Below, one piece after another: positions 1 to 64,000 of a stretch of DNA of 64,000 bases. Source of the DNA: Sphingopyxis sp. H073 (GTDB taxonomy: Bacteria > Pseudomonadota > Alphaproteobacteria > Sphingomonadales > Sphingomonadaceae); the NCBI RefSeq assembly GCF_001468395.1, contig NZ_LNSG01000009.1, forward strand, positions 1 to 64,000, written 5' to 3'. Every line of letters begins with the position of its first letter. The first letter of the stretch is position 1. Made by a program: the position numbers and the translations under genes. The notes under the pieces are model-generated. The model searched no databases and was not told the DNA's origin. It worked only from the letters and a program-made list of their open reading frames with translations.

Positions 1-47
1 ATTGGGGCTTCATCTTCGTTCCTTCGTCACTACGACGAAGCCCCAAT
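1..47 (-). promoter_or_regulatory. IS leader stem-loop covering the orfA start (copy 1)
   Basis: Arms at 37-47 and 1-11 form an 11-bp inverted repeat (minus-strand ATTGGGGCTTC with GAAGCCCCAAT) that includes the last base of the orfA start codon. A shorter inner hairpin (34-40 with 22-28) shares one arm segment. The same fold occurs in copy 2 with two compensated base-pair changes. Confidence 0.6.
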
Positions 48-98
48 CCTCCTTAATTCACAACCTCAAATCTGTGCCATAGGTGCTGACGGGGGACA
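1..98 (-). mobile_element. IS3-like element, 5' terminal fragment (copy 1)
   Basis: The reverse complement of 1-98 matches the first ~100 bases of the complete IS at 42240: the same terminus beginning TGT and containing CCCCGTCAGCACC, the same leader, and the ATG of orfA (minus-strand ATG at 13-11). Only the 5' end is in the window, and the transposase would read leftwards out of it. The inner edge at 98 abuts the truncated TonB receptor. The copies differ at several leader bases, so they are diverged relatives and not recent duplicates. Confidence 0.9.
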
Positions 99-1607
99 AT
101 CAATACATTGCGTGCATCACCAACTGAAGTCTGCCAGGTGATCCAAGCTGGTGCCTGTGTCCATGGTGGATTCTCGTCTTACCCCGGTGCGCTACGGCCG
201 TTGCCAGGCGGTGACTGGTTTGGATACATCGATCCGGACGGCAGCGGGCGGGTAACGTCGAGTGATTATACATTCGATAACGCAAATACCATGTCCACCT
301 ACGGTGGTAGTGCCAAGCTGACCTCAGCTGTGGGGGATGTAAACATCAATCTGATCAGCGATTACAAGCAGTTCAAGAAGGACTTCAATCTCGACCTCGA
401 GGCTGGACCGGAAAATCAGTTTGCATGGCATGGCATTGCCAATACTAAGGCCTTTACGCAAGAACTGCGTCTTGACGGTGCAACTGGTCCTCTCAAGTGG
501 GTGACCGGACTGTATTACCTGAATATCAAGACCCATGCCGTCCATGGCATCGCGGCGTTGCCGGACAGCGCGTATCCTATTCCTTCATGGGATCAACCGC
601 GCATCGCAAACCTCAAGACTGAATCTTACTCCGCGTTCGGTCAGGTGGACTATCAGGTTACGGACACGGTCAATTTGATTGGTGGCCTGCGCTGGACCCG
701 CGAAAAGAAGCGGTATGATTTTGAGGTTCTTTTCGTGACCCCGACTGACAACGGCAATCCTTATTCCTGGGATTACTCGCCCGCAATTAGTTTCCCTGGT
801 TTCTCTCAGGGGCTTTACGCAGACTCGCACGGTGAAACGTTGTGGTCATGGAAGGCGGGAGTTAACTGGAAGCCTGTGCAGGATGTCCTGGTCTATGCCA
901 GCGTTACGCAGGGTGCCAAGGCAGGAAGTTACAATGCGGGCGGTCCGCCGCTTCCCGCTTCTGAGATTCCCTATAAGCCGGAGCGGCTTATTTCTTACGA
1001 GGTCGGACTCAAAAGCACTCTTTTTGGCGGTAAAGTCCGGTTCAATACAGCGGGCTACTACTATGACTACCACAACTATCAGGCCGCGCGCTGGTTGGGT
1101 TTCTCGAGCCTTATCACCAATGCCAATGCGCGGATATATGGTGGTGAAGCCGAGCTTGCTGCTTCTCTTACAGATAATCTCGAAGCGTCGTTCAACGTTG
1201 GCGCACAGCACAATACGGTGAAGAATGTCCTAGTGGGAGGAGTGCGGCGTAATGTTCAGACGACCTTTACGCCCAAACTGACCTTGGCCGGCACTATCCG
1301 TTACACTGTTCCCAGCTTGGTTGCAGGTGGCAAAGTCGGCCTTCAGGCTAGTGCAAATTATCAGTCCCGGGTGTGGCATAACCTGAACAATTTCGACGCC
1401 AATAGTCTCGCGCCCTATGGCGTGGTTAATGCGCGTATTGATTGGACCAGCGAAGACAAGAAATGGTTGGTCGCCTTCAGTGTCAAGAACCTCACAGACA
1501 ACGTTTACGACAATATCGGTTTCGATTTGTCGCAGGTTTGCGGATGCAACCTTCAGGCACAGGGAAAGCCGCGGTGGTTTAACGTGTCTGTGCGCCGCAG
1601 TTTCTAA
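99..1607 (+). pseudogene. TonB-dependent receptor, 5'-truncated by IS (beta-barrel portion)
   Basis: The open frame enters directly from the IS end at 98 and runs to a TAA at 1605. About 500 residues remain. They look like the outer-membrane beta-barrel of a sphingomonad TonB-dependent receptor: alternating aromatic strands, segments such as FGQVDYQVTDTVNLIGGLRW, and a terminal strand ending in VRRSF. The signal peptide, TonB box and plug domain are missing, so the protein cannot be exported or gated normally. The only start is a TTG at 108 just outside the IS. In its intact form it would have served the demethylation genes downstream, probably importing their substrate, but that is inferred from position only. 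Confidence 0.85.
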
Positions 1608-1617
1608 ATAGTTGGTC

Positions 1618-1646
1618 CTCCGCCTCGCTGTCCCGGCGAGGCGGAG
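1618..1646 (+). terminator. Strong stem-loop after the TonB receptor gene
   Basis: A perfect 11-bp stem (CTCCGCCTCGC with GCGAGGCGGAG) closes a 7-base loop 10 bases after the receptor stop. A clear U-tract does not follow (acatcacaatatttt), so it may act as a weak intrinsic terminator or a 3' stabilising structure. It separates the receptor from the flavoprotein gene. Confidence 0.6.
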
Positions 1647-1714
1647 ACATCACAATATTTTGAGTGGCTCTCGCGGGCGCTTCAATTTTTGTCCATTCAA
1701 CAAGAAGTGTAAAC

Positions 1715-4165
1715 ATGACCCCTAGTATTCCTCGCAGGGCTAAAGTCGTGATTGTCGGTGGCGGCGTTATAGGCTGCAGCATCGCCTATCATCTTACGAA
1801 ACTTGGCTGGCAAGACGTCGTGCTCCTGGAGCGTAAGCAGCTAACTTGCGGCACTACATGGCACGCCGCTGGTTTGCTAACGACGTTGCGATCTACAGAA
1901 AATGCAACCAAGCTCGCAAAGTATACGCAGGATCTCTATGCAAAGCTGGAAGAAGAGACCGGTCTGTCTACGGGTATTATGCGGGTCGGTTCGCTCCAGA
2001 TTGCCAGCGACTACGAACGTCTTGAGGAAATGCGTCGCGGTTGCGCGATGGCCGGCATTTTTGGCGTTGAGAGCAGGGAGGTAACACCTGCGCAAGTTCA
2101 GGAGCTCTGGCCTTTGGCGGATGTTTCAGACATTCTCGCCGGGTTTTATTTCCCTACAGATGGCCGTACCAACCCGACCGACACGACCATGTCGCTCGCC
2201 AAAGGGGCGCGAATGGGCGGTGCCAAGATCGTCGAAGGGGTTAAAGTTCTTGACGTTGTCAAGCGGGGCGATCGGGTTGTTGCTGTTACAACGGACGCTG
2301 GTGACATCGAGGCCGATTACGTTGTGAATTGCACCGGCATGTGGGCTCGAGAATTCGGGCTAAGAGCCGGTGTGAATATTCCGCTGCAGGCAGCCGAACA
2401 TTATTATCTCATTACCGAGAGCTTGGAGGGTATGCATGCCAATCTGCCTATCCTGCGCGATCCGGGTAATGTAGCCTATTATCGTGAAGAAACCGGCAAG
2501 CTCATGTTGGGCTTGTTCGAGCCTGTTGCCGCAGTTTGGGGTGAAAAGGGAATTCCCGAGGAATTTTGCTTTGACGAGTTGCCCCCGGATTGGGAACGCG
2601 TAACTCCGTATCTGGAAAAGGCGATGAGCCGAGTCCCCTCGATGACGAACGTCGGAGTTCGAATCCTTTTTAATGGTCCCGAGAGCTTCACGCCTGATCA
2701 TAATTACCTGATGGGACGTGCGCCGGGGTTACAGAATTATTATGTTGCCGCAGGCTTTAATTCTCTTGGGATTCTATCTGGTGGCGGTGCCGGGATGGTC
2801 TTAGCGCATTGGATAGTAAACGGCCATCCGCCGATGGACGTCTTTGATTCCGATATTCGTCGTGTTCATGATTTTCAGGGCAATGCGAAATATCTGCAAG
2901 ACCGTACGGTCGAATCATTGGGCATCGGTTATCAGCACCACTGGCCGTTTCGGCAGTGGGAGACCGCTCGCGATGTCAAGAAACTTGTCCTGCATGATCG
3001 CGTCGCTGCCGCAGGCGCATGCTTCGGCGAGTCTGCTGGTTGGGAACGCCCCAACTGGTATGCGCCAGCCGGTGTTAGGCCGCAATACGAATATACTTTC
3101 AAGCGCCAGAATTGGTTTGAATATAACGCACAAGAGCATCGGGCGGTCCGAGAGAAAGTCGGCCTATTCGAGCAGAGTTCATTTTCGAAATTCCTTGTCC
3201 AGGGCAAGGACGCGGAAAAAGTACTTAACAAGATCAGTGCCAACAACGTAGCGGTGATCGCTGGTAAAGCAGTGTACACACAATTCTTGAACGAGCGTGG
3301 TGGGATCGAAGCCGACCTTACCATAACTCGGCTGGGTGCCGAAGAATATCTTGTCGTTACTGCGGCCTTCACCCATAGTCATGTGCTCGCCTGGATCCGG
3401 GAGCATATTCCGGACAATGCTCACTGCTCAATCGCAGACATTACCGGCGCCTATGGTATGCTCAACTTGCAGGGGCCGCTTTCGCGGGACTTGCTTTCAA
3501 AGCTAACGGACAGCGACCTCTCGCTTGAGGCATTTCCGTTCGGCACCATGCAAGATATTGAAATTGGGTATCAGAAAATCAAGGCGCTGCGGATCACTTA
3601 TGTCGGGGAGTTGGGTTGGGAGTTATATGTTCCTACGGAATATCTGCTTCCTGTCTACGACAAGTTAATCGACGCGGGCCAGGCATTTGAACTCAAGCAT
3701 TGCGGCTATCACGCGCTCAACTCGCTCCGCATCGAGAAGGCATATCGCGAGTGGGCTCACGACATAGGCGCCGATGATACACCAATAGAGGCCGGGCTGG
3801 GTTTTGCTTGCGATTTCAAAAAGGCGGAGGGGTTCGTTGGGCGTGAGGCGCTCCTGCGTCAAAAGGAACTGGGCGTCCCTTCCAAGAGACTGGTACAATT
3901 TCTGCTCAAGGATCCCGAACCGCTGCTCTATCATGCCGAGCCGATCGTCGTGAACGGAGAGGCGAATGGTTTCACGAGCTCGGCTATGTATGGTCATACC
4001 CTCGGCGGATCTGTGGCCATGGGATACCTCTACCGTCAGGATGGGGTGACTCAGGACTGGCTCGACAGTGCCGATATCAAAATCAATGTTGCTGGCCAGC
4101 TCGTGTCAGCCACAGCTTCGCTCAAGCCTCTCTATGATCCGTCATCAAGTCGGATTCGGGTTTGA
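1715..4165 (+). CDS. Dimethylglycine/sarcosine dehydrogenase-like flavoprotein (DAO + GcvT domains)
   Basis: This 816-residue protein has an N-terminal FAD-binding DAO domain (dinucleotide motif VVIVGGGVIGCSIAYHL; GTTWHAAGL, a motif shared with DMGDH/SARDH proteins, which often carry covalent FAD on the His). A C-terminal GcvT-like folate domain starts near residue 470. The architecture is that of enzymes that oxidise an N-methyl group, pass electrons to ETF and hand the carbon to tetrahydrofolate. Neighbouring purU, folD and etfBA fit this exactly. The true substrate (dimethylglycine, sarcosine or another N-methyl amine) cannot be read from sequence. I chose ATG 1715 because the upstream extension from 1664 precedes the usual FAD-domain start. 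The purU stop-to-start spacing suggests an operon. Confidence 0.88.
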   Translation: MTPSIPRRAKVVIVGGGVIGCSIAYHLTKLGWQDVVLLERKQLTCGTTWHAAGLLTTLRSTENATKLAKYTQDLYAKLEEETGLSTGIMRVGSLQIASDYERLEEMRRGCAMAGIFGVESREVTPAQVQELWPLADVSDILAGFYFPTDGRTNPTDTTMSLAKGARMGGAKIVEGVKVLDVVKRGDRVVAVTTDAGDIEADYVVNCTGMWAREFGLRAGVNIPLQAAEHYYLITESLEGMHANLPILRDPGNVAYYREETGKLMLGLFEPVAAVWGEKGIPEEFCFDELPPDWERVTPYLEKAMSRVPSMTNVGVRILFNGPESFTPDHNYLMGRAPGLQNYYVAAGFNSLGILSGGGAGMVLAHWIVNGHPPMDVFDSDIRRVHDFQGNAKYLQDRTVESLGIGYQHHWPFRQWETARDVKKLVLHDRVAAAGACFGESAGWERPNWYAPAGVRPQYEYTFKRQNWFEYNAQEHRAVREKVGLFEQSSFSKFLVQGKDAEKVLNKISANNVAVIAGKAVYTQFLNERGGIEADLTITRLGAEEYLVVTAAFTHSHVLAWIREHIPDNAHCSIADITGAYGMLNLQGPLSRDLLSKLTDSDLSLEAFPFGTMQDIEIGYQKIKALRITYVGELGWELYVPTEYLLPVYDKLIDAGQAFELKHCGYHALNSLRIEKAYREWAHDIGADDTPIEAGLGFACDFKKAEGFVGREALLRQKELGVPSKRLVQFLLKDPEPLLYHAEPIVVNGEANGFTSSAMYGHTLGGSVAMGYLYRQDGVTQDWLDSADIKINVAGQLVSATASLKPLYDPSSSRIRV

Positions 4166-4194
4166 TCGACGTCCATTTTCCGGGAGGCAGGCAG

Positions 4195-5046
4195 TTGAAT
4201 CACCGTTATATTCTTACCTTGGACTGTAAAGATCAGCCGGGGATAGTTAGTTGTGTATCAGGTTTCTTCTTCAAGCGCGGTTACAATATCGAGGAATCGG
4301 CACAGTTTCGCGACCCGTTTTCCGATCGCTTCTTTCTTCGAACCGTGTTCGCAGGTGGCGAGGCGCAGGTGCTAGACGATCTTAGCGCAGAACTGGCGGA
4401 AGTCAGCGCGCCTTACGACATGGTCTGCTCCATACGAGACGCTGACAAGCCGATGAAGGTAATGATAGCCGTGTCCAAGTGGGGACATTGCTTGACGCAT
4501 CTTCTCGCGTCCTGGAAGCGTGGAGCGCTGCCAATTGATATCGTCGGTGTGGTTTCCAACCATCCAGACATGGCCGAACTGGCAGGGTGGTACGGAATAC
4601 CATATCATTATTTGCCCGTGGAGGCTGGGGCCAAGCGTGAACAGGAACTCCAAATTCTCGATCTGATGAGCGCCGGAGGTGCCGAACTGCTTGTCCTCGC
4701 ACGATATATGCAGATTCTTTCCGCCGAGATGAGTGAGGCATTGGCTGGTCGCGCCATCAATATTCATCATTCGTTTTTGCCGGGCTTCAAGGGCGCGCGT
4801 CCGTATGAACGGGCTTACGAACGTGGGGTAAAGCTTATTGGCGCGACCGCACACTATGTGACCTCTGATCTTGACGAGGGACCAATCATTGAACAAGCGG
4901 TGGAACGGGTGTCACATGCCCTGATGCCGGCGCAGTTGATTGAAACCGGCCGGGATATCGAGTCCTCGGTGCTAACTCGTGCAGTTCGATGGCATGCTGA
5001 ACAGCGGGTACTTAGGAACGAAGGGAGAACAGTTGTATTCTCCTAA
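4195..5046 (+). CDS. purU: Formyltetrahydrofolate deformylase
   Basis: PurU hydrolyses 10-formyl-THF to formate and free THF. The ~283-residue protein has an N-terminal ACT domain (YILTLDCKDQPGIVS) and a C-terminal formyltransferase-fold domain with the catalytic Asn-His-Asp set visible in NIHHSFLPGFKGARPY and SDLDEGPII. The TTG at 4195 is preferred over the TTG at 4162 because GGGAGG lies just upstream of it and it gives the usual N terminus. It sits 29 bases after the dehydrogenase gene, so both are probably one transcript. Here it would drain C1 units produced by demethylation and regenerate THF, a role known for PurU in methylamine and glycine-betaine catabolism. Confidence 0.92.
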   Translation: MNHRYILTLDCKDQPGIVSCVSGFFFKRGYNIEESAQFRDPFSDRFFLRTVFAGGEAQVLDDLSAELAEVSAPYDMVCSIRDADKPMKVMIAVSKWGHCLTHLLASWKRGALPIDIVGVVSNHPDMAELAGWYGIPYHYLPVEAGAKREQELQILDLMSAGGAELLVLARYMQILSAEMSEALAGRAINIHHSFLPGFKGARPYERAYERGVKLIGATAHYVTSDLDEGPIIEQAVERVSHALMPAQLIETGRDIESSVLTRAVRWHAEQRVLRNEGRTVVFS

Positions 5047-5245
5047 ACGGCCCTTGATATTATGATGACTGCACCGTCGGCTGAGTTTGCAACTAGTTTG
5101 ACGTGCGCCACGAAAGATATCGCCTTGCTGCTGTCTGTCCGGGAAGGTACGAGTCTGATTGCAAGATGAAAATGCATCAAAGCGGACATCGCCTGACAGG
5201 AAGATGACCGAAAGAATATGGGGCTGAGCGAAATTGCTGAAGAAG

Positions 5246-5896
5246 ATGACTAAAGCTCAATTGGCTAGTGGCAAGGGGCCGGGTCGTGGCAAGCGAACGC
5301 TGTTTGCTCATAAACGCAATGTTGGGACATCAGATGCTTTGTCTACGCCGCTTAATGTGGGCGGAAAGATAAGGGAAAAACGAAAATTGTTGGGAATGAC
5401 CATTGAAGATATTTCTCTTAAGACTGGACTATCGATTGGTCATATCAGCCAGATCGAGCGCGATATTACATCTCCCACGTTAAACGCATTTCAGCTTTTG
5501 GCGAGCGTCCTTGGTGTAAATATCAGTTATTTTTTCTCTGATGTCGAAGAAAAGGAGAAGGAGGGGCGCTACATCACGCGTGGTGACGACCGGAAATTTC
5601 TTACGTTCTCCTCGGGTTTCAAGGAATGCCAGATAAATACGTCCGCTATTAGTAATCTGCAGGTGCTGTGTAGCACTTTTGAACCAGGTGCAGCCGTAGA
5701 TGAACCCTATAGCCATGATGGGGAGGAATGCGGAATGGTAATCTCCGGAGTATTTGAAATTACCATTGATGGTGAACCTTATCTTCTCAAGGATGGAGAC
5801 GGTTTTTCTTTTCCTAGCGAAAAGCCCCATTCTTACAGAAATCCTGGAGAGTCCCAGGCGGTGGTTGTTTGGGCCATGACGCCTCCCTCCTATTAA
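5246..5896 (+). CDS. XRE-family regulator with C-terminal cupin domain
   Basis: The protein has about 216 residues. A basic N-terminal tail is followed by a Cro/CI helix-turn-helix (GKIREKRKLLGMTIEDISLK through SIGHISQIERD) and a C-terminal cupin barrel (SHDGEECGMVISGVFEITIDG, then GDGFSFPSEKPHSYRNPG). This PuuR-like architecture normally senses a small metabolite or amine and controls adjacent catabolic genes. Its place between purU and etfBA suggests it regulates the demethylation cassette. ATG 5246 is chosen over TTG 5234. The 200-base gap before it is the likeliest site for its operator, although I could not identify one there. Confidence 0.88.
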   Translation: MTKAQLASGKGPGRGKRTLFAHKRNVGTSDALSTPLNVGGKIREKRKLLGMTIEDISLKTGLSIGHISQIERDITSPTLNAFQLLASVLGVNISYFFSDVEEKEKEGRYITRGDDRKFLTFSSGFKECQINTSAISNLQVLCSTFEPGAAVDEPYSHDGEECGMVISGVFEITIDGEPYLLKDGDGFSFPSEKPHSYRNPGESQAVVVWAMTPPSY

Positions 5897-5919
5897 CAAT
5901 AAGTATTTAGGACCTTGCT

Positions 5920-6669
5920 ATGAAACTTTTAGTCCCCGTGAAGCGGGTGATAGATTATAATGTGAAGCCGCGGGTGAAGGCGGACGGGAGTGGTGTTGAT
6001 CTTTCGAATGTGAAGATGAGCATGAACCCGTTTGACGAGATTGCGGTAGAGGAAGCGCTGCGGCTCAAGGAGAAGGGCGTAGCAAGCGAGATCGTGGCGG
6101 TGAGCGTGGGTCCGGCGAAGGCGCAGGAGACCTTGCGTACGGCACTGGCGATGGGCGCGGACCGGGCGATCCTGATCGAGAGCGATGCCGAGATCGAGCC
6201 GCTCGCGGTGGCGAAGCTGCTGGCGAAGGTCGCGGGCGAGGAAGCTTCCGGCATGGTGATCCTTGGCAAGCAGGCGATCGACGACGATTCGAACCAGACC
6301 GGCCAGATGCTCGCCGCACTCTTGGGCTGGGCGCAGGGCACATTCGCGAGCAAGGTCGAGGTATCGGGCGACGCGGTTGCCGTGACGCGCGAGGTCGATG
6401 GCGGTCTGGAGACGGTGAGCCTGAAGCTCCCGGCGATCGTCACCACCGACCTGCGCCTGAATGAACCGCGCTATGCGTCCCTTCCCAACATCATGAAGGC
6501 GAAGTCCAAGCCGCTCGCTCAGAAGAAGCCGGAGGATTACGGCGTCGACCTCACCCCGCGCCTTACCACGCTTAAAGTGGAGGAGCCGCCAAAGCGCAGC
6601 GCGGGCATCAAGGTCGCCGATGTGGATGAACTGGTGGCGAAGCTCAAGGCATTGGGAGTGGCAGCATGA
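5920..6669 (+). CDS. etfB: Electron transfer flavoprotein beta subunit
   Basis: EtfB (249 residues) begins [20 protein letters not shown] and carries the expected adenine-nucleotide fold with [18 protein letters not shown] and [19 protein letters not shown]. It pairs with EtfA to accept electrons from flavin dehydrogenases and deliver them to ETF-quinone oxidoreductase. An AGGA lies just upstream of the ATG. Its TGA overlaps the etfA start. By eye etfBA is much richer in G/C third positions than the flanking purU and folD genes, so it seems to have a different origin and may be a copy of the chromosomal type. It is the plausible electron acceptor for the dehydrogenase at 1715. Confidence 0.95.
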
Positions 6670-7595
6670 AGACGCTGGTATGGGTAGAGCATGAGGGCGG
6701 CGCACTTAAGGACGCGACTCTCTCCGCCGTCACGGCGGCGTCGAAGCTGGGCGAGGTGCATCTGATCGTTGCGGGTGCTGGCGTTGGCGGTGTAGCCGCC
6801 GAGGCCGCGAAGATCGCGGGCGTGGGCAAGGTCCATGTTGCGGACGATGCGGCGTTCGATCATGCGCTCGCGGAGAATGTCGCACCGCTGATCGTGGACC
6901 TCATGGGCCATCATGACGCGTTCGTCGCACCCGCGACCAGCAACGGCAAAAACATCGCGCCGCGCGTTGCCGCGTTGCTCGATGTGATGCAGCTCTCGGA
7001 CATCCTCTCGGTGGAAAGCGCCGATACCTTCACGCGGCCCACTTATGCGGGCAATGCGATTGCGACGGTGAAGACGTCCGATGCCAAACTTGTCATCACC
7101 GTGCGTGGCACCGCGTTCGAGAAGGCGGCTAAGGACGGCGGTAGCGGCACGATTGAGGCGGTGTCCTCGACCGGCGACAAGGGCTTGTCGAGCTTCGTTG
7201 GCGCGGAGATCGCCAAGCTGGAGCGCCCGGAACTCACATCAGCCAAGATTATCGTCTCCGGTGGCCGCGCCCTCAAAGATGGCCCCACGTTCGAGAGCAC
7301 GATCTTCCCGCTGGCCGACAAGCTCGGCGCGGCAGTAGGCGCATCGCGCGCGGCGGTCGACGCGGGCTATGTGCCGAATGACTATCAGGTCGGCCAGACC
7401 GGCAAGATCGTCGCGCCCGAAGTCTATGTCGCGGTCGGCATCTCCGGCGCGATCCAGCACCTTGCCGGCATGAAGGACAGCAAGACCATCATCGCCATCA
7501 ACAAGGACGAGGACGCCCCCATCTTCCAGGTCGCAGACATCGGCCTCGTCGGAGACCTGTTCACAGTTTTGCCTGAACTAGCAGGCAAGCTTTGA
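6666..7595 (+). CDS. etfA: Electron transfer flavoprotein alpha subunit
   Basis: EtfA (309 residues) shows the C-terminal FAD-binding region typical of the family: [20 protein letters not shown], then [20 protein letters not shown] and a final [10 protein letters not shown]. The start codon overlaps the etfB stop (ATGA), so the subunits are translationally coupled. Like etfB it has higher GC than the surrounding genes. No ETF-QO gene is in the window, so the host enzyme would have to pass electrons to the quinone pool. Confidence 0.95.
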
Positions 7596-7614
7596 GCAGC
7601 AATTAGAGGTAGGC

Positions 7615-8487
7615 GTGGTACAGATCATAGATGGCCGCAAACTTGCGGCACAGGTAATTCAGGAGACTGCCGAGCAAGTACGCGCTCTGCGGGAGAGCGT
7701 CGGCATATCGACCGGTCTGGCTGTAATTCTTGTAGGCCATGATCCTGCAAGCGAGATTTACGTGCGGCGAAAAATTGCCCAGTGCGCTAAAGCGGGGATC
7801 ATCTCGTTCGAGCATCGCTTGCCTGTTGACTGTACTCAAGAGGAACTGATTTCCATCATCGATCAACTAAATGCCCGTTCAGATGTGCACGGGATTCTGG
7901 TTCAGCTTCCCCTTCCAGCACACATCAAGGATTCCGTCGTACTCGATCGTATCGCTCCCTTCAAAGATGTGGACGGGTTTCACCCGGTAAATGTCGGACG
8001 ACTGTCTACGGGAACAGGGGGGCTCGTACCCTGTACGCCGCTCGGTGTCATGATGATCCTTGATACTTTGATTGAGGACTATAGCGGTCTGAACGCGGTT
8101 GTGATCGGTAAATCCAATATTGTCGGTAAACCGATTTCAATGCTGTTGTTAGAACGCGAGGCCACTGTAACGGTGACTCATATCCAGACTCGCGATTTGC
8201 ACGATATTACACGCAAAGCCGATATCGTTGTAGCTGCGGCCGGCGCCCCACATCTGGTACGCGGATATTGGGTCAAGCCCGGCGCAGTGGTTATCGACGT
8301 TGGCATTACGAGGGTTGCCCTTCCTAATGGAGCTACGGAAATTAGAGGCGATTGCGCCACGGATGAATTGGGACATGCGAGGGCTATCACACCCGTACCG
8401 GGGGGAGTCGGTCCGATGACAATCGCCTGCCTGCTCGCAAATACAGCCCAGGCAGCTTTCCGTTCGACCGAGGCGACAAGCTCGTAG
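7615..8487 (+). CDS. folD: Bifunctional methylene-THF dehydrogenase/cyclohydrolase
   Basis: FolD interconverts 5,10-methylene-THF and 10-formyl-THF. The 290-residue protein carries the catalytic YVRRK segment, [23 protein letters not shown], the NAD(P)-site [18 protein letters not shown] and the [11 protein letters not shown] loop. Translation probably begins at GTG 7615 after AGAGGTAGGC. It follows etfA by 19 bases. In this cassette it links methylene-THF from the dehydrogenase to the PurU deformylase. Codon use is less GC-rich than etfBA and resembles purU. A host housekeeping folD would be expected elsewhere, so this is probably a dedicated accessory copy. Confidence 0.94.
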
Positions 8488-8495
8488 GAGATTAC

Positions 8496-9767
8496 ATGGG
8501 CTGGGTCGAGCATCCTCAACGCCAGCAGGTGGTCAATGAAATGCACCTGCGACGCTGGCCGACCCTGTCGGTGCCAACAATGTTGATCCAGATCCTTAGA
8601 ATGGTGGATCAAGATGAATGGGAAGCGCAGGCTAACGCCATTGATGGCCTTCCTGATACTAAATTAGACCCTAGTGACAATCCGCGGCAAACTTCAGGCG
8701 TTTTACCCGGCGGAGTGCCATTTGTATTGGAGCGTTTTAGCGAAGCAAGTGCTATAACAGTTATCTTGCCGATGGTCGTAGGAGAACATCTGGCTTTCCC
8801 GGAAGAAGTTTGCCGTTGGGCGAGGGACTTGCCCGGCAGGGTAATACGCGCAACAAAGATTTTTATCTTTGAGTCGGTTAGCGATGCAGAGATGTATCTG
8901 CCCGAGCTAAAAATGAAAACTAGTGACGTGATTAGTTGCTACGTCGGCACGGAGGCAAAGGCAAGGCTGTGGTCTGACTTCCGGATCGGCGAAGATGGAT
9001 GGGGCCACCTACTTATTGCAGCTGAGCGTATGGACCCTGGCGACTTGACTCGGCTTGTTCAACGCTTGCAAGAGCTGGGCAATTATCGCAACCTTGCGTT
9101 GCTTGGTTTACCTGTTGCACGCTTGTATTGGAATGACTTGGATCGCGCAGAACTCGAACTAGCAGCCTTGGCTGCAGAGGTCGCATCCCCTGACTCTATC
9201 GATGATGTTTTGTTAGAAAAAGTAACAGGGGTTTCTCTTGGTTTAATTCAAGCTGTGGCTGCAACCCGTTTCCGGATGGCAGCCACACAAGCTTATGCAA
9301 GGATAGCAATCGAACGTCTGCATGAAATTAGTACACTGCCTGTGTCCGGTTATCCTTCCTTGCTCGATTTTACTGAGCGACGGCTTCGTCCAGCTGTGCG
9401 AACCTGTGATGCGTATGCACAGCGTCTGTCAGAATTAGCGCTCAGTGCAGATAGGTTTGCCGCCCTTCTAAGAACACGTATAGAAACGCGAATTGAAAAT
9501 CAAAACGCGCTTCTTCTTAAATCAATGCGGAATATATCGATAGCACAATTACGTATGCAACATTTTGTTGAAGGTTTATCCGTAATTGCAATTTCTTATT
9601 ACATGGTTTCACTATTCTCGCATTTCGTTAAAGCATATGAATTATATTTTGGTGAACATTTTGTTGAAATGAGTGAATCTATTGCCGTTCCAATAACTCT
9701 ATTCGGTTTTGGATTATTTATTGCTAATAAACGTAAGAAATTAGGCAAGTCAAGATATGAAGCATAG
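8496..9767 (+). CDS. DUF3422 family membrane protein
   Basis: The 423-residue protein matches my recollection of DUF3422: it opens with a HPQRQQVVNEMHLRRWP segment, has a soluble central region rich in helices, and ends with two predicted membrane segments (near VEGLSVIAISYYMVSLFSHF and VPITLFGFGLFI) followed by a basic tail. The biochemical function of the family is not known to me. A good ribosome site (TAGGAG) precedes ATG 8496, 8 bases after folD, so it is probably the last gene of the cassette. The final ~250 bases become noticeably AT-rich and run into a very AT-rich gap. Confidence 0.75.
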   Translation: MGWVEHPQRQQVVNEMHLRRWPTLSVPTMLIQILRMVDQDEWEAQANAIDGLPDTKLDPSDNPRQTSGVLPGGVPFVLERFSEASAITVILPMVVGEHLAFPEEVCRWARDLPGRVIRATKIFIFESVSDAEMYLPELKMKTSDVISCYVGTEAKARLWSDFRIGEDGWGHLLIAAERMDPGDLTRLVQRLQELGNYRNLALLGLPVARLYWNDLDRAELELAALAAEVASPDSIDDVLLEKVTGVSLGLIQAVAATRFRMAATQAYARIAIERLHEISTLPVSGYPSLLDFTERRLRPAVRTCDAYAQRLSELALSADRFAALLRTRIETRIENQNALLLKSMRNISIAQLRMQHFVEGLSVIAISYYMVSLFSHFVKAYELYFGEHFVEMSESIAVPITLFGFGLFIANKRKKLGKSRYEA

Positions 9768-9885
9768 GAAGATTATTTTATAAAATTGTATTTATATTAT
9801 CTAATAATAATAATAAATATTATTAATTAAATTTTTAGTTTATATCAGTTAATTCTATCGTAAATAGAAATTTTGTATTATCTTT
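9768..9885. other. Very AT-rich intergenic segment at the cargo/backbone junction
   Basis: This ~118-base stretch is almost entirely A and T, with runs such as taataataataataaatatt, and stands out in an otherwise GC-rich window. It holds no gene. It separates the demethylation cargo from the LysR/trb backbone and contains the region upstream of the LysR gene. It could be a promoter zone, a nucleation site for a nucleoid protein, or a scar of an insertion. Confidence 0.8.
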
Positions 9886-9924
9886 ATGATTTTGGAGTTT
9901 TCGATCCAAGAGGGAGCGCTTTAT

Positions 9925-10833
9925 TTGATCGAACTCCGCCAGCTTCGGTATCTTGTCGCTGCTTCCGAAGCTGGCAGTTTCAATCGTGCCGCGCGCAAGC
10001 TCGGGATCAAGCAAACGACCTTAAGCCGTCATATTTTGCAGGTCGAGCAGCGGCTAGGTATGATCATTTTCGACCGCACCACTCGTGGCGCCGTGCCTAC
10101 CCATGACGGCGCGAATTACCTCCTCACCGCAAAACGCCTTGTTAGCGAGTTCGATCAACTCAACCATTGGGTCCGGCAAAAGAAGGACGGCATCATCGGC
10201 CAGGTCGCGATCGGATTCCATACCTCGATCTCGGCAGGAAACCTGCGTGGAACGCTGGCCGCATTTCGCGGTGCCAACCCGGAGATACATATCGACTACG
10301 CCGAACGCGATCGCACGCATCTGCTGCGCGATGTCGAATGCGGGATGCTCGATATCGCCATTTTGATAGGTGAGGTACCGGAACCGGATCTGAAGCACCA
10401 GACCCTGTGGAGCGACCGGATCATCGTTGTCTTTCCGGAAGCGCACCCCCTCACAACAATGGAGCAGATCGTATTCTCCGATTTGTTGCGCGAGACCATT
10501 GTGTTGTCCACAAGCGATCCCGGTCCGCAGATCCACAAACTGCTTACCGCGAAGATTGGCACGCCGTTCCTGCAACCGCATATCGAGGTACGCGATGTCA
10601 GCCGCGAGACGCTGATGTGCATCGTTGCGATGGGCGAAGGCATTACGCTTACCTCTGAAGCCGTATTGGGCTTGGGGATCACTGGTCTTCAATACCGTGA
10701 TCTCGTCGAGAGCACCGGGCAATTCCGTGCCGGCTATTCCGGCTATTGGCGCGAGGACAATCGCAATCCGGTGCTGACGCGCTTTCTCAAATTCGTGCGC
10801 GAGCGCTATTCGCTGCCTCCTTTGCGGAGCTGA
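9925..10833 (+). CDS. LysR-family transcriptional regulator
   Basis: An N-terminal winged helix-turn-helix (IELRQLRYLVAASEAGSFNR, then AARKLGIKQTTLSRHILQVE) is followed by a LysR substrate-binding domain, about 303 residues in all. I prefer the TTG at 9925, with GAGGGAG upstream and the canonical IELRQLRYL start, to the ATG at 9886. The gene converges on the trb operon and overlaps the DUF2274 gene by 28 bases. Tn4371-like ICEs carry a LysR-type regulator (TraR) with their transfer genes, so it may control transfer. Alternatively it may regulate cargo. The effector is unknown. Confidence 0.85.
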   Translation: MIELRQLRYLVAASEAGSFNRAARKLGIKQTTLSRHILQVEQRLGMIIFDRTTRGAVPTHDGANYLLTAKRLVSEFDQLNHWVRQKKDGIIGQVAIGFHTSISAGNLRGTLAAFRGANPEIHIDYAERDRTHLLRDVECGMLDIAILIGEVPEPDLKHQTLWSDRIIVVFPEAHPLTTMEQIVFSDLLRETIVLSTSDPGPQIHKLLTAKIGTPFLQPHIEVRDVSRETLMCIVAMGEGITLTSEAVLGLGITGLQYRDLVESTGQFRAGYSGYWREDNRNPVLTRFLKFVRERYSLPPLRS

Positions 10834-11057
10834 CCGGCGCTGCCGTTCTCCCGGCGCGCCTTTGCAAAGCCGCGATCTGTCGCCATGAACCGCTCCAGCA
10901 TGGGCGGTATCAATTTCTCCGGTGCGCTTTTCTGCCCTGTCTGGATGCCATGCACCTGTGTATAATCGAGCAAATCGCGATGCACCAATGCGGGTAGCTC
11001 GATTGTCATGCGGACCGGCTTGTCTTGCACGATCGGTCCGATTTTCAAGCGGCTCAT
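10806..11057 (-). CDS. DUF2274 protein, end of the trb operon
   Basis: An 83-residue protein beginning MSRLKIGPIVQDKPVRMTIE with the KLIPPMLERFMATDRGFAKA segment that I associate with DUF2274. This family usually follows trbI in ICE-borne Trb operons. The fold may be ribbon-helix-helix-like, but its function is unknown. Its ATG overlaps the trbI stop, which indicates translational coupling. Its 3' end overlaps the convergent LysR gene. Confidence 0.85.
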   Translation of the reverse strand: MSRLKIGPIVQDKPVRMTIELPALVHRDLLDYTQVHGIQTGQKSAPEKLIPPMLERFMATDRGFAKARRENGSAGQLRKGGSE

Positions 11058-12289
11058 CGCGCTGCTCCGGCGGTCTGCTGATCGAAGACGATGTCGCGCG
11101 CAACGATGACCGTAAGCGGCATGCCGGGCCGAATCGTCAGGGTCGGCGGCACGGCCAGTTCGCGCCCAATGACCTGTTCACCGGCCCGGGTGACGCTGTC
11201 CTGCGCGCCGCGACGCAGCGCACGGGTCAAGGCATCGTCGCTGCCCGAACCGGTTTCTGCGCCGATGGCGAGAATGGTCGAGAGCAAAGCGGCCTTCGCA
11301 ACATTGCCCCAATGCCGGTTCACCCTGTCCTCCAGCCCGGAATAGCCCGATGCATCGCTGCCCACCAGCCTGTCGAGAAGGATCGAGCGCCCATCAGGAA
11401 AGATCAGCCGGTCCCAGGCGAGCAGCACCCGGTTCTGGCCTTGGCTGATGCTTGCATCATAGTCGCCGATCAGCCGGGAGCCCTGTGGGATGAGCAAAAT
11501 TGTTCCTGTGACGCTGTCAAAGACATTCTGGGTCACCTGCGCTGTGATGGTGCCCGGCAGATCCGAGCGGATGCCGGTGAGGAGCGCAGCGGGAATGATG
11601 CTGCCCGCCTGCAGCGTTGCGGGGGAGGCAAGTGGCATCGACCGTTCCAGACTTATGGGCGCGCGCTTGGATGTCTGCAGAAAGGCCTGCTGCGGCGTTG
11701 GAGTAGTGGGCGCACTATTGGCACCGGTTTCGAGACCAGGACCAGCCATGACTGGTATGGGATCTGGCTGAGAGGGGGCTGCTGCGTTGGCGATGCCGCC
11801 ATCGCGCAGGAACAGGCTGCTGGTTCGTGCGGCTTCGCGTTCCTGACGCGCCTGCTGGCCGAGCGTGTCGGCAGCGTTGGCCGCAGGTAGCGCAGTGGAA
11901 GCGCCGACCGGCGGCAAGTCTACCCGTTCGCCACGCTGCTGCGCGGCAAGGATCGGACCGCCGAGATCGCCAGGGAGCGGCGGCCCCAATTTCGGCACTT
12001 GGCTATAGTCCTTGGGTGCCGAGACGATGTTTTCGGGCGTCGCATGGCTTTCGTTCTCGACCAGATTGGGACCGGCGTCATGATGGGTGGGGCGAAGCGC
12101 GACAAGCAGCGCCGCGCTGATCGCCGATGTCGCAACAAGGCTCAGGATCAGTACCGATTTGCGCGAGAGGCGCATCACTGTGGGCATCACCCCACGCAAA
12201 GCAAAATCGGGAGCGGGCTGAGGCGGATGGGAACCGTCATAGGCCGCGCGATCTGTTTCACCCGCGGCGGGTGGGACATTTCCGGTCAT
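11054..12289 (-). CDS. trbI: Conjugal transfer protein TrbI (VirB10-like)
   Basis: TrbI is the VirB10-type envelope-spanning component of the Trb type IV secretion channel. The 411-residue protein has a cytoplasmic N terminus, one membrane segment near residues 47-66, a long proline-rich periplasmic region, and a C-terminal VirB10 domain (TAQVTQNVFDSVTGTILLIP, QGSRLIGDYDASISQGQNRV, ending RPGMPLTVIVARDIV). Its start overlaps the trbG stop by 4 bases. Confidence 0.95.
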   Translation of the reverse strand: MTGNVPPAAGETDRAAYDGSHPPQPAPDFALRGVMPTVMRLSRKSVLILSLVATSAISAALLVALRPTHHDAGPNLVENESHATPENIVSAPKDYSQVPKLGPPLPGDLGGPILAAQQRGERVDLPPVGASTALPAANAADTLGQQARQEREAARTSSLFLRDGGIANAAAPSQPDPIPVMAGPGLETGANSAPTTPTPQQAFLQTSKRAPISLERSMPLASPATLQAGSIIPAALLTGIRSDLPGTITAQVTQNVFDSVTGTILLIPQGSRLIGDYDASISQGQNRVLLAWDRLIFPDGRSILLDRLVGSDASGYSGLEDRVNRHWGNVAKAALLSTILAIGAETGSGSDDALTRALRRGAQDSVTRAGEQVIGRELAVPPTLTIRPGMPLTVIVARDIVFDQQTAGAAR

Positions 12290-13317
12290 GGCCGTTTATC
12301 CTGTTCCCGGTTCGAGGTGCGGTGCACTATCTTCACCGTCTGCATGCTGTGCCGATCGCCCAAGCGCAATTCGGCGGTTTCGAACAGCCGGTCGACGATC
12401 ATGAAGCGCGCGCTGTACCGGTAATTGACGAGTTCGGCCTTGCCCGCCGGTCCCACCACGAAAAGCGGCGGCAGCTCATCGCGCGCGATGCTCTCGGGAA
12501 ATTCGATGAAGACCTGCCCGCCGTCGTTGAATACGCGCAGCGGCCGCCATCTGGGCTTGTCGCCTTTCAGCGCATAGCCAAAATCGAGCGCCGCGACATT
12601 GAAGTCGCTGGCGATCGGGGCGGTGGCCAACGCCCGTTCATTGCGGGTGCGCAGCGCGATGAGTTCATCCTGCGGGTAGGTCCAGGAGAGTGATGCCATA
12701 TAGGTGGCAGGCGTGCTCTTCAATTCCAGATGATAGGTACGCCGGTCGGTGTTGATGACGAGGTTGGTGGAAAGATTGGCGCGCGTCGGCTTGACGAGGA
12801 TATGGACGCGGGTCTGGACGCCACTGGCGCCGCTACCGCCTCCGCTAATCGTGTCGCCGATGATCCAGCGCGCGGTATCGCCGGCCGCGACCGGGCCTGA
12901 TCCCACCAACTGCTCGCCTTCCTGCAGGGCGATATCGGTGACCTGACCGATGGCCGTATAAACCTGATAGAGCGCGCCTTCGGCAAAAGGATATTGCTGG
13001 ATCGCATTGAGGAACCCGTCGCGTACCGGCTGCACCCGCGCGGCCGCATTCGCGGCATTGACCCGCGCGGCCGAGATAGATGATGCGGCTTTGGAAGTAT
13101 TCGTATCGGGCACAGGCTTTAACTGGCCGGGGAGCGGCAGCGGCTGCGGGAGCGTGACGATCTCTTGGTTGGGACGGGACACCATTATCTCCTTGGCGGG
13201 GATCATGACGAGGCCGGCATGGTGCGGCATGGCGAGGGCAGATGCGGGCATCGCCAAACCAAGCGACAGGGACAGAAGAGTAGCTACGCCGAGCTGGCGC
13301 GAAGTGTGATATCTCAT
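12286..13317 (-). CDS. trbG: Conjugal transfer protein TrbG (VirB9-like)
   Basis: TrbG is the VirB9-type outer-membrane-complex protein. The 343-residue product has a signal peptide (residues ~10-30, LSLSLGLAMPASALAM), a linker, and a C-terminal VirB9 domain with the TNLVINTDRRTYHLELKST and VFIEFPESIARDELPPLFVV segments. It would form the outer ring with TrbI. Both ends overlap neighbours by 4 bases, in keeping with one long polycistronic message. Confidence 0.94.
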   Translation of the reverse strand: MRYHTSRQLGVATLLSLSLGLAMPASALAMPHHAGLVMIPAKEIMVSRPNQEIVTLPQPLPLPGQLKPVPDTNTSKAASSISAARVNAANAAARVQPVRDGFLNAIQQYPFAEGALYQVYTAIGQVTDIALQEGEQLVGSGPVAAGDTARWIIGDTISGGGSGASGVQTRVHILVKPTRANLSTNLVINTDRRTYHLELKSTPATYMASLSWTYPQDELIALRTRNERALATAPIASDFNVAALDFGYALKGDKPRWRPLRVFNDGGQVFIEFPESIARDELPPLFVVGPAGKAELVNYRYSARFMIVDRLFETAELRLGDRHSMQTVKIVHRTSNREQDKRP

Positions 13318-14000
13318 GGGGCGAGTTCCTTTGACCAGTTGATGGCGGTGACGAAGAGACCGAGCGGATTTTTGCGCAACGCATCGGGCGTGCGTGGGGT
13401 CTGGAGCGAAACGGTGAGGATTGCCGACCAGCGCGTGGTCGAAGCCAAACTGCCATTTTCATAGCGGCGCTCTTCCCAGGCGACACGGAAGCTGTCGGGC
13501 GAAGCGCGGATGACGCTCGACACATCGACGCCGATCTGCACCTTGCCGATTTGCGCAAAGGGATCATTGGCGCGTGCATAGTCGTTCAAGGCGAGTGCGC
13601 CCTTGTCCGAGGCAAAATCATAGGCGCGTAGCCAGTTCTGCCGGACGATGACGGGATCGGCGGGGATCGAGCGGATCTCTTCGATGAAGTGTGCGAGCTG
13701 AAACGCGATCTGCGGATCGCTGGGCTGCCATCCCGCCTCTGCCGGCGCGACCGCCTGCGCCGCCCCGAGTTTGTCGACCTCGACCACCCAGGGCGTGATG
13801 GTCCCGCGCGCTCCTTGCCAGACAAGGCCAAAGCTGAGCCCGCCCGAGAGCATCAGCGCGCCGAAAAAGGCGAGTCGCCAGTTTTTCGCCTGCATCCGCG
13901 CGGAACCGATGCGGTCGTCCCACACTTGCGCGGCGCGCTGATAGGGGGTGACGGGTTCGGGTGTCGTGCCATAATGGATGGCGGATCGTTTGAAGAACAT
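13314..14000 (-). CDS. trbF: Conjugal transfer protein TrbF (VirB8-like)
   Basis: TrbF is the inner-membrane VirB8-type assembly factor. The 228-residue protein has a cytoplasmic start (TPYQRAAQVWDDRIGSARMQ), one membrane helix (LAFFGALMLSGGLSFGLVWQ) and a periplasmic NTF2-like domain ending in NPLGLFVTAINWSKELAP. It lies 6 bases downstream of trbL and overlaps trbG. Confidence 0.94.
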   Translation of the reverse strand: MFFKRSAIHYGTTPEPVTPYQRAAQVWDDRIGSARMQAKNWRLAFFGALMLSGGLSFGLVWQGARGTITPWVVEVDKLGAAQAVAPAEAGWQPSDPQIAFQLAHFIEEIRSIPADPVIVRQNWLRAYDFASDKGALALNDYARANDPFAQIGKVQIGVDVSSVIRASPDSFRVAWEERRYENGSLASTTRWSAILTVSLQTPRTPDALRKNPLGLFVTAINWSKELAP

Positions 14001-14006
14001 AAGGGT

Positions 14007-15308
14007 TTAGTCCTTGATTGAAAGATCGACAGAAGCGCCCGACCCGCCACCATCGCCTGAGCGGAGCGTATGCGCGGCGATACTGGCGCCATGGCTCAGC
14101 GCCTGGCGGTTGCGGAGCGCAGTTGCCCAGGCGGGAGGAGCCGAAGGAGCGGGCGTACTATCCGTGGCAGCGTCGCTGCTGCCGGTCACCCCCAGCACGC
14201 CGCGCGCGCCGTGGCGGAACTCGGCTTTCATGGTCTCGGATGCGGCGCGGAGCGGCGAGGTCGCGCTGCTTGCCGCCGCTTCGCCGACCGCAGATAGGCC
14301 TGAAGCAACCGCGGCCGCGCCGCGCTTGCCGGCCGATCCCAAGCCATAGGCCATGGTCGCAGCGCCGGCTGCACGCGCGCTACCTCCCGCCGTTCCGGTG
14401 ATCGCGCTCGCCGCCGCGCTCGATCCGAGACGCGTCGCGGCGACGCCGGCAGCAAGGCTCCCTCCAGCAAGCAATGCGGTGCCTGCCGCCGAGCCAGCTC
14501 CCAATTGCGGTCCGCCCGAGACGATGCCGTTGGCGATACCGGGCGCGAATATGCCGAGGCCCAGCAATGAGAGCGCGGCGAGCACCATCGACATCGCTTC
14601 CTCGGCGGTCGGGATGACACCGCTTATGCTGGACGTGAACTGGGTGAAGAGGGTGGTGCCGATGCCGGTGATGACGGCGAGCACCAGGAGCTTGATGCCG
14701 GACGAGACGACGTGCCCCAATACCCGCTCGGCCATGAAGGCGGTGCGGCCGAAAAAGGCGAACGGGAGCAGCACGAAGCCCGCCAAAGTGACGAGCTTGA
14801 ACTCGATCAGCGTGATGAACACCTGCACGGCGAGGATGAAGAAGGCCAATACGACGAAAGCCCAAGCGAGCAGCAGGATCGCGATCGTCACGATATTGGC
14901 GAAGAAGGCGGAAAAGCCCAACAGATCGCTGGTTGCAGTGACGAGCGGCTTTGCCGCGGTCAGACCGGTCGCGGCGATGGCGCCCGGCTGCATGAAGGTC
15001 GCGAGACTGAGGCTCGATCCGCTCGCCATCAAGCCAAGGCCGGCAAAGCTCTCGAACAATATGGTCGAAAGGCTCGAAAAATTGCCGATCACGAAAGCGA
15101 AGAAGCCGATATAGAGGGCCTTCCGCACCAAACGCTGGAGAATATCTTCGTCTCCGCCCCAACTCCAGAACAGCGCCGCCAATGTCACGTCGATGGCGAT
15201 TAGGGTGGAGGACAAAAACCCGACCTCGCCGCCAAGCAAGCCGAAGCCGCTGTCGATATAGGTCATGAAGACAGTGAGGAAGCTGTCGATGATGCCGGTA
15301 TTGTTCAT
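14007..15308 (-). CDS. trbL: P-type conjugative transfer protein TrbL (VirB6-like)
   Basis: TrbL is the polytopic VirB6-type inner-membrane channel component. The 433-residue protein has at least five hydrophobic segments in its first 280 residues (for example LIAIDVTLAALFWSWGG and IAILLLAWAFVVLAFFILAV) and an Ala/Gly/Ser-rich C-terminal tail, as is usual for the family. ATG 15308 overlaps the trbK-like stop. Confidence 0.94.
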   Translation of the reverse strand: MNNTGIIDSFLTVFMTYIDSGFGLLGGEVGFLSSTLIAIDVTLAALFWSWGGDEDILQRLVRKALYIGFFAFVIGNFSSLSTILFESFAGLGLMASGSSLSLATFMQPGAIAATGLTAAKPLVTATSDLLGFSAFFANIVTIAILLLAWAFVVLAFFILAVQVFITLIEFKLVTLAGFVLLPFAFFGRTAFMAERVLGHVVSSGIKLLVLAVITGIGTTLFTQFTSSISGVIPTAEEAMSMVLAALSLLGLGIFAPGIANGIVSGGPQLGAGSAAGTALLAGGSLAAGVAATRLGSSAAASAITGTAGGSARAAGAATMAYGLGSAGKRGAAAVASGLSAVGEAAASSATSPLRAASETMKAEFRHGARGVLGVTGSSDAATDSTPAPSAPPAWATALRNRQALSHGASIAAHTLRSGDGGGSGASVDLSIKD

Positions 15309-15643
15309 GGGGTCGGACCCTCCATTGCGCTGGCATTGTCGTCGCCACTCCCATCCGCGGAATGGGGGGCGGCTACGGCCTCTGAGCGGGGTTCGGACCG
15401 AGGCCTATCCTCGCCCAAGAAGCGGCGCCGATGGGCGGCCCAGACAGCCTCGCACGACGCATCAGGCGGGCTCTGCCTCACGCAGCGGGCGAGTTCTTTT
15501 GCGAGCGGATCATGGCTGGCCGGAACCTCGGACGGGAGCGGCGGCGGCTCGTGCCGGACCTCGGTGCCCAATGTCACAAAGGCGATGGCGACCATCGTTC
15601 CTGCGACAAGAGCGGCAAGGCCAAGCTGTGCGATCGATCTCAT
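15305..15643 (-). CDS. TrbK-like putative entry-exclusion protein
   Basis: This 112-residue protein lies between trbJ and trbL, where Trb operons carry TrbK. It has an N-terminal membrane or signal segment (LGLAALVAGTMVAIAFVTLG) and a short polar domain with two Cys residues (ARCVRQSPPDASCEAVWAAH), a pattern of the alternative TrbK family. By analogy it would sit in the envelope and limit uptake of identical elements. No lipobox is obvious, so it is probably membrane-anchored and not a classic TrbK lipoprotein. Confidence 0.8.
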   Translation of the reverse strand: MRSIAQLGLAALVAGTMVAIAFVTLGTEVRHEPPPLPSEVPASHDPLAKELARCVRQSPPDASCEAVWAAHRRRFLGEDRPRSEPRSEAVAAPHSADGSGDDNASAMEGPTP

Positions 15644-16341
15644 GGGTTGCCCAGGAACCGCCGTAGCCGCTCGCGGCCTTCGGCTTCTGCGGTGGCCTGC
15701 CGCGCGGCCTCCAGCGCCTGCGCGCGGTCCTGGGCGGCGATGAGCGCGGTCAGATCGGAGAGCTGCTGGGCCTGGAGGGCGAGCAGCTGATTGCCCGCTT
15801 GAGCTGCCTGCAGCGCACCCGACGCCGACTGGCTCGCGTTCACTAGATCCTGCATCACCACATGCGCGCCATCAAGGTTGCCGATGACGCCGGCCTGGAC
15901 CTTTAGGGCATCCTCGAACGCGCCGACGCTGGTGGTCCAGCGCGCCCGTGCATCGTTGATCAGCGCCTGATCGCTGGCGGAGAGTGAGATCGACTTATAT
16001 TGCGCGGCGAAGCGGGCCTGGATGCTCTGGACATCATAGGCCAGGTTCTGCGCCTGCGCGATCAGCTGCTTGGTCTGCTGGATATGGGCCTGCAAGGGGG
16101 CGAGCACGGAGAGCGGCAGATTGGCGAGATTTTTCGCCTCATTCAAAAGCGATTGCGCCTCGTTCTGCAAGGAGCGGATCTGGTTGTTGATCTGCTGGAG
16201 CGTGCGCGCGGCGGTCAGCACATTTTGCGCATAGTTGCTCGGATCGAAAACGATGATCGCCTGCGCCGGGGCGACAGGGGCAAGAAGTAAAGCGGGCGTG
16301 AGGGCAAGGCTGATAGCTTGGAGAAAGTGATGTTTTTTCAT
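15640..16341 (-). CDS. trbJ: P-type conjugative transfer protein TrbJ (VirB5-like)
   Basis: TrbJ is the periplasmic VirB5-type minor pilus component. The 233-residue protein has a signal peptide (ISLALTPALLLAPVAPAQA) followed by long amphipathic helices rich in Gln and Ala (LQQINNQIRSLQNEAQSLLN and later LLALQAQQLSDLTALIAAQ). Its start overlaps the trbE stop and its stop overlaps the trbK-like start. Confidence 0.94.
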   Translation of the reverse strand: MKKHHFLQAISLALTPALLLAPVAPAQAIIVFDPSNYAQNVLTAARTLQQINNQIRSLQNEAQSLLNEAKNLANLPLSVLAPLQAHIQQTKQLIAQAQNLAYDVQSIQARFAAQYKSISLSASDQALINDARARWTTSVGAFEDALKVQAGVIGNLDGAHVVMQDLVNASQSASGALQAAQAGNQLLALQAQQLSDLTALIAAQDRAQALEAARQATAEAEGRERLRRFLGNP

Positions 16342-18782
16342 GGATTTGATTCTTTCAGTTGAGAATTTTCAAGAAGATCGGCGGCCCAGTCGAGGCCGCG
16401 ATGCTTGAGCCAGGCGGCGGCAAAGTGCTCAGCGCCATGGTCGGTCATGATGTCGGCGATGGCGCGCTGGTCGGATTTGGACGAAGCGGCGGTGAAGGCG
16501 AGGGCGATCTCGCCGAGGCCAAGCTCAAAGAGGCGATTGCCGTGTGGGGATTGACAATAATAATCGCGCTTCGGCGTGGCATGGGCCACGATCTCGATCT
16601 GGCGGGGTGAGAGGCCGAAGCGTTCGTAGATGCGCGCGATCTGCGGTTCGAGCCCGCGCTCATTCGGCAGGAAGATCCGGGTCGGGCAGCTCTCGATGAT
16701 GGCGGGCGCGATGGCCGAGCTCTCGATATCGGCGAGGCTCTGCGTTGCGAAGACGACGCTCGCATTTTTCTTGCGCAGCGTCTTGAGCCAGCTCTTCAGC
16801 TGCGCGGCAAACAGCGGATGGTCGAGCACCAGCCAGCCTTCGTCGATGAGGATGAGGGTGGGCGACCCGTCGAGGCGCACCTCGATGCGGTGGAAAAGAT
16901 AGGAAAGGACGGCGGCGGCCGATGCCGAACCGATCAACCCTTCGGTTTCGAACGCCTGGAAGCTGCTCGATCCCAGATGCTCGCTTTCCGCGTCGAGCAG
17001 CTGACCCCAGGCGCCGCCCACACAATAGGGCGCAAGCGCCTGTTTCAACGCCGAGGATTGCAGCAGTACGGCAAGACCGGTCAGGGTACGCTCCTCTTGC
17101 GGGGCAGAGGCAAGCGAACATAAAGCGCTCCAGAGATGCTCCTTTGCCTGCGGATCGAGCGTCACGCCCTCATGGCCAAGGATTGCGCCCAGCCATTCCG
17201 CCGCCCAGCTGCGTTCCGCCGGATCGTCGATGCGGGCGAGCGGATGCAAGGCGACGGGCATGGTCGTGCTTGCCGACCCGTGGAGACTGCTCGCGAGGTC
17301 CTGCCAGTCGCCGCCACAGGCATGCGTCGCGGCGCGGATCGACCCGCCAAAATCGAACGCGAAGATTTGGGTCTGAGCATAGCGGCGGAACTGCAAGGCG
17401 ATGAGCGCGAGCAGCACGGATTTGCCGGCGCCCGTGGGTCCGACGACAAGGCTGTGGCCGACGTCGCCGACATGGAGGGAAAAACGGAACGGGGTCGAGT
17501 CCTGGCTCTTGCCATAGAGCAAGGGGGGAGCCGCCAGATGCTCGTCCCGTTCCGCCCCTGCCCATAGCCCTGAGAGGGGGAGCATATGGGCAAGGTTAAG
17601 CGTGGAAATCGGAGGCTGACGCACATTCGCATAGGCATGGCCGGGTAGACTCCCAAGCCACGCCTCGATCGCGTTCATGCCTTCAGGGACGCAGGTGAAG
17701 TCGCGGCCCTGGATGACCTTTTCGACGAGCCGCAGCTTTTCGGTCGCACGGGTGGCGTCCTGGTCCCATATGATAAGCGTGGATGTCACCAGGGCGAGTC
17801 CGGCATGATCGGCGCCCAGATCCTGCAGCGCCTCGTCGGCATCCTGCGCCTTATTCGCCGCGTCACTGTCGAGCAGGGCCGAGGCTTCGTTGGTCATCAC
17901 CTCCTTCAAAATAGCGGCGACGGATTTGCGCTTGGCGAACCATTGGCGGCGGATTTTGGCGAGGAGTTTCGTCGCATCGACCTTGTCGAGCATGATCGCG
18001 CGGGTCGACCAGCGATAGGGGAAGGCAAGCGCGTTCAGATCATCGAGGATGCCGGGGAAGGTGACGCTCGGGAGACCGATGACGCTAAGGGTACGCAGGT
18101 GATGGTGCCCGAGCTTCGGCTCCAGGCCGCCGGTCAAGGGTTCGTCGGCGAGCAGGGCGTCCAAATGCATCGGCACTTCCGGCACGCGCACGCGCTGCGT
18201 CCTTGTCGAGATGCAGCTGTGGAGGAAACTCAGGGTTTCGCGGTCATCGAGCCAGCGGGCTTCGGGCATCATGGCGGCGAGCAAATGCAGCAGCCGCTCG
18301 GTCCGGTCGATAAAATGCCCGACATGGTCTGCGCCATCCACGCCGCTGCGGCTGCTTCCCTCGTAGAGCCAGCGCTCGGCACGGGCCGCTTCCTCGCGCG
18401 GCGGCAGCCATAGCAGGGTCAGATGATAGCGGCTCTCATAATGGGCGCCTTCCTCGGCGAACTGCGCAGCGCGCTCCTGGTCGATCAGCGCCGAGGCCGG
18501 ATCGGGAAAAGCGCTCGCCGGATAATCCAGCGCCGGCACGCGCTGCGCGTCGGTAAAGATCGCCCAGCCGGAGCCCAGACGCCGCAGCGCCGCATTGAAG
18601 CGCGCGCTCGTCGTAACGAGCTCGGCGGCGCCCGCGCTTTCAAGATCGGGACCGCGAAAGCGCGCCGTGCGCTGCAGGCTGCCATCCTTGTTGAGGATGA
18701 TGCCGGGCGCGATCAGAGCCGCCCAGGGCAGGAAATCGGCGAGCAGCTGCGGTTTTTTGCGATATTCGCGCAGGTTGAGCAT
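16338..18782 (-). CDS. trbE: Conjugal transfer ATPase TrbE (VirB4-like)
   Basis: TrbE is the VirB4-type ATPase that energises channel assembly. The 814-residue protein starts MLNLREYRKKPQLLADFLPW as in other TrbE proteins. It carries Walker A (VVGPTGAGKSVLLAL, residues ~445-460), Walker B (LILIDEGWLVLDHP) and the downstream FATQS motif. It is full length and uninterrupted. It lies 11 bases after trbD in the same operon. Confidence 0.97.
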   Translation of the reverse strand: MLNLREYRKKPQLLADFLPWAALIAPGIILNKDGSLQRTARFRGPDLESAGAAELVTTSARFNAALRRLGSGWAIFTDAQRVPALDYPASAFPDPASALIDQERAAQFAEEGAHYESRYHLTLLWLPPREEAARAERWLYEGSSRSGVDGADHVGHFIDRTERLLHLLAAMMPEARWLDDRETLSFLHSCISTRTQRVRVPEVPMHLDALLADEPLTGGLEPKLGHHHLRTLSVIGLPSVTFPGILDDLNALAFPYRWSTRAIMLDKVDATKLLAKIRRQWFAKRKSVAAILKEVMTNEASALLDSDAANKAQDADEALQDLGADHAGLALVTSTLIIWDQDATRATEKLRLVEKVIQGRDFTCVPEGMNAIEAWLGSLPGHAYANVRQPPISTLNLAHMLPLSGLWAGAERDEHLAAPPLLYGKSQDSTPFRFSLHVGDVGHSLVVGPTGAGKSVLLALIALQFRRYAQTQIFAFDFGGSIRAATHACGGDWQDLASSLHGSASTTMPVALHPLARIDDPAERSWAAEWLGAILGHEGVTLDPQAKEHLWSALCSLASAPQEERTLTGLAVLLQSSALKQALAPYCVGGAWGQLLDAESEHLGSSSFQAFETEGLIGSASAAAVLSYLFHRIEVRLDGSPTLILIDEGWLVLDHPLFAAQLKSWLKTLRKKNASVVFATQSLADIESSAIAPAIIESCPTRIFLPNERGLEPQIARIYERFGLSPRQIEIVAHATPKRDYYCQSPHGNRLFELGLGEIALAFTAASSKSDQRAIADIMTDHGAEHFAAAWLKHRGLDWAADLLENSQLKESNP

Positions 18783-18793
18783 GGGGCGGACCT

Positions 18794-19072
18794 TCAGACG
18801 CGAAAATAGGTGGGAAATCTAAGGTGGCGGCGCGCGACCTCGACAAAGTCAGTGTCGCGCCGCGTTGCCCACACGCTTGAGATATGCCCGATCGCGAAGA
18901 AGATGAGCCCCGCGATCCAGAGCCTCAAACCAAGGCCAATCGCGCCAGCGAGCGTGCCATTGACAATCGCCAGCGCGCGCGGCGCGCCCGCGAGCAGGAT
19001 CGGTTCGCTTAAGGCCCGGTGCACCGGCGCGAAATAGCCGGGGCAGGGCTCGATGCTCTTGTGTTCGAGCAT
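18794..19072 (-). CDS. trbD: Conjugal transfer protein TrbD (VirB3-like)
   Basis: A 92-residue inner-membrane protein with two adjacent hydrophobic stretches (RALAIVNGTLAGAIGLGLRL and WIAGLIFFAIGHISSVWA). It opens with a short segment ending GYFAPVHRALSEPILLAGAP, typical of TrbD. Its ATG overlaps the trbC stop (TGATG). It works with TrbE in the inner-membrane complex. Confidence 0.93.
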   Translation of the reverse strand: MLEHKSIEPCPGYFAPVHRALSEPILLAGAPRALAIVNGTLAGAIGLGLRLWIAGLIFFAIGHISSVWATRRDTDFVEVARRHLRFPTYFRV

Positions 19073-19404
19073 CAGATCAGTGCTCCGCCGCCGAAGCTGA
19101 AGAAGGAGAGGAAGAAGGAGCTGGCGGCAAAGGCGATCGATAGACCGAAGACGATCTGCACCAGCCTACGAAAGCCGCCTGAGGTGTCGCCGAACGCAAG
19201 CGTCAGACCGGTCGTAATGATGATGATCACCGCGATGATCTTGGCGACCGGGCCTTCGATCGAGGCGAGGATCGCCTGCAACGGGGCCTCCCACGGCATC
19301 GACGAACCTGCCGCATAAGCGGGCGCGGTGGTGGCGAAAGCGAACAGGCTGGCGCCGAGCCAGGCGGCAGTGTGACGGACGCGCTGTGCGATAGAGTGGG
19401 TCAT
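19072..19404 (-). CDS. trbC: Conjugal transfer pilin TrbC (VirB2-like)
   Basis: TrbC is the precursor of the conjugative pilin. The 110-residue protein has a long signal peptide (to about APAYAAG), a mature part with two hydrophobic helices (VAKIIAVIIIITTGLTLAFG and LVQIVFGLSIAFAASSFFLS), and a Gly-rich loop. In IncP the prepilin is cyclised by TraF, which is also encoded here (31518). I start at the ATG overlapping the trbB stop and ignore the longer frame upstream. Confidence 0.93.
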   Translation of the reverse strand: MTHSIAQRVRHTAAWLGASLFAFATTAPAYAAGSSMPWEAPLQAILASIEGPVAKIIAVIIIITTGLTLAFGDTSGGFRRLVQIVFGLSIAFAASSFFLSFFSFGGGALI

Positions 19405-20384
19405 GCTATGTCTCCATGTGAGGATAGGGTAAGGGAGGTGAGGCGATAGTCGCCGCCGGTATCGAGACCCTCGACACGGGCGAGTTCGGTCAGGCGGCGT
19501 CCGCTTGGGGTCCGGACGAGAATGGCGATGATATCGATGGTGTCGGCTAAAGCTAAGCGCGGCACGGTGACGACCGCTTCCTGAATGAGCTGTTCCAACC
19601 GCCGCAGCGCGCCCAGTGCTGTCCCGGCGTGGATGGTGCCGATGCCGCCTGGATGCCCTGTGCCCCATGCCTTTATGAGATCGAGCGCTTCGGCGCCGCG
19701 CACCTCACCGATCGGAATGCGATCGGGACGCAGCCGGAGCGACGAGCGCACCAGCTCGGCAAGCGACGTTACGCCGTCTTTGGTGCGCAGTGCGACGCAG
19801 TTGGGGGCGGCGCATTGCAGTTCGCGGATGTCTTCGATCAAGACCACGCGGTCGCTGGTCTTTGCGACCTCGGCGAGCAGGGCATTGGCGAGTGTCGTCT
19901 TGCCGCTGCCGGTGCCGCCAGCGACAAGGATATTCTGGCGGGAAAGAACGGCCTCGCGCAAGCTATCGGCTTGCGCCGCGCTCATGATGCCGGAGCGCAC
20001 ATAGTCCTCGAGCGTGAAGACGCTGGATGCGGGCTTGCGGATCGCGAAGGTTGGAGCCAGGACAATCGGCGGTAGCAGGCCTTCGAAGCGTTCGCCGGTC
20101 TCGGGCAGTTCCGCCGATACGCGCGGCGCCCTGTCATGGACCTCGCACCCGACATGATGGGCAACCAGGCGGACGATCCGCTCGCCTGCGTCGGGGGAAA
20201 GGCGATGCCCGGTATCGGCCATGCCCGATCCCAACCGGTCGACCCAGAGCCGACCATCGGGATTGAGCATCACTTCGATGATGTCCGCTTGCCCGAGCCA
20301 GGTCTGGATCTCAGGTCCCAGTGCAGTGCGCAGCATGCGGTTGCCGCGGGTCGATGCCTGGGATCGGAGTGGATGAACGGTCAT
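19401..20384 (-). CDS. trbB: Conjugal transfer ATPase TrbB (VirB11-like)
   Basis: TrbB is the hexameric VirB11-type traffic ATPase. The 327-residue protein has Walker A ([19 protein letters not shown]), the Asp box ([11 protein letters not shown]), Walker B region ([20 protein letters not shown]) and the His box ([18 protein letters not shown]). It is the first core gene of the trb operon. The 139-base gap upstream, before the CopG-like gene stop, could hold an internal promoter. Confidence 0.96.
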
Positions 20385-20523
20385 GACGGCCCCTCAAACT
20401 GGGGCGGATCGCATGCCCCGATGGTGATGGGGATCATCAAGAGACGCAGAAAAGCTGTTCAATCAACAGCAAAAATGGAGCGTCGTGGTCCAGCGTAGAA
20501 AGACAGGGCACAGCGTAGGGCGG

Positions 20524-20943
20524 TCATTCTTCCGCTGCCGATATATCCTCGCGCAGTTCCTGCCGCACCCTCGGACCCTTGGCGAGTCGGCGGCCCAGGG
20601 CGTCGATGAAGGCGTCATAGCGATCATTGCCGAGACGCCTGAGCAAGGCCCGTTCGCTTTCGGGCGGGGGCGGCGCGTTCGAGAGCCAGAAGCGTACGAA
20701 CATTGCGATCATCTCGACCGCGATGCCGGCATCGCGCTCATTGCGGGTCAATCGCCGGTCGATGCGGTCGAGGCGCCGCGCGATCGCGGCTTCACGCTGT
20801 TCGTCGGCGTCGGGTGAGAGGAAGCTCGCGATCGCGGCTTCGGCGATCAAAGAGCGCGATTGATCCCGCCGGTCGGCATAGGCGGCCAATGCCGCCATGA
20901 TGCCGGGGTCGAGATAGACCGAGAGCCGGGCTTTGCTGCTCAT
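20524..20943 (-). CDS. CopG-like ribbon-helix-helix protein
   Basis: A 139-residue protein that begins MSSKARLSVYLDPGIMAALA, a typical RHH/CopG DNA-binding start. It continues into a charged helical region (IARRLDRIDRRLTRNERDAG) and a C-terminal tail. It lies between traG and trbB in this ICE class. The start overlaps the traG stop (ATGA). It may autoregulate transfer genes or act as an accessory relaxosome protein; neither can be decided from sequence. Confidence 0.82.
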   Translation of the reverse strand: MSSKARLSVYLDPGIMAALAAYADRRDQSRSLIAEAAIASFLSPDADEQREAAIARRLDRIDRRLTRNERDAGIAVEMIAMFVRFWLSNAPPPPESERALLRRLGNDRYDAFIDALGRRLAKGPRVRQELREDISAAEE

Positions 20944-22976
20944 AGCTCGATCCCGTCCTCGCGGTCCATCGCCGCGCGCCGCGCCGCATCCGCCTGTTCG
21001 CGCGCGATCAGCCGGTCGCGCTGGAAGGCCTTGCGCCGTTCCTCCTCTTCCGCATCCTGATCGAATTCGTTGGCGGGTCCCTGTGTCGGCGGCGTGATCG
21101 CGATATGGAGGCTGTGTTCGGGCACCAGATGCCGGTCGTCCTCCTCTTCTTCCGGTTCGCCTTCGCTCTGGTTTCCGTCGCCCTGAGTTTGCGGCCTTTC
21201 CATCCTTGCAGCAGCTTTTGGAGGTGGCGGAAGATCGGGTTCTGCTATTGGGTCGAGTGCGCTCCAGTCGTCGGGCCGGGTCGTTCTTGCAGAACGCGCG
21301 GGATCGGGTGGCGGCACTATTCGTGCGGCAAGGCGCGCATCCTCATAATAGCGCGCCTTATGGGCGCGTATCGGATTAAGACCGGAGACCATCACGATTT
21401 CTTCATGATCGGGGAGATGCATGATCTCGCCCGGGGTGAGGAGGGCGCGCGCCGTTTCCGAGCGCGACACCATCAGATGGCCAAGCCAGGGAGAGAGGCG
21501 ATGACCGGCATAGTTTTTCATCGCGCGCAGCTGCGTCGTCGTGCCGAGCGCATCCGATACGCGTTTTGCGGTGCGCTCATCGTTGGTGGCAAAGGCGACC
21601 CGCACATGGCAATTGTCGAGGATCGCATTATTCTGCCCATAGGCCTTCTCGATCTGGTTGAGGCTCTGGGCAATGAGGAAGCACTTGATCCCATAGCCCG
21701 CCATGAAGGCGAGCGAACTTTCGAAGAAATCGAGCCTTCCTAAGGCCGGGAACTCGTCGAGCATGAGGAGCAGCCTGTGCCGCCCCGGCACGGAACCCAG
21801 ATCCTCGGTCAGCCGCCTGCCGATCTGATTGAGGATGAGCCGGATGAGCGGCCGCGTCCGCGAAATGTCCGAGGGCGGAATGACGAGATAGAGGGTCGCG
21901 GGCCGCGCACCCTCGACAAGATCGGCGATGCGCCAGCTGCAGCTGCGGGTGATTTCGGCAATCACCGGGTCATGATAGAGCGAGAGGAACGATATTGCGG
22001 TCGAGACTATGCTCGAACGCTCATTGGCGGATTTGTTCAAAAGATCCTGCGCGGTCGCTGTCACCACGGGATGAGGCCCCGCTTCTCCCAGATGCGGGGT
22101 CAGTTTCATGATGGCGAGGGTCGTCTCGATCGGACGGCGCGGATCGGAGAGAAAGGCGGCGACGCCGGCAAGACTCTTGTCAGGAAGTGCATAGAGCACA
22201 TGCAATATCGTGCCCACGAGCAGCGCATGGGCGGTCTTTTCCCAGTGATTGCGCTTGTCGAGCGAACCTTCCGGGTCGACCAATATGTCGGCGACATTCT
22301 GGGTGTCACGCACCTCCCATATGCCCCTGCGGATTTCGAGCAGGGGATTATAGCTGTCGGACAAGGCGTTGGTCGGATCGAACAGCAATACTTTACCGTG
22401 CAATGCCCGAAATCCCGCCGTCTTCTGCCAGTTCTCACCCTTGATATCGTGAACGATCGCTGACCCGCGCCAGGTGAGCAGCGAGGGCAGCACCAGACCC
22501 ACGCCTTTCCCCGATCGTGTCGGCGCATAGCAGAGAATATGCTCGGGTCCCGCATGGCGCAGATAGCGGTTTTCGAACTCGCCCAGCACCACGCCCTCGT
22601 CGCAAAACAGCTTCGCCTTGCGGATTTCGCTGGGAGTGGCCCAGCGTGCGGTGCCATAGGTCTCGGCGCTTTTTCGCTCCCGCGCGCGATAGACGGACAT
22701 GGCGATTGCCACTATGATCCCGGCAAAGCCTCCGGAGACCGCGATGAGCGCGCCCTTCTCGAAAATGTGCGGTGCATAGGCATCATAGCTGAACCACCAC
22801 CAGAAGAAGGCATAAGGCGGATAGACGGGCCAGCTCTCTGCCACGAACCAGGGCTGCCCCAGCTCGCTCTGATAGGCGAGTGCATGCGCGGTCCATTGCG
22901 TCGCCGACCAGATGCCGGCGAGCACCAGCGCGAACACCGCAATCACCTGACCCCATAATATCTTCGTTCCGGGCAT
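20940..22976 (-). CDS. traG: Type IV coupling protein TraG (VirD4-like)
   Basis: TraG is the coupling ATPase that links the relaxosome to the Trb channel. The ~678-residue protein has N-terminal membrane segments (IAVFALVLAGIWSATQW and AVSGGFAGIIVAIAMSVY), Walker A (CYAPTRSGKGVGLVLPSLL), Walker B (LLLMLDEFPALGRLDFF) and an acidic C-terminal tail. I choose ATG 22976 because AAGGAG lies 7 bases upstream, instead of the ATG 7 codons earlier. In related ICEs the relaxase region is usually adjacent; here vapBC and redox cargo intervene. Confidence 0.96.
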   Translation of the reverse strand: MPGTKILWGQVIAVFALVLAGIWSATQWTAHALAYQSELGQPWFVAESWPVYPPYAFFWWWFSYDAYAPHIFEKGALIAVSGGFAGIIVAIAMSVYRARERKSAETYGTARWATPSEIRKAKLFCDEGVVLGEFENRYLRHAGPEHILCYAPTRSGKGVGLVLPSLLTWRGSAIVHDIKGENWQKTAGFRALHGKVLLFDPTNALSDSYNPLLEIRRGIWEVRDTQNVADILVDPEGSLDKRNHWEKTAHALLVGTILHVLYALPDKSLAGVAAFLSDPRRPIETTLAIMKLTPHLGEAGPHPVVTATAQDLLNKSANERSSIVSTAISFLSLYHDPVIAEITRSCSWRIADLVEGARPATLYLVIPPSDISRTRPLIRLILNQIGRRLTEDLGSVPGRHRLLLMLDEFPALGRLDFFESSLAFMAGYGIKCFLIAQSLNQIEKAYGQNNAILDNCHVRVAFATNDERTAKRVSDALGTTTQLRAMKNYAGHRLSPWLGHLMVSRSETARALLTPGEIMHLPDHEEIVMVSGLNPIRAHKARYYEDARLAARIVPPPDPARSARTTRPDDWSALDPIAEPDLPPPPKAAARMERPQTQGDGNQSEGEPEEEEDDRHLVPEHSLHIAITPPTQGPANEFDQDAEEEERRKAFQRDRLIAREQADAARRAAMDREDGIEL

Positions 22977-23103
22977 GACAGTCTCCTTCGTTTCCATAGG
23001 AAACGGGGGCCATCAGCCACGACATTCAAGGGACATCGCGCGCAGGGCGAAGGCTGGCGCAGAAATACAGGGGCTGGCGTAGAGGGAGGGGCGACAAATC
23101 AAT

Positions 23104-23142
23104 TTGACGTCATGCCTCGCGGGATATACATATGGCATATCC
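23104..23142 (+). promoter_or_regulatory. vapBC promoter with overlapping operator
   Basis: A TTGACG hexamer (23104-23109) is followed 17 bases later by TACATA, and an inverted repeat with arms GGATAT and ATATCC (23122-23142) covers the -10 region. Toxin-antitoxin operons are usually repressed by their own antitoxin through such a site. Confidence 0.55.
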
Positions 23143-23158
23143 AATTGAGGTGCAGCCC

Positions 23159-23389
23159 ATGAACAAGCCCGCGCATACATCGCTGTTTCGGTCGAACCGC
23201 TCGCAGGCCGTACGGCTGCCCAAGGATGTCGCATTTCCCGAAGGGGTGAAGGAGGTATGCGTGGTCCGCGAGGGCAAGCGCCGCATCATCCTGCCCGCTG
23301 AAGCGATCTGGGACGATTTTTTCGAGGCGCCGGGTATCGCGTTGCCGGAGCGGGATCAGCCACAAGCTCAGGTGCGTGACAGCTTCTGA
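23159..23389 (+). CDS. vapB: VapB-type antitoxin
   Basis: A 76-residue antitoxin with an AbrB/SpoVT-like N terminus (HTSLFRSNRSQAVRLPKDVA) and a C-terminal toxin-binding tail. The ATG at 23159 is the natural start; the frame upstream runs into the promoter. Its TGA overlaps the vapC ATG (TGATG), so the pair is coupled. The pair lies at the edge of the cargo inserted between traG and the relaxase and probably helps maintain the ICE. Confidence 0.88.
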   Translation: MNKPAHTSLFRSNRSQAVRLPKDVAFPEGVKEVCVVREGKRRIILPAEAIWDDFFEAPGIALPERDQPQAQVRDSF

Positions 23390-23799
23390 TGCTGCGCTAT
23401 TTGCTCGACACCAATTTGTGCATCTGCGTGCTGCGTGATCGACCGCCAGGATTACGCGCGTTGTTCAATGAACGCGCGGAGAGCTTGTGCATCTCCACCA
23501 TCGTTCTCACGGAACTCCTGCATGGCGCCGCCAAGTCCGCGCGGCCTGAACATCATCGTCAGGAGGTGGAACGTTTTGCGGCGCGGCTCGAAGTGCTGGC
23601 GTTCGATCCCGAAGCCGCCGATCATGCCGCTGATATTCGCGCAACGCTCGAACGGGCTGGACAGGTGATCGGAGGCTATGACCTGCTGATTGCAGGCCAT
23701 GCCCGCAGCCGCGGCCTCATCGTCGTCACGGGTAATTTGCGCGAGTTCGAGCGGGTCGAGGGTCTGCGCTGCGAGGATTGGGAAGCCGAGAGGGGATAG
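23389..23799 (+). CDS. vapC: VapC-type PIN-domain ribonuclease toxin
   Basis: A 136-residue PIN-domain toxin. The acidic active-site residues are visible: Asp in YLLDTNLCICVL, Glu in VLTELLHGAA, Asp in GGYDLLIAGHA, and the late TGNLREF motif. VapC toxins cleave tRNA or rRNA and are held inactive by VapB. The active site looks intact. About 1 kb of gene-poor DNA follows. Confidence 0.92.
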   Translation: MLRYLLDTNLCICVLRDRPPGLRALFNERAESLCISTIVLTELLHGAAKSARPEHHRQEVERFAARLEVLAFDPEAADHAADIRATLERAGQVIGGYDLLIAGHARSRGLIVVTGNLREFERVEGLRCEDWEAERG

Positions 23800-24817
23800 A
23801 GATTGAAACGATTCGAATAATCTCTTTCTACAAATGGAATAATGCTAACTGCTACTCGTAAGCAGGCCATGTGACTGTCCACTTTGGTTTAGATGCTCTC
23901 ATTGCGGACGTTGGTTCGGTCGGATGTTCAACGAGAGAATTGCCGACGGAGAATTGAGAAAATCATTAGAATGAACCTCTTATTATTGTGATAAATATCT
24001 ATAAAATAAATATTCATATATGATGGCTGTAACATCAAGAGATATTATTATATTACGTTATAATATAGAAGGAGATTTATTTATTCTTATAGTTCTAACC
24101 TTATATTTCTAGGGAGAATATTGGATCGCCTTGATCGATTTTCGTAGTTAATTTTTGATCATGACGTTAGACTTGCGGCGATATGCTATCAATCTGTTGA
24201 TTTGCCGAAAGGGATCCAGACATGGCCGCGGGAAGTATTCCCGGAAGCGTACTTGCAACTAGCAGACAGGTGGGCGCAAGTCCTTGTACCCTGGCGAGCA
24301 TCAACTCTATAGCATTTGTGATTTACAATGTAGAGCTAGGTATTGTCCCGATCATGTGGGCAAGTGTGCCCGCACCATAGGCCAGTATACCAGATTGATG
24401 GGGCGCCATTGTGAAAGAACTCAATGCGTAAAGTTAGGCTTTTCTGTACCTAAAGGTCCAAAACGAGAAACCGCGTCTCGCGATTGATCAGATAGTGTCG
24501 TTTGAAGCAGGCAACAAAAGTCTGCTTTTAGCGGATATGGTCCGGTGTGCCGGAATTACACTGCAGACTTTTTACTGATGGAGGTTACAATATTTGGGAC
24601 GGGATTCCGACTGGGCCGCGCAGATTTAGGCAGGTTGATAGGGGGATCTGAGCCTTCAAAGGCCGGTTGAGAGTTCGGTCTGGACAAGGCAGCGATGCAG
24701 GATATATGGATAAATCCCTGCTAGCGCTCTGAGTGAGATAGTACCCTAAATCTTGTCTCGCATGGCTATAGAGAACGCAAAGCGTCCGGGGCATAGCTTT
24801 TCAGGAGCGGGTGTGCG
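23800..24817. other. Gene-poor, partly AT-rich stretch between vapC and the redox cargo
   Basis: I see no convincing gene here. Roughly 23940-24120 is very AT-rich, like the gap at 9768-9885. A short perfect hairpin (CGGGAA, loop GTA, TTCCCG) is at 24229-24243. Short open frames on both strands have no recognisable domain, no good ribosome site and poor codon character. The end of this stretch must carry the promoter of the cytochrome b gene. Confidence 0.6.
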
Positions 24818-25642
24818 GTGAGTAATGAAGCCGATCCTTCAAAATATCCCCTTTTTGTGCGTGTCTTTCACTGGGCCAATCTCGTTCTGTTTGTAATTTT
24901 GATGATGAGCGGTTTTCAGATATTTAATGTTCATCCCCGTCTGTATTTTGGCAACACCGGTAATCATCTCGAGCCTGCGGTATTTGAAGTTTCCGGCAAT
25001 GACGATCCGCACCAGCCGCGCACGTGGATCGCGATTGGCGATCATCGCATCGACACTTTCGGCTTGATCGGGCGTCCGATGGACAATGTATTTTTCGGTC
25101 GCATGCATATCGTCTATCCAGGTTGGATGACGCTCGCCGATCCAGGCGACATGGGACATGCCCGCGGTTACCATTTTCTGGTGATCGTACCATTTATTAT
25201 AAATTATCTGATTTATTTGTTGTTGGGAGTGGTTTCCGGCCATTTTCGGCGCAATGTCTTTCCGATCACCAAGGGCCGCTTCTGGGCCGACGTTTTGCAC
25301 GAGACTGTTCGGCACGCCCGTCTGGGCAATTGGCGCGAGGGCGTGGTTCCATACAACAACATCTTGCAGAAGCTGGCCTATGGCTTGGTCGTTTTCGTGG
25401 CATTTCCGTTGATGATTTTGACAGGTCTCACAATGTCGCCAGCCTTTCTGGCGAAATGGCCTTGGTTACTCCATCTGTTTAACGGTCGTCAGACTGCACG
25501 GACAATACATTTCATCGTAGCCAACGCGCTATTATTATTCGTTGTTATTCACCTTTCGCAATTGTTGATTGCCGGACCGCTGGCGCTGACCCGTGCGATG
25601 ATTACTGGCGTGCGTTGGCCTATCCGCCGGGGGCGAACATGA
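24818..25642 (+). CDS. Cytochrome b/b561-type membrane subunit
   Basis: A 274-residue integral membrane protein with four or more hydrophobic helices and membrane histidines suited to heme b ligation (VRVFHWANLVL, RGYHFLVIV, RTIHFIVAN, VVIHLSQLLI). It resembles di-heme cytochrome b subunits that pair with periplasmic molybdopterin oxidoreductases. Translation starts at GTG 24818 after an AGGAG. Its stop overlaps the oxidoreductase start (ATGA), so the two proteins almost certainly form one complex that exchanges electrons with the quinone pool. Confidence 0.88.
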   Translation: MSNEADPSKYPLFVRVFHWANLVLFVILMMSGFQIFNVHPRLYFGNTGNHLEPAVFEVSGNDDPHQPRTWIAIGDHRIDTFGLIGRPMDNVFFGRMHIVYPGWMTLADPGDMGHARGYHFLVIVPFIINYLIYLLLGVVSGHFRRNVFPITKGRFWADVLHETVRHARLGNWREGVVPYNNILQKLAYGLVVFVAFPLMILTGLTMSPAFLAKWPWLLHLFNGRQTARTIHFIVANALLLFVVIHLSQLLIAGPLALTRAMITGVRWPIRRGRT

Positions 25643-26427
25643 CCGCGCATTTTTCTCGCCGCCGTTTTCTGGGACAAGGTCTTGCTATTGGCGCGGGAGG
25701 AATTGTGGCCGCGACTGCGCTTGACAGGATCTGGTCGGAGTCCGATCCGGAACTACTGCAGAAAATCCTCGATGCTGGGGAAGATCTCAATATCGGGATT
25801 GAGCGGCTGCTGCTACCCAAGCTCCCACGGGCGCCGGAATTTCCTGAAAGTGCAATATCGAGGCACTTTCCCTCACTGGGCGGCTATGGCGCCACTTACG
25901 TTGATAAGGATCTCGGCTTCGAACATATGGCCGCCAACGGTTTTCGAGATTGGAGTCTCGAAATCAATGGACTTGTTAACCGTCCAGCACGTTTTACTCT
26001 CGATGAGATATTCCGGATGCCGGCGATTTCCACCATCACGCTTCATGCCTGTGAGGAGGGATGGAGCGCAATCGGCAAGTGGACTGGCGTGCCGTTGTCT
26101 TGGTTGATGTTGAAGGTTGGTGTGCAGGCGCGTGCGCGCTTTGCTATCTTCCACGCAATGGACAGGATCGCTGGGAAATTTATGTTTGGTAGCCTCGACA
26201 TTGCACGCTGCCTGCATCCGCAGACCTTGCTTGCATATCGGATTAATGATCAACTCCTACCGGTAGGTCATGGAGCACCATTACGATTGCGCAGCGCGCT
26301 GGACATCGGATACAAGCAGGTGAAGCACCTGAGCAGAATTTCCTTTGTGTCCTCACTTGAGGAAGTTGATGGCGGTAGAGGCGGACTTTTCGAAATCTAC
26401 GGCTATCAGAACTACGGCGGATTTTAG
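25639..26427 (+). CDS. Tat-exported molybdopterin-dependent oxidoreductase (sulfite-oxidase fold)
   Basis: A 262-residue protein with a twin-arginine signal (FSRRRFLGQGLAIGAGGIVA) and a sulfite-oxidase/YedY-like molybdopterin domain. The likely Mo-ligating Cys is in TLHACEEGWSAIGKWTGVPL. It is coupled to the cytochrome b gene by a 4-base overlap. Substrate is not determinable; relatives oxidise sulfite or reduce S- and N-oxides. The Rrf2 and NDH-2 genes downstream suggest a small redox-stress or respiratory module carried as cargo. Confidence 0.86.
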   Translation: MTAHFSRRRFLGQGLAIGAGGIVAATALDRIWSESDPELLQKILDAGEDLNIGIERLLLPKLPRAPEFPESAISRHFPSLGGYGATYVDKDLGFEHMAANGFRDWSLEINGLVNRPARFTLDEIFRMPAISTITLHACEEGWSAIGKWTGVPLSWLMLKVGVQARARFAIFHAMDRIAGKFMFGSLDIARCLHPQTLLAYRINDQLLPVGHGAPLRLRSALDIGYKQVKHLSRISFVSSLEEVDGGRGGLFEIYGYQNYGGF

Positions 26428-26705
26428 GGATTTATTTCGCTTTGTTGACGCTCGCCTCTTTAATAAAGTCCCAAACTGTCGTTTGTTTTCCGCAAGGTCA
26501 GCAGCCCGTTTACCTTCTCGCAGTAGTACTTCCCTTTTTGTCCTGCTGATGATCGATTCCGGTATGATTGTAATAATGTAGCAAGTTTGAGATGACAGCG
26601 CGCGTCGACAGTCGTTTGATACGCCGCCGGTCTCGACGCAATCAAAGCGGAGCACATCCCCGTACTCAGAAAGGTATTTCGGAGCCCGGACTTCGCGATT
26701 TGCGC

Positions 26706-26734
26706 TTGACGCTAAAACTCGGACTAAATATATC
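26706..26734 (+). promoter_or_regulatory. Promoter of the Rrf2 gene, apparently leaderless
   Basis: TTGACG (26706-26711), a 17-base spacer, and TATATC (26729-26734) form a good sigma70 promoter. The -10 ends 6 bases before ATG 26741, so transcription should begin at or next to the start codon. No Shine-Dalgarno sequence precedes the ATG. The 278 bases between the oxidoreductase stop and this promoter hold no gene I can support. Confidence 0.6.
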
Positions 26735-26740
26735 CGCGTT

Positions 26741-27283
26741 ATGGCGCACCTTACAGCTAGTGTCGAATACGGTATCCACTGCTTGCTCTGGCTGGTAGCC
26801 AAGGATGGCAAGCCCATTAGTTGTAGCGATCTAGCCGAACTCCAAGGGGTTTCGCCAAGTTTCCTCGCAAAAATTTTCCCGAAACTTGAAAAGGCCGGGA
26901 TTGTTCGGGCCAGCGAAGGCGTGCGTGGTGGCTATCTGCTTGCACAGCCGGCCGACGAAATAAGCTTTCTCAACATTGTCGACGCGATTGAAGGCAAGAA
27001 GCCCCTTTTCGATTGTCAGGAAATTCGCGGCCGTTGTGCATTATTCGGTGGGCAATCGCCTGTTTGGGTATCCGCCGGAACCTGCGCGATCCATGCGGTC
27101 ATGCTCCAGGCAGAACAAGCAATGCGCGAACGGCTCGCATCGCAATCGCTCGGCAGCGTACATCGACGTTTCATTCGCAAGGCGCCGGAGGACTTTGTCA
27201 GTGAAGTTGCTGGCTGGATCGAAGGTCGCCTCAAGGGGCGGGACAGCAAAGCCCGCAAGCTAACCCGCGACGCGCCGTCGTGA
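26741..27283 (+). CDS. Rrf2-family transcriptional regulator with Cys cluster
   Basis: A 180-residue Rrf2 regulator. The winged helix is at the N terminus (MAHLTASVEYGIHCLLWLVA, then LQGVSPSFLAKIFPKLEKAG). Three Cys residues in the usual Fe-S region (FDCQEIRGRCALFG and GTCAIHAVML) suggest it binds an iron-sulfur cluster and senses redox, iron or NO. It probably controls the adjacent redox genes or itself. The start is next to a strong promoter, which implies a leaderless message. Confidence 0.9.
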   Translation: MAHLTASVEYGIHCLLWLVAKDGKPISCSDLAELQGVSPSFLAKIFPKLEKAGIVRASEGVRGGYLLAQPADEISFLNIVDAIEGKKPLFDCQEIRGRCALFGGQSPVWVSAGTCAIHAVMLQAEQAMRERLASQSLGSVHRRFIRKAPEDFVSEVAGWIEGRLKGRDSKARKLTRDAPS

Positions 27284-27438
27284 ACGGTGTTTGTTCGTCG
27301 CGCTTACCGCAGCATGGATATTTGATTAGATCGCTACTGGGCTAACGCTCGCCTCCTCCAGAGAAGGTCTTAAGCCACACGTCCAATTACAAAAGCGGAT
27401 GCCTTGCACCCGCTGGGTTGCATGGAAGGAGTATATTT

Positions 27439-28647
27439 GTGACCAAAAGGATCGTTATCGCCGGCTCTGGTTTCGCTGGACTTTGGGCATCGCTGTCGGC
27501 GTCGCGCGCCATTGCCCTTGCAAATAGGCAAGATGACGTCGAGGTGATGGTCGTATCACCGACTCCTGCGCTTGTGATCCGCCCGCGTCTCTATGAGGCA
27601 GCACTCGACGGCGTAAATCCAAGCGTTAGCAAATTGCTTGCGGTGATCGGTGTTCGACATTTGCCCGGTGTTGTCGAAACGATTGACGATGCCAAGCGGA
27701 CTATCACAGTTGTGACCTCCAATGGAGGATTCCAGAAGATCGCCTATGAACGTTTTGTCTGTGCGACGGGTAGCCAGCTTTATCGACCCGCCATTCCTGG
27801 CCTTTCCGACTACGCCTTCGACACCGATCAACTTGAGAGCGCCGCAGCACTTGAGGTCCACTTGCGCTCGCTCGCTAGTCGCACCAGTAGCGCTGCCCGT
27901 AACACGGTAGTTATCGCAGGCGGCGGATCAACGGGTCTGGAAACCGCAACTGAGATGCCTATTCGCTTGCGGGCTATATTGGGTCGGGACGCCGCCTTTC
28001 GAGTTGTCTTGATCGACACAGCGGAACGGCCGGGTGGCTCTCTTGGGAATGAACTAACACCATATTTCGCCGAAGCTCTGGCCTTCGCTGGTGTCGAAGT
28101 GCGTAACGGTTTGCGTGTAGATACCATTGCCGAACATGCGGTCACTTTGTCGTCGGGCGAGAGGATCGAGACCGATACGCTCATCTGGGCGGGAGGAATG
28201 CGTGCCAATCCACTGGCGGCACAAATCCCGGGTGAGCATGATGAGTTGGGTCGGGTCATCGGTGACGCCTACCTCCGCGCGCCTTCAGCGAATGGCATTT
28301 TCGTCACAGGCGATACCGTGCGCGCGGCAACGGACGATCTCGGCAACGTTGCCGCAATGTCTTGCCAGCATGCGCTTAGCCTTGGGCGCGTGGCTGGGCA
28401 CAATGCGGCTGCCGAAATTGTGGGACTTCCTCTACACCCATACAGCCAGAAGAAGTATGTGACGTGCATTGATCTGGGAGAATGGGGCGCTCTATACACC
28501 GAGGGCTGGGATCGCCAAGTCCGCCTCACCCGAGATGAAGCCAAGGCGCTAAAGCGGGATATCAACCGCGTCTGGATATATCCACCTGAGGCGGACCATG
28601 ACACCGCCATTTCGATTGCCAATCCCGACTACATCATTGTGCCTTAG
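27439..28647 (+). CDS. NAD(P)/FAD-dependent oxidoreductase, NDH-2-like
   Basis: A ~402-residue flavoprotein of the type-II NADH dehydrogenase/pyridine nucleotide-disulfide family. It has an N-terminal FAD motif (IVIAGSGFAGLWASLSAS), a second dinucleotide motif (VVIAGGGSTGLETATEMP) and a C-terminal FAD-contact segment (NGIFVTGDTVRAATDDLGNV). The GTG at 27439 is chosen because GGAAGGAG precedes it. No C-terminal membrane helix is obvious. It could feed electrons from NAD(P)H into the quinone pool beside the molybdo-enzyme. It converges on the relaxase gene. Confidence 0.86.
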   Translation: MTKRIVIAGSGFAGLWASLSASRAIALANRQDDVEVMVVSPTPALVIRPRLYEAALDGVNPSVSKLLAVIGVRHLPGVVETIDDAKRTITVVTSNGGFQKIAYERFVCATGSQLYRPAIPGLSDYAFDTDQLESAAALEVHLRSLASRTSSAARNTVVIAGGGSTGLETATEMPIRLRAILGRDAAFRVVLIDTAERPGGSLGNELTPYFAEALAFAGVEVRNGLRVDTIAEHAVTLSSGERIETDTLIWAGGMRANPLAAQIPGEHDELGRVIGDAYLRAPSANGIFVTGDTVRAATDDLGNVAAMSCQHALSLGRVAGHNAAAEIVGLPLHPYSQKKYVTCIDLGEWGALYTEGWDRQVRLTRDEAKALKRDINRVWIYPPEADHDTAISIANPDYIIVP

Positions 28648-28787
28648 ACGATGGGGAAACTTTCCCGAATATTTAGGAATATGCCAGTCGAATGGAATTG
28701 TTCGCGTTGGACCTGAATGTAAATTCGGTCTTGAAATTATCATTTTCTACCTCGAACGTCAGCGCTGTTCACGATCTCACGTTATCA

Positions 28788-30518
28788 TCACAGCCCCATA
28801 CCCCGGCCTCTGCCCAATGACCAGTCGACATGCCCGTCGCCGCGCATGACGCCGGAGATATGCCGCCCGATATTGCCATCAAGCGAGGGCGACCAGGGGA
28901 CAAGCTGAAACCCCAACCCATCGTCTATCATCGCGAACCGCTCGGAGGAGAGGGTGATGCGCTGTCGGACGGTGCCAGCCACATAGTCACCGGATCGGGA
29001 AGGCTTGTGCGCAAGACCAAGCTCTGCCGCCAGCTTCTCTGCATGGGCGGTGACCTCGCGCTGCTGCAAGCCTTGCAACAGATTGCGCACAAAGACTATG
29101 CGCTGCCCCTGACGGCGGGCAAATCCGGCTTCGACCAGATGTCCGGCACGTGCCTCCATTGCTTGGGTGACCTCGGCCCCAAAGCCGATACCAGCGCGTT
29201 CCAATGCCTGCTGCGATACAAGCTGACGGTCGAGCCATGTGGCGCCGGGTGCCCCAATTTGCTGCGCCAGATTCATATCGGATCGCACCGCTAGGACGAT
29301 GCGCGCACGGCCACGCCGATCCTCAAAATGGCGCAGCTCGACGATCGCTCCGCTGGGCGCGTCACCTGTCGCTTCGATGTTGGGGAATACGATATGATGG
29401 GTGCGCCCATCCATGCCGTCAATGATGGTATATGCGCTCCCCTTGAGCTCATCATGCAAACCGCGCTCGACCAGTCGTCCAATGATCGGTTTTCCCGGCT
29501 GGGCGTCGAGAACAAAGCGTTCGGTCGCGCGCTCGATGTGCCGTTCTTTAATCGCGCGATGCATGCGTTTGATGATGTCATTTCTTATCCCAAGATCGCG
29601 CAAAGTTGCTTCAGCATTCTCGTGGAGCGACCAGCACCCTGAGCCAAGCTGATCGGCAAGACCGAAACCTTCGAGTTTGCGCAGCCGCCCAATCTTTAAC
29701 GCATGGATATCGAGGGGCTGCCCATCCGCCGCTGGAACCATATCGATGAACCCATCGCGTCTCATCGATCGGGCAAGGTCACGATCAAGATCGGTCCATC
29801 GTTCCGCTTCGACCTGCCGTTCCAATGCATGACGGATTTCCAGATCGGTGCGAAGACCCAGTTCCTGGGTAATCAGATTCAGGGCACGGGCGCGCATGCC
29901 GTTGCTGATATAGTCGCGGGCGATAACCAGATCGCGGCCATCTTCGGCAACGCCGCGCACGACAATATGGATGTGCGGATGCTGGGTATCCCAATGATCA
30001 GTGGCGGCCCAGTCGAGCGAGGTGCCGAGGTCCTTTTCCATCTGCCCCATCAGATTGCGGGTAAAACTTTTGAGGTCGGCCATCTCGACCGCGTCTTCAG
30101 GCGAGACAATGAACCGAAAATGGTGACGGTCATGCTCGCAGCGCGCCGCAAATTGGTTACGATCGACGTCGTCACCGCTCGGCCCAAACAACTCGCCGTG
30201 ATCCTGATCGCGGCTGACCCCGTCGCGCTGGATGTAGGAGAGATGGGCAGCCAATGAACTGCGCCCATGATGGCGCACGACACGGGCCTTGACGACGGCT
30301 ATGCGTGACCTGTTTGTCAGGCGATGGAGTGCACGGACACTGGCAACCCGGCCGCGCCCGAAGGTCGATCGTTTGGGGCTGGTGATCTTACCGACACGCG
30401 ATATGCGCCCGCCTGCGCGTTGGGCCGCTTTGAGCACCTGGTTGATCGCCGGTTGATTGCGTTCGCCGCCAGAGGAACGGATGCGCCCAGGTTTCAGCCG
30501 AAAATCATCGTCCATCAT
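28788..30518 (-). CDS. rlxS: Relaxase/mobilisation nuclease, VirD2-like with DUF3363 (RlxS type)
   Basis: The relaxase nicks oriT and pilots the transferred strand. The ~576-residue protein has an N-terminal basic region, a candidate catalytic Tyr segment (AAHLSYIQRDGVSR), the metal-binding histidine motif (HPHIHIVVRGVAEDG) and a long C-terminal DUF3363 region. I use ATG 30518, preceded by AGGTGA, and not the ATG-less extension from 30545. It lies downstream of traF and the transglycosylase gene, the order known from ICEMlSym R7A. The active-site motifs look intact. Confidence 0.93.
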   Translation of the reverse strand: MMDDDFRLKPGRIRSSGGERNQPAINQVLKAAQRAGGRISRVGKITSPKRSTFGRGRVASVRALHRLTNRSRIAVVKARVVRHHGRSSLAAHLSYIQRDGVSRDQDHGELFGPSGDDVDRNQFAARCEHDRHHFRFIVSPEDAVEMADLKSFTRNLMGQMEKDLGTSLDWAATDHWDTQHPHIHIVVRGVAEDGRDLVIARDYISNGMRARALNLITQELGLRTDLEIRHALERQVEAERWTDLDRDLARSMRRDGFIDMVPAADGQPLDIHALKIGRLRKLEGFGLADQLGSGCWSLHENAEATLRDLGIRNDIIKRMHRAIKERHIERATERFVLDAQPGKPIIGRLVERGLHDELKGSAYTIIDGMDGRTHHIVFPNIEATGDAPSGAIVELRHFEDRRGRARIVLAVRSDMNLAQQIGAPGATWLDRQLVSQQALERAGIGFGAEVTQAMEARAGHLVEAGFARRQGQRIVFVRNLLQGLQQREVTAHAEKLAAELGLAHKPSRSGDYVAGTVRQRITLSSERFAMIDDGLGFQLVPWSPSLDGNIGRHISGVMRGDGHVDWSLGRGRGMGL

Positions 30519-30777
30519 GACAATTTCACCTACACATCGCGGCAATGGCGCATAGTTCCGTGAGATTTACTGGCCATCCACATCGCGCCCAAAATGCGCA
30601 CCTTAAAATTCCCACGCAAAAAGCCTTGGGAAACAAGGCTCCGACCGGGCCAGGAGTGCATCGCACCTCGCAGCCTTTTATCTCGCCCTCCCAAATCCCA
30701 CCCTAATTTCAAAACTTGCAAACCTCTCCACGGTCGCAAAATTTGCGCTGGCGTCTGATACCATGCGCCAGAGCCGC
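30519..30777. other. Palindrome-rich gap upstream of the relaxase, candidate oriT
   Basis: Three dyads are visible: a 7-bp stem with 5-base loop (30622-30640, AGCCTTG/CAAGGCT), an odd palindrome CGCAAA-A-TTTGCG (30735-30747), and CTGGCG/CGCCAG (30748-30771). On the minus strand the first is followed by a T-run, so it could equally be a terminator after the transglycosylase gene. I found no recognisable nic consensus. Confidence 0.4.
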
Positions 30778-31521
30778 TCATGGGCGTTGGGAGCCGGAAA
30801 GCGGGACGAACAGGCCGGTTGAGGGGGCGTTCAAGAGCGTTCTCGTGGGCGGCGAGGGGGCAGCGGAAGTGGCGCCGATCTGCGGTTGGACTGCAACGTC
30901 TATTTTGCCTTCGGTGCTTGAATCCTGCGTTTCAAACTGCCGGGCAAACAGCGCGGCGCGTGTCCAGCGGGTGCGCGTGGCTGGTAACGGCGATGCGCTT
31001 GGCACGGCAGCGCTGCCGCCAATCATCGGCATCAGCTTTGCAATGTAAGCGATGGTTTCTGACGGCAAAGGACGACCGCGCAGGAGATAGTCTTCATAGC
31101 GTCCCGGCCCTGCATTATAGGCAGCGAGCATGCCGGTTTGCCCGTAGCGATCATGCATTTCGCGAAGATAGGCGGCACCCGCCATGATATTGTCTTTCAC
31201 GTCATATGGATCGGTCCCGAGGTCATAGCGGTCGCGTATTAAGCCCCAAGTCGCTGGCATAAGTTGCATCAGTCCTATGGCGCCAGCCGACGATGTGGCG
31301 CGTATGCGGCCTGCGCTTTCGACGCGCATCACCGCCCAAATCCAGTGTTCTGGAATGCCGAACCGTTGCGCGGCGCGTGTGACATGGATATCGACCGATA
31401 GACCGGATTGCGTTGCGGCTGGAGATATTTGAGCCAACGCCGGAGGCGGCCCCAATAGTGTCAGTGCCGCGATTCCCCATGGCCATCGAAGGGCAGGGCG
31501 ATACCTCGTTTTGACGGTCAT
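30778..31521 (-). CDS. Lytic transglycosylase, VirB1/TrbN-like
   Basis: A 247-residue SLT-domain protein with a signal peptide (WGIAALTLLGPPPALA), the catalytic Glu in AVMRVESAGRIR, the GLMQLMPATWGLI motif and the AYNAGPGRYEDYL motif. It would open peptidoglycan for assembly of the Trb channel. Its ATG overlaps the traF stop (ATGA). A low-complexity Pro/Ser C-terminal tail follows the catalytic domain. Confidence 0.93.
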   Translation of the reverse strand: MTVKTRYRPALRWPWGIAALTLLGPPPALAQISPAATQSGLSVDIHVTRAAQRFGIPEHWIWAVMRVESAGRIRATSSAGAIGLMQLMPATWGLIRDRYDLGTDPYDVKDNIMAGAAYLREMHDRYGQTGMLAAYNAGPGRYEDYLLRGRPLPSETIAYIAKLMPMIGGSAAVPSASPLPATRTRWTRAALFARQFETQDSSTEGKIDVAVQPQIGATSAAPSPPTRTLLNAPSTGLFVPLSGSQRP

Positions 31522-32045
31522 GGCTTTGCGTCCGATACCAACGCGCGCACGAACAGTGGCCGCGCTTCGCCGATCATCCGGGCGACAGGCAAAGGGCCAA
31601 AATAGCGGCTATCGAGGCTGTCGGGGATGGACGCATTGAGCAGAAAGAGTTCGCCCGGATGGAGCCGCCTGCATCCGCTCCATTGGGGCATGGATCGGTC
31701 GTGACTGTCATGCAATTTGGCTATTGCAACGAACTTGCCATCGATCATGACACGGACGCCATGGCGGCAAACTTTCTGTCCCGCTTTGGCAGCGACATGC
31801 TTGAGCAGGGGAATGCCCAGCGGCACATAATGGCGCGTCGCTATCCAGCGTGCGAGCGTTTCGGGCGGCAGGATCGCCACCAGTTCTCCGACAGCCGGAT
31901 CGTGGGCGGGATGGATCGCATAAAGTCCAACGGGCGCACTGGCGCTGGCATTCCACAGCAAGCGCGGTGCTGGATTTATGAGCGTGATGATGACGATGAT
32001 GAGCACAGCAAAATAGCTCGTCAGCACATACGCAAGGCGGCTCAT
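31518..32045 (-). CDS. traF: TraF, S26-family signal peptidase/pilin cyclase
   Basis: A ~175-residue inner-membrane protease. One membrane helix (VLTSYFAVLIIVIITLINP) precedes the S26 catalytic region, with Ser in ASASAPVGLYAI and Lys in IPLLKHVAAKAG. In IncP plasmids TraF matures and cyclises the TrbC pilin, whose gene is at 19072. The ATG at 32045 overlaps the DUF2840 stop; the longer frame upstream is ignored. Confidence 0.92.
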   Translation of the reverse strand: MSRLAYVLTSYFAVLIIVIITLINPAPRLLWNASASAPVGLYAIHPAHDPAVGELVAILPPETLARWIATRHYVPLGIPLLKHVAAKAGQKVCRHGVRVMIDGKFVAIAKLHDSHDRSMPQWSGCRRLHPGELFLLNASIPDSLDSRYFGPLPVARMIGEARPLFVRALVSDAKP

Positions 32046-32542
32046 AGTCCTGCCTTCCGCCGCTTTTCCCAGGCGATATGGCGGTCCATCGTATAGATGC
32101 GCGGCTGCAGTCCCGCTGTTATGCGCTGGTGGACATGCCGCCAGTGATCGGGCGATGCGTCGCATGGATCGATGCCGGCGGCCTCGACCACATCGATCGC
32201 ACGCAGCACCTGTCCGACCTTCGGCCAGCCCGACAGCTCAAGCAGGCTTTCACCGCCCGGATCAACGTCGGGGCAGGTTGTGAAGGGTTCGCTCGGGTTT
32301 ACGGCGCGCAGGATATCGATCGCCGAAAAGATCGTGCCATAGTCGTTAGCATCCCAGCGAATGAGCGCAAAAACACTGTTCGGACGGAGATATTTGATGC
32401 TTTGCGACCGACTGATGATCTGCTCATTGACGACGCGGCCAAAGCGCAGCCAGTGCTCGCGCTTCTTCTCCACCCAGGTGACATGCACGCGCGTCAGAGC
32501 GTGCTGATGTCTGGTGGATGGGGTACCGGACGCCCGCATCAT
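32042..32542 (-). CDS. DUF2840 family protein
   Basis: About 166 residues, with the core ALTRVHVTWVEKKREHWLRF followed by VNEQIISRSQSIKYLRPNSV that I associate with DUF2840, always found beside traF in this ICE class. Function is unknown. Two adjacent Met codons (32542 and 32539) are possible starts; neither has a strong ribosome site. The stop overlaps traF. The upstream gap holds iteron-like repeats where related elements often carry a parA gene. Confidence 0.82.
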   Translation of the reverse strand: MMRASGTPSTRHQHALTRVHVTWVEKKREHWLRFGRVVNEQIISRSQSIKYLRPNSVFALIRWDANDYGTIFSAIDILRAVNPSEPFTTCPDVDPGGESLLELSGWPKVGQVLRAIDVVEAAGIDPCDASPDHWRHVHQRITAGLQPRIYTMDRHIAWEKRRKAGL

Positions 32543-32657
32543 GGGACGACCGTCCGAAGAAGGCAGTGGCCTTGTCCGAAATTTCCGCATTGAGCAAAGC
32601 GAACGACAGTGTCGCGATGCTGGCCCCATGCGCCCGCTGCCGCGCCAAGCGTTAGCA

Positions 32658-32674
32658 AGAATCCGAAGGATTCT
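32658..32674. repeat. Perfect hairpin in the repA-DUF2840 gap
   Basis: AGAATCC and GGATTCT pair around a 3-base loop. Copies of GTTAGC flank it on either side (32651-32656 and 32677-32682). It lies about 60 bases from the iteron-like repeats and may be part of a replication origin. Confidence 0.5.
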
Positions 32675-32734
32675 GTGTTAGCATTGTTAAGCGCTCTGGA
32701 ACTCCAGCATTTATGCGGGTTTGAGGGCGATTTC

Positions 32735-32820
32735 GGTTCCTGATAGGACGAGCCTTGGGTTCCCGATAGGACGACTCCGCCGGTTCCTGATAGGACGAGC
32801 GTCATGACCGGTTATCCACA
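32735..32820. repeat. Three iteron-like repeats plus a DnaA box (candidate oriV)
   Basis: The 19-base unit GGTTCCTGATAGGACGAGC occurs at 32735 and 32782, and a near copy at 32758, giving 23- and 24-base periods, close to two helical turns. A consensus DnaA box TTATCCACA lies at 32812-32820, overlapping the last codons of repA. Iterons beside an initiator gene with a DnaA box are the usual layout of a plasmid origin. Confidence 0.7.
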
Positions 32821-33695
32821 GCTTTTGCACGAGTGCGGGTGCCTATCCGCTGCAGCGCCAGATCGTAGAGATCCGGATTGGTTGCGACAAAGTTCAGCCG
32901 CTCATGACCGAAGCTGCGCTCGATGGCGAGGCGATATCCGGGAAGTGACTGGCGCGTGGCGATCGCGCGCAGCTCATAGGCGAAGCGTTTGAGCGGTGAG
33001 AGCGCGCCGGACTTGAGATGGAGATGCGCAACATCGAAGCTCCAACCACCGCTTTGCCTGCCGCCATGTTTGCGCACAATGCGGTAGAGCCAGCGCTCTA
33101 GCCCGCCGGTCAGCGCAAAATAAGCGCGGTCGATGGTGAGCACCAATGCCTGATCGATGACTGCGGCATAGAACCAGTCGGGCAGGATGAGTTCGATCCC
33201 CAACGGGCGGCCATCACTGTCGAGCCGCTCCTGCCATTCGTTGATCCAGGAAAAGCGATGACGGCGCCGCTGATGCTCCTGCCGCAGCGACGTAGCCACA
33301 CTGGTCGATTGCAGCCGGTCCAATGCAGCTTTCAGCCGATCATAATTGTCACGACTGGTGCCGCGCCCGATGAACGTCAATATCTCGTGCGGGGTAGTGG
33401 CAATCAACCGCGAGGTCGCGCGGCCTTTGTCTCGCGCTTCGACGATCTGGCTTGCTGCCCAGATCAGGATGTCAGCATCCCATATGCTCGCCATGCCATG
33501 TTCGGGCGTGGCTTCGACCTGGATTGTGACATTCCCCATGCGGAAATCGATCGGCCGGATGCGCTTGGTCTTGGCGAGACTGAAGAAGGGCCAGGCCATC
33601 AGATCCTGCGCGTCACGCGGTGCGATATCGCCGGGGACAGAGCGGAACAGTTCCAGCTGCGTTCGGCTTGGTGGTGAAGAAAGATGCGCTTGCAT
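32802..33695 (-). CDS. repA: Replication initiator protein RepA
   Basis: A ~297-residue initiator of the RPA type found on alphaproteobacterial ICEs and plasmids. Recognisable parts are DIAPRDAQDLMAWPFFSLAK, KTKRIRPIDFRMGNVTIQVE and the DWFYAAVIDQALVLTIDRAY winged-helix region. Start ATG 33695 follows the rdfS stop by 5 bases, so they are co-transcribed. The gene ends in a DnaA box and abuts three iterons. It likely permits replication of the excised circle. Confidence 0.9.
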   Translation of the reverse strand: MQAHLSSPPSRTQLELFRSVPGDIAPRDAQDLMAWPFFSLAKTKRIRPIDFRMGNVTIQVEATPEHGMASIWDADILIWAASQIVEARDKGRATSRLIATTPHEILTFIGRGTSRDNYDRLKAALDRLQSTSVATSLRQEHQRRRHRFSWINEWQERLDSDGRPLGIELILPDWFYAAVIDQALVLTIDRAYFALTGGLERWLYRIVRKHGGRQSGGWSFDVAHLHLKSGALSPLKRFAYELRAIATRQSLPGYRLAIERSFGHERLNFVATNPDLYDLALQRIGTRTRAKAVDNRS

Positions 33696-33700
33696 GATGG

Positions 33701-33967
33701 TCACCGCCGCACCGGTGCTGGCGCGAGGCGCTTTGCCGGGTGCACGGTCCCGCTGCCGGGATCGGAGGTCGAACGGCGTGTTCCCAATGCTGCCCAGGCT
33801 TCGAGGTCGTCGATGGCATAGACAATCCGCCCGCCGAGTTTGCGGAACACGGGACCGGTGCCATAGCAACGATGCTTTTCGAGCGTGCGCGCCGAAAGGC
33901 CGAGATGGACGGCGGCATCGGGGGTTTTGAGGTACCGCGCCGTAGCTGCGGGGGTGAAATGATCCAA
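33701..33967 (-). CDS. RdfS-like excisionase (AlpA/MerR-type helix-turn-helix)
   Basis: An 88-residue protein with a winged-helix region TPDAAVHLGLSARTLEKHRC, then GPVFRKLGGRIVYAIDDLEA. In Mesorhizobium ICEs the matching gene, rdfS, encodes the recombination directionality factor that drives excision, and lies upstream of the traF and relaxase genes as here. I use the TTG at 33967, which has AGGAG 7 bases upstream, and not the TTG at 34027, which lacks one. Confidence 0.8.
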   Translation of the reverse strand: MDHFTPAATARYLKTPDAAVHLGLSARTLEKHRCYGTGPVFRKLGGRIVYAIDDLEAWAALGTRRSTSDPGSGTVHPAKRLAPAPVRR

Positions 33968-34099
33968 TGGGTGTCTCCTGATAGGCGCTGCAAAGGGCAG
34001 CGAACAGGAGGGCAGGATCGGGGACAAGCGTGGTTGAAAGAATGGACGGTGTCAGGGGAGGACGATAGCGTCCCGATCCTGTGGCTCAGTCAGCGGGAA

Positions 34100-34876
34100 T
34101 CACTCACCTCGCAACAGGCTCAAATAGCCGCCATAGATGAGCTTGCGCGCGTCGCTGAGCCAGCGCCCGATCTGGCGGCGCTGACGCGAGTCCGACCATA
34201 AGGCCGCGCCATAGGAGGCGACCCTGGCATCGATCAGCACAGCTGCCAGTTCGCGCGCACTCGCGCCGCTTGCACGCCCGTCCCAGGCGCGCAGCATGAC
34301 GAGCAGGCGTTGCTGCTTAAGATGGGTGAGCAACAGCGGGGGCGGTCCGCAGGCGAGACCCGATATATGCCGCCGCAAGCGCTCCGTGGCAGCCAGGCGG
34401 ACATGCAGATCGCGGTCGAGCGGGAGCTGGAGTCCGAGCGGCCCATCGTTGCCGCATGAAAGTGTGACCCGGATATCGCCCGCTGCATTGGCCAGTATCA
34501 GGTGTTGGATGTCACCGCATTGCAGACAATGATGCGGGAGACCGAGATTAGCTGGCGTGATGCTGTCATGTGGAGAGGGCGATGCGGGGGTATCGGTCAA
34601 CTCCAGCGTCACCGGTGACAGTGCGGGCTGAACGTGGATGCGGCTCATATCGTGGGGGGCATTTGGGTCGACCGGGTAGGACAGTCCCCATGAGGCGATC
34701 AGCCAGGTGGTGACGTCGTCAGCGGTTGTGATCCCCGATTCGACATCGCCGAGCGCAGCGGCATATTCCGCCTGAAAATTCTCATTGCGTGCGAGATAGC
34801 GCATAGCAATTTCATGGCGCTGTAAAGCATGTGCGGGCGCGTCGACAGGCTCGCGCCAGTTTCTGGTCACGGACAT
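34100..34876 (-). CDS. FseA-like activator (DUF6499 + DUF2285)
   Basis: A 258-residue protein. The N-terminal part (NWREPVD, then MRYLARNENFQAEYAAALGD) resembles DUF6499. The C-terminal part (LLLTHLKQQRLLVMLRAWDG to RKLIYGGYLSLL) is DUF2285. In ICEMlSym R7A the FseA activator of rdfS is made by joining two such open frames through ribosomal frameshifting; here both domains are in one continuous frame. It lies directly upstream of the rdfS-like gene on the same strand, consistent with activating it. ATG 34876 is preferred over the extension to 34936. Confidence 0.8.
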   Translation of the reverse strand: MSVTRNWREPVDAPAHALQRHEIAMRYLARNENFQAEYAAALGDVESGITTADDVTTWLIASWGLSYPVDPNAPHDMSRIHVQPALSPVTLELTDTPASPSPHDSITPANLGLPHHCLQCGDIQHLILANAAGDIRVTLSCGNDGPLGLQLPLDRDLHVRLAATERLRRHISGLACGPPPLLLTHLKQQRLLVMLRAWDGRASGASARELAAVLIDARVASYGAALWSDSRQRRQIGRWLSDARKLIYGGYLSLLRGE

Positions 34877-35047
34877 AACAGTCTCGCTGATTATCGAGAT
34901 TATAGCCTGCAGTATCCAGGGCAGGCGCGGAAGCACCGCCGTATTTGCGCGTGCTGTTGTGGGTACGTGAAAAGTAACTTTCCCTATTAACCGTTCCCGT
35001 TTTTCCTTCTCAAAAGTCGATCCGATACGGAGAGCTACGGAAACTGT

Positions 35048-35296
35048 TCAGAGCAGCTTGCGATAGCCAATTTGCGTCATCCAGCGCGCGCGGGCGAGAT
35101 GACTGTCATGCATGTGCTTTGCGCGCGCGGTCTCCACTTCGGGATCGATCTCGAAGATCAATCTAACCACCTCTTTCCAATCGGCTTTTTCCGCATCGGC
35201 GTCGAGCAGGCGCCAATAGGCATCGTGATGGGCTTCGTCATAGGCGGTGATCGCATCGCCATCCGGCGGTGCGTCGAGGAATTGCGATTTGGCCAT
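35048..35296 (-). CDS. QseM-like small DUF2285-type protein
   Basis: An 82-residue protein with AITAYDEAHHDAYWRLLDAD, then DWKEVVRLIFEIDPEVETAR and a C-terminal HLARARWMTQIGYRKLL that mirrors the end of DUF2285. Size, sequence style and position match the QseM antiactivator, which in R7A blocks FseA and the quorum regulator. It is divergent from a small XRE gene, as qseM is from qseC. Confidence 0.75.
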   Translation of the reverse strand: MAKSQFLDAPPDGDAITAYDEAHHDAYWRLLDADAEKADWKEVVRLIFEIDPEVETARAKHMHDSHLARARWMTQIGYRKLL

Positions 35297-35539
35297 TATA
35301 CTTGTCTGTCTTTCTGGCTTGCGACCGCGCTATCCTAGCATGATTCGTCACCAAAATGGAGCGATTGCAGCGCATTCTCGTTATCCGCTCATAGCTATAG
35401 CGAGGTCATACATTTGGGATAAGCTGTTTCTCGGCTATGTCGTTTCGCATCATGTGTTGGAAGGTCGGGCATCATCAAATTCCACGATGTAGAGAATACT
35501 CCGTGGTTGAATGCTCGACAAGACTTCTTTCTCCTCGTC
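35297..35539. promoter_or_regulatory. Divergent control region between qseM-like and qseC-like genes
   Basis: The 243-base gap must hold promoters for both divergent genes. A weak dyad, CCACG (35482-35486) with CGTGG (35502-35506), lies 34 bases before the XRE start and could be an operator. In R7A QseC binds operators in this position and sets a bistable switch. Confidence 0.45.
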
Positions 35540-35794
35540 ATGGAGATACGCGATATCCTGGCGGACAATCTGAAGGCGACCCGCAAGCGCAAGGGTATGT
35601 CGCAAGAGGAGCTGGCGCATCAGGCCGAGATCGACCGCACCTATATCAGCGCGCTCGAGCGTTGCATCTATGGCGCGACCATCGATGTGGTCGATCGGCT
35701 GGCAAAGGTGTTGGGGGTAACTGCGGCGCAGCTTCTGACGGCGCGCGGCGAAACAGACGAAAAGCCCCGCCCGGCGAAGCCGGACGGGGCGTGA
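35540..35794 (+). CDS. QseC-like XRE helix-turn-helix regulator
   Basis: An 84-residue Cro/CI-type protein: LADNLKATRKRKGMSQEELA, then HQAEIDRTYISALERCIYGA and DVVDRLAKVLGVTAAQLLTA. I start at ATG 35540; the frame from 35507 is an extension with no domain. It faces the qseM-like gene and converges on the DUF736 gene, only 7 bases from its stop. By analogy with QseC it represses the antiactivator and so licenses excision. Confidence 0.82.
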   Translation: MEIRDILADNLKATRKRKGMSQEELAHQAEIDRTYISALERCIYGATIDVVDRLAKVLGVTAAQLLTARGETDEKPRPAKPDGA

Positions 35795-35801
35795 TCCTTG
35801 C

Positions 35802-36122
35802 TCAGTCGGCGTTCGACTTGCGGGCACGCGACCAGATGAGGTTGTAGCTGCCGTCTTCGTCGTCGAACAGATTGGCGAAGATCGGGGCGGTGAAACTCGG
35901 ATCATCGAGCTTGAGCGAGAGATAGTCGCGGCCTTCGCTCGAGCGCTTGGTCCAGGCGGCGCCGATTTCCGCGCGGCCGACAAAGACCCGGTGCGAGGGA
36001 GCGTTGTCATTGCCCTGCGTGTCTTCGGGAACGATGCGGACATTCTTGGTCTGCACGCTCATCGTGACGATTTCGCCCTGATAGTCATTGCCGGTTTTCT
36101 TGAAGGTGCCGATATTTGCCAT
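35802..36122 (-). CDS. DUF736 family protein
   Basis: A 106-residue protein starting MANIGTFKKTGNDYQGEIVT and ending with DDPSFTAPIFANLFDDEDGS plus a short basic tail, a clear DUF736 match. These proteins are hallmark genes of alphaproteobacterial ICEs and plasmids. The function is not established, although a single-strand DNA-binding-like role has been suggested by size and fold. A GGAGAC ribosome site precedes ATG 36122. A palindrome-rich 580-base gap lies upstream. Confidence 0.92.
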   Translation of the reverse strand: MANIGTFKKTGNDYQGEIVTMSVQTKNVRIVPEDTQGNDNAPSHRVFVGRAEIGAAWTKRSSEGRDYLSLKLDDPSFTAPIFANLFDDEDGSYNLIWSRARKSNAD

Positions 36123-36705
36123 GTGAAGTCTCCTTGGGTTGTTCGAACCCGCGCCCATCGCGGTCTCGATGGCAGGTCCAGGGCAGGAACACAGGACCGC
36201 CGCACCCCCCGGGCCGAAGCACAAGCGGAGGATGGCACGGCGCAGAGTTTCTTGGCTCGCGAGGAATGCGCCAGCAGGGGAAGAAACCCTGCAGCCTTGC
36301 CATTGCGGCAAGGGACGTGAGGCAAAGCCGGTTGCTGCCAGGGCAAGCCAGTTAAGAGACGGCATTGGGTCCCGGGAACAGAGCCAAGCAAGTTCAGGCA
36401 GATATCTCGCCCTCATTCACCCGAGTGATGAATATAGCGATCGGCGTGACGATTTTGGGGAAGCCGGACCAGATGACCCTGCCTGCGACACTTGGGGGGC
36501 ATGTGCACCCTTGCTGGGGATCAAGGCTGGGTGAATGCCTCGGCCTGCGTTGACTGCTACATGAAGGCACACCTTCTCGTCCCGCTTGGTCCCGGCTTGC
36601 TCCACCTCTTCGAGTCCGTTGGCGCTTACGGACCAGATACGTTTGAGCTTGCGCCGCCGATCATGTTGACAGAGCCAGTCGGCCATTCCGGCTTGCCGGG
36701 CAGGG
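36123..36705. other. Gap upstream of DUF736 with consecutive hairpins
   Basis: No gene is supported here. Two perfect stem-loops follow each other: GCAGGG with CCCTGC around a 7-base loop (about 36275-36293), then CCTTGCC with GGCAAGG around ATTGC (36295-36313). They may act in DUF736 expression, as protein-binding DNA structures, or in replication of the excised strand. Confidence 0.5.
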
Positions 36706-37122
36706 CTATGCCTGCCGCGCGTCGCCATAATATGGCACCCGGACCCAGGCGAGTGCGCCGAAGCCGAGTGCGGAGGCGCTGGCAAGGAGATACGCAATGC
36801 CATTCGGCTCAGCGAACAACGCCCAGAGGCCCAGCGCGGCATGATAGCCAGCAAAGGCCGCCGGTATCGCGAATAGGAGACCGATCGCTGCAAGTTGAGT
36901 GCGCGAGCGCGCAAGCCCAAGCGCGATGCGCGCGAGCAGCATCGTCAGCAGCGCGGCGCCGAGCCCCGCGGCAATCGAGGCGGCGATGCCATGGCCGGCA
37001 GCACTGGTCCACTGTCCAGCGGTGAGGCCAATGGCGACGGGTAGGGCATAGAGGATAAGGTTGAGCAACAGCAGTCCTATGAGGACAAGGGCTGTGATGG
37101 TAGCAATGGCGGCAAAGATCAT
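36706..37122 (-). CDS. Small integral membrane protein
   Basis: A ~138-residue protein made almost entirely of hydrophobic helices (ATITALVLIGLLLLNLILYA, HGIAASIAAGLGAALLTMLL, and two more). A strong AAGGAGG lies 7 bases before ATG 37122; the long upstream frame is not used. I recognise no family. It lies among ICE accessory genes and might alter the recipient envelope, but nothing in the sequence shows this. Confidence 0.7.
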   Translation of the reverse strand: MIFAAIATITALVLIGLLLLNLILYALPVAIGLTAGQWTSAAGHGIAASIAAGLGAALLTMLLARIALGLARSRTQLAAIGLLFAIPAAFAGYHAALGLWALFAEPNGIAYLLASASALGFGALAWVRVPYYGDARQA

Positions 37123-37264
37123 GGGCGTCCTCCTTGACGACAGGGTCGTCGGACGCGCTCTCCTCCACCTCCACAGCGCAATATGTGTCGAGATTATAGC
37201 AAATGTCGCCCATCGCCGGAAGGCCAGATCGGCTCTCCGGCGACAGGAGTGGAACCGTTTCGGT

Positions 37265-37510
37265 TCAAAGTTCGAACGGATCATATTCGCAGATGATGCG
37301 CGATGCATCGCCATCATATTCGCGAGAGGGCATGACGCCGAAGGCATCGCCGGTTTCAAACAGGATGACACAGGCCATCAGGCTGCGGGCAAGGGTGAAC
37401 GCGTGGTGCTGGGCGAGGGAAAGCGGCATATCCTTTAACTCCTGATACGGAGCGGGAGCCATTCCCGCTCGACAGGCGCGGCAAAAGGGCGGTTCGGCGC
37501 CTTCGATCAC
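37265..37510 (-). CDS. Small hypothetical protein with Cys-rich start
   Basis: At least 81 residues (GTG 37510): EPPFCRACRAGMAPAPYQEL through a hydrophobic helix (SLMACVILFETGDAFGVM) to a C-terminal YDGDASRIICEYDPFEL. The frame stays open for many codons upstream, and the first of these encode more Cys residues (FACGQSGCACL), so the real N terminus may be longer and form a zinc-binding site. No normal start codon is found there. Function is unknown. Confidence 0.6.
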   Translation of the reverse strand: MIEGAEPPFCRACRAGMAPAPYQELKDMPLSLAQHHAFTLARSLMACVILFETGDAFGVMPSREYDGDASRIICEYDPFEL

Positions 37511-37716
37511 CAGGCAGGCGCAGCCGGACTGGCCGCATGCAAAGTATAGCGGACCCCTTGCGGGTTGATCGATTAAGGAGCCGAAGGGGCCAGGACACGC
37601 CTCAAAGAGCGGGATGGCGGACGCTTGTGGAGCAAGTTGAGCCAGGACTGTCCCGACGCTCCCGAAGCACTCCCACGTCCATTGCCTGCGAATGAGTTCG
37701 CGCCTAGGGGGACAGC

Positions 37717-37893
37717 ATGACGAACGATGAACAGACTGCAGTCATTGCGAAGGTTCTCGCTAAGGCGCCGGCATGGGTACGCCATGACCTTGGCTCAATG
37801 GACAAGGCGGTGCGCACGCGCGCTGAGGATGCTTTGGCAGCGATGATCGCAGCGGCGCTTGTGGAGCAATTGGAAAAGAAAACGGCACTGTAA
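37717..37893 (+). CDS. DUF6771-like small protein
   Basis: A 58-residue protein (MTNDEQTAVIAKVLAKAPAW, then a basic-acidic segment and DALAAMIAAALVEQLEKKTA). It matches the compact helical proteins called DUF6771 that are common in sphingomonads. A GGGGGA precedes the ATG by 4-5 bases. It is oriented with the MucR gene 78 bases downstream. Function is unknown. Confidence 0.7.
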   Translation: MTNDEQTAVIAKVLAKAPAWVRHDLGSMDKAVRTRAEDALAAMIAAALVEQLEKKTAL

Positions 37894-37971
37894 TTTGACT
37901 CAGCCGACCAAATATCTCTTAAGGGCGCGGTTTGATATCTGCGTTTGCTAATCGTTACCGGAGCTTTCGTC

Positions 37972-38874
37972 ATGGACAGGTTTGATGCGCGGCAGGCGGC
38001 CCTCGATCTTGTTACTGCCTTTGTGAACAACAACAACAGCCTCCAGGCGGCTGAATTGGCGCCATTACTGTCCAACGTCTATGCGGCGATCGCACGCTTC
38101 GAAGAGGACAAGGCGGAGAACGTGTCGCAGGCCGGAGGATCGCAGTCTCCGCCGGAGGCGCTGTCCTCCGTTCCGGAACCGGAACCCATCGTCGAACACG
38201 AGGACGGCAATCCTGCAGCGAAGGTTTCCATCGAGCGGTCCCTCAGTGATCCCAATTACATCATATCGATGATCACCGGTGAGAGGCTGAAGACATTGTC
38301 TCGCCATCTGCGGCGCCACGGGCTCGACGCGCAGCAATATCGCACGCGCTATAATCTGCCGGACGATTATCCGATGGTTGCGCCTGCTTACTCGGAATTC
38401 CGGCGGGACGTTGCGAAGAAGATGGCGCTGGGACGAAGCGGGCGAGCAAAGCCTGCCTCCGCCCTCGCCGCATCGACGCATACTCCCGTTTCTCTCCCGA
38501 TGAACGATGTCCCAGCTGTTGTTGACGAAGCACCCTTGGCAGCGTCGGCTGTGACTGAACCCGCAAAAATCAAGTCCAGACGAGCTGGTCGGAATAGCGC
38601 GACAACAAAATCACGCAGGACTCGTAAGCCTGTTTCTGCCGAAACGCTTCGGGCGGCAGGGGGAGCCAATGGGCCTGACGTTGCATCCGAGGCGGAACCT
38701 ATGGCCGCGACACCGTCAGCAGCTTTGATAGGGGCCATTCCCGTTCGTGCGAAGAAGCCCGGAAAGCCCATCGGCAGACAAAAGGGCAGGATCATTGCGC
38801 CAAAGTTGGATGACACTTCCGTTGCGCCAGGGAAGAATCGTCGCAACAAGCTCAAGCCCGTATTCGATGCCTGA
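37972..38874 (+). CDS. MucR/Ros-family regulator lacking the zinc-finger cysteines
   Basis: A 300-residue protein. The MucR core is clear in residues ~95-160: RHLRRHGLDAQQYRTRYNLP, DDYPMVAPAYSEFRRDVAKK, MALGR. The CxxC that normally precedes it in Ros is replaced by S-M-I-T (YIISMITGERLKTLSRHL), while the His residues remain. A long Ala/Lys/Arg-rich C-terminal tail (GKPIGRQKGRIIAPK) resembles AT-hook-like DNA-binding tails. GGAG precedes ATG 37972. MucR proteins silence AT-rich horizontally acquired DNA. Confidence 0.85.
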   Translation: MDRFDARQAALDLVTAFVNNNNSLQAAELAPLLSNVYAAIARFEEDKAENVSQAGGSQSPPEALSSVPEPEPIVEHEDGNPAAKVSIERSLSDPNYIISMITGERLKTLSRHLRRHGLDAQQYRTRYNLPDDYPMVAPAYSEFRRDVAKKMALGRSGRAKPASALAASTHTPVSLPMNDVPAVVDEAPLAASAVTEPAKIKSRRAGRNSATTKSRRTRKPVSAETLRAAGGANGPDVASEAEPMAATPSAALIGAIPVRAKKPGKPIGRQKGRIIAPKLDDTSVAPGKNRRNKLKPVFDA

Positions 38875-39070
38875 TGGCAGCGGTCACGCGGATGTCGCCG
38901 GCACGTTGATGCGCGATAACGGTGGCTTTGTACTGAGAGCGGATCGGGGAGTAAGCATCCGCCTGTTGCTGCATCGGGTGCCGGTCGATCTTGTCGAGAA
39001 GCGTGTGCAAGTCACAGGTCTCTGGATCGACGAGTATACGATCGAAGCCGATGGCGTTGCGCCCATTTGA
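38867..39070 (+). CDS. DUF5818-like small protein
   Basis: A 67-residue protein with the pattern VAGTLMRDNGGFVLRADRGV, then DLVEKRVQVTGLWIDEYTIE, a small beta-rich fold I associate with DUF5818. Its ATG at 38867 lies 8 bases inside the MucR stop, so it is translationally coupled to MucR. Such pairs recur in sphingomonads. Function is unknown. Confidence 0.72.
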   Translation: MPDGSGHADVAGTLMRDNGGFVLRADRGVSIRLLLHRVPVDLVEKRVQVTGLWIDEYTIEADGVAPI

Positions 39071-39250
39071 TATTGGTTGTTGGATTGCCGTAGCCGCTCA
39101 AGAGCTGACATTTCGAGGTCGAAATGCGGTTTTCGAAACCGGTCATACGTTCATGGCCCATTTGATGACTTCCTGGCCGTAAGGGCATGGCAGTTCTTGA
39201 ACGAAAAGGCGGAAAACCGGAAGTTGCAGGCCGAGGTCGGGATAGTAGAA

Positions 39251-40969
39251 TCAGGGGCCGAGAATGACTTGCCGGAACACGATTCCCACCTTGAAGCTAC
39301 GATCCTCAGTCAGAAAGCGGTGGCTCTGCATAAGCTCGTACCGCGACATAAAGGGCAGCTTCTCCAGCGAGAAGTCGTCATCATCGTGGAGCACGCAAAA
39401 CACGACTGAATAGTCCTTCTCGTTGAGGTCCGCTTTCTTCTCCGGGATCAACGCAAGGAAGCCGGGCTTGTCTTTCGCAGCATTGATGGGATCGACATCG
39501 GCACCGATCCATGCCGCCATCCCGGCGCGGCAGGCGGTATCTGTCGAAAAGGCATGGGCGTAGAATCTGCCTTGCGTGAAAAGGTGGCTGATGGATGCCG
39601 CGCCGGAGGAGTATCGTTTAACGTGAATGATCGACCGATCGGCATGCAGCAGGTCGCACACTTCGTATCGACGCTGCCCGGCGATCTCGAGCTTGGCCTT
39701 GTCAAGGAGATACAGGTTCGCACAATCTTCCGCCGCACGTCGGTTGAAAATCTCCTCGCGGTTCTCCTTCCGGTCGGCCTTGTAGATGTTGATCCCGTGC
39801 GGGAGGTAAGCGGGATCAAGAACGAGATCATGTTTGCCGAGATACTGTTCAACCGACGCCTTCAGTTCCTCGGACACCTCCCTCCACTGCCCCGACGAGA
39901 GAACAAATGCCCGCCCGTTCCATTCGACCTCGGCCACTAGACATCGATATGCATCCCAGCGCACGAAGGTTCGGCTGAGCTCGGGATTGTACTCGAATAT
40001 CTTCCACCCTTTGATGCGAGTCTCGTCGAGGTCCTTCAGCCGCCGATGCTTGATGGCGATCAGGTCGGCGATGCGCAGATCGTCGAACGTTTCGATCTTT
40101 CCGTCGCCATCCTTCTCGACATAGGCAAACGAGCTGTCGTCGTCGGCGAGAAAGTCCGGCGGGGCGAGGTGAATGGCATTAAAATTCTTCGCTTCGATTG
40201 CCGCGCATAGCAGGCGGTTCAGCTCCGCTATGACGACCGGGTCGCTCTCGTGCCGGAGGATGTCGTACACCTTCAGGTCGGTCTTGGTGTAGTCGTCCGA
40301 TCCATATCGCTCTTCGAGCTTCCGACAGAGCTGAGCAAGATAAGTCCAGGTTACTTCCTGATCCTTCGGGAACTTTATCAGAATGCTGTCCTTGCCGCGA
40401 AAGGAGTCGACCAGCTCTTTGTATTCCGTCTTCACATGGCCTGAGATCGTGCGAAGAAATTCGGACTCGGTGTTGATGCCGAACACCCCGAGGCTTGCCC
40501 CCGTGCTGGCCTGCCGCTCAGTCTGACGGCTGATCGCCTCATGGGCAGCAGTCTGAATCCGCCGGAGTTTTTCGGCATCGCAGATGTTCATTCCCACTTT
40601 GATGCCAAAGTCATAAACGATCTGCTCCCTGTCCAGATAGCTGTCCCCATGCTGGCCAAAGGCAGCTGCGTAGCACACATCTTTCGCGCCATCTTTGCCG
40701 ATCACCCGCAGTGCCATTAGGGCGCGCGGATATTTGTTGAACGCCTCGTAGGTGTATTTTTTCTCGGCGAAGCCCGAGTTGAGAAAACGGAGCCATGGGA
40801 TGTGCTCTTCAGTCTTCCGACCGCCGCCCGCGGGGTCGTATTTTATGTACCCCTCGAATTCATCGTTCGGCTCGATGTAGGTGTAGGTCGCCAGATCGCC
40901 CTTTAGAAAGTCCTGGAAACTCTTACCGTCCTTGATCCTGAAAAGCGTGATCCGCTTCATGTCCGACAT
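39251..40969 (-). CDS. TIGR04141/DUF6119 family protein, putative defence gene
   Basis: About 572 residues, starting MSDMKRITLFRIKDGKSFQD and containing PWLRFLNSGFAEKKYTYEAF, AAFGQHGDSYLDREQIVYDF and a C-terminal SVVFCVLHDDDDFSLEKLPF. These match the 'sporadically distributed' family TIGR04141 (DUF6119), which often occurs next to restriction-modification genes. I do not know an assigned biochemical activity. It lies downstream of a methyltransferase remnant on the same strand, so it may be an orphaned component of that system. The ATG at 40969 has GGGGG upstream; ATG 40960 is also possible. Confidence 0.78.
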   Translation of the reverse strand: MSDMKRITLFRIKDGKSFQDFLKGDLATYTYIEPNDEFEGYIKYDPAGGGRKTEEHIPWLRFLNSGFAEKKYTYEAFNKYPRALMALRVIGKDGAKDVCYAAAFGQHGDSYLDREQIVYDFGIKVGMNICDAEKLRRIQTAAHEAISRQTERQASTGASLGVFGINTESEFLRTISGHVKTEYKELVDSFRGKDSILIKFPKDQEVTWTYLAQLCRKLEERYGSDDYTKTDLKVYDILRHESDPVVIAELNRLLCAAIEAKNFNAIHLAPPDFLADDDSSFAYVEKDGDGKIETFDDLRIADLIAIKHRRLKDLDETRIKGWKIFEYNPELSRTFVRWDAYRCLVAEVEWNGRAFVLSSGQWREVSEELKASVEQYLGKHDLVLDPAYLPHGINIYKADRKENREEIFNRRAAEDCANLYLLDKAKLEIAGQRRYEVCDLLHADRSIIHVKRYSSGAASISHLFTQGRFYAHAFSTDTACRAGMAAWIGADVDPINAAKDKPGFLALIPEKKADLNEKDYSVVFCVLHDDDDFSLEKLPFMSRYELMQSHRFLTEDRSFKVGIVFRQVILGP

Positions 40970-41444
40970 TGAATCTGCCCCCGCGTAACCAGTGACGCTG
41001 CTTAGCTCACACCGCACTGTAAGTTCAAAAGCCTACTCCACAACAGCGGGGCTGATGGCACAAGAATAAGGTGATTAATTCGTTCAAAATGGCTCAAATA
41101 GATGCATCGCGTTGACGCCAGCGGTAGTGCGCCCTCTCTTTGGCCAAGACTACATCGGTTAATCACTAATTCGCAAAGCGAATATGAGCGTTAAGATAAG
41201 TTTGGCGAAGATTGGACAGCAAGACTGGAGCGCGTAGCTGCCGCTCCAAAAGGCAACGTTCACTCTGACATCTAAGGCTAGAACCATTCCTTTCGAGGTT
41301 CAAGCCCGCCCACAGTGCCGCTGGAGGTCTGCTTTCGTGTTTTCGCGGGGTGGCGCAACGCTGATGACATCAGTCCCCGCCAAAGCCGATCGGGTGGACG
41401 CCCTCGACGTTATTGATGTGCCAAGCTGGAGGTGCTGAACACCA
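40970..41444. other. Intergenic stretch without a recognised gene
   Basis: About 475 bases between the TIGR04141 gene and the methyltransferase remnant. It has no open frame with domain similarity and no RNA gene I recognise. It should contain the promoter of the TIGR04141 gene. Confidence 0.5.
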
Positions 41445-42239
41445 CTAGCCAAGCGACCGTTTACGCTTTCCAGCGCCGGCGACTGATGCCGGGATGTGGG
41501 AGGCTGGCACCTTTTTACTGGCAAGGTCATCTGCCATGATCGAGCTCGCAATTCCAAGGCGAAGCAAAGTCTCAGCCAAACGCTTTAGCGTGGTGTACGG
41601 CGCGCAGCTTCCTCCGTATGCTGCTTTGAAGATTTCCCAGTTCTCAACTATGGCTGCGGCCAGTGCTTGCTCATGGCCGGCTGGAACGGTCCTGAGCGCG
41701 ACAACGCAATCGGACAGAACAGCTTCGCAGCTAGGCAGTCTAACGACCTTATCTTTCGAGGGGCGCCCTACGCGCGATATCAAGACCGCAGGTCCGTGCA
41801 CGCGCCGACGTGTGGCGGAGGCCTTCCGTTTCGTTGGCGCTAGGCGGCCTTCCCTCATATCGGTCGTGTGAATGAAACGCGGTCCCGTCTTGGTTTCAAC
41901 ATAGTCGTGGACCGAGAGCGAGCCTCGGGACATCTCGACTGCATAAGGTCGTAGTGAAACTAGCAGCGGTTTTTCTCCCGCCGATTTATGTTTCCGCGAT
42001 GATCGCGAGATGCGCAAGACAGTCACGGTGACGGAGTGGGACCGGAACGCATTCTTTCGAACGTCGCCGATTTGCTCGACACTACCCCAAGCGCGGATCG
42101 CGGCAATTAATTCCGCATCGCGTTCGCTCACGAGCACCGAAGCCGGGAGGATCGCAATTAACTCGCCGTTGACCGAGAGATATTTGAGGGCACGCGCGAC
42201 AAAGGCCAGCGCCTTACTTGCTGAGTAGATTTTGCCCGC
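41445..42239 (-). pseudogene. N6-adenine DNA methyltransferase, 3' remnant cut by IS
   Basis: The minus-strand frame is open from the IS edge at 42239 and reads GKIYSASKALAFVARALKYL, then VNGELIAILPASVLVSERDA, GSVEQIGDVRKNAFRSHSVT. This is the segment after the NPPY motif of class-I adenine methyltransferases, followed by a target-recognition-like part (PAVLISRVGRPSKDK, and NWEIFKAAYGGSCAPYTTLK). The SAM-binding region and NPPY are lost, so it cannot be active. The frame has a TGA just inside the IS, and only a GTG at 42137 could restart it. The missing 5' half is not on the other side of the IS. Confidence 0.82.
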
Positions 42240-42290
42240 TGTTCCCCGTCAGCACCTATGGCACAGATTTGAGGTTGTAAATTAAGGAGG

Positions 42291-42337
42291 GTTTGGGCTT
42301 CGTCGTAGTGACGAAGGAACGAAGATGAAGCCCAAAC
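42291..42337 (+). promoter_or_regulatory. IS leader stem-loop covering the orfA start (copy 2)
   Basis: Arms GTTTGGGCTTC (42291-42301) and GAAGCCCAAAC (42327-42337) pair, enclosing the AAGGA ribosome site and touching the ATG at 42325. An alternative inner hairpin pairs CTTCGTC (42298-42304) with GACGAAG (42310-42316). Comparable IS leaders hide the start codon in read-through transcripts. Confidence 0.6.
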
Positions 42338-42711
42338 CCTCTATGAAAAAGTCGCTGGTGAAGCCCACTGCTGAGCGGGTAATGAAGGACATCCGGCGGC
42401 ATACCCGGCGCCATTTCTCGGCCGAGGACAAAATCCGCATTGTGCTCGACGGGCTGCGCGGCGAGGACAGCATTGCCGAGCTGTGCCGTAAGGAAGGCAT
42501 CGCCCAGAGCCTGTACTACACCTGGTCAAAGGAGTTCATGGAAGCAGGCAAGCGCCGCCTGGCTGGCGACACGGCCCGCGGTGCGAGCACCGGCGAGGTG
42601 CAGGACCTGCGCCGCGAAGCCCGTGCCCTGAAGGAATGCGTGGCAGATCTGACGCTCGAAAACCGTCTGCTCAAAAAAAGCATGATCGCGGATGGGGACG
42701 ACGGCGAATGA
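42325..42711 (+). CDS. IS3-like transposase OrfA
   Basis: A 128-residue helix-turn-helix protein: RRHTRRHFSAEDKIRIVLDG, then GEDSIAELCRKEGIAQSLYY, and a C-terminal Leu-rich coil (LKECVADLTLENRLLKKSMI). It binds IS ends and is the upstream partner of OrfB. Its TGA overlaps the OrfB ATG (ATGA at 42708-42711), so the two can be translated in sequence. A run of seven A near 42673-42679 might also allow slippage into the -1 frame used by orfB. Confidence 0.92.
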   Translation: MKPKPSMKKSLVKPTAERVMKDIRRHTRRHFSAEDKIRIVLDGLRGEDSIAELCRKEGIAQSLYYTWSKEFMEAGKRRLAGDTARGASTGEVQDLRREARALKECVADLTLENRLLKKSMIADGDDGE

Positions 42712-43694
42712 GGTATCCCGCATCCGAAAAGCTCGAGATCATCCGGATCGTCGAGCAGTCGCACCAGCCTGCCAACCGTACGCTGGACCAGCTCGGTATC
42801 GCGCGTCGGACGTTCTACCGTTGGTATGACCGCTATCTCGAGGGCGGGCCGGAGGCGCTGGAGGATCGGCCCTCGGCGCCAAGTCGGGTGTGGAACCGCA
42901 TCGGCGATGACATCCAGAAGCAGATCATCGACATGGCGTTGGAAGGCGACGCGACCGACCTCAGTCCTCGCGAACTGGCGGTGCGGTTCACCGACGAGAA
43001 GCGCTACTTCGTGTCGGAAGCCACGGTTTACCGCCTGTTGAAGGCTCACGATCTGATCACCAGCCCGGCCTATGTCGTGATCAAAGCAGCCGATCAGTTC
43101 CACACCAAGACCACGCGGGTGAATGAGATGTGGCAAACCGACTTCACCTACTTCAAAATCATCGGATGGGGCTGGATGTACCTGTCGACTGTGCTCGACG
43201 ACTTCTCGCGCTACATCATCGCCTGGAAGCTGTGCACCAACATGCGCGCCGAAGACGTAACCGACACGCTGGACATGGCGCTGGCAGCATCGGGTTGCGA
43301 CAGCGCCACGGTACTGCACAAACCCAGACTGCTCAGTGATAACGGCCCCAGCTACATCGCGGGCGAACTGGCGGAATATATCGAGGCTCAGAAGATGAGC
43401 CACGTCCGCGGTGCCCCAATGCATCCGCAAACCCAGGGCAAGATCGAGCGCTGGCACCAGACTCTGAAAAACCGCATCCTGCTCGAAAACTACTTCCTGC
43501 CCGGCGACCTTGAGGCCCAGATCGAGGCGTTCGTCGAGCACTACAATCACCAGCGTTACCACGAAAGCCTGAACAATGTGACGCCCGCCGACGCTTACTT
43601 CGGCAGGGCCCCGGCCATCATAAAACAGCGCGAAAGGATCAAGCGAAAGACCATCGAATATCGGCGCTTGCAACACCGTAAGCTTGCCGCCTAA
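42708..43694 (+). CDS. IS3-like transposase OrfB (DDE integrase)
   Basis: A 328-residue transposase. It has an N-terminal helix-turn-helix (ASEKLEIIRIVEQSHQPANR, RTFYRWYDRYLEGG) and an rve/DDE core with Asp in WQTDFTYFKIIGWG, Asp in LLSDNGPSYIAGELAE and Glu in QTQGKIERWHQTLKNR. It looks full length and intact, so this copy could still be mobile and could supply transposase to the other copy. Confidence 0.94.
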   Translation: MRYPASEKLEIIRIVEQSHQPANRTLDQLGIARRTFYRWYDRYLEGGPEALEDRPSAPSRVWNRIGDDIQKQIIDMALEGDATDLSPRELAVRFTDEKRYFVSEATVYRLLKAHDLITSPAYVVIKAADQFHTKTTRVNEMWQTDFTYFKIIGWGWMYLSTVLDDFSRYIIAWKLCTNMRAEDVTDTLDMALAASGCDSATVLHKPRLLSDNGPSYIAGELAEYIEAQKMSHVRGAPMHPQTQGKIERWHQTLKNRILLENYFLPGDLEAQIEAFVEHYNHQRYHESLNNVTPADAYFGRAPAIIKQRERIKRKTIEYRRLQHRKLAA

Positions 43695-43729
43695 AACCCA
43701 ACCCCTGACGAGGCCCACACTCCGCTAAT

Positions 43730-44557
43730 CTACGCCGCGAGTTGTGCCAAATGTTCTGACGACGGACAGAGAGTGCTGCGCTTTCTCCATCCAAGATCGC
43801 GTACGCCAATTTTGAATGTGTAGTGTGGTCCACAATGCTTGATCAACGTGTTGAGGACGACTTGTTGATAATCGAGCAGGTTTTCGAATTCGTCGACGAT
43901 GAAAAAGAGGCTCTTACCCAAAAATTGAGGCAGCTCGAGAACCGCTTGACAGAGGTCATCAATCGTTTGGCCCTGCAGCGACAGCGGTGGCAAAGCCGTT
44001 GGATCAAGATTGTTCAGGAAGGCCTCGAATCGGCGGCGTCCTCGATGAATGCTCTTGAGCAGTTGGGCCTGATCGTCGGCCACATCGAGGTAAAGAGAAT
44101 CGGCGACATCCTGACACACTGACGTCGGCAGCGCCTCCCCAGCGGGCGCATGCTTGGCATGCCAGTTGAGGAACTCTACCACCTGACCGCAGAAGACCAG
44201 ATTGAGGTAATGAGCGAAGACCCGCTCCCACTGCCGATCGGTAAGTTCATCGCCGCGAAATGCGGTGACTCGGTTCGTGTTCACCCTGTAATAGAAGCCG
44301 TAATAAGGCCATTGGCTGATCGTTGCGGCGCTGTGCTTTTCAAGCTCGAAGCGACCTTCATAAGAAAGGCATCGTAGCACCGTCGTTTTCCCCGTGCCTC
44401 GCCCGCCGACCAATACGCAAGGGCGTGGCGTCTCCAGCTCTGGGTAGTAAGCCGGCTTGGTAAAGAGCTTGAAGAGTGCGTCTTTGAGCCACTCGGCACG
44501 GTAGATACCAAACGGATCGGTGAGTGCGTCGTCTTCCAAGGATAGATCGTCAGTCAT
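43730..44557 (-). pseudogene. ORC/CDC6-like AAA ATPase, C-terminus removed by IS
   Basis: The first 263 residues are normal: Walker A (CVLVGGRGTGKTTVLRCL), Walker B (SLFFIVDEFENLLDYQQVVL) and a sensor-like FKIGVRDLGWRKRS. At 43769 the frame enters the IS terminus, which adds 12 codons and a stop (CPSSEHLAQLAA). The expected C-terminal part of this ATPase family, with its winged helix, is absent. The start overlaps the upstream PRTase gene stop (ATGA), so the two formed an operon. Families of this kind have been predicted to be prokaryotic conflict-system components; function is inferred. Confidence 0.8.
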
Positions 44558-45486
44558 AGGCGTCGCACCAGCGGGGTCCAGCCGCTATTGTCGCTGAAGA
44601 AAAGCGGAAGGTTCGCGTCGGGAACAGAGTGCTGGAATGCGAGCGCCAGCCCCAGCTTGTGGAAGCCTCGCCAGTCCGCTTCGCTGCCATCGTCCTGATC
44701 ATAGCCCAGTCGTCGGCAAACTCTCTCTACGAAAGCAATGCCATCAGCGCGGATCGGCTCAGGCCATAGCAACGAGTCGGGATTGGCAAGCGAATGTCGT
44801 TCAGGGATCACGTTACCTGCTGAGATTCTTAGTTGAGGAACATGGCGGTTTACCCTGCCACGTCCGTATTCCGTAGTCATAGCATTGCAGTAATAGAATG
44901 TGGCGCGAGGTGTTGCCGCTCGCGACGCAACAGCGAGAGATTCGAACGACGCCGAGCCGGAGGCGTGGCTGTAGGGCCTCCGCCATGTCTTCAGGAATTG
45001 CTCACCCGAGCCTACAAAATCATCGACGAAGACGACCGGCCCGGTAAAACCGTTCGCCAGTCTTTCAATCACCTCTCGCGGCTCGAAAAGCTGGCCCTGA
45101 TTGATTCCCACGGCCTGTCGAGCCTTCCTTGCGAACAGCCAGCCGCTGTCGGACGGGTTCGGATCCTCTCCTTGGACGATAGTGATGAGAGCATTTCTGC
45201 AGAAATCTCGCCAGCGCGCCGACGCGTCTTCGAAACTTTCGAGATCGTCGGTCAGCAAGTTGGATAGGTTTTGAAACGCTGACCGAAATAGTTGATCAAC
45301 CAAGTGATCAGCAAGGAACGTGAAGCGACTGAGTAATATTAAAGCGTAACCACGTTCGGCTTGAGGAAAATTTGCAAGCCATCCTTCGGGGTCAATCTTC
45401 GTCTGCTCCCAGGCCCCGAAATCGACCAGGCGACCGCAGGCCTCGAGCACATTAGCTTCATCGGGAAATATCTGTGTGGTGGTCAT
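44554..45486 (-). CDS. Phosphoribosyltransferase-like (PRTase-CE type) conflict protein
   Basis: A 310-residue protein with a PRPP-loop-like motif (GFTGPVVFVDDFVGSGEQFL) in the middle, an N-terminal helical region (ACGRLVDFGAWEQTKIDPEG) and a C-terminal part ending FFSDNSGWTPLVRRL. It matches what I recall of PRTase domains found in predicted antiviral systems together with ORC/CDC6-like ATPases. It lies directly upstream of, and overlaps, such an ATPase gene. It looks intact, but its partner is truncated, so the system is probably dead. A true nucleotide-salvage PRTase is less likely given the context. Confidence 0.75.
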   Translation of the reverse strand: MTTTQIFPDEANVLEACGRLVDFGAWEQTKIDPEGWLANFPQAERGYALILLSRFTFLADHLVDQLFRSAFQNLSNLLTDDLESFEDASARWRDFCRNALITIVQGEDPNPSDSGWLFARKARQAVGINQGQLFEPREVIERLANGFTGPVVFVDDFVGSGEQFLKTWRRPYSHASGSASFESLAVASRAATPRATFYYCNAMTTEYGRGRVNRHVPQLRISAGNVIPERHSLANPDSLLWPEPIRADGIAFVERVCRRLGYDQDDGSEADWRGFHKLGLALAFQHSVPDANLPLFFSDNSGWTPLVRRL

Positions 45487-45970
45487 GTTTTCCGGAGTAA
45501 CTCAAAAAGAAGATGTTGGCAGCAAGATATTGCGGGGCAGAATCGGCAGCGCAAGGCCGCCTCCGGCGGTACCTTTGCAATCGCAATCGTCATTGTCACC
45601 TTCCCATCAGGTTGTTCCGATCTCAATGTCTCAGCTTCCACGCATGCTGTCGGTCGAGGGTGCCGGCAAGGGGGCGAAGCACGCGATCGGCTGATCCATC
45701 ATCTAACGGTATGAAATGATGAGGACGCGTTCCATTTACCTCCCACGCCAGATATACGAATAGCAACTTCTGGGCTCGTGCTAGGTTGGGCCAAGCGACC
45801 TACTTTTGGGGCGGTAGCTGACGGGCCGGCTCGCTGTCCGGGATGTCCGCTATCCTGATCTGCGCTCCTCAAGCAGACTAACCGGTCAGTCCAACCCAGC
45901 AGTCATTCCAAACTGCGCGAAATCTCGACAGTAACGTGGACGCTCAGCGACCAGAGCGAATATTATCGCA
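45487..45970. other. Intergenic stretch upstream of the PRTase operon
   Basis: About 480 bases with no gene I can support. Short plus-strand frames lack domains. It should hold the promoter of the PRTase-ATPase operon and forms the border between the defence island and the ICE maintenance block. Confidence 0.5.
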
Positions 45971-46894
45971 TCATTTCGCTTTCTCCACCTTCCACACAAT
46001 GATGCCCATCTTGCGGGCCTTGTCGACGAGGTTGGCATTTATACCATTCCCGGGGCAGGCGATCACAGCCTTGGGCAGGCTATCGAGCATCTGGTCGTTG
46101 CGGCGGAACGGGGCCGCCTTCTTGAACCGGTTCCAGTCGGGCCGGAAAGCGACATGGGTAATTTTGCGGGCTTTGGCCCAAAGCGCAGCGATATGTTCGC
46201 CACCGGTGGGGTTGCCGCCATGAAACAGGATCATGTCGGGATATTTGGCGTGAACCTTGTCGAGAATAGCCCAGATACGATTGTGGTTCTGATAATCCGG
46301 GCCTGAGGTGAACGCGATCTTCGTTCCTGTGGGGAGCAGCGGCTCAATTTCGGTCTTGCGCTTGGCGGCAAGAAAGTCTCGGCTGTCGATCATTGAGGCG
46401 GTCAGGGTTCGGTGGTTGACCAGCGATCCGCTGCGCGGTGTCCAGCTCTTGCGGAAGTGCGTTTCGAACTGGTCGGCGGCGGCGTCGCACATGTATTCTA
46501 GGGCATTGCGTCGTTCGATCAGCCCCGTTCCTTCGCGCAACAGGCGTTCGAGTTCGACTGAGCGGACTTCCGAGCCGTCCTGCTCGCGCTGGGATTGCTT
46601 CTGGGCGTTTTCATTGTCGTCAAGCTCTCGCTGCAACTGGGCACCGGCACGGTGAAACATATTGGTGAGCGACCAGCACAGATCTTCCAGATCAGGCTCC
46701 AACCTGGTGTCGATCATGGTGGAAATCAAAGCATCGAACATATCGGCGATAGCGCCGGCGACAAGGCGCTCTTCCGGCAAAGGCCGTGGATCGGCTTCAT
46801 CGGAAAAGGGGCGATAGCCGTAGAGGGCCAGCTCATTGAGCAGATGGGATGTATGGGATGCCTGGTTGTCGCTGTCGTCAATGTCGCTCGCCAT
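45971..46894 (-). CDS. DUF2493 family protein
   Basis: About 307 residues. The C-terminal DUF2493 region is clear: TKIAFTSGPDYQNHNRIWAI, DMILFHGGNPTGGEHIAALW, KAVIACPGNGINANLVDKAR. It has a Rossmann-like, SLOG-type fold, and such proteins may bind nucleotides or derivatives. It is a standard member of the ICE maintenance block. AGGAG precedes two adjacent ATGs; the second (46894) has better spacing. The longer frame upstream is not used because it crosses the structured gap. Confidence 0.85.
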   Translation of the reverse strand: MASDIDDSDNQASHTSHLLNELALYGYRPFSDEADPRPLPEERLVAGAIADMFDALISTMIDTRLEPDLEDLCWSLTNMFHRAGAQLQRELDDNENAQKQSQREQDGSEVRSVELERLLREGTGLIERRNALEYMCDAAADQFETHFRKSWTPRSGSLVNHRTLTASMIDSRDFLAAKRKTEIEPLLPTGTKIAFTSGPDYQNHNRIWAILDKVHAKYPDMILFHGGNPTGGEHIAALWAKARKITHVAFRPDWNRFKKAAPFRRNDQMLDSLPKAVIACPGNGINANLVDKARKMGIIVWKVEKAK

Positions 46895-47239
46895 CATGAT
46901 CTCCTGTGGTAAGGAGCCGCGCACCCCGCGCGGCCTTCTGGCGATCACTCTGGACGGATGGACGGGACAGGCACCGGCAAGCGCAGCGGTCCCGCGTCTG
47001 CGCAGGATGACGGCCGAAGCGTCAAGCGGAGGAGGGCGGCAAGGGCGCAATTTTGCTTCGCGATGCAAAGCCGGGCATGCCCGGCGGCGGAAAATAGCGC
47101 CCTTAAAGCCCTTGTCGGTTCCGGCCAGTCCGGCCCTCCCGATCGCCCTTGAAGAAGGCCGTGCTGCGCGCGCCTCTCCTCTAGGGAATATCTGGCAGTC
47201 GACAGAGCGAGGTTAGGCAAGGACTGCCCTGTATCGGCG
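46895..47239. other. Structured gap with nested inverted repeats
   Basis: Outer arms AAGGGCGCAATTTT (47041-47054) and AAAATAGCGCCCTT (47091-47104) pair with one mismatch. Between them are a hairpin TTTGC/GCAAA (47052-47069) and a perfect 16-base palindrome GCCGGGCATGCCCGGC (47070-47085). The result is a cloverleaf-like element. No gene is supported in the gap. Confidence 0.6.
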
Positions 47240-48289
47240 CTACAGATATGCTTGCCTAATGAGGCTGCGGTCGACGTCGCAGAGTTGATCGCAAATATGA
47301 GCTGCAAGTGCATCAGCGCCACCGTCCTGCAGATCGTCGTTGAAATCCCCTCCTTTCGGGACCAACGGGATGACCTCGATATCGAGATGTCTCGCTCGCT
47401 CGGCGAGATTGGTGGTTGCCAGCCTGCCAGCATCGTCATTGTCCGTCGCAATATAGAGACGATGCAGCAGCGGCGGAAACAGGAAGGCGGCGAGATGAGC
47501 GGAGGATGTGGCGGCGGCCATCGGCATATCGGGCATGACTTCGTGCAGGGAGAGCAGTGTTTCGATGCCTTCGCCAACGATCATCACGTCGTGTGGCGTG
47601 CCAAAGCGGATTGCGTGCCCCAGCAACTGCCCCATCGAACGTCGTGGATCGGCGACTGGCGCCTTTGCCCGCGTAGCCGGATCAATCCATGTCCGGTGAA
47701 CGCCGGTGCTGCTGCCGTCGAGATCGGTGACGATGCCAATCAGCGCTGGCCAGTTCTTGGCGGTGCCGAAACTCTCCTCTTTGGAGTGGCGATAATAGAG
47801 TCGGCGATGAGAGCGCAGCGCGTCGATGCCTTCGAGATGATGGATCGCGCGGGTGCGCAGATAGTCGGCCGCAATGCTGCCGACCAAGGGATCTGTGGCG
47901 CGAATAATACGTCTTACGGCAGCCTGCGAACCGCGGCGCCCCGGCGGACGACAGCGACGCGGGGTAACATCCGCTATGGTATCCGATGGCAGGCTCAAAA
48001 AGCGCCGGGCCTCTGCAAGCGTCTCGGCAAAAGTGCGACAGCCTTGAGTGACGGCAATGATATCGAGCAGATCGCCATGTTCGCCGGTCGCTGCATCGGT
48101 CCATTTGCCCGCTGGTCCGTTGTGCATATCGACAAGGCGAACATAAAGACTGCGGCCCGGTGTATTGCGCACATCGCCGACCAGCCAATAGCGGCCTTCG
48201 CGCCGTCCGTTTGAGAGATACTGGCGGCACACCGCCTCCGCCCGGGAACCAAGGCGCTGCGCGATATCTGAGGCGGAATGTTGGTCCAT
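47240..48289 (-). CDS. Toprim-domain protein, primase/helicase-like
   Basis: A 349-residue protein. The C-terminal toprim domain shows the catalytic Glu (DVMIVGEGIETLLSLHEVMP) and the DxD-type motif (LHRLYIATDNDDAGRLA). The N-terminal half contains an ICE-typical zinc-less primase-like region (GRYWLVGDVRNTPGRSLYVR). It probably primes or processes single-stranded ICE DNA after transfer. It belongs to the toprim-DUF6915-DUF6878-ParB-DUF932 block. Confidence 0.88.
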   Translation of the reverse strand: MDQHSASDIAQRLGSRAEAVCRQYLSNGRREGRYWLVGDVRNTPGRSLYVRLVDMHNGPAGKWTDAATGEHGDLLDIIAVTQGCRTFAETLAEARRFLSLPSDTIADVTPRRCRPPGRRGSQAAVRRIIRATDPLVGSIAADYLRTRAIHHLEGIDALRSHRRLYYRHSKEESFGTAKNWPALIGIVTDLDGSSTGVHRTWIDPATRAKAPVADPRRSMGQLLGHAIRFGTPHDVMIVGEGIETLLSLHEVMPDMPMAAATSSAHLAAFLFPPLLHRLYIATDNDDAGRLATTNLAERARHLDIEVIPLVPKGGDFNDDLQDGGADALAAHICDQLCDVDRSLIRQAYL

Positions 48290-48415
48290 GGTCGCTCTTC
48301 ACAATAAGGAGGGATGCGAGCGCCCGGCAAATCGGCGGTGTCTGGCTTCCCTGGCGCAAAAATGGCGGCGGATGATTGCCCATCCACCGCCATTATGGGT
48401 TCGCAATGTCGCCGC

Positions 48416-48781
48416 TCAGGCGGCGATCGCTGCGAACGGATCGACCTGTTTGTGGATCGGCTGCGCCCGACCCATCCAGGGTTCAGGGCGGATACAGCGT
48501 ACCCAGTCAGCAAAGCTTGGGATAAATCCGAGATCCTCCAAGACATGCTGCTCGCCGATCAAGCGAACCGGCACGATCCTGCCGGTCGAGATGGTAATCG
48601 TTGTGCCGAAAAAGCGCTCCAGCATGAAAATGCCCTCGGCATGGTGCCGCAATGCCCGGTGGCGAAAATCCGCCGTGATGGCTTTCGATTCATCGAACCA
48701 CTGGTGCAGCGCCAGATAATCGTCCGCTGTGCCACCCCATTTGCGCACCGAGGAGAGGGCGTGATGATAGCAATGTCCCAT
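48416..48781 (-). CDS. DUF6915 family protein
   Basis: A ~121-residue protein: MGHCYHHALSSVRKWGGTAD, FDESKAITADFRHRALRHHA, LGFIPSFADWVRCIRPEPWM. It matches DUF6915, a small protein of ICE maintenance blocks with unknown function. Several conserved His residues (YHHALSS and RHRALRHHAE) suggest a metal or nucleic-acid site. I use ATG 48781; the frame from 48796 overlaps the preceding gene. Confidence 0.85.
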   Translation of the reverse strand: MGHCYHHALSSVRKWGGTADDYLALHQWFDESKAITADFRHRALRHHAEGIFMLERFFGTTITISTGRIVPVRLIGEQHVLEDLGFIPSFADWVRCIRPEPWMGRAQPIHKQVDPFAAIAA

Positions 48782-48792
48782 ATCATCCTCCC

Positions 48793-49275
48793 TCACCAGC
48801 TGTGGCTGTAAAGTTCGGCGGTGACATAGCGCTCATTATGCTCAAGACTGATGGTCTGCTCACGGACATCGAAGACGAACTCACCATAGGCGCCGTCATT
48901 ATTTTCCCAGCCGCAATGGGTGAGGCTCAGGAGATCATAGGCGAGCTGCTCGATCGCCTCTGCAACGGGCATGCGTGTCCGCGTAGGCTCGTCTTGCCCC
49001 CAGACATGGCTGACGAGTTCGATTTCGGCGTTCGGCAGTTCGACCTTGGCGTTGTCAGCGACTGCGGAGATGTCCTCGATCTGGCCACTGTCGCCGCCGC
49101 CGTCGAAGGTGACGGTTACATATTGGATTCCTGCGGGATCGAGCACGCCGAACAGCTGCGCCTTGTTGGCATCGAGATACTGGATTGCTTTTTCGACCTC
49201 ACGGGCGCGTTCGGCTTCCCATTGCACATAATCGAACGCGATAATGGGAGCGGGGGACGAAGATGTGTCTGTCAT
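48793..49275 (-). CDS. DUF6878 family protein
   Basis: A 160-residue acidic protein: IIAFDYVQWEAERAREVEKA, QYVTVTFDGGGDSGQIEDIS, DLLSLTHCGWENNDGAYGEF and a final NERYVTAELYSHSW. It matches DUF6878, present beside DUF6915 in alphaproteobacterial ICEs. Function is unknown. The next gene's start is 11 bases downstream, so both are likely co-transcribed. Confidence 0.85.
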   Translation of the reverse strand: MTDTSSSPAPIIAFDYVQWEAERAREVEKAIQYLDANKAQLFGVLDPAGIQYVTVTFDGGGDSGQIEDISAVADNAKVELPNAEIELVSHVWGQDEPTRTRMPVAEAIEQLAYDLLSLTHCGWENNDGAYGEFVFDVREQTISLEHNERYVTAELYSHSW

Positions 49276-49374
49276 AACGATAGTCCTCTGATTGGGAGTG
49301 CAATCCCTTTTCGGGGGTACGGATGATGGAATTGGCGGAAGAAGCGGGGCGACCGCAGTCGCCCCGCCAGATTT

Positions 49375-51378
49375 TCACTCGGCCGCGACGGCGTAGTCTT
49401 GCTCGTCGTCGGGGATATAGGCCGGATCGGCATGCGCGGTGGCGATCCTTGCCGTGCGCAGCGGTTCTGGCAACCAGCCGCTATCCGCGAGAAGGGCTTC
49501 CGCCTGGGTCGCCATATCGCCCTTCTTGAGATGTTCGATCATCACCGCCTGGGCCTCATCGCAGCCTTCGCGGACGGCCTGCAATATGCGCGCCTTGGTG
49601 ACGCGCCCGAAGAAGCCGTTGGCGGTGGGCCTCCATCCCGCCGCCGCCATATCGAGGCCGATGGTCGATGCGAGCGTGTCGGCATGTGCAATGGCGCGAG
49701 GTCTGCGGCTATAGGGTTCGATCACCGCATTGACCGAGAGCGATACGCAATGCGCGAACAAGGCCCTGGTCCGCGTCTCGTTCCAGCTTGCCAGCTCATC
49801 CCAAAGATGCTCAGGCTCTTTGGGCAGACTGTTGGCCCAGTCGGTATGGCGGTCATCAAGCGCCCGCGCCGAGGGAGTATCGGCGAGGCCCGGTGCCTGT
49901 GCCCCAAAGCCGAGACACTTCATCTCGATCTCAAGGCAGCTGTCGAGCGCATAATGATAGAAGCAACGCAGCGCCAGCGCATGGACGGCGGCGAGGAAGG
50001 CGATATCGACCTCTTCGCCCAGCCTGTGGCGCAATGCGATCGTGCGATGCGCGGTCAGTTCCGCCACCAGCCGGTCGGGCAGGGGACGCAGGCCATCGTC
50101 TTCATCAGGTTCGTCGGGAGGCGATAGTGTAGCCGCAATGCCCGATTCAGGACTGTGGCCTGCCAGCTCCTCGTCGCCGCCGTTCTCGTCCTCAATCACC
50201 GGCAGTTCATCTTCCGGCCGGACATAGCCGCGGTCGACCCGCAACATGCCATTGTGATCGATACTGACAAACGCCCCTGCTCGCGCCATCTCGTCGGCAT
50301 CGAAGACCATGGGGCGTGCATCAAACTGGGCGAGCGCGGTTTCGATCTCGGCGAGGCGGTGGTCGACCTCCTCCGGCAATTCGTCGGCGTCAGAATAATC
50401 CGCTTCTAACTTGTCCAGTTCGGCCTGCAATGCGGCCCGTGCTGCCTCTTCGTCCTCGTTCAAGGCAAGCTGAACCCCGCGCAGCTGCCGCAGACCGTAA
50501 GCATGGCCATAGGGGAAGGACGGAGCGACCTCGATCCATTTCCATCCCTCAGCCAGGATTACATCGCCCCCTTCGCGTAGACCCTCGTCGACCATCATGT
50601 CGAGTAAGGCAACATCCTGCAGCCAGCCGCCATCGTCGGACTGGAACAGGTCGCGTGTGACCGCGCCACCCGCTTCTACATAGGCATCGAGCCGCACGAA
50701 CTGCGCCCGCTTGTCGCTCGCCCGCACGGCGTGTTCGGTGAGCATGCGCCGGATTGCATGGGGCTGCTTGTCATAGGAGTGACTGAGGCTGTCGAACACC
50801 TGCTCTTGCCGCTCATGATCGTCGGAGACGGTGAACGCCATTAACTGGTCGAGGGTCAAACCATCCTCGGCATAGATGTCGAGCAGGCGCGGGCTGACAG
50901 CCGCGAGCTTGAGGCGCTGTTTGACGACCGATACGGCGACGAAGAAGGTTGCAGCGATCTCCTCTTCCGACTGTCCCTTTTCTCGCAGAGCCAGAAATGC
51001 GCGGAACTGGTCGAGCGGATGCAATGGCGCGCGCTGGACATTTTCCGCAAGGCTGTCCTCTTCGGCAATGCCGCCCTCGCGCACGACGCAGGGCACCAGC
51101 GCCGTTCGCGCAAAGCGCTTCTGCCTGGCCAACAGTTCAAGCGCGCGGAAGCGACGGCCCCCGGCAGGAATCTCAAACATGCCGGTTTCCGAGCCGTCCT
51201 CGACGAGGACCGGGCGCACGCTCAAACCCTGCAGCAGCCCGCGCCGGGCAATGTCTTCCGCCAGATCTTCGATCGACACGCCCGCCTTGATGCGGCGGAC
51301 ATTGGACTGGGAGAGCAGAAGCTTGTTGAACGGGATGTCCCGCGAGGTAGCGAGACGGATTTTCTCATATTTGGACAT
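49375..51378 (-). CDS. parB: ParB/Srx-type nuclease or partition protein
   Basis: A ~667-residue protein. The N-terminal ParB domain has PFNKLLLSQSNVRRIKAGVS, PAGGRRFRALELLARQKRFA and SLAENVQRAPLHPLDQFRAF, followed by the helix-turn-helix (EEEIAATFFVAVSVVKQRLK). The long C-terminal part is acidic in the middle and alpha-helical at the end. Large ParB proteins of this kind are standard on ICEs and may aid stability. Start ATG 51378 is supported by the MSKYEKIRLA N terminus. Confidence 0.92.
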   Translation of the reverse strand: MSKYEKIRLATSRDIPFNKLLLSQSNVRRIKAGVSIEDLAEDIARRGLLQGLSVRPVLVEDGSETGMFEIPAGGRRFRALELLARQKRFARTALVPCVVREGGIAEEDSLAENVQRAPLHPLDQFRAFLALREKGQSEEEIAATFFVAVSVVKQRLKLAAVSPRLLDIYAEDGLTLDQLMAFTVSDDHERQEQVFDSLSHSYDKQPHAIRRMLTEHAVRASDKRAQFVRLDAYVEAGGAVTRDLFQSDDGGWLQDVALLDMMVDEGLREGGDVILAEGWKWIEVAPSFPYGHAYGLRQLRGVQLALNEDEEAARAALQAELDKLEADYSDADELPEEVDHRLAEIETALAQFDARPMVFDADEMARAGAFVSIDHNGMLRVDRGYVRPEDELPVIEDENGGDEELAGHSPESGIAATLSPPDEPDEDDGLRPLPDRLVAELTAHRTIALRHRLGEEVDIAFLAAVHALALRCFYHYALDSCLEIEMKCLGFGAQAPGLADTPSARALDDRHTDWANSLPKEPEHLWDELASWNETRTRALFAHCVSLSVNAVIEPYSRRPRAIAHADTLASTIGLDMAAAGWRPTANGFFGRVTKARILQAVREGCDEAQAVMIEHLKKGDMATQAEALLADSGWLPEPLRTARIATAHADPAYIPDDEQDYAVAAE

Positions 51379-51513
51379 GACATCATCTTTCGCGACGGAT
51401 GCCCGAAAGCCACTCTCTCGAGACCCAAATCCGTCACGAAAACACGGCATCCCTCTTCCTCTATGGGAAATCGGGACGCCGTGAGATCATCAGAGCCGAA
51501 GCAACCCGCCGGG

Positions 51514-52710
51514 TTAGTGCACGCGCTCCATCAGCTTCTTCGCCTTGCCCTCCATGTCGAGACGCGCATCCTGCTGGGGCTTGTCCCGCGCAACCGCGGT
51601 GATGCCCTGCACGAAATCGAAGATGCTCGCTGGCGGATGGCCTTCCTCCGCCAACACGCGTTTGATGATCTTCGCGGTCTCCGCCCTAGAGAAGCCACGC
51701 TTGCGCAGGAAATCGCTGCGATCCTCGTCGGAGCGGGCGACAATGCGTTCACGCGCCGTGCGGATACCTTCGATGAAGGGGCGGGGCGAAGAATCGGCAA
51801 AGCGGGCAAGGGCAGGGGCGGCCTCATGGGCGAAGCGGGAAGCGGCATATTTGCTGTGGCGGATCGCAATCTCCTCAAAATCCTCGACGCCCCACAAATT
51901 GCGGTTCTGGCAGACTGCGCGTAGATAGAAGCTCGCCAGCCCCAAAGTCTTGGCACCCACTTCCGAGTTCCAGCAGTAAAAGCCGCGAAAGAAGAGATCG
52001 GGCGAGCCATCGGGCAGCTTCCCCGCTTCGATGGGATTGAGATCATCGACGAGAAACAGGAATACATCCCTGTCCGACGCATAGAGCGTGGTGGTGTCCT
52101 TCGTCACATCGACATACGGATTATAGATACCGGTTGACCAGTCGAGCACGCCGGGTACCTTCCAGCGGGTATCGCCCGTGCCATTGCCAGCAATACGCTG
52201 CACCGCGGATACCAGTTCATGGTCGTAGATGCGACCATAGTCCGGGCCGGTGACAGCGCGCAGTTCGACCCGGCCATCATCAGATTCAAGCGTCTTCACC
52301 TGCTCGGTGCGATGCGAGGTCAGGCCATATTGGAGGTTGATGCCGGCAAGGGCGGCGGGCAGCTGGCGTAGATAGGCAGCAGGAGTGCCAACCAGCGAAG
52401 CCAGTTGGCCGAAGCTCCAGTGGGTGGGCGCGATAGGTACGTCGGAGCCGGGCAGCATCAGCGTCAGGGCTTCGGCATTGTCGCGTGAAGCCTCGACGCG
52501 GATCGCGGCGCTTTCGATGGTGCGCGTCCGGCTGTGTTTGGCGCGGCCCTTGAGAGACGCGAACAAATCGGTCAGCGACAAGAATCGCTCGTCGTCGGGA
52601 CGCGAAAACCATTCGGACGACACCCGTCCTACGCGCTGACCTCGCGTTACATCCACCTTGTAGCCGCCGCGCGCATCGGCGCGCCCGTCCAGTATCTCAA
52701 CATCGATCAT
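51514..52710 (-). CDS. DUF932 family protein
   Basis: A ~398-residue protein: APTHWSFGQLASLVGTPAAY, AVTGPDYGRIYDHELVSAVQ, LFFRGFYCWNSEVGAKTLGL. These are typical of DUF932, a phage- and ICE-associated family with no proven function. ATG 52710 is used; the frame from 52758 extends into the terminal region. It is the last gene of the element before the tRNA. Confidence 0.9.
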   Translation of the reverse strand: MIDVEILDGRADARGGYKVDVTRGQRVGRVSSEWFSRPDDERFLSLTDLFASLKGRAKHSRTRTIESAAIRVEASRDNAEALTLMLPGSDVPIAPTHWSFGQLASLVGTPAAYLRQLPAALAGINLQYGLTSHRTEQVKTLESDDGRVELRAVTGPDYGRIYDHELVSAVQRIAGNGTGDTRWKVPGVLDWSTGIYNPYVDVTKDTTTLYASDRDVFLFLVDDLNPIEAGKLPDGSPDLFFRGFYCWNSEVGAKTLGLASFYLRAVCQNRNLWGVEDFEEIAIRHSKYAASRFAHEAAPALARFADSSPRPFIEGIRTARERIVARSDEDRSDFLRKRGFSRAETAKIIKRVLAEEGHPPASIFDFVQGITAVARDKPQQDARLDMEGKAKKLMERVH

Positions 52711-52963
52711 GGGACTTCTCCATGACGGGCGGCCGGGAGACCCTCTCTCGGCCCTCACTCCGTCACAAAGCCGAAGGCCGAACTCTCACTCTGATATTTT
52801 GAGCGAAGCAGCGGACAAAATCGCGTCATGTCGGTCGGAAAAAATCCGACAGATCTGCTCCATTACCGCCCATTGTTCGCGCTCGACTGATTACGTGGCG
52901 ATTACGTGGAGCGATACAAAGGTTTCCGATAGTAGAGATTATCACCATAAGTCATTGATTTTA
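52711..52963. other. Terminal region of the ICE with repeats next to tRNA-Lys
   Basis: It holds a hairpin GTCGGA/TCCGAC (52834-52850), a tandem direct repeat GATTACGTGG (52889-52898 and 52900-52909), and an inverted repeat TCACCATAA (52942-52950) with TTATGGTGA (52961-52969). The second arm overlaps the CCA end of the tRNA. Such repeats are what integrase arm and core sites look like, so this is the candidate attR. Confidence 0.55.
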
Positions 52964-53039
52964 TGGTGAGCCCTGCTGGATTCGAACCAGCGACCTACTG
53001 ATTAAAAGTCAGTTGCTCTACCGACTGAGCTAAGGGCCC
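52964..53039 (-). tRNA. tRNA-Lys (UUU)
   Basis: The minus strand gives a 76-base cloverleaf: 7-bp acceptor stem GGGCCCT/AGGGCTC (one G-U pair), a D-arm with GCTCAGTCGGTAGAGC, an anticodon loop centred on TTT (CTGACTTTTAATCAG), a T-arm with GGTTCGAATCC, and an encoded CCA. Its 3' end borders the ICE, a usual integration target. The gene itself is intact. Confidence 0.97.
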
Positions 53040-53082
53040 ATCGTGGCGCCGAAAGCGTCGACGCCCGAAGAGAGCCGTCGCC

Positions 53083-53604
53083 CTAGTGCGCCTCGGCGTT
53101 CCGGTCAACCGGCTTGGCGCGGATCAGGCGTGCGGCGAGTTGGCGGACCGTTCGCCCGCTGACCGGATCGCGCCATTCGGGGGCGACGGTGCGGAGCGGG
53201 CCAAGAACGAAGGCGCGCTCGGCCATTGCGGGGTGCGGGACGGTGACGTCGGCGTCGCTCCACGCGCCGCCCGACCAGAGCAGAATATCGAGGTCGAGCG
53301 TCCGCGCGCTCCAGCGCTGGCCGGTGCGGCGGCCGAACTGCGCTTCGATTTCGCGCAGCCGGGCGAGCATTTCGGGCGGCGTGAGCGGCGAGGCGACGAG
53401 CGCGACGGCGTTGGCATAGCGCCGGCGCGACGGCCCCACCGGATCGCTGGCGATGATCGGGCTGGCATCGACCGGCTCGATCTCGTCGCCTTCGAGCGCC
53501 GCGAGCGCCGCGACCAGAATGTGGCGCGGATCGCCATGGCGCGCATGGCGGCGGTTTGAGCCGAGGCCGATGGCATATAGAGCAAGGGGCGTTGCGCTGG
53601 TCAT
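53083..53604 (-). CDS. folK: 2-amino-4-hydroxy-6-hydroxymethyldihydropteridine pyrophosphokinase
   Basis: FolK (HPPK) activates the pterin in folate synthesis. The 173-residue protein has ALYAIGLGSNRRHARHGDPR at the N terminus, YANAVALVASPLTPPEMLAR, and the metal-binding RTLDLDILLW. ATG 53604 is used; the longer frame has no family match. It is divergent from the UDG gene, 23 bases apart. It is the first protein-coding gene of the chromosome after the tRNA. Confidence 0.93.
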   Translation of the reverse strand: MTSATPLALYAIGLGSNRRHARHGDPRHILVAALAALEGDEIEPVDASPIIASDPVGPSRRRYANAVALVASPLTPPEMLARLREIEAQFGRRTGQRWSARTLDLDILLWSGGAWSDADVTVPHPAMAERAFVLGPLRTVAPEWRDPVSGRTVRQLAARLIRAKPVDRNAEAH

Positions 53605-53627
53605 GGCGGAGCGCCTATCGCAGCCGC

Positions 53628-54317
53628 GTGGAGATTGTAAGCCCCTTGCCGGGAACCGAGCCGTCCCGCGATTGCCTGCGCTGTCCGCGGCTTGTCGCGC
53701 TTCGGGGTCAATGTCAGGTGGATCATCCCGACTGGTGGAACGCCCCGGTTTACGCCTTTGGCGATCCAGATGGATGGCTCGCGTTCGCAGGCCTCGCGCC
53801 CGGAAAGCATGGGGCGAACCGGACGGGGCGTCCATTTACCGGCGACTATGCTGGCGACCTGTTGTTCGCGACGCTTGCCGAGTTCGGATTGAGTGAGGGC
53901 ATTTACGACGCGCGCGTCCACGATGGGTTGCGCCTTCAAGGGGCGATTATCGTCAACAGCGTCAAATGCTTGCCGCCCCAGAACAAGCCGACGCCCGCCG
54001 AAATCGCGAACTGCCGCCCCTTCTTCGAACGGCAGCTCGCCGCTTTGCCAAATCTGCGGGTCATCATCGCGCTCGGCCGAATTGCGCATGACGCGGCGCT
54101 TCGTGCTGCCGGCGCGCGACTGGCGGCTTACCCTTTCGCGCACGGTGCGGTCCATGCGCTGGCCGATGGACGGTATCTCGTCGATAGCTACCACTGCTCG
54201 CGCTACAATACGAACACCGGGCGGTTGACGCCCCCGATGTTTGCCGATGTGTTCCGTACCGCGCTTATCCTCCGCGATCAGACGAGCGAACGGAATTCCT
54301 CGACCACGGCGCGATAG
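53628..54317 (+). CDS. udgB: Type-5 uracil-DNA glycosylase
   Basis: A ~229-residue family-5 UDG. Cys residues for the 4Fe-4S cluster are in RDCLRCPRLV, NSVKCLPPQNKP and DSYHCSRYNTN. The active-site motif is GLAPGKHGANRTGRPFTGD. GTG 53628 gives the usual start; the frame from 53556 would overlap folK. It removes uracil and hypoxanthine from DNA. Its 3' end overlaps the convergent rppH by 40 bases. Confidence 0.92.
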   Translation: MEIVSPLPGTEPSRDCLRCPRLVALRGQCQVDHPDWWNAPVYAFGDPDGWLAFAGLAPGKHGANRTGRPFTGDYAGDLLFATLAEFGLSEGIYDARVHDGLRLQGAIIVNSVKCLPPQNKPTPAEIANCRPFFERQLAALPNLRVIIALGRIAHDAALRAAGARLAAYPFAHGAVHALADGRYLVDSYHCSRYNTNTGRLTPPMFADVFRTALILRDQTSERNSSTTAR

Positions 54318-54751
54318 AGCTGGCGCTTGAACGGCACGATCAGCATTTCGAGCTCATCGAGCTCGGCCCAGCGCCACGCCCGGAATTCCTGGTGCTTGGT
54401 TGCGATATCGACATCCCTGTCCTCGCCCATGAAGCGCATCAGGAACCATTGCTGCCGCTGGCCGCGATATTTGCCGCCCCACATTTTACCCATGAGGTGA
54501 TCGGGGAGGTCATAGAAATACTCGGTCTTGCTGCGCGCGATGATCTCGACCAGCCCGCCATGGACGCCTGTCTCTTCGCCAAGCTCGCGGATCGCCGCTT
54601 CCTCGGCATCCTCGCCCGGATCGATTCCCCCTTGCGGCATCTGCCAGGCGTCCTCAGACGAATCGAGCCGCTGGCCTACGAACACGAGGCCGTCCCGGTT
54701 CGCGAGCATCACGCCGGCGCAGGGGCGGTAGGGGAGATTGTCGTCACTCAT
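54278..54751 (-). CDS. rppH: RNA pyrophosphohydrolase
   Basis: A 157-residue Nudix hydrolase: YRPCAGVMLANRDGLVFVGQ, the Nudix box (GGIDPGED ... RELGEETG) and YRGQRQQWFLMRFMGEDRDV, all RppH features. RppH converts 5'-triphosphate RNA to monophosphate to start decay. It overlaps the UDG gene in opposite orientation and starts 4 bases inside the esterase stop. Confidence 0.93.
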   Translation of the reverse strand: MSDDNLPYRPCAGVMLANRDGLVFVGQRLDSSEDAWQMPQGGIDPGEDAEEAAIRELGEETGVHGGLVEIIARSKTEYFYDLPDHLMGKMWGGKYRGQRQQWFLMRFMGEDRDVDIATKHQEFRAWRWAELDELEMLIVPFKRQLYRAVVEEFRSLV

Positions 54752-55689
54752 GCGCTGGCTTCGGTGACGATAGCCTTGAGCACTGTCAAGGCATCACGAA
54801 TATCGGCCTTCGCGCTCGGAATGCCCTGCGACAGGTTGATGAAGCCGTGGATGGTGCCGCGCGCTTCGCGATAGGTCGTGGGCACGCCCGCCTCGATCAG
54901 CTTCGCCGCATAAGCGCGGCCCTGATCGCGGAGAGGGTCGAGCCCTGCGGTGATGAGCAGCGTCGGCGGCATCCCCTCCGCGGAGAAATCGAGCGGCGCG
55001 GCGCGGCGGTCGGTCGGGTCGGGGGCATAGTGGCCCGAGAACCAGGTCATGCTGCTCTCCGTCAGCAGATGCCCTTCGCCGAAATCGCGATAGCTTTGCC
55101 AGTCGTCGCTGGTCGTCACGGCGGGATAGATCGGGTGGATCGCGATCACCGGCCTCGATGCCGGATTGTCGCGCAGCGCAAGCGCGGTAACAATGGTCAG
55201 GTTGCCGCCCGCGCTCTCGCCTGCCAGCACAAGCCCGGTGCAGGGGATATTGTCGGCGACCCAGCGCGCCGCGGCCTCGCAATCCTCGGGGGCGGCGGGG
55301 AAGGGGTGCTCGGGCGCCAGGCGGTAGTCGATTGCGACCACCGGCATGTCGAGAATGCGCGCCGCTTCCGCACAATAGGCGTCGTGCGTGTCGAGGTCGC
55401 CGATCACCCAGCCGCCGCCGTGGAAAAAGACGAGCACCGGTCCCGGTGCGCGATCGGGCCGATTGTCATAGATGCGGACGCGAATCTCTCCCGCCGGTCC
55501 CGGAATGACGCGGTCCTCAACCTTCGCAATGTCGCCGCGTGGAGAATCGGCCATTTGCGTCATTGCCCGGAACATCTCGCGCGCGCCGTCGGCAGGCAGT
55601 TCCTCCATCTTGGGACCTTCCTGCGCGTTGAGGAAGGCGAGAAAAGCGGCCACGTCGGGGCGGGTGTAGTGGGTCGTGCCGTCGGTCAT
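54748..55689 (-). CDS. Alpha/beta hydrolase, HSL-type esterase
   Basis: A ~313-residue hormone-sensitive-lipase-like esterase. The oxyanion motif is in LVFFHGGGWVIGDLDTHDA, the nucleophile in LVLAGESAGGNLTIV, the Asp in ITAGLDPLRDQGRAY and the His in GTIHGFINL. ATG 55689 follows AAGGG. Substrate is unknown, probably a short-chain ester. It shares a translational overlap with rppH. Confidence 0.9.
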   Translation of the reverse strand: MTDGTTHYTRPDVAAFLAFLNAQEGPKMEELPADGAREMFRAMTQMADSPRGDIAKVEDRVIPGPAGEIRVRIYDNRPDRAPGPVLVFFHGGGWVIGDLDTHDAYCAEAARILDMPVVAIDYRLAPEHPFPAAPEDCEAAARWVADNIPCTGLVLAGESAGGNLTIVTALALRDNPASRPVIAIHPIYPAVTTSDDWQSYRDFGEGHLLTESSMTWFSGHYAPDPTDRRAAPLDFSAEGMPPTLLITAGLDPLRDQGRAYAAKLIEAGVPTTYREARGTIHGFINLSQGIPSAKADIRDALTVLKAIVTEASA

Positions 55690-55876
55690 CCTGTCCATCC
55701 CTTTGTTGTTTTCTGCCGTCCAGATATTCGGCATCGGCCAGCCAAATTCAATCGCGAATCGAAACCGACCAAGTCCTGCCGCTTTGCGGCGCACAATTTT
55801 TTCTCAATTGCGGCTCGTGCCGTACAGGCCTAGGCCAATGTCACAGGTTCGCAAGATTCAAAGGCAGATACGAAAA

Positions 55877-57739
55877 ATGGCGACAGCGGTAGAGGACCGG
55901 GCCGACAATCGGCAGTCCCCCCTTTCGGATGCAGTTGTAGTCAGGTTTGCAGGCGACAGTGGCGACGGGATGCAGCTGACCGGCGGTCAGTTTACCTTGT
56001 CGTCGGCGCTTGCGGGCAACGACTTTGCGACTTTCCCCGATTTTCCAGCCGAGATTCGCGCACCGCAAGGGACATTGTTCGGCGTCTCGGCCTTCCAGAT
56101 CAATTTCGGGTCTTCGGCGATCGAGACCGCGGGCGACGCGCCCGACGTGTTGGTCGCAATGAACCCGGCGGCGCTCAAGACCAACGTTCCGCAGCTCAAG
56201 CCGGGCGGCCTGATCATCGCCGACGAGGGCGAATTCAACGATCGCAACCTCGCCAAGGCGAAATATGACGCGAACCCGCTCGACGACGGCAGCCTTGCGA
56301 AATGGCAGTTGCTCAAGCTGAATATCAGTCAGCTCACCATGGATGCCGTGAAACCCTTCGGCCTCGGCAACAAGGAAGCGCTACGCTGCAAGAATATGTG
56401 GACGCTGGGGCTCGCGCTCTGGATGTTCGACCGCGACCGCCAGCCGCTGATCGACTGGCTCAACGGCAAGTTCGCGAAGGACCCGAACCTTGCGGCCGCC
56501 AATGTTGCGGCGCTGAACGCCGGCCATGCCTATGGCGAGACCGCCGAGCTTGCGGGACCGCTCAAGCAGCATCATGTCGATCCCGCGCCCGTCGCTCCGG
56601 GCCTCTATCGCACGCTGACGGGCGCCGAGGGGATCGCGCTTGGTCTCGTCGCGGGCGCGCAGCTTGCGAAACTGCCAATGTTCTTCGGCGGCTATCCGAT
56701 CACCCCGGCATCGGCGATCCTGCATCACCTGTCGCGGCTCAAGGAATATGACGTCACGACCTTTCAGGCCGAGGACGAGATCGCGGCGATCTGCTCGGCG
56801 ATCGGCGCGAGCTATGGCGGTTCGCTCGGCGTCACGAGCTCGTCGGGTCCGGGCATCGCGCTGAAGGGCGAGGCGATGGGTCTCGCGATCATGACCGAGC
56901 TACCGCTCGTCATCGTCAATTCGCAGCGCGGCGGTCCCTCGACCGGCTTGCCGACGAAAACCGAGCAATCGGACCTCTATCAGGCGGTCTATGGCCGGAA
57001 CGGCGACGCGCCAATGCCGGTGATTGCCGCGCGATCGCCCGGCGATGCGTTTGAATGCGCGATCGAGGCGTGCCGCATTGCGGTGCAATATATGACCCCG
57101 GTGATGCTGCTGACCGACGGCTATATCGCCAACGCGGCCGAGCCGTGGAAGGTGCCCGATCTTGAGAGCTACGATGATTTCCCGGTCGAGTTTCTGACCG
57201 AAGTGCCCGAGGGCGGGTTCAAGCCCTATGGCCGCGACGCGAATCTCAAGCGCCCGTGGGTCAAGCCCGGCACGCCCGGCCTGCTTCACCGCATCGGCGG
57301 CATCGAAAAGGAAGTCGACACCGGCCACATCAACTATGCGCCCGACAACCATCAGGCGATGACCGATATCCGCAAGGCGAAGGTCGATGGCGTGAAGGTG
57401 CCCGACCAGGTGGTCGAACTCGGCGCCGAGGGGGGCAAGCTGGCGGTCGTCGGCTGGGGGTCGACCTTCGGCCCGATCCATCAGGCGGTGCGCCGCAAGC
57501 GCGCCGAGGGCGCCGACGTCAGCCATGTCCACATCCGCCATATCTGGCCGCTGCCCGCCAATCTGGGCGAGCTGCTCAAGAGCTATGACAAGGTGATCGT
57601 GCCCGAAATGAACACCGGCCAGCTCAAGACGGTGCTGCGCGACCAGTATCTGGTCGACGCGAAGCCCGTAAACAAGGTGTCGGGCCAGCCGTTCACCATC
57701 GCCGAAATTGAGGCCGCGATCGAGGAGGCGCTGGCGTGA
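55877..57739 (+). CDS. korA: 2-oxoacid:acceptor oxidoreductase subunit alpha (gamma-alpha fusion)
   Basis: A ~620-residue KorA with the gamma domain first (VVVRFAGDSGDGMQLTGGQF, FPDFPAEIRAPQGTLFGVSA) and the alpha domain after residue ~210 (FFGGYPITPASAILHHLSRL, TSSSGPGIALKGEAMGLAIM). Together with KorB it would oxidise 2-oxoglutarate to succinyl-CoA using ferredoxin or another acceptor. I prefer ATG 55877 (MATAVEDRADN) over ATG 55838. Its TGA overlaps a small CPCC gene that precedes korB. Confidence 0.92.
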   Translation: MATAVEDRADNRQSPLSDAVVVRFAGDSGDGMQLTGGQFTLSSALAGNDFATFPDFPAEIRAPQGTLFGVSAFQINFGSSAIETAGDAPDVLVAMNPAALKTNVPQLKPGGLIIADEGEFNDRNLAKAKYDANPLDDGSLAKWQLLKLNISQLTMDAVKPFGLGNKEALRCKNMWTLGLALWMFDRDRQPLIDWLNGKFAKDPNLAAANVAALNAGHAYGETAELAGPLKQHHVDPAPVAPGLYRTLTGAEGIALGLVAGAQLAKLPMFFGGYPITPASAILHHLSRLKEYDVTTFQAEDEIAAICSAIGASYGGSLGVTSSSGPGIALKGEAMGLAIMTELPLVIVNSQRGGPSTGLPTKTEQSDLYQAVYGRNGDAPMPVIAARSPGDAFECAIEACRIAVQYMTPVMLLTDGYIANAAEPWKVPDLESYDDFPVEFLTEVPEGGFKPYGRDANLKRPWVKPGTPGLLHRIGGIEKEVDTGHINYAPDNHQAMTDIRKAKVDGVKVPDQVVELGAEGGKLAVVGWGSTFGPIHQAVRRKRAEGADVSHVHIRHIWPLPANLGELLKSYDKVIVPEMNTGQLKTVLRDQYLVDAKPVNKVSGQPFTIAEIEAAIEEALA

Positions 57740-57987
57740 CGACGGTCACCAGCACCGAGTATTTTAATGCGGCGGTCAATGTGGAATTGGCTGCGGGCCC
57801 GCACATATGTCCTGTGTGCAGCGAGTTCGAGTTTTCCGAGCAGGGCAGTTATGAGATTTGCGAAGTTTGCAATTGGGAGGATGATCCCGTCCAACTGAAC
57901 CAGCCTGATTTGGCCGGAGGCGCAAATCAGTTTTCGTTGATCCAAGCCCGTCAGCTTTGGCAAGATTCTGGGAAGAAGACGAAATGA
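57736..57987 (+). CDS. CPCC-family small zinc-ribbon protein inside the kor operon
   Basis: An 83-residue protein with HICPVCSEFEFSEQGSYEIC followed by EVCNWEDDPVQLNQPDLAGG, a CxxC-CxxC pattern of the CPCC (Cys-rich) family. It starts at GTG 57736 overlapping the korA stop and ends in ATGA overlapping the korB ATG at 57984. It therefore sits translationally coupled between two subunits of one enzyme. Its function is unknown. Confidence 0.85.
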   Translation: MTTVTSTEYFNAAVNVELAAGPHICPVCSEFEFSEQGSYEICEVCNWEDDPVQLNQPDLAGGANQFSLIQARQLWQDSGKKTK

Positions 57988-59021
57988 ACGAGATGACCAC
58001 CATCGCGCGGACGACCACGCTCAAGGATTGGGAAACCGATCAGGAAGTTCGCTGGTGCCCCGGCTGCGGCGACTATGCGATCCTCAAAGCCGTGCAACGC
58101 ACGATGCCCGAAATCGGCACGGCGCCCGAGAACACTGTGTTCATCAGCGGCATCGGCTGCTCGTCGCGTTTCCCCTATTATATGGAAACCTATGGCTTCC
58201 ACACGATCCACGGCCGTGCGCCGGCGTTCGCGACGGGGCTGAAGCTCGCCAATCCGGACCTCGATATCTGGATCGTCACCGGCGATGGTGACGGGCTCTC
58301 GATCGGCGGCAACCACACGATGCACCTCATCCGCCGCAATCTCGATTGCCAGATCATGCTGTTCAACAACGAGATCTACGGCCTCACCAAGGGGCAATAT
58401 TCACCGACCAGCCGCGTCGGCACGACAAGCCCGTCGACGCCTTACGGCTCGGTCGATCGTCCGGCGCAGCCTGCGGCGTTCGCGCTGGGCGCCGGTGCGC
58501 GGTTCGTCGCGCGCGGCTTCGACGTATCGAAAGAGCTGCCCAACGTGCTGAAGGCCGCTCATGCCCATAAGGGCGCGGCCTTTATCGAAATTTTCCAGAA
58601 CTGTATCGTCTACAATAAGGACGTGTTCGAGGATTTCGCCGCACCGAAGGGCGCCGAAGATCGCCAGCTCTGGCTCAAGCAGGGCGAACCCATGCTTTAC
58701 GCCAAAGGTACCAAGGGCATCGCGCTCGACGCCGACGAACTGCACCTCAAGACCGTCGACGTCATCGATGGCGATTGGGAAGAAGCGGGCGTGATCGTCC
58801 ACGACGTGACCAACCGCAGCGTCGCGCACATGCTCGTCGAAATGCGCTTCGGCGAATTCCCGATGGCGCTCGGCGTCCTTTACGACGATCCGCGCCCGAC
58901 TTTCGAGGCCGACGTCGTCCGCCAGAACAAGGCGGCGAGCGAAGGCAAGACGGCCGATCTGCAAGGCCTGCTCAAGAAGGGGCAAACCTGGACGGTGACC
59001 GAGGGCGGTCCCGAACTCTGA
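57984..59021 (+). CDS. korB: 2-oxoacid:acceptor oxidoreductase subunit beta
   Basis: A 345-residue KorB. Fe-S cysteines lie in VRWCPGCGDYAIL, SGIGCSSRFPYYM and QNCIVYN. The TPP motif is GDGDGLSIGGNHTMHLIRRN followed by MLFNN. With KorA it forms the thiamine-dependent oxidoreductase. The ATG at 57984 overlaps the CPCC stop; the longer frame from 57957 lies within the CPCC gene. Confidence 0.95.
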   Translation: MNEMTTIARTTTLKDWETDQEVRWCPGCGDYAILKAVQRTMPEIGTAPENTVFISGIGCSSRFPYYMETYGFHTIHGRAPAFATGLKLANPDLDIWIVTGDGDGLSIGGNHTMHLIRRNLDCQIMLFNNEIYGLTKGQYSPTSRVGTTSPSTPYGSVDRPAQPAAFALGAGARFVARGFDVSKELPNVLKAAHAHKGAAFIEIFQNCIVYNKDVFEDFAAPKGAEDRQLWLKQGEPMLYAKGTKGIALDADELHLKTVDVIDGDWEEAGVIVHDVTNRSVAHMLVEMRFGEFPMALGVLYDDPRPTFEADVVRQNKAASEGKTADLQGLLKKGQTWTVTEGGPEL

Positions 59022-59061
59022 CGTCTTGCGAAGGGCTGGCCGGTCGGGTTTATAGGCCCGG

Positions 59062-60012
59062 ATGGACAACCTGACGCACAGCCTCGTCGGCGCGGTACTC
59101 GGTCAGCTCGGTCTCAAGAAAAGGACCGGGCTCGCCGTGCCGACGTTAATTATTGCGGCGAACCTGCCTGACATCGACGCGGCCTGTGCGATCTATGGCA
59201 TCGAGTCGCTGTCGATGCGGCGCGGGATCACGCACGGGCCGATCGCGCTCGTCCTTTTGCCTATTGCTCTTTGGGCTCTGATGATCGCCTTCGACCGCTG
59301 GCAAGACCGGCGCGGCAAGCGCCCCGCAGGACGGCTCCCGATCGACAAGGGCTGGCTGCTCGCGCTCGCCAATATCGGTTGTTTCAGCCATCCGGCGCTC
59401 GACTGGCTCAACAATTACGGCATCCGGCTGCTCGAGCCGTTCAGCCATCGCTGGTACTACGGCGATACGCTGTTCATCATCGATCTCTGGATATGGATCG
59501 CGCTCGGCCTGTCGCTGTGGCTGTCGCTGCGCCGCGAACGGCGCGGGACGGCGAATTGGCAGCGCCCGGCATGGGTCGGTTTTACCGCCGTCTGCGTCTA
59601 TATTTTTGCCAACGGGCTGATGACGGGCCGCGCCGAAGCGCAGGCGGCCGAATTGTTGCGAAAGGCGGGGCAAGACGGTGCGCTCGTTGTCGCCAGCCCG
59701 CCGCCGCTGGCGTTCTGGAGGCGCGACATCGCCTGGCGCCGCGACGGCTACTACGGCGGCGGCGCCTATGCACTGGGTTCCGGTAGTACGGTCGAGCCCG
59801 GCATCCCAGACGGGATGAGCGATCTACGACTCCGGGCGTGGGTAAAGAACGACCCTGCCGCGCTTGCCTTCCTCTTCTGGTCGCGGATGCCCGTCGCAGA
59901 AACTGAGGGCAGCGCGATCGTGCTACATGACCAGCGCTATATGCAGCCGGTAGCGCGCGACCGTTTTACGGTCCGCGTGGAGGATCCCCGCGCAGCAACT
60001 ATTGTCGAATAG
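59062..60012 (+). CDS. Metal-dependent hydrolase, membrane-bound (YdjM/DUF457-like)
   Basis: A 316-residue protein that begins MDNLTHSLVGAVLGQLGLKK and has ANLPDIDAACAIYG and RRGITHGPIALVLLPIA, the His/Asp pattern of this family. Four hydrophobic helices follow, then a soluble C-terminal domain. The biochemical role is poorly known. It follows korB on the same strand by 40 bases. Confidence 0.85.
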   Translation: MDNLTHSLVGAVLGQLGLKKRTGLAVPTLIIAANLPDIDAACAIYGIESLSMRRGITHGPIALVLLPIALWALMIAFDRWQDRRGKRPAGRLPIDKGWLLALANIGCFSHPALDWLNNYGIRLLEPFSHRWYYGDTLFIIDLWIWIALGLSLWLSLRRERRGTANWQRPAWVGFTAVCVYIFANGLMTGRAEAQAAELLRKAGQDGALVVASPPPLAFWRRDIAWRRDGYYGGGAYALGSGSTVEPGIPDGMSDLRLRAWVKNDPAALAFLFWSRMPVAETEGSAIVLHDQRYMQPVARDRFTVRVEDPRAATIVE

Positions 60013-60153
60013 GCGCGCGTTCATCCTGCCGCCTATCGCAATAAAATCTCTGGGAATCAAAAGGCTCGCACGCCTGCCTCGGCGGCTTGTGACGCCATGA
60101 AGGCTCGCGACAACCGATTGTCAGGCCGCTGCTTTTGCGGCAGAAAGCGGTAT

Positions 60154-61434
60154 ATGAACACGCATGTCAGTCCCCGCCGCGGCAAGGCGCTACTGCGCGC
60201 AGACCGGGCGTTTCGCACCGGCGGGGGGCTGGCGCGCCTGATGGCGCTTGCGCCGGCGAGCTTCTTCCACCGCCAGCTAGACCGCATCGACGCCGGGCTC
60301 GCCTATGGCACGCTCGAAGGTCATCTGCCCGACGGCAGCGTGCGCATCCTCGGCGGTCGCGGCAAGGGGCCGACCGCGATCGTCCACCTGAAAAGCTGGG
60401 CCGCGCTCGTGCGGCTTGTGCTGTCGGGTTCGGTTGGGTGGTACCGCGCCTGGGAGGCCGGGGAGTGGAGTTCGCCCGATCCGGTCCCGCTGTTCGACCT
60501 GTTCATGCGCAATGGCGAGACGCTCGGCAATGCGGGGCGGTCGCGCGGCCCGCTGCACTGGCTCAACCGCGCATCGCATTTCCTCAACCGTAACAATCGC
60601 ACCGGGGCGCGGCGGAACATCCACGCGCATTACGACCTTGGCAATGACTTCTACAGCCTGTGGCTCGATGCGCAGATGAACTATTCGAGCGCGCTCTTCG
60701 CCGATGCAGGGCAGACGCTGGAGGAGGCGCAGATATCGAAGCTCGATGCGATTCTCGACCGGCTCGACCTGCGCTCGGGCGGGCGCCTGCTCGAGATCGG
60801 TTGCGGCTGGGGGGCGCTTGCCGAACGCGCGGTCGAGCGGCACGACGTCATCTACACCGGAATTACCCTCTCACCGTCGCAAGCCGAGATTGCCGATCGG
60901 CGTCTGCACGCGGTCGACCTGTCGGGGCGATCGCGGATCGAGCTCTGCGATTATCGCGATGCGCAGGGCCCCTATGACGCGATCGCGAGCGTAGAGATGG
61001 TCGAAGCGGTCGGGCAGGCCTATTGGCCCGTCTATCTCGACACCATCGCGCGCCTGTTGCGCCCCGGTGGCCGCGCAGCGATCCAGTATATCCTGATCAG
61101 CGACGCGCTGTTCGAGCGTTACGCGGCCAGTACCGACTTCATCCAGGCCTATATCTTTCCGGGCGGCTGCCTGATTTCCGAAAGCCGTTTCCGCGCGTTG
61201 GCCGAGGAGCGGGGGCTTGTGTGGCGCGACGTTCTCCATTTCGGGCTCGGCTATGCCGAAACGCTGCGCCAGTGGCGCGAGCGGTTCGATGCCGCGGTGT
61301 CCGACGGGCGCCTGCCGGCAGGGTTTGACGACCGCTTCGTGCGGCTCTGGCGCTATTATCTTCAATATTGTGAGGGGGGCTTTCGCGGCGGCGGTATCGA
61401 CGTCGCGCAGGTGACACTCGAAAAAACAGCCTGA
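60154..61434 (+). CDS. cfa: Cyclopropane-fatty-acyl-phospholipid synthase family methyltransferase
   Basis: A ~426-residue protein. An N-terminal lipid-binding part precedes NIHAHYDLGNDFYSLWLDAQ, the SAM motif (LEIGCGWGALAERAV) and EMVEAVGQAYWPVYLDTIAR, then YIFPGGCLISESRF, all Cfa features. It would methylate membrane lipid double bonds. ATG 60154 (MNTHVSPRRG) is preferred over the ATG at 60097. Confidence 0.88.
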   Translation: MNTHVSPRRGKALLRADRAFRTGGGLARLMALAPASFFHRQLDRIDAGLAYGTLEGHLPDGSVRILGGRGKGPTAIVHLKSWAALVRLVLSGSVGWYRAWEAGEWSSPDPVPLFDLFMRNGETLGNAGRSRGPLHWLNRASHFLNRNNRTGARRNIHAHYDLGNDFYSLWLDAQMNYSSALFADAGQTLEEAQISKLDAILDRLDLRSGGRLLEIGCGWGALAERAVERHDVIYTGITLSPSQAEIADRRLHAVDLSGRSRIELCDYRDAQGPYDAIASVEMVEAVGQAYWPVYLDTIARLLRPGGRAAIQYILISDALFERYAASTDFIQAYIFPGGCLISESRFRALAEERGLVWRDVLHFGLGYAETLRQWRERFDAAVSDGRLPAGFDDRFVRLWRYYLQYCEGGFRGGGIDVAQVTLEKTA

Positions 61435-61454
61435 AAACAAGCAGGGAGAAGGCA

Positions 61455-62642
61455 ATGCGAAGATTTTTGGCAGGCGCGCTGCTGTGCGCAGCCGTGGGAA
61501 TAGCTGTCCCCGCACCCACGCAAACCACCGCGGCTCGGGCGACCGACAATCTGCCAAAGGATCTGAATGTGCTGTTTTGGAGCCAGGACCAGCGTGACAC
61601 CGCCTTCCGGACGATGGAGACGGTCCCGAAAGTCGTCGTGCACACGATCAAGGCGGGCGGTCGCGCCTATCCCATGCCGCAAGGCAAGCCGATCGACCTC
61701 GGGCTCAATGTCGACGCCCATATGGCGGCGCAGCGCAATGCGGGGCTGATCATCGTCCAGGACGGAAAGGTGCGACTGGAGAAATATGCGCTCGGCTATG
61801 GCGCCTCCGGCCGCTGGACCAGCTTTTCGGTGGCGAAAAGCTTCACCTCGACCCTCGTCGGCGCGGCGGTAAAGGACGGCTATATCAAGAGCCTCGACGA
61901 CAAGGTTACCGTCTATATCCCGGGACTCAGGGGCTCGGCCTATGACGATGTCAGCGTGCGGCAATTGCTGACGATGACCTCGGGCGTCAAATGGAACGAG
62001 GATTATACCGATCCCAAATCGGATGTCGCGCAGTTCAATCTGCAAAAGCCGGTGCCGGGCGAAGACATAACGGTCAGCTATATGAAGACCCTGCCGCGCG
62101 AAGCGCCGGCGGGGTCGAAATGGGTGTACAAGACCGGCGAGACCAATTTGATCGGCGTGCTGGTGTCGAGCGCGACCGGCAAGACACTCTCGGATTATCT
62201 GTCAGAGAAGGTCTGGAAACCGTTCGGCATGGAGCAGGACGGCGTCTGGATGCTCGGGCCGACGGGGCACGAGATCAGCGGCTGCTGCATGTCGGCGAGC
62301 CTCAAGGATTATGCACGCTTCGGCCAGTTCATCCTGAACGGCGGCGTCGCGGGGGGAAAGAAGGTTCTGCCTGACGACTGGCTCGCCGCGGCGACGACCA
62401 AGCAGGCGGGCATCGACATTCCCGGCCGCGGTTATGGCTATCAATGGTGGACGAACGACGATGGCAGCTTCGCCGCGCAAGGAATTTTCGGTCAGGGCAT
62501 CTTCATCGACCCGAAGCGCAGGCTTGTGATTGCCTCGAACGGCAATTGGCCGACCGCGACCGACCCCGAAGGCGTCGGCAAGGCGCGCGAGGCCTTTTAC
62601 AAGGCGGTGCAGGCTGCGATCGACCGCGAAGCGGCGAAATAA
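61455..62642 (+). CDS. Serine hydrolase, beta-lactamase/penicillin-binding-like
   Basis: A 395-residue secreted protein with a signal peptide (FLAGALLCAAVGIAVPA), the SxxK motif in TSFSVAKSFTSTLVGAA, a Tyr motif (YKTGETNLIGVLVSS) and a downstream GYQWWTNDDGSFAAQGIFGQ. It belongs to the class-C-like serine hydrolases, often esterases or D-aminopeptidases. It is not a proven beta-lactamase. Confidence 0.88.
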   Translation: MRRFLAGALLCAAVGIAVPAPTQTTAARATDNLPKDLNVLFWSQDQRDTAFRTMETVPKVVVHTIKAGGRAYPMPQGKPIDLGLNVDAHMAAQRNAGLIIVQDGKVRLEKYALGYGASGRWTSFSVAKSFTSTLVGAAVKDGYIKSLDDKVTVYIPGLRGSAYDDVSVRQLLTMTSGVKWNEDYTDPKSDVAQFNLQKPVPGEDITVSYMKTLPREAPAGSKWVYKTGETNLIGVLVSSATGKTLSDYLSEKVWKPFGMEQDGVWMLGPTGHEISGCCMSASLKDYARFGQFILNGGVAGGKKVLPDDWLAAATTKQAGIDIPGRGYGYQWWTNDDGSFAAQGIFGQGIFIDPKRRLVIASNGNWPTATDPEGVGKAREAFYKAVQAAIDREAAK

Positions 62643-62648
62643 ACGGAG

Positions 62649-63041
62649 TCAGGCAGCGACGGAAACCGTCGTCGCCGCGCGCTGGGCGAGCCACGCCGCC
62701 GCAAGCGGTATGGCGACGCCCAGCACCATGATCCACCAGGTGTCGGCAAGCGTCACGGCACGATAGAGCCCGGCGCCGATCACAGCCCCGGCGACGATCC
62801 ACCCGGCATTGGCGCTTGCGGACATGCGCATCGCCAGCCAGCTTCCGCCAAAGGTGCCGACGAACCAGCCGATCAACAGGGCGATGGTCGATGCGAGGGG
62901 GATCAGTACCTCCCCGGTTTCGAGGTCATAGACGTCGGGCGACAATTCGTTTCCCGCATATTGCGCGAGCCATAGCAGCGCGAAAGCGACGACGATCCCC
63001 ACGAGGGTTGCTGCGACCGTCCGCAGGATGTTGCGACCCAT
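62649..63041 (-). CDS. Small membrane protein
   Basis: A 130-residue protein with four hydrophobic segments (RTVAATLVGIVVAFALLWLA, LIPLASTIALLIGWFVGTFG, GWIVAGAVIGAGLYRAVTL and a terminal one). I recognise no functional family. It converges on the serine hydrolase gene, separated by 6 bases. Confidence 0.75.
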   Translation of the reverse strand: MGRNILRTVAATLVGIVVAFALLWLAQYAGNELSPDVYDLETGEVLIPLASTIALLIGWFVGTFGGSWLAMRMSASANAGWIVAGAVIGAGLYRAVTLADTWWIMVLGVAIPLAAAWLAQRAATTVSVAA

Positions 63042-63101
63042 AACCGTGCCTTTGACCAGATATTTCGGGCCGAAACCTAACGGCCGAACGCAAAGATCGC
63101 G

Positions 63102-63830
63102 TTAAGCATCGACCATCACTTTGGGCAAGGCATGGAAAGCGGTGCTGTCGAAGCCCGCGATCATCAGCTTCGCGACATATTCGCCGACGGCCGCGGGATC
63201 CTTGATGCTTTGCGGATCCTCGCCCGGATAAGCGCGCGCGCGCATCTGGGTGCGCGTGCCGCCGGGATCGAGGATCGCGGTGCGGACGTTCGAGATATTG
63301 CGCATCTCGGCGCCATAGCTCGTCACCAGCACTTCAAGTGCCGCCTTCGACGCGGCATAGGCGCCCCAATAGGCGCGCGGATCGCGCGCGACGCTGCTCG
63401 ACAGCGCGAGCAGGCGGCCACCCGGCGCGCGGCGGAGCAGCGGATCGAAATTGGCGATCAGCGCCTGCTGCGCGACAAGGTTCAGCGTCAGCAGTTTGTT
63501 GAATTCCTTGCCGTCGATCGCGCCGACCGGGGTCAGCGTGCCCAGCATCGCCGCGTTGAGGACGAGCATATCGAGGTGCTGCCAACGTTCGGCCATCGCG
63601 GTGGCAAGCCGCGCGATACTGTCGCCGTCCGTCAGGTCCAATGGCGCGATCGTTGCGCTGCCGCCGGCCTCGTGAATGCGATCTTCGAGTTCCTCGAGCC
63701 CGCCCGGGGTACGTGCGGTGATGACGACATGCGCACCGCGTGCCGCCAGCGCTTCGGCGATCGCCGCGCCGATACCGCGGCTCGCCCCGGTCACGAGTGC
63801 GACCTGACCCGCCAAATCTTCAGATACCAT
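63102..63830 (-). CDS. Short-chain dehydrogenase/reductase
   Basis: A ~242-residue SDR. The cofactor motif is VALVTGASRGIGAAIAEALA, the catalytic Ser is in LLALSSSVARD and Tyr-Lys in GAYAASKAALEVLVTSYG. It probably reduces or oxidises a small carbonyl using NAD(P). ATG 63830 is used. It starts 10 bases after the purF stop on the same strand, so it is co-transcribed with purF. Confidence 0.9.
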   Translation of the reverse strand: MVSEDLAGQVALVTGASRGIGAAIAEALAARGAHVVITARTPGGLEELEDRIHEAGGSATIAPLDLTDGDSIARLATAMAERWQHLDMLVLNAAMLGTLTPVGAIDGKEFNKLLTLNLVAQQALIANFDPLLRRAPGGRLLALSSSVARDPRAYWGAYAASKAALEVLVTSYGAEMRNISNVRTAILDPGGTRTQMRARAYPGEDPQSIKDPAAVGEYVAKLMIAGFDSTAFHALPKVMVDA

Positions 63831-63840
63831 GATCACTCCG

Positions 63841-64000
63841 TCAGACAACGCGCTCGGCAAGCAGCGAAAACTGGTCATCGACCGCTTGCTCGTCGAAATC
63901 GGTCAGCGTGGTCGGATAATCGCCCGTAAAGCAGGCGTCACAATATTGCGGGACGTCGTCGTTGCGCCGCGCCTCGCCCAGCGCGCGATAGAGCCCGTCG
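63841..64000 (-). CDS. purF: Amidophosphoribosyltransferase, C-terminal end (cut by window)
   Basis: The minus-strand frame reads in from the window edge: DGLYRALGEARRNDDVPQYC, then DACFTGDYPTTLTDF, ending ...SLLAERVV and TGA. This matches the extreme C terminus of PurF, the first enzyme of purine synthesis. Only about 52 codons are present; the rest lies beyond 64000. Confidence 0.85.
   Translation of the reverse strand, partial: DGLYRALGEARRNDDVPQYCDACFTGDYPTTLTDFDEQAVDDQFSLLAERVV

Follow-up and report, generated by a model that had tools for sequence, protein, structure and literature searches.

A broadly conserved hairpin over the transposase start in the leader of an IS3-family element from Sphingopyxis

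The insertion sequence described here raises the question of whether the start of its transposase gene is hidden in an RNA hairpin and, if so, in which transcripts this hairpin would act. The window, i.e. the whole stretch of DNA that was analysed, covers 64 kb of the genome of Sphingopyxis sp. H073 (contig NZ_LNSG01000009.1, forward strand). It contains the following features relevant to this question:

42240..43768, plus strand: full-length IS3-family element (1529 bp), similar to ISSsp2 and ISPko4
42286..42304, plus strand: 5' arm of the leader hairpin (folding, covariation)
42308..42320, plus strand: inner pairs 42308-42320 and 42309-42319, enclosing the apical loop (covariation)
42314..42318, plus strand: local Shine-Dalgarno sequence AAGGA in the apical loop, six bases 5' of the ATG (folding)
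42324..42342, plus strand: 3' arm, consisting of the base preceding the ATG and orfA codons 1-6 (folding; synonymous-codon test for codons 2-6)
42325..42711, plus strand: orfA, 128 aa, HTH_Tnp_1 (domain match)
42636..43694, plus strand: orfB open frame, rve integrase core (domain match; DD(35)E read by eye)
42673..42680, plus strand: A7G run, probable -1 frameshift site joining orfA to orfB (sequence reading)
1..98, minus strand: copy 1, a second copy reduced to its left end and leader by the contig start (sequence match)

The element carries several traits of the IS3 family. Its terminal inverted repeats (TGTTCCCCGTCAG...GGCACA at the left, an imperfect inverse at the right) are imperfect and TG-initial as in that family, as read from the sequence; orfA encodes HTH_Tnp_1 and orfB the rve core. 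Relative to orfA, orfB is in the -1 frame, and a slippery run, A7G, is present, frameshifting being predicted from sequence. Two named elements, ISSsp2 and ISPko4, were found among the plasmid matches, and ISSsp2 is annotated with a single 1352-nt CDS. Against the NCBIfam model transpos_IS3, the orfB frame scores 184.5 and passes the cut-off of 160; its score against the IS481 model is higher (200) but under that model's own cut-off of 224. The triplets flanking this copy, CGC and GAG, differ, and no matching target duplication was seen in these flanks. Copy 1 comprises just 98 bases of the IS left end and ends at window position 1, which is the contig start. Elsewhere in the same genome, the leader recurs on one contig (C22), while another (C2) contains a leaderless piece.

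The surroundings of both copies were also inspected. Upstream of the full IS lies a gene for a DUF6119 protein of unknown function (window 39251-41017, minus strand; PF19614, E 4e-109). An ORC-CDC6-like gene (PF24389; window 43730-44557, minus strand) terminates within the IS right end, and its match reaches profile position 266 of 571 only; this gene appears to be interrupted by the IS. Its neighbour is a PRTase-CE gene (PF24390; 44554-45486, minus strand). Copy 1 is adjoined by the reading frame of a TonB-dependent receptor (window 1-1607; beta-barrel PF00593 only), which seems to lack its N-terminal part.

A preliminary description of the window had proposed that both IS copies fold the orfA start into an 11-bp stem. 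The arms are indeed present, as GTTTGGGCTTC at 42291-42301 and GAAGCCCAAAC at 42327-42337 in the window copy and as ATTGGGGCTTC and GAAGCCCCAAT at 1-11 and 37-47 in copy 1, where the element lies on the minus strand; the real stem of the window copy is longer, spanning 19 bp (42286-42304 with 42324-42342) that include the start codon and one G.U at 42302/42326. In a list of ten inverted repeats from the whole window, this stem comes first and that of copy 1 fourth. The leader hairpin exceeds chance expectation: the folding energy of the 141-base leader is -57.5 kcal/mol, whereas shuffled sequences average -38.5 (z -5.4), and 0/200 dinucleotide shuffles were as good. In the predicted fold, the AAGGA has a mean unpaired probability of 0.86 and the AUG one of 0.001. 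The minus strand of the leader folds strongly as well (z -4.9), which is expected of any palindrome, so that the choice of strand needs separate evidence. Between the two copies, the stem shows the double changes that had been described, A-T to G-C and G-C to T-A. Since copy 1 is only 98 bases long and cut by the contig start, two copies alone make for thin evidence, and the claim has to be carried by relatives of the element.

OrfA matches at E<=0.001 were found in 151/397 genomes of the family and 77/385 genomes of the class, weak matches to other IS3-type proteins probably included. Further loci came from the best 80 of 558 candidates on genome contigs, from the families of three class members (1/82, 5/24 and 40/198 genomes at E<=1e-12) and from plasmids of Bradyrhizobium, Methylobacterium, Rhodobacterales, Acetobacter and others. 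Out of 264 loci, 259 contained an OrfA match and 255 had enough flank, resulting in 203 distinct 145-base leaders; the 165 leaders with the left-end motif and sufficient orfA became the rows of a tree. Rows with at least 80% identity to the window OrfA over the best tblastn stretch are called close (94 rows) and those below this value distant (71 rows). Across the 165 rows, the ATG at 42325 hardly varies, with 0 changes inferred for its A, 0 for its T and 1 for its G.

Two other readings of the gene start were considered and rejected. With the ATG at 42343 as the true start, the hairpin would bring an upstream GGAGG near it; the codon at this position is TTG, AAT, AGC or others in most of the relatives listed and ATG in few of them. 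A leader peptide running from a TTG/CTG after the upstream GGAGG toward the orfA start has a frame that varies among relatives, as judged by eye.

In addition, an RNA model of the leader was run on 398 genomes of the phylum, a set for which the number of genomes outside the class is not given. Matches at E<=0.01 occurred in 20 genomes including that of the window, all of them from the same class or closer. The 32 matched loci comprise 21 with an OrfA match and 11 without one. Several of the latter (L282, L290, L293, L298 and also L295) lie at or near contig ends, and one (L299) is a weak match with an E value of 0.76; among three inspected loci (L279, L281, L287), L279 and L281 look like decayed left ends.

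Pairing was scored over 15 pairs (42290-42304 with 42324-42338, G.U allowed). All 54 distinct close leaders form at least 13 of these pairs, and 44/64 distant leaders form at least 12, the remaining 20/64 showing fewer than 12. When the partner was slid by 1-3 bases, the mean dropped to 4.0-7.7 pairs. In distant arms such as GGATTTCTGGTTCAT / ATGAAGCAGAAATCC, the CAU pairs with the AUG itself. The named relatives ISSsp2 and ISPko4 have stems of 18 and 19 bp, respectively. In a first alignment (A1, about 50 rows), 93.4% of the cells are paired compared to 34-54% with a slid partner, and nine pairs are doubly changed; 0/500 shuffles matched the paired fraction or the double changes, and the number of further pair types was reached by 25/500. 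Unpaired cells are found at the outermost pairs 42284-42286 (23, 25 and 8 of about 50 rows) and at pair 42297/42331 (6/50 rows). A second alignment (A2) consists of 40 rows picked by eye and is hence biased toward structure; it is 91.1% paired and has nine doubly changed pairs, a number matched by 2/500 shuffles. On A2, RNAalifold recovers the stem unprompted, with 9/14 pairs altered on both sides. For the G and A at 42287-42288 (A2 columns 6-7), 2 and 3 changes were inferred over the 165 rows, and this GA is near-invariant even in distant leaders where it is unpaired.

Covariation was assessed against a null in which the tree and the per-column change counts are preserved, using a simplified R-scape-like scheme written for this analysis with 300 simulations each. 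The summed covariation of the stem was 749.8 in all 165 rows (null maximum 149.1), 377.5 in the 94 close rows (null maximum 77.8) and 192.8 in the 71 distant rows (null maximum 120.3). None of the 300 simulations reached the observed sum in any of the three sets, and in each of them the best antidiagonal is the stem register. Single pairs gave E values of about 0 (42291/42337), 0.08 (42294/42334), 0.8 (42299/42329) and 14 (42290/42338); the case hence rests on the summed helix. The covarying RNA hairpin over the transposase start that the preliminary description had put forward is supported across many relatives. Branch events in the close rows comprise 42 double-sided exchanges from Watson-Crick to Watson-Crick, 20 one-sided breaks, 8 changes to G.U and 2 to A.C. 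One-sided breaks had been named in advance as refuting a selected stem; they do occur, the outermost pairs included, but double-sided exchanges outnumber them and the stem persists in spite of them. Overall, the hairpin fold looks maintained by selection.

Many paired changes on single branches, like the 42 in the close rows, would also be produced if template switching during replication corrected the imperfect palindrome, copying one arm to the other without any selection on RNA. We consider this very improbable. Such correction would be expected to erase the G.U at 42302/42326, which is kept in 49/50 A1 rows, and the mismatch at A2 columns 17/52, which are unpaired in 21/40 rows. Furthermore, changes from Watson-Crick to sense G.U outnumber those to A.C (37 versus 19 in all rows, 8 versus 2 in close rows), a modest asymmetry in favour of the sense RNA.

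The codons of orfA were examined by comparing the synonymous codons for residues 2-6, given each leader's own 5' arm; this test does not use the tree, and related leaders do not count as independent cases. Close leaders use the best-pairing synonymous set in 38/52 cases and lie above the usage-weighted expectation at P<0.05 in 51/52. Among distant leaders, 6/44 are at the maximum, 41/44 are above expectation and 15/44 are so at P<0.05, the preference for pairing thus being weaker than in close leaders. The codon choice fits both selection on RNA and arm-to-arm copying. Paired changes, together with the choice of codons, maintain the hairpin in its place over the orfA start.

It is also conceivable that the palindrome acts as DNA, either as a binding site of OrfA or OrfAB or through hairpin extrusion in the course of transposition. 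The HTH_Tnp_1 domain of OrfA, the location close to the IS left end and the well-folding minus strand would all agree with this. Complementarity, however, is retained despite sequence change, unlike what is seen in a protein binding site, and in an alignment-based count the onset of the 3' arm coincides with the start codon whether the relatives are close or distant, which makes a role as DNA highly implausible.

Returning to the RNA, the preliminary description had further suggested a switch, in which an inner hairpin (CTTCGTC/GACGAAG) competes with the stem. At least 6/7 of its pairs are present in 54/54 close leaders and in 5/64 distant ones, and the motif is nearly invariant in close leaders and thus without support from covariation. 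The inner register (42305-42311 with 42317-42323) lies above 300/300 null runs in all rows and in distant rows; in close rows the null was not exceeded, with 23/300 simulations reaching the observed value. The covarying inner pairs, 42308-42320 and 42309-42319, nest within the main stem and do not compete with it. As the inner hairpin is mostly confined to close relatives and the covarying pairs fit the main stem, a switch is not evidenced: two states would call for a conserved competing structure, and CTTCGTC/GACGAAG is not one.

What the hairpin would do depends on how much of it a transcript contains. With the whole 5' arm in the RNA, opening the start region is predicted to cost 28-32 kcal/mol. 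This cost falls to 20.5, 16.1, 10.0 and 6.3 kcal/mol for transcripts starting at 42291, 42295, 42299 and 42302, respectively, and to 3.4-3.6 kcal/mol for starts at 42305 or 42310, so that values of 10 kcal/mol or less are predicted only for starts at 42299 or later. Given the high cost with the whole arm, full-length leaders should be poorly translated, whichever promoter they come from.

In IS10 and IS50, transcripts coming in from outside form a leader hairpin that covers the transposase start, and resident transcripts are spared. The preliminary description had suggested that the hairpin here might likewise act in read-through transcripts. In such a mode, only read-through RNA would contain the 5' arm and fold, and resident transcripts, with their starts within the arm or downstream of it, would be freely translated. 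The gap between 28-32 kcal/mol with the whole arm and 3.4-3.6 kcal/mol for starts at 42305 or 42310 is in line with this. A scan for promoters of the sigma-70-like type, however, found none in 42180-42420 of the window copy, and the compensated changes of the 5' arm at 42290-42299 leave little space for a conserved -10. Moreover, a start at 42291 would still face 20.5 kcal/mol, and even without the arm the AUG remains mostly paired (predicted unpaired probability 0.05-0.25 for starts 42302-42310); since it is then paired in other folds, loss of the arm might not suffice to free it. The strongest covarying pair, 42291/42337, implies that the selected RNA begins at or upstream of 42291. We therefore regard a restriction to read-through transcripts as unlikely; the likeness to IS10 and IS50 lies in the start-covering hairpin, and the sparing of resident transcripts is a feature of those two elements.

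Other signals were sought around the leader. An upstream promoter, ATGGCA-N17-TTTAAG, was seen by eye in close relatives and not in distant ones, and was rejected, the scan of the window copy being negative. A search by eye for a circle-junction promoter gave nothing convincing. The sole terminator-like site, at 42207-42223, lies outside the IS.

The compensated arm changes, the negative scan for sigma-70-like sites and the pair 42291/42337 together favour general repression over an action on read-through RNA only. In our view, the leader probably acts in cis to repress the translation of any transcript carrying the arm, resident and read-through alike. An mRNA entering the IS from the left with the whole 5' arm would form the long hairpin, which would base-pair the orfA start codon and expose the Shine-Dalgarno sequence in the apical loop. 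Initiation would then require opening of the stem, and OrfA as well as the frameshift product OrfAB would rarely be made, which in turn would limit transposition. Protection against read-through would be one effect of this general repression. The fold is probably kept to restrain jumping, as in some other bacterial jumping genes.

A more elaborate scenario, which we put forward tentatively and consider doubtful, is that the ribosome docks on the apical-loop Shine-Dalgarno sequence of the closed hairpin, with the AUG locked in the stem until a second event, which might be co-transcriptional timing, a trans-acting RNA or OrfA itself. The leader would then be an Alphaproteobacteria-wide cis-regulatory RNA found with the IS clade, and the near-invariant GA might be involved.

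A stable and conserved pairing across the start region, as found here, is shared with the transposase-start hairpins of the IS200, ISPpu9, IS10 and IS50 kind. Accounts of IS200, a member of another IS family, report a hidden ribosome-binding site in the tnpA leader; in the present leader the AUG is predicted in the stem and the Shine-Dalgarno sequence in the loop. The report on ISPpu9 (PMC8450116) describes a fold of the tnp 5'-UTR that hinders transposase translation, point mutations designed to weaken this fold that raise a reporter to 26 times, and an antisense RNA, Asr9, proposed to open it. The element studied here resembles ISPpu9 in the 5'-UTR fold over the transposase start, the effect being predicted in our case; the proposed fold-opening Asr9 belongs to the account of ISPpu9.

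Within the IS3 family, IS2, IS3 and IS150 of E. coli K-12 are likewise annotated with two frames, orfA followed by orfB. In one copy of each, the longest runs near the orfA start are 8, 6 and 6 bp, the predicted opening costs 15.5, 9.7 and 8.1 kcal/mol, and the AUG is predicted to be mostly open (0.61, 0.80 and 0.76). As these single copies have no such hairpin, it is not general to the IS3 family. Rfam gave nothing at the gathering score in the hairpin region of the window; sub-threshold matches to mir-74 (minus strand of the hairpin), mir-378 and ALIL (minus strand) were taken as chance. Among titles and abstracts, in a search whose coverage leaves out most subscription papers, no paper on this leader was found; ISSsp2 is mentioned in one of the papers listed.

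The leader is thus well supported as a further start-hiding transposase hairpin that is broadly conserved, and its effect would be exerted on translation. If it acts in this way, a clade of the IS3 family would silence its transposase through mRNA structure, like IS200 and ISPpu9. The clade supplies dozens of natural compensatory variants for direct tests of start-codon sequestration, and the leader, as represented by the window copy, is an RNA structure without an Rfam model match at the gathering score. It is also a reminder that the codons with which an IS gene begins can be determined by RNA pairing.

The leader is itself a site of insertion. At eight loci (L016 (1-1560), L093, L115, L124, L143, L174, L175 and L183), an IS110-family element was found at the identical base of the IS leader, in the hairpin loop just 5' of the orfA start. 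The family assignment is based on DEDD_Tnp_IS110 and Transposase_20 in a domain test on L016 only, and L016 and L124 probably represent a single site of one genome. The insert measures about 1.34 kb, with both junctions seen in 4/8 loci, and it looks like a site-specific element targeting this IS.
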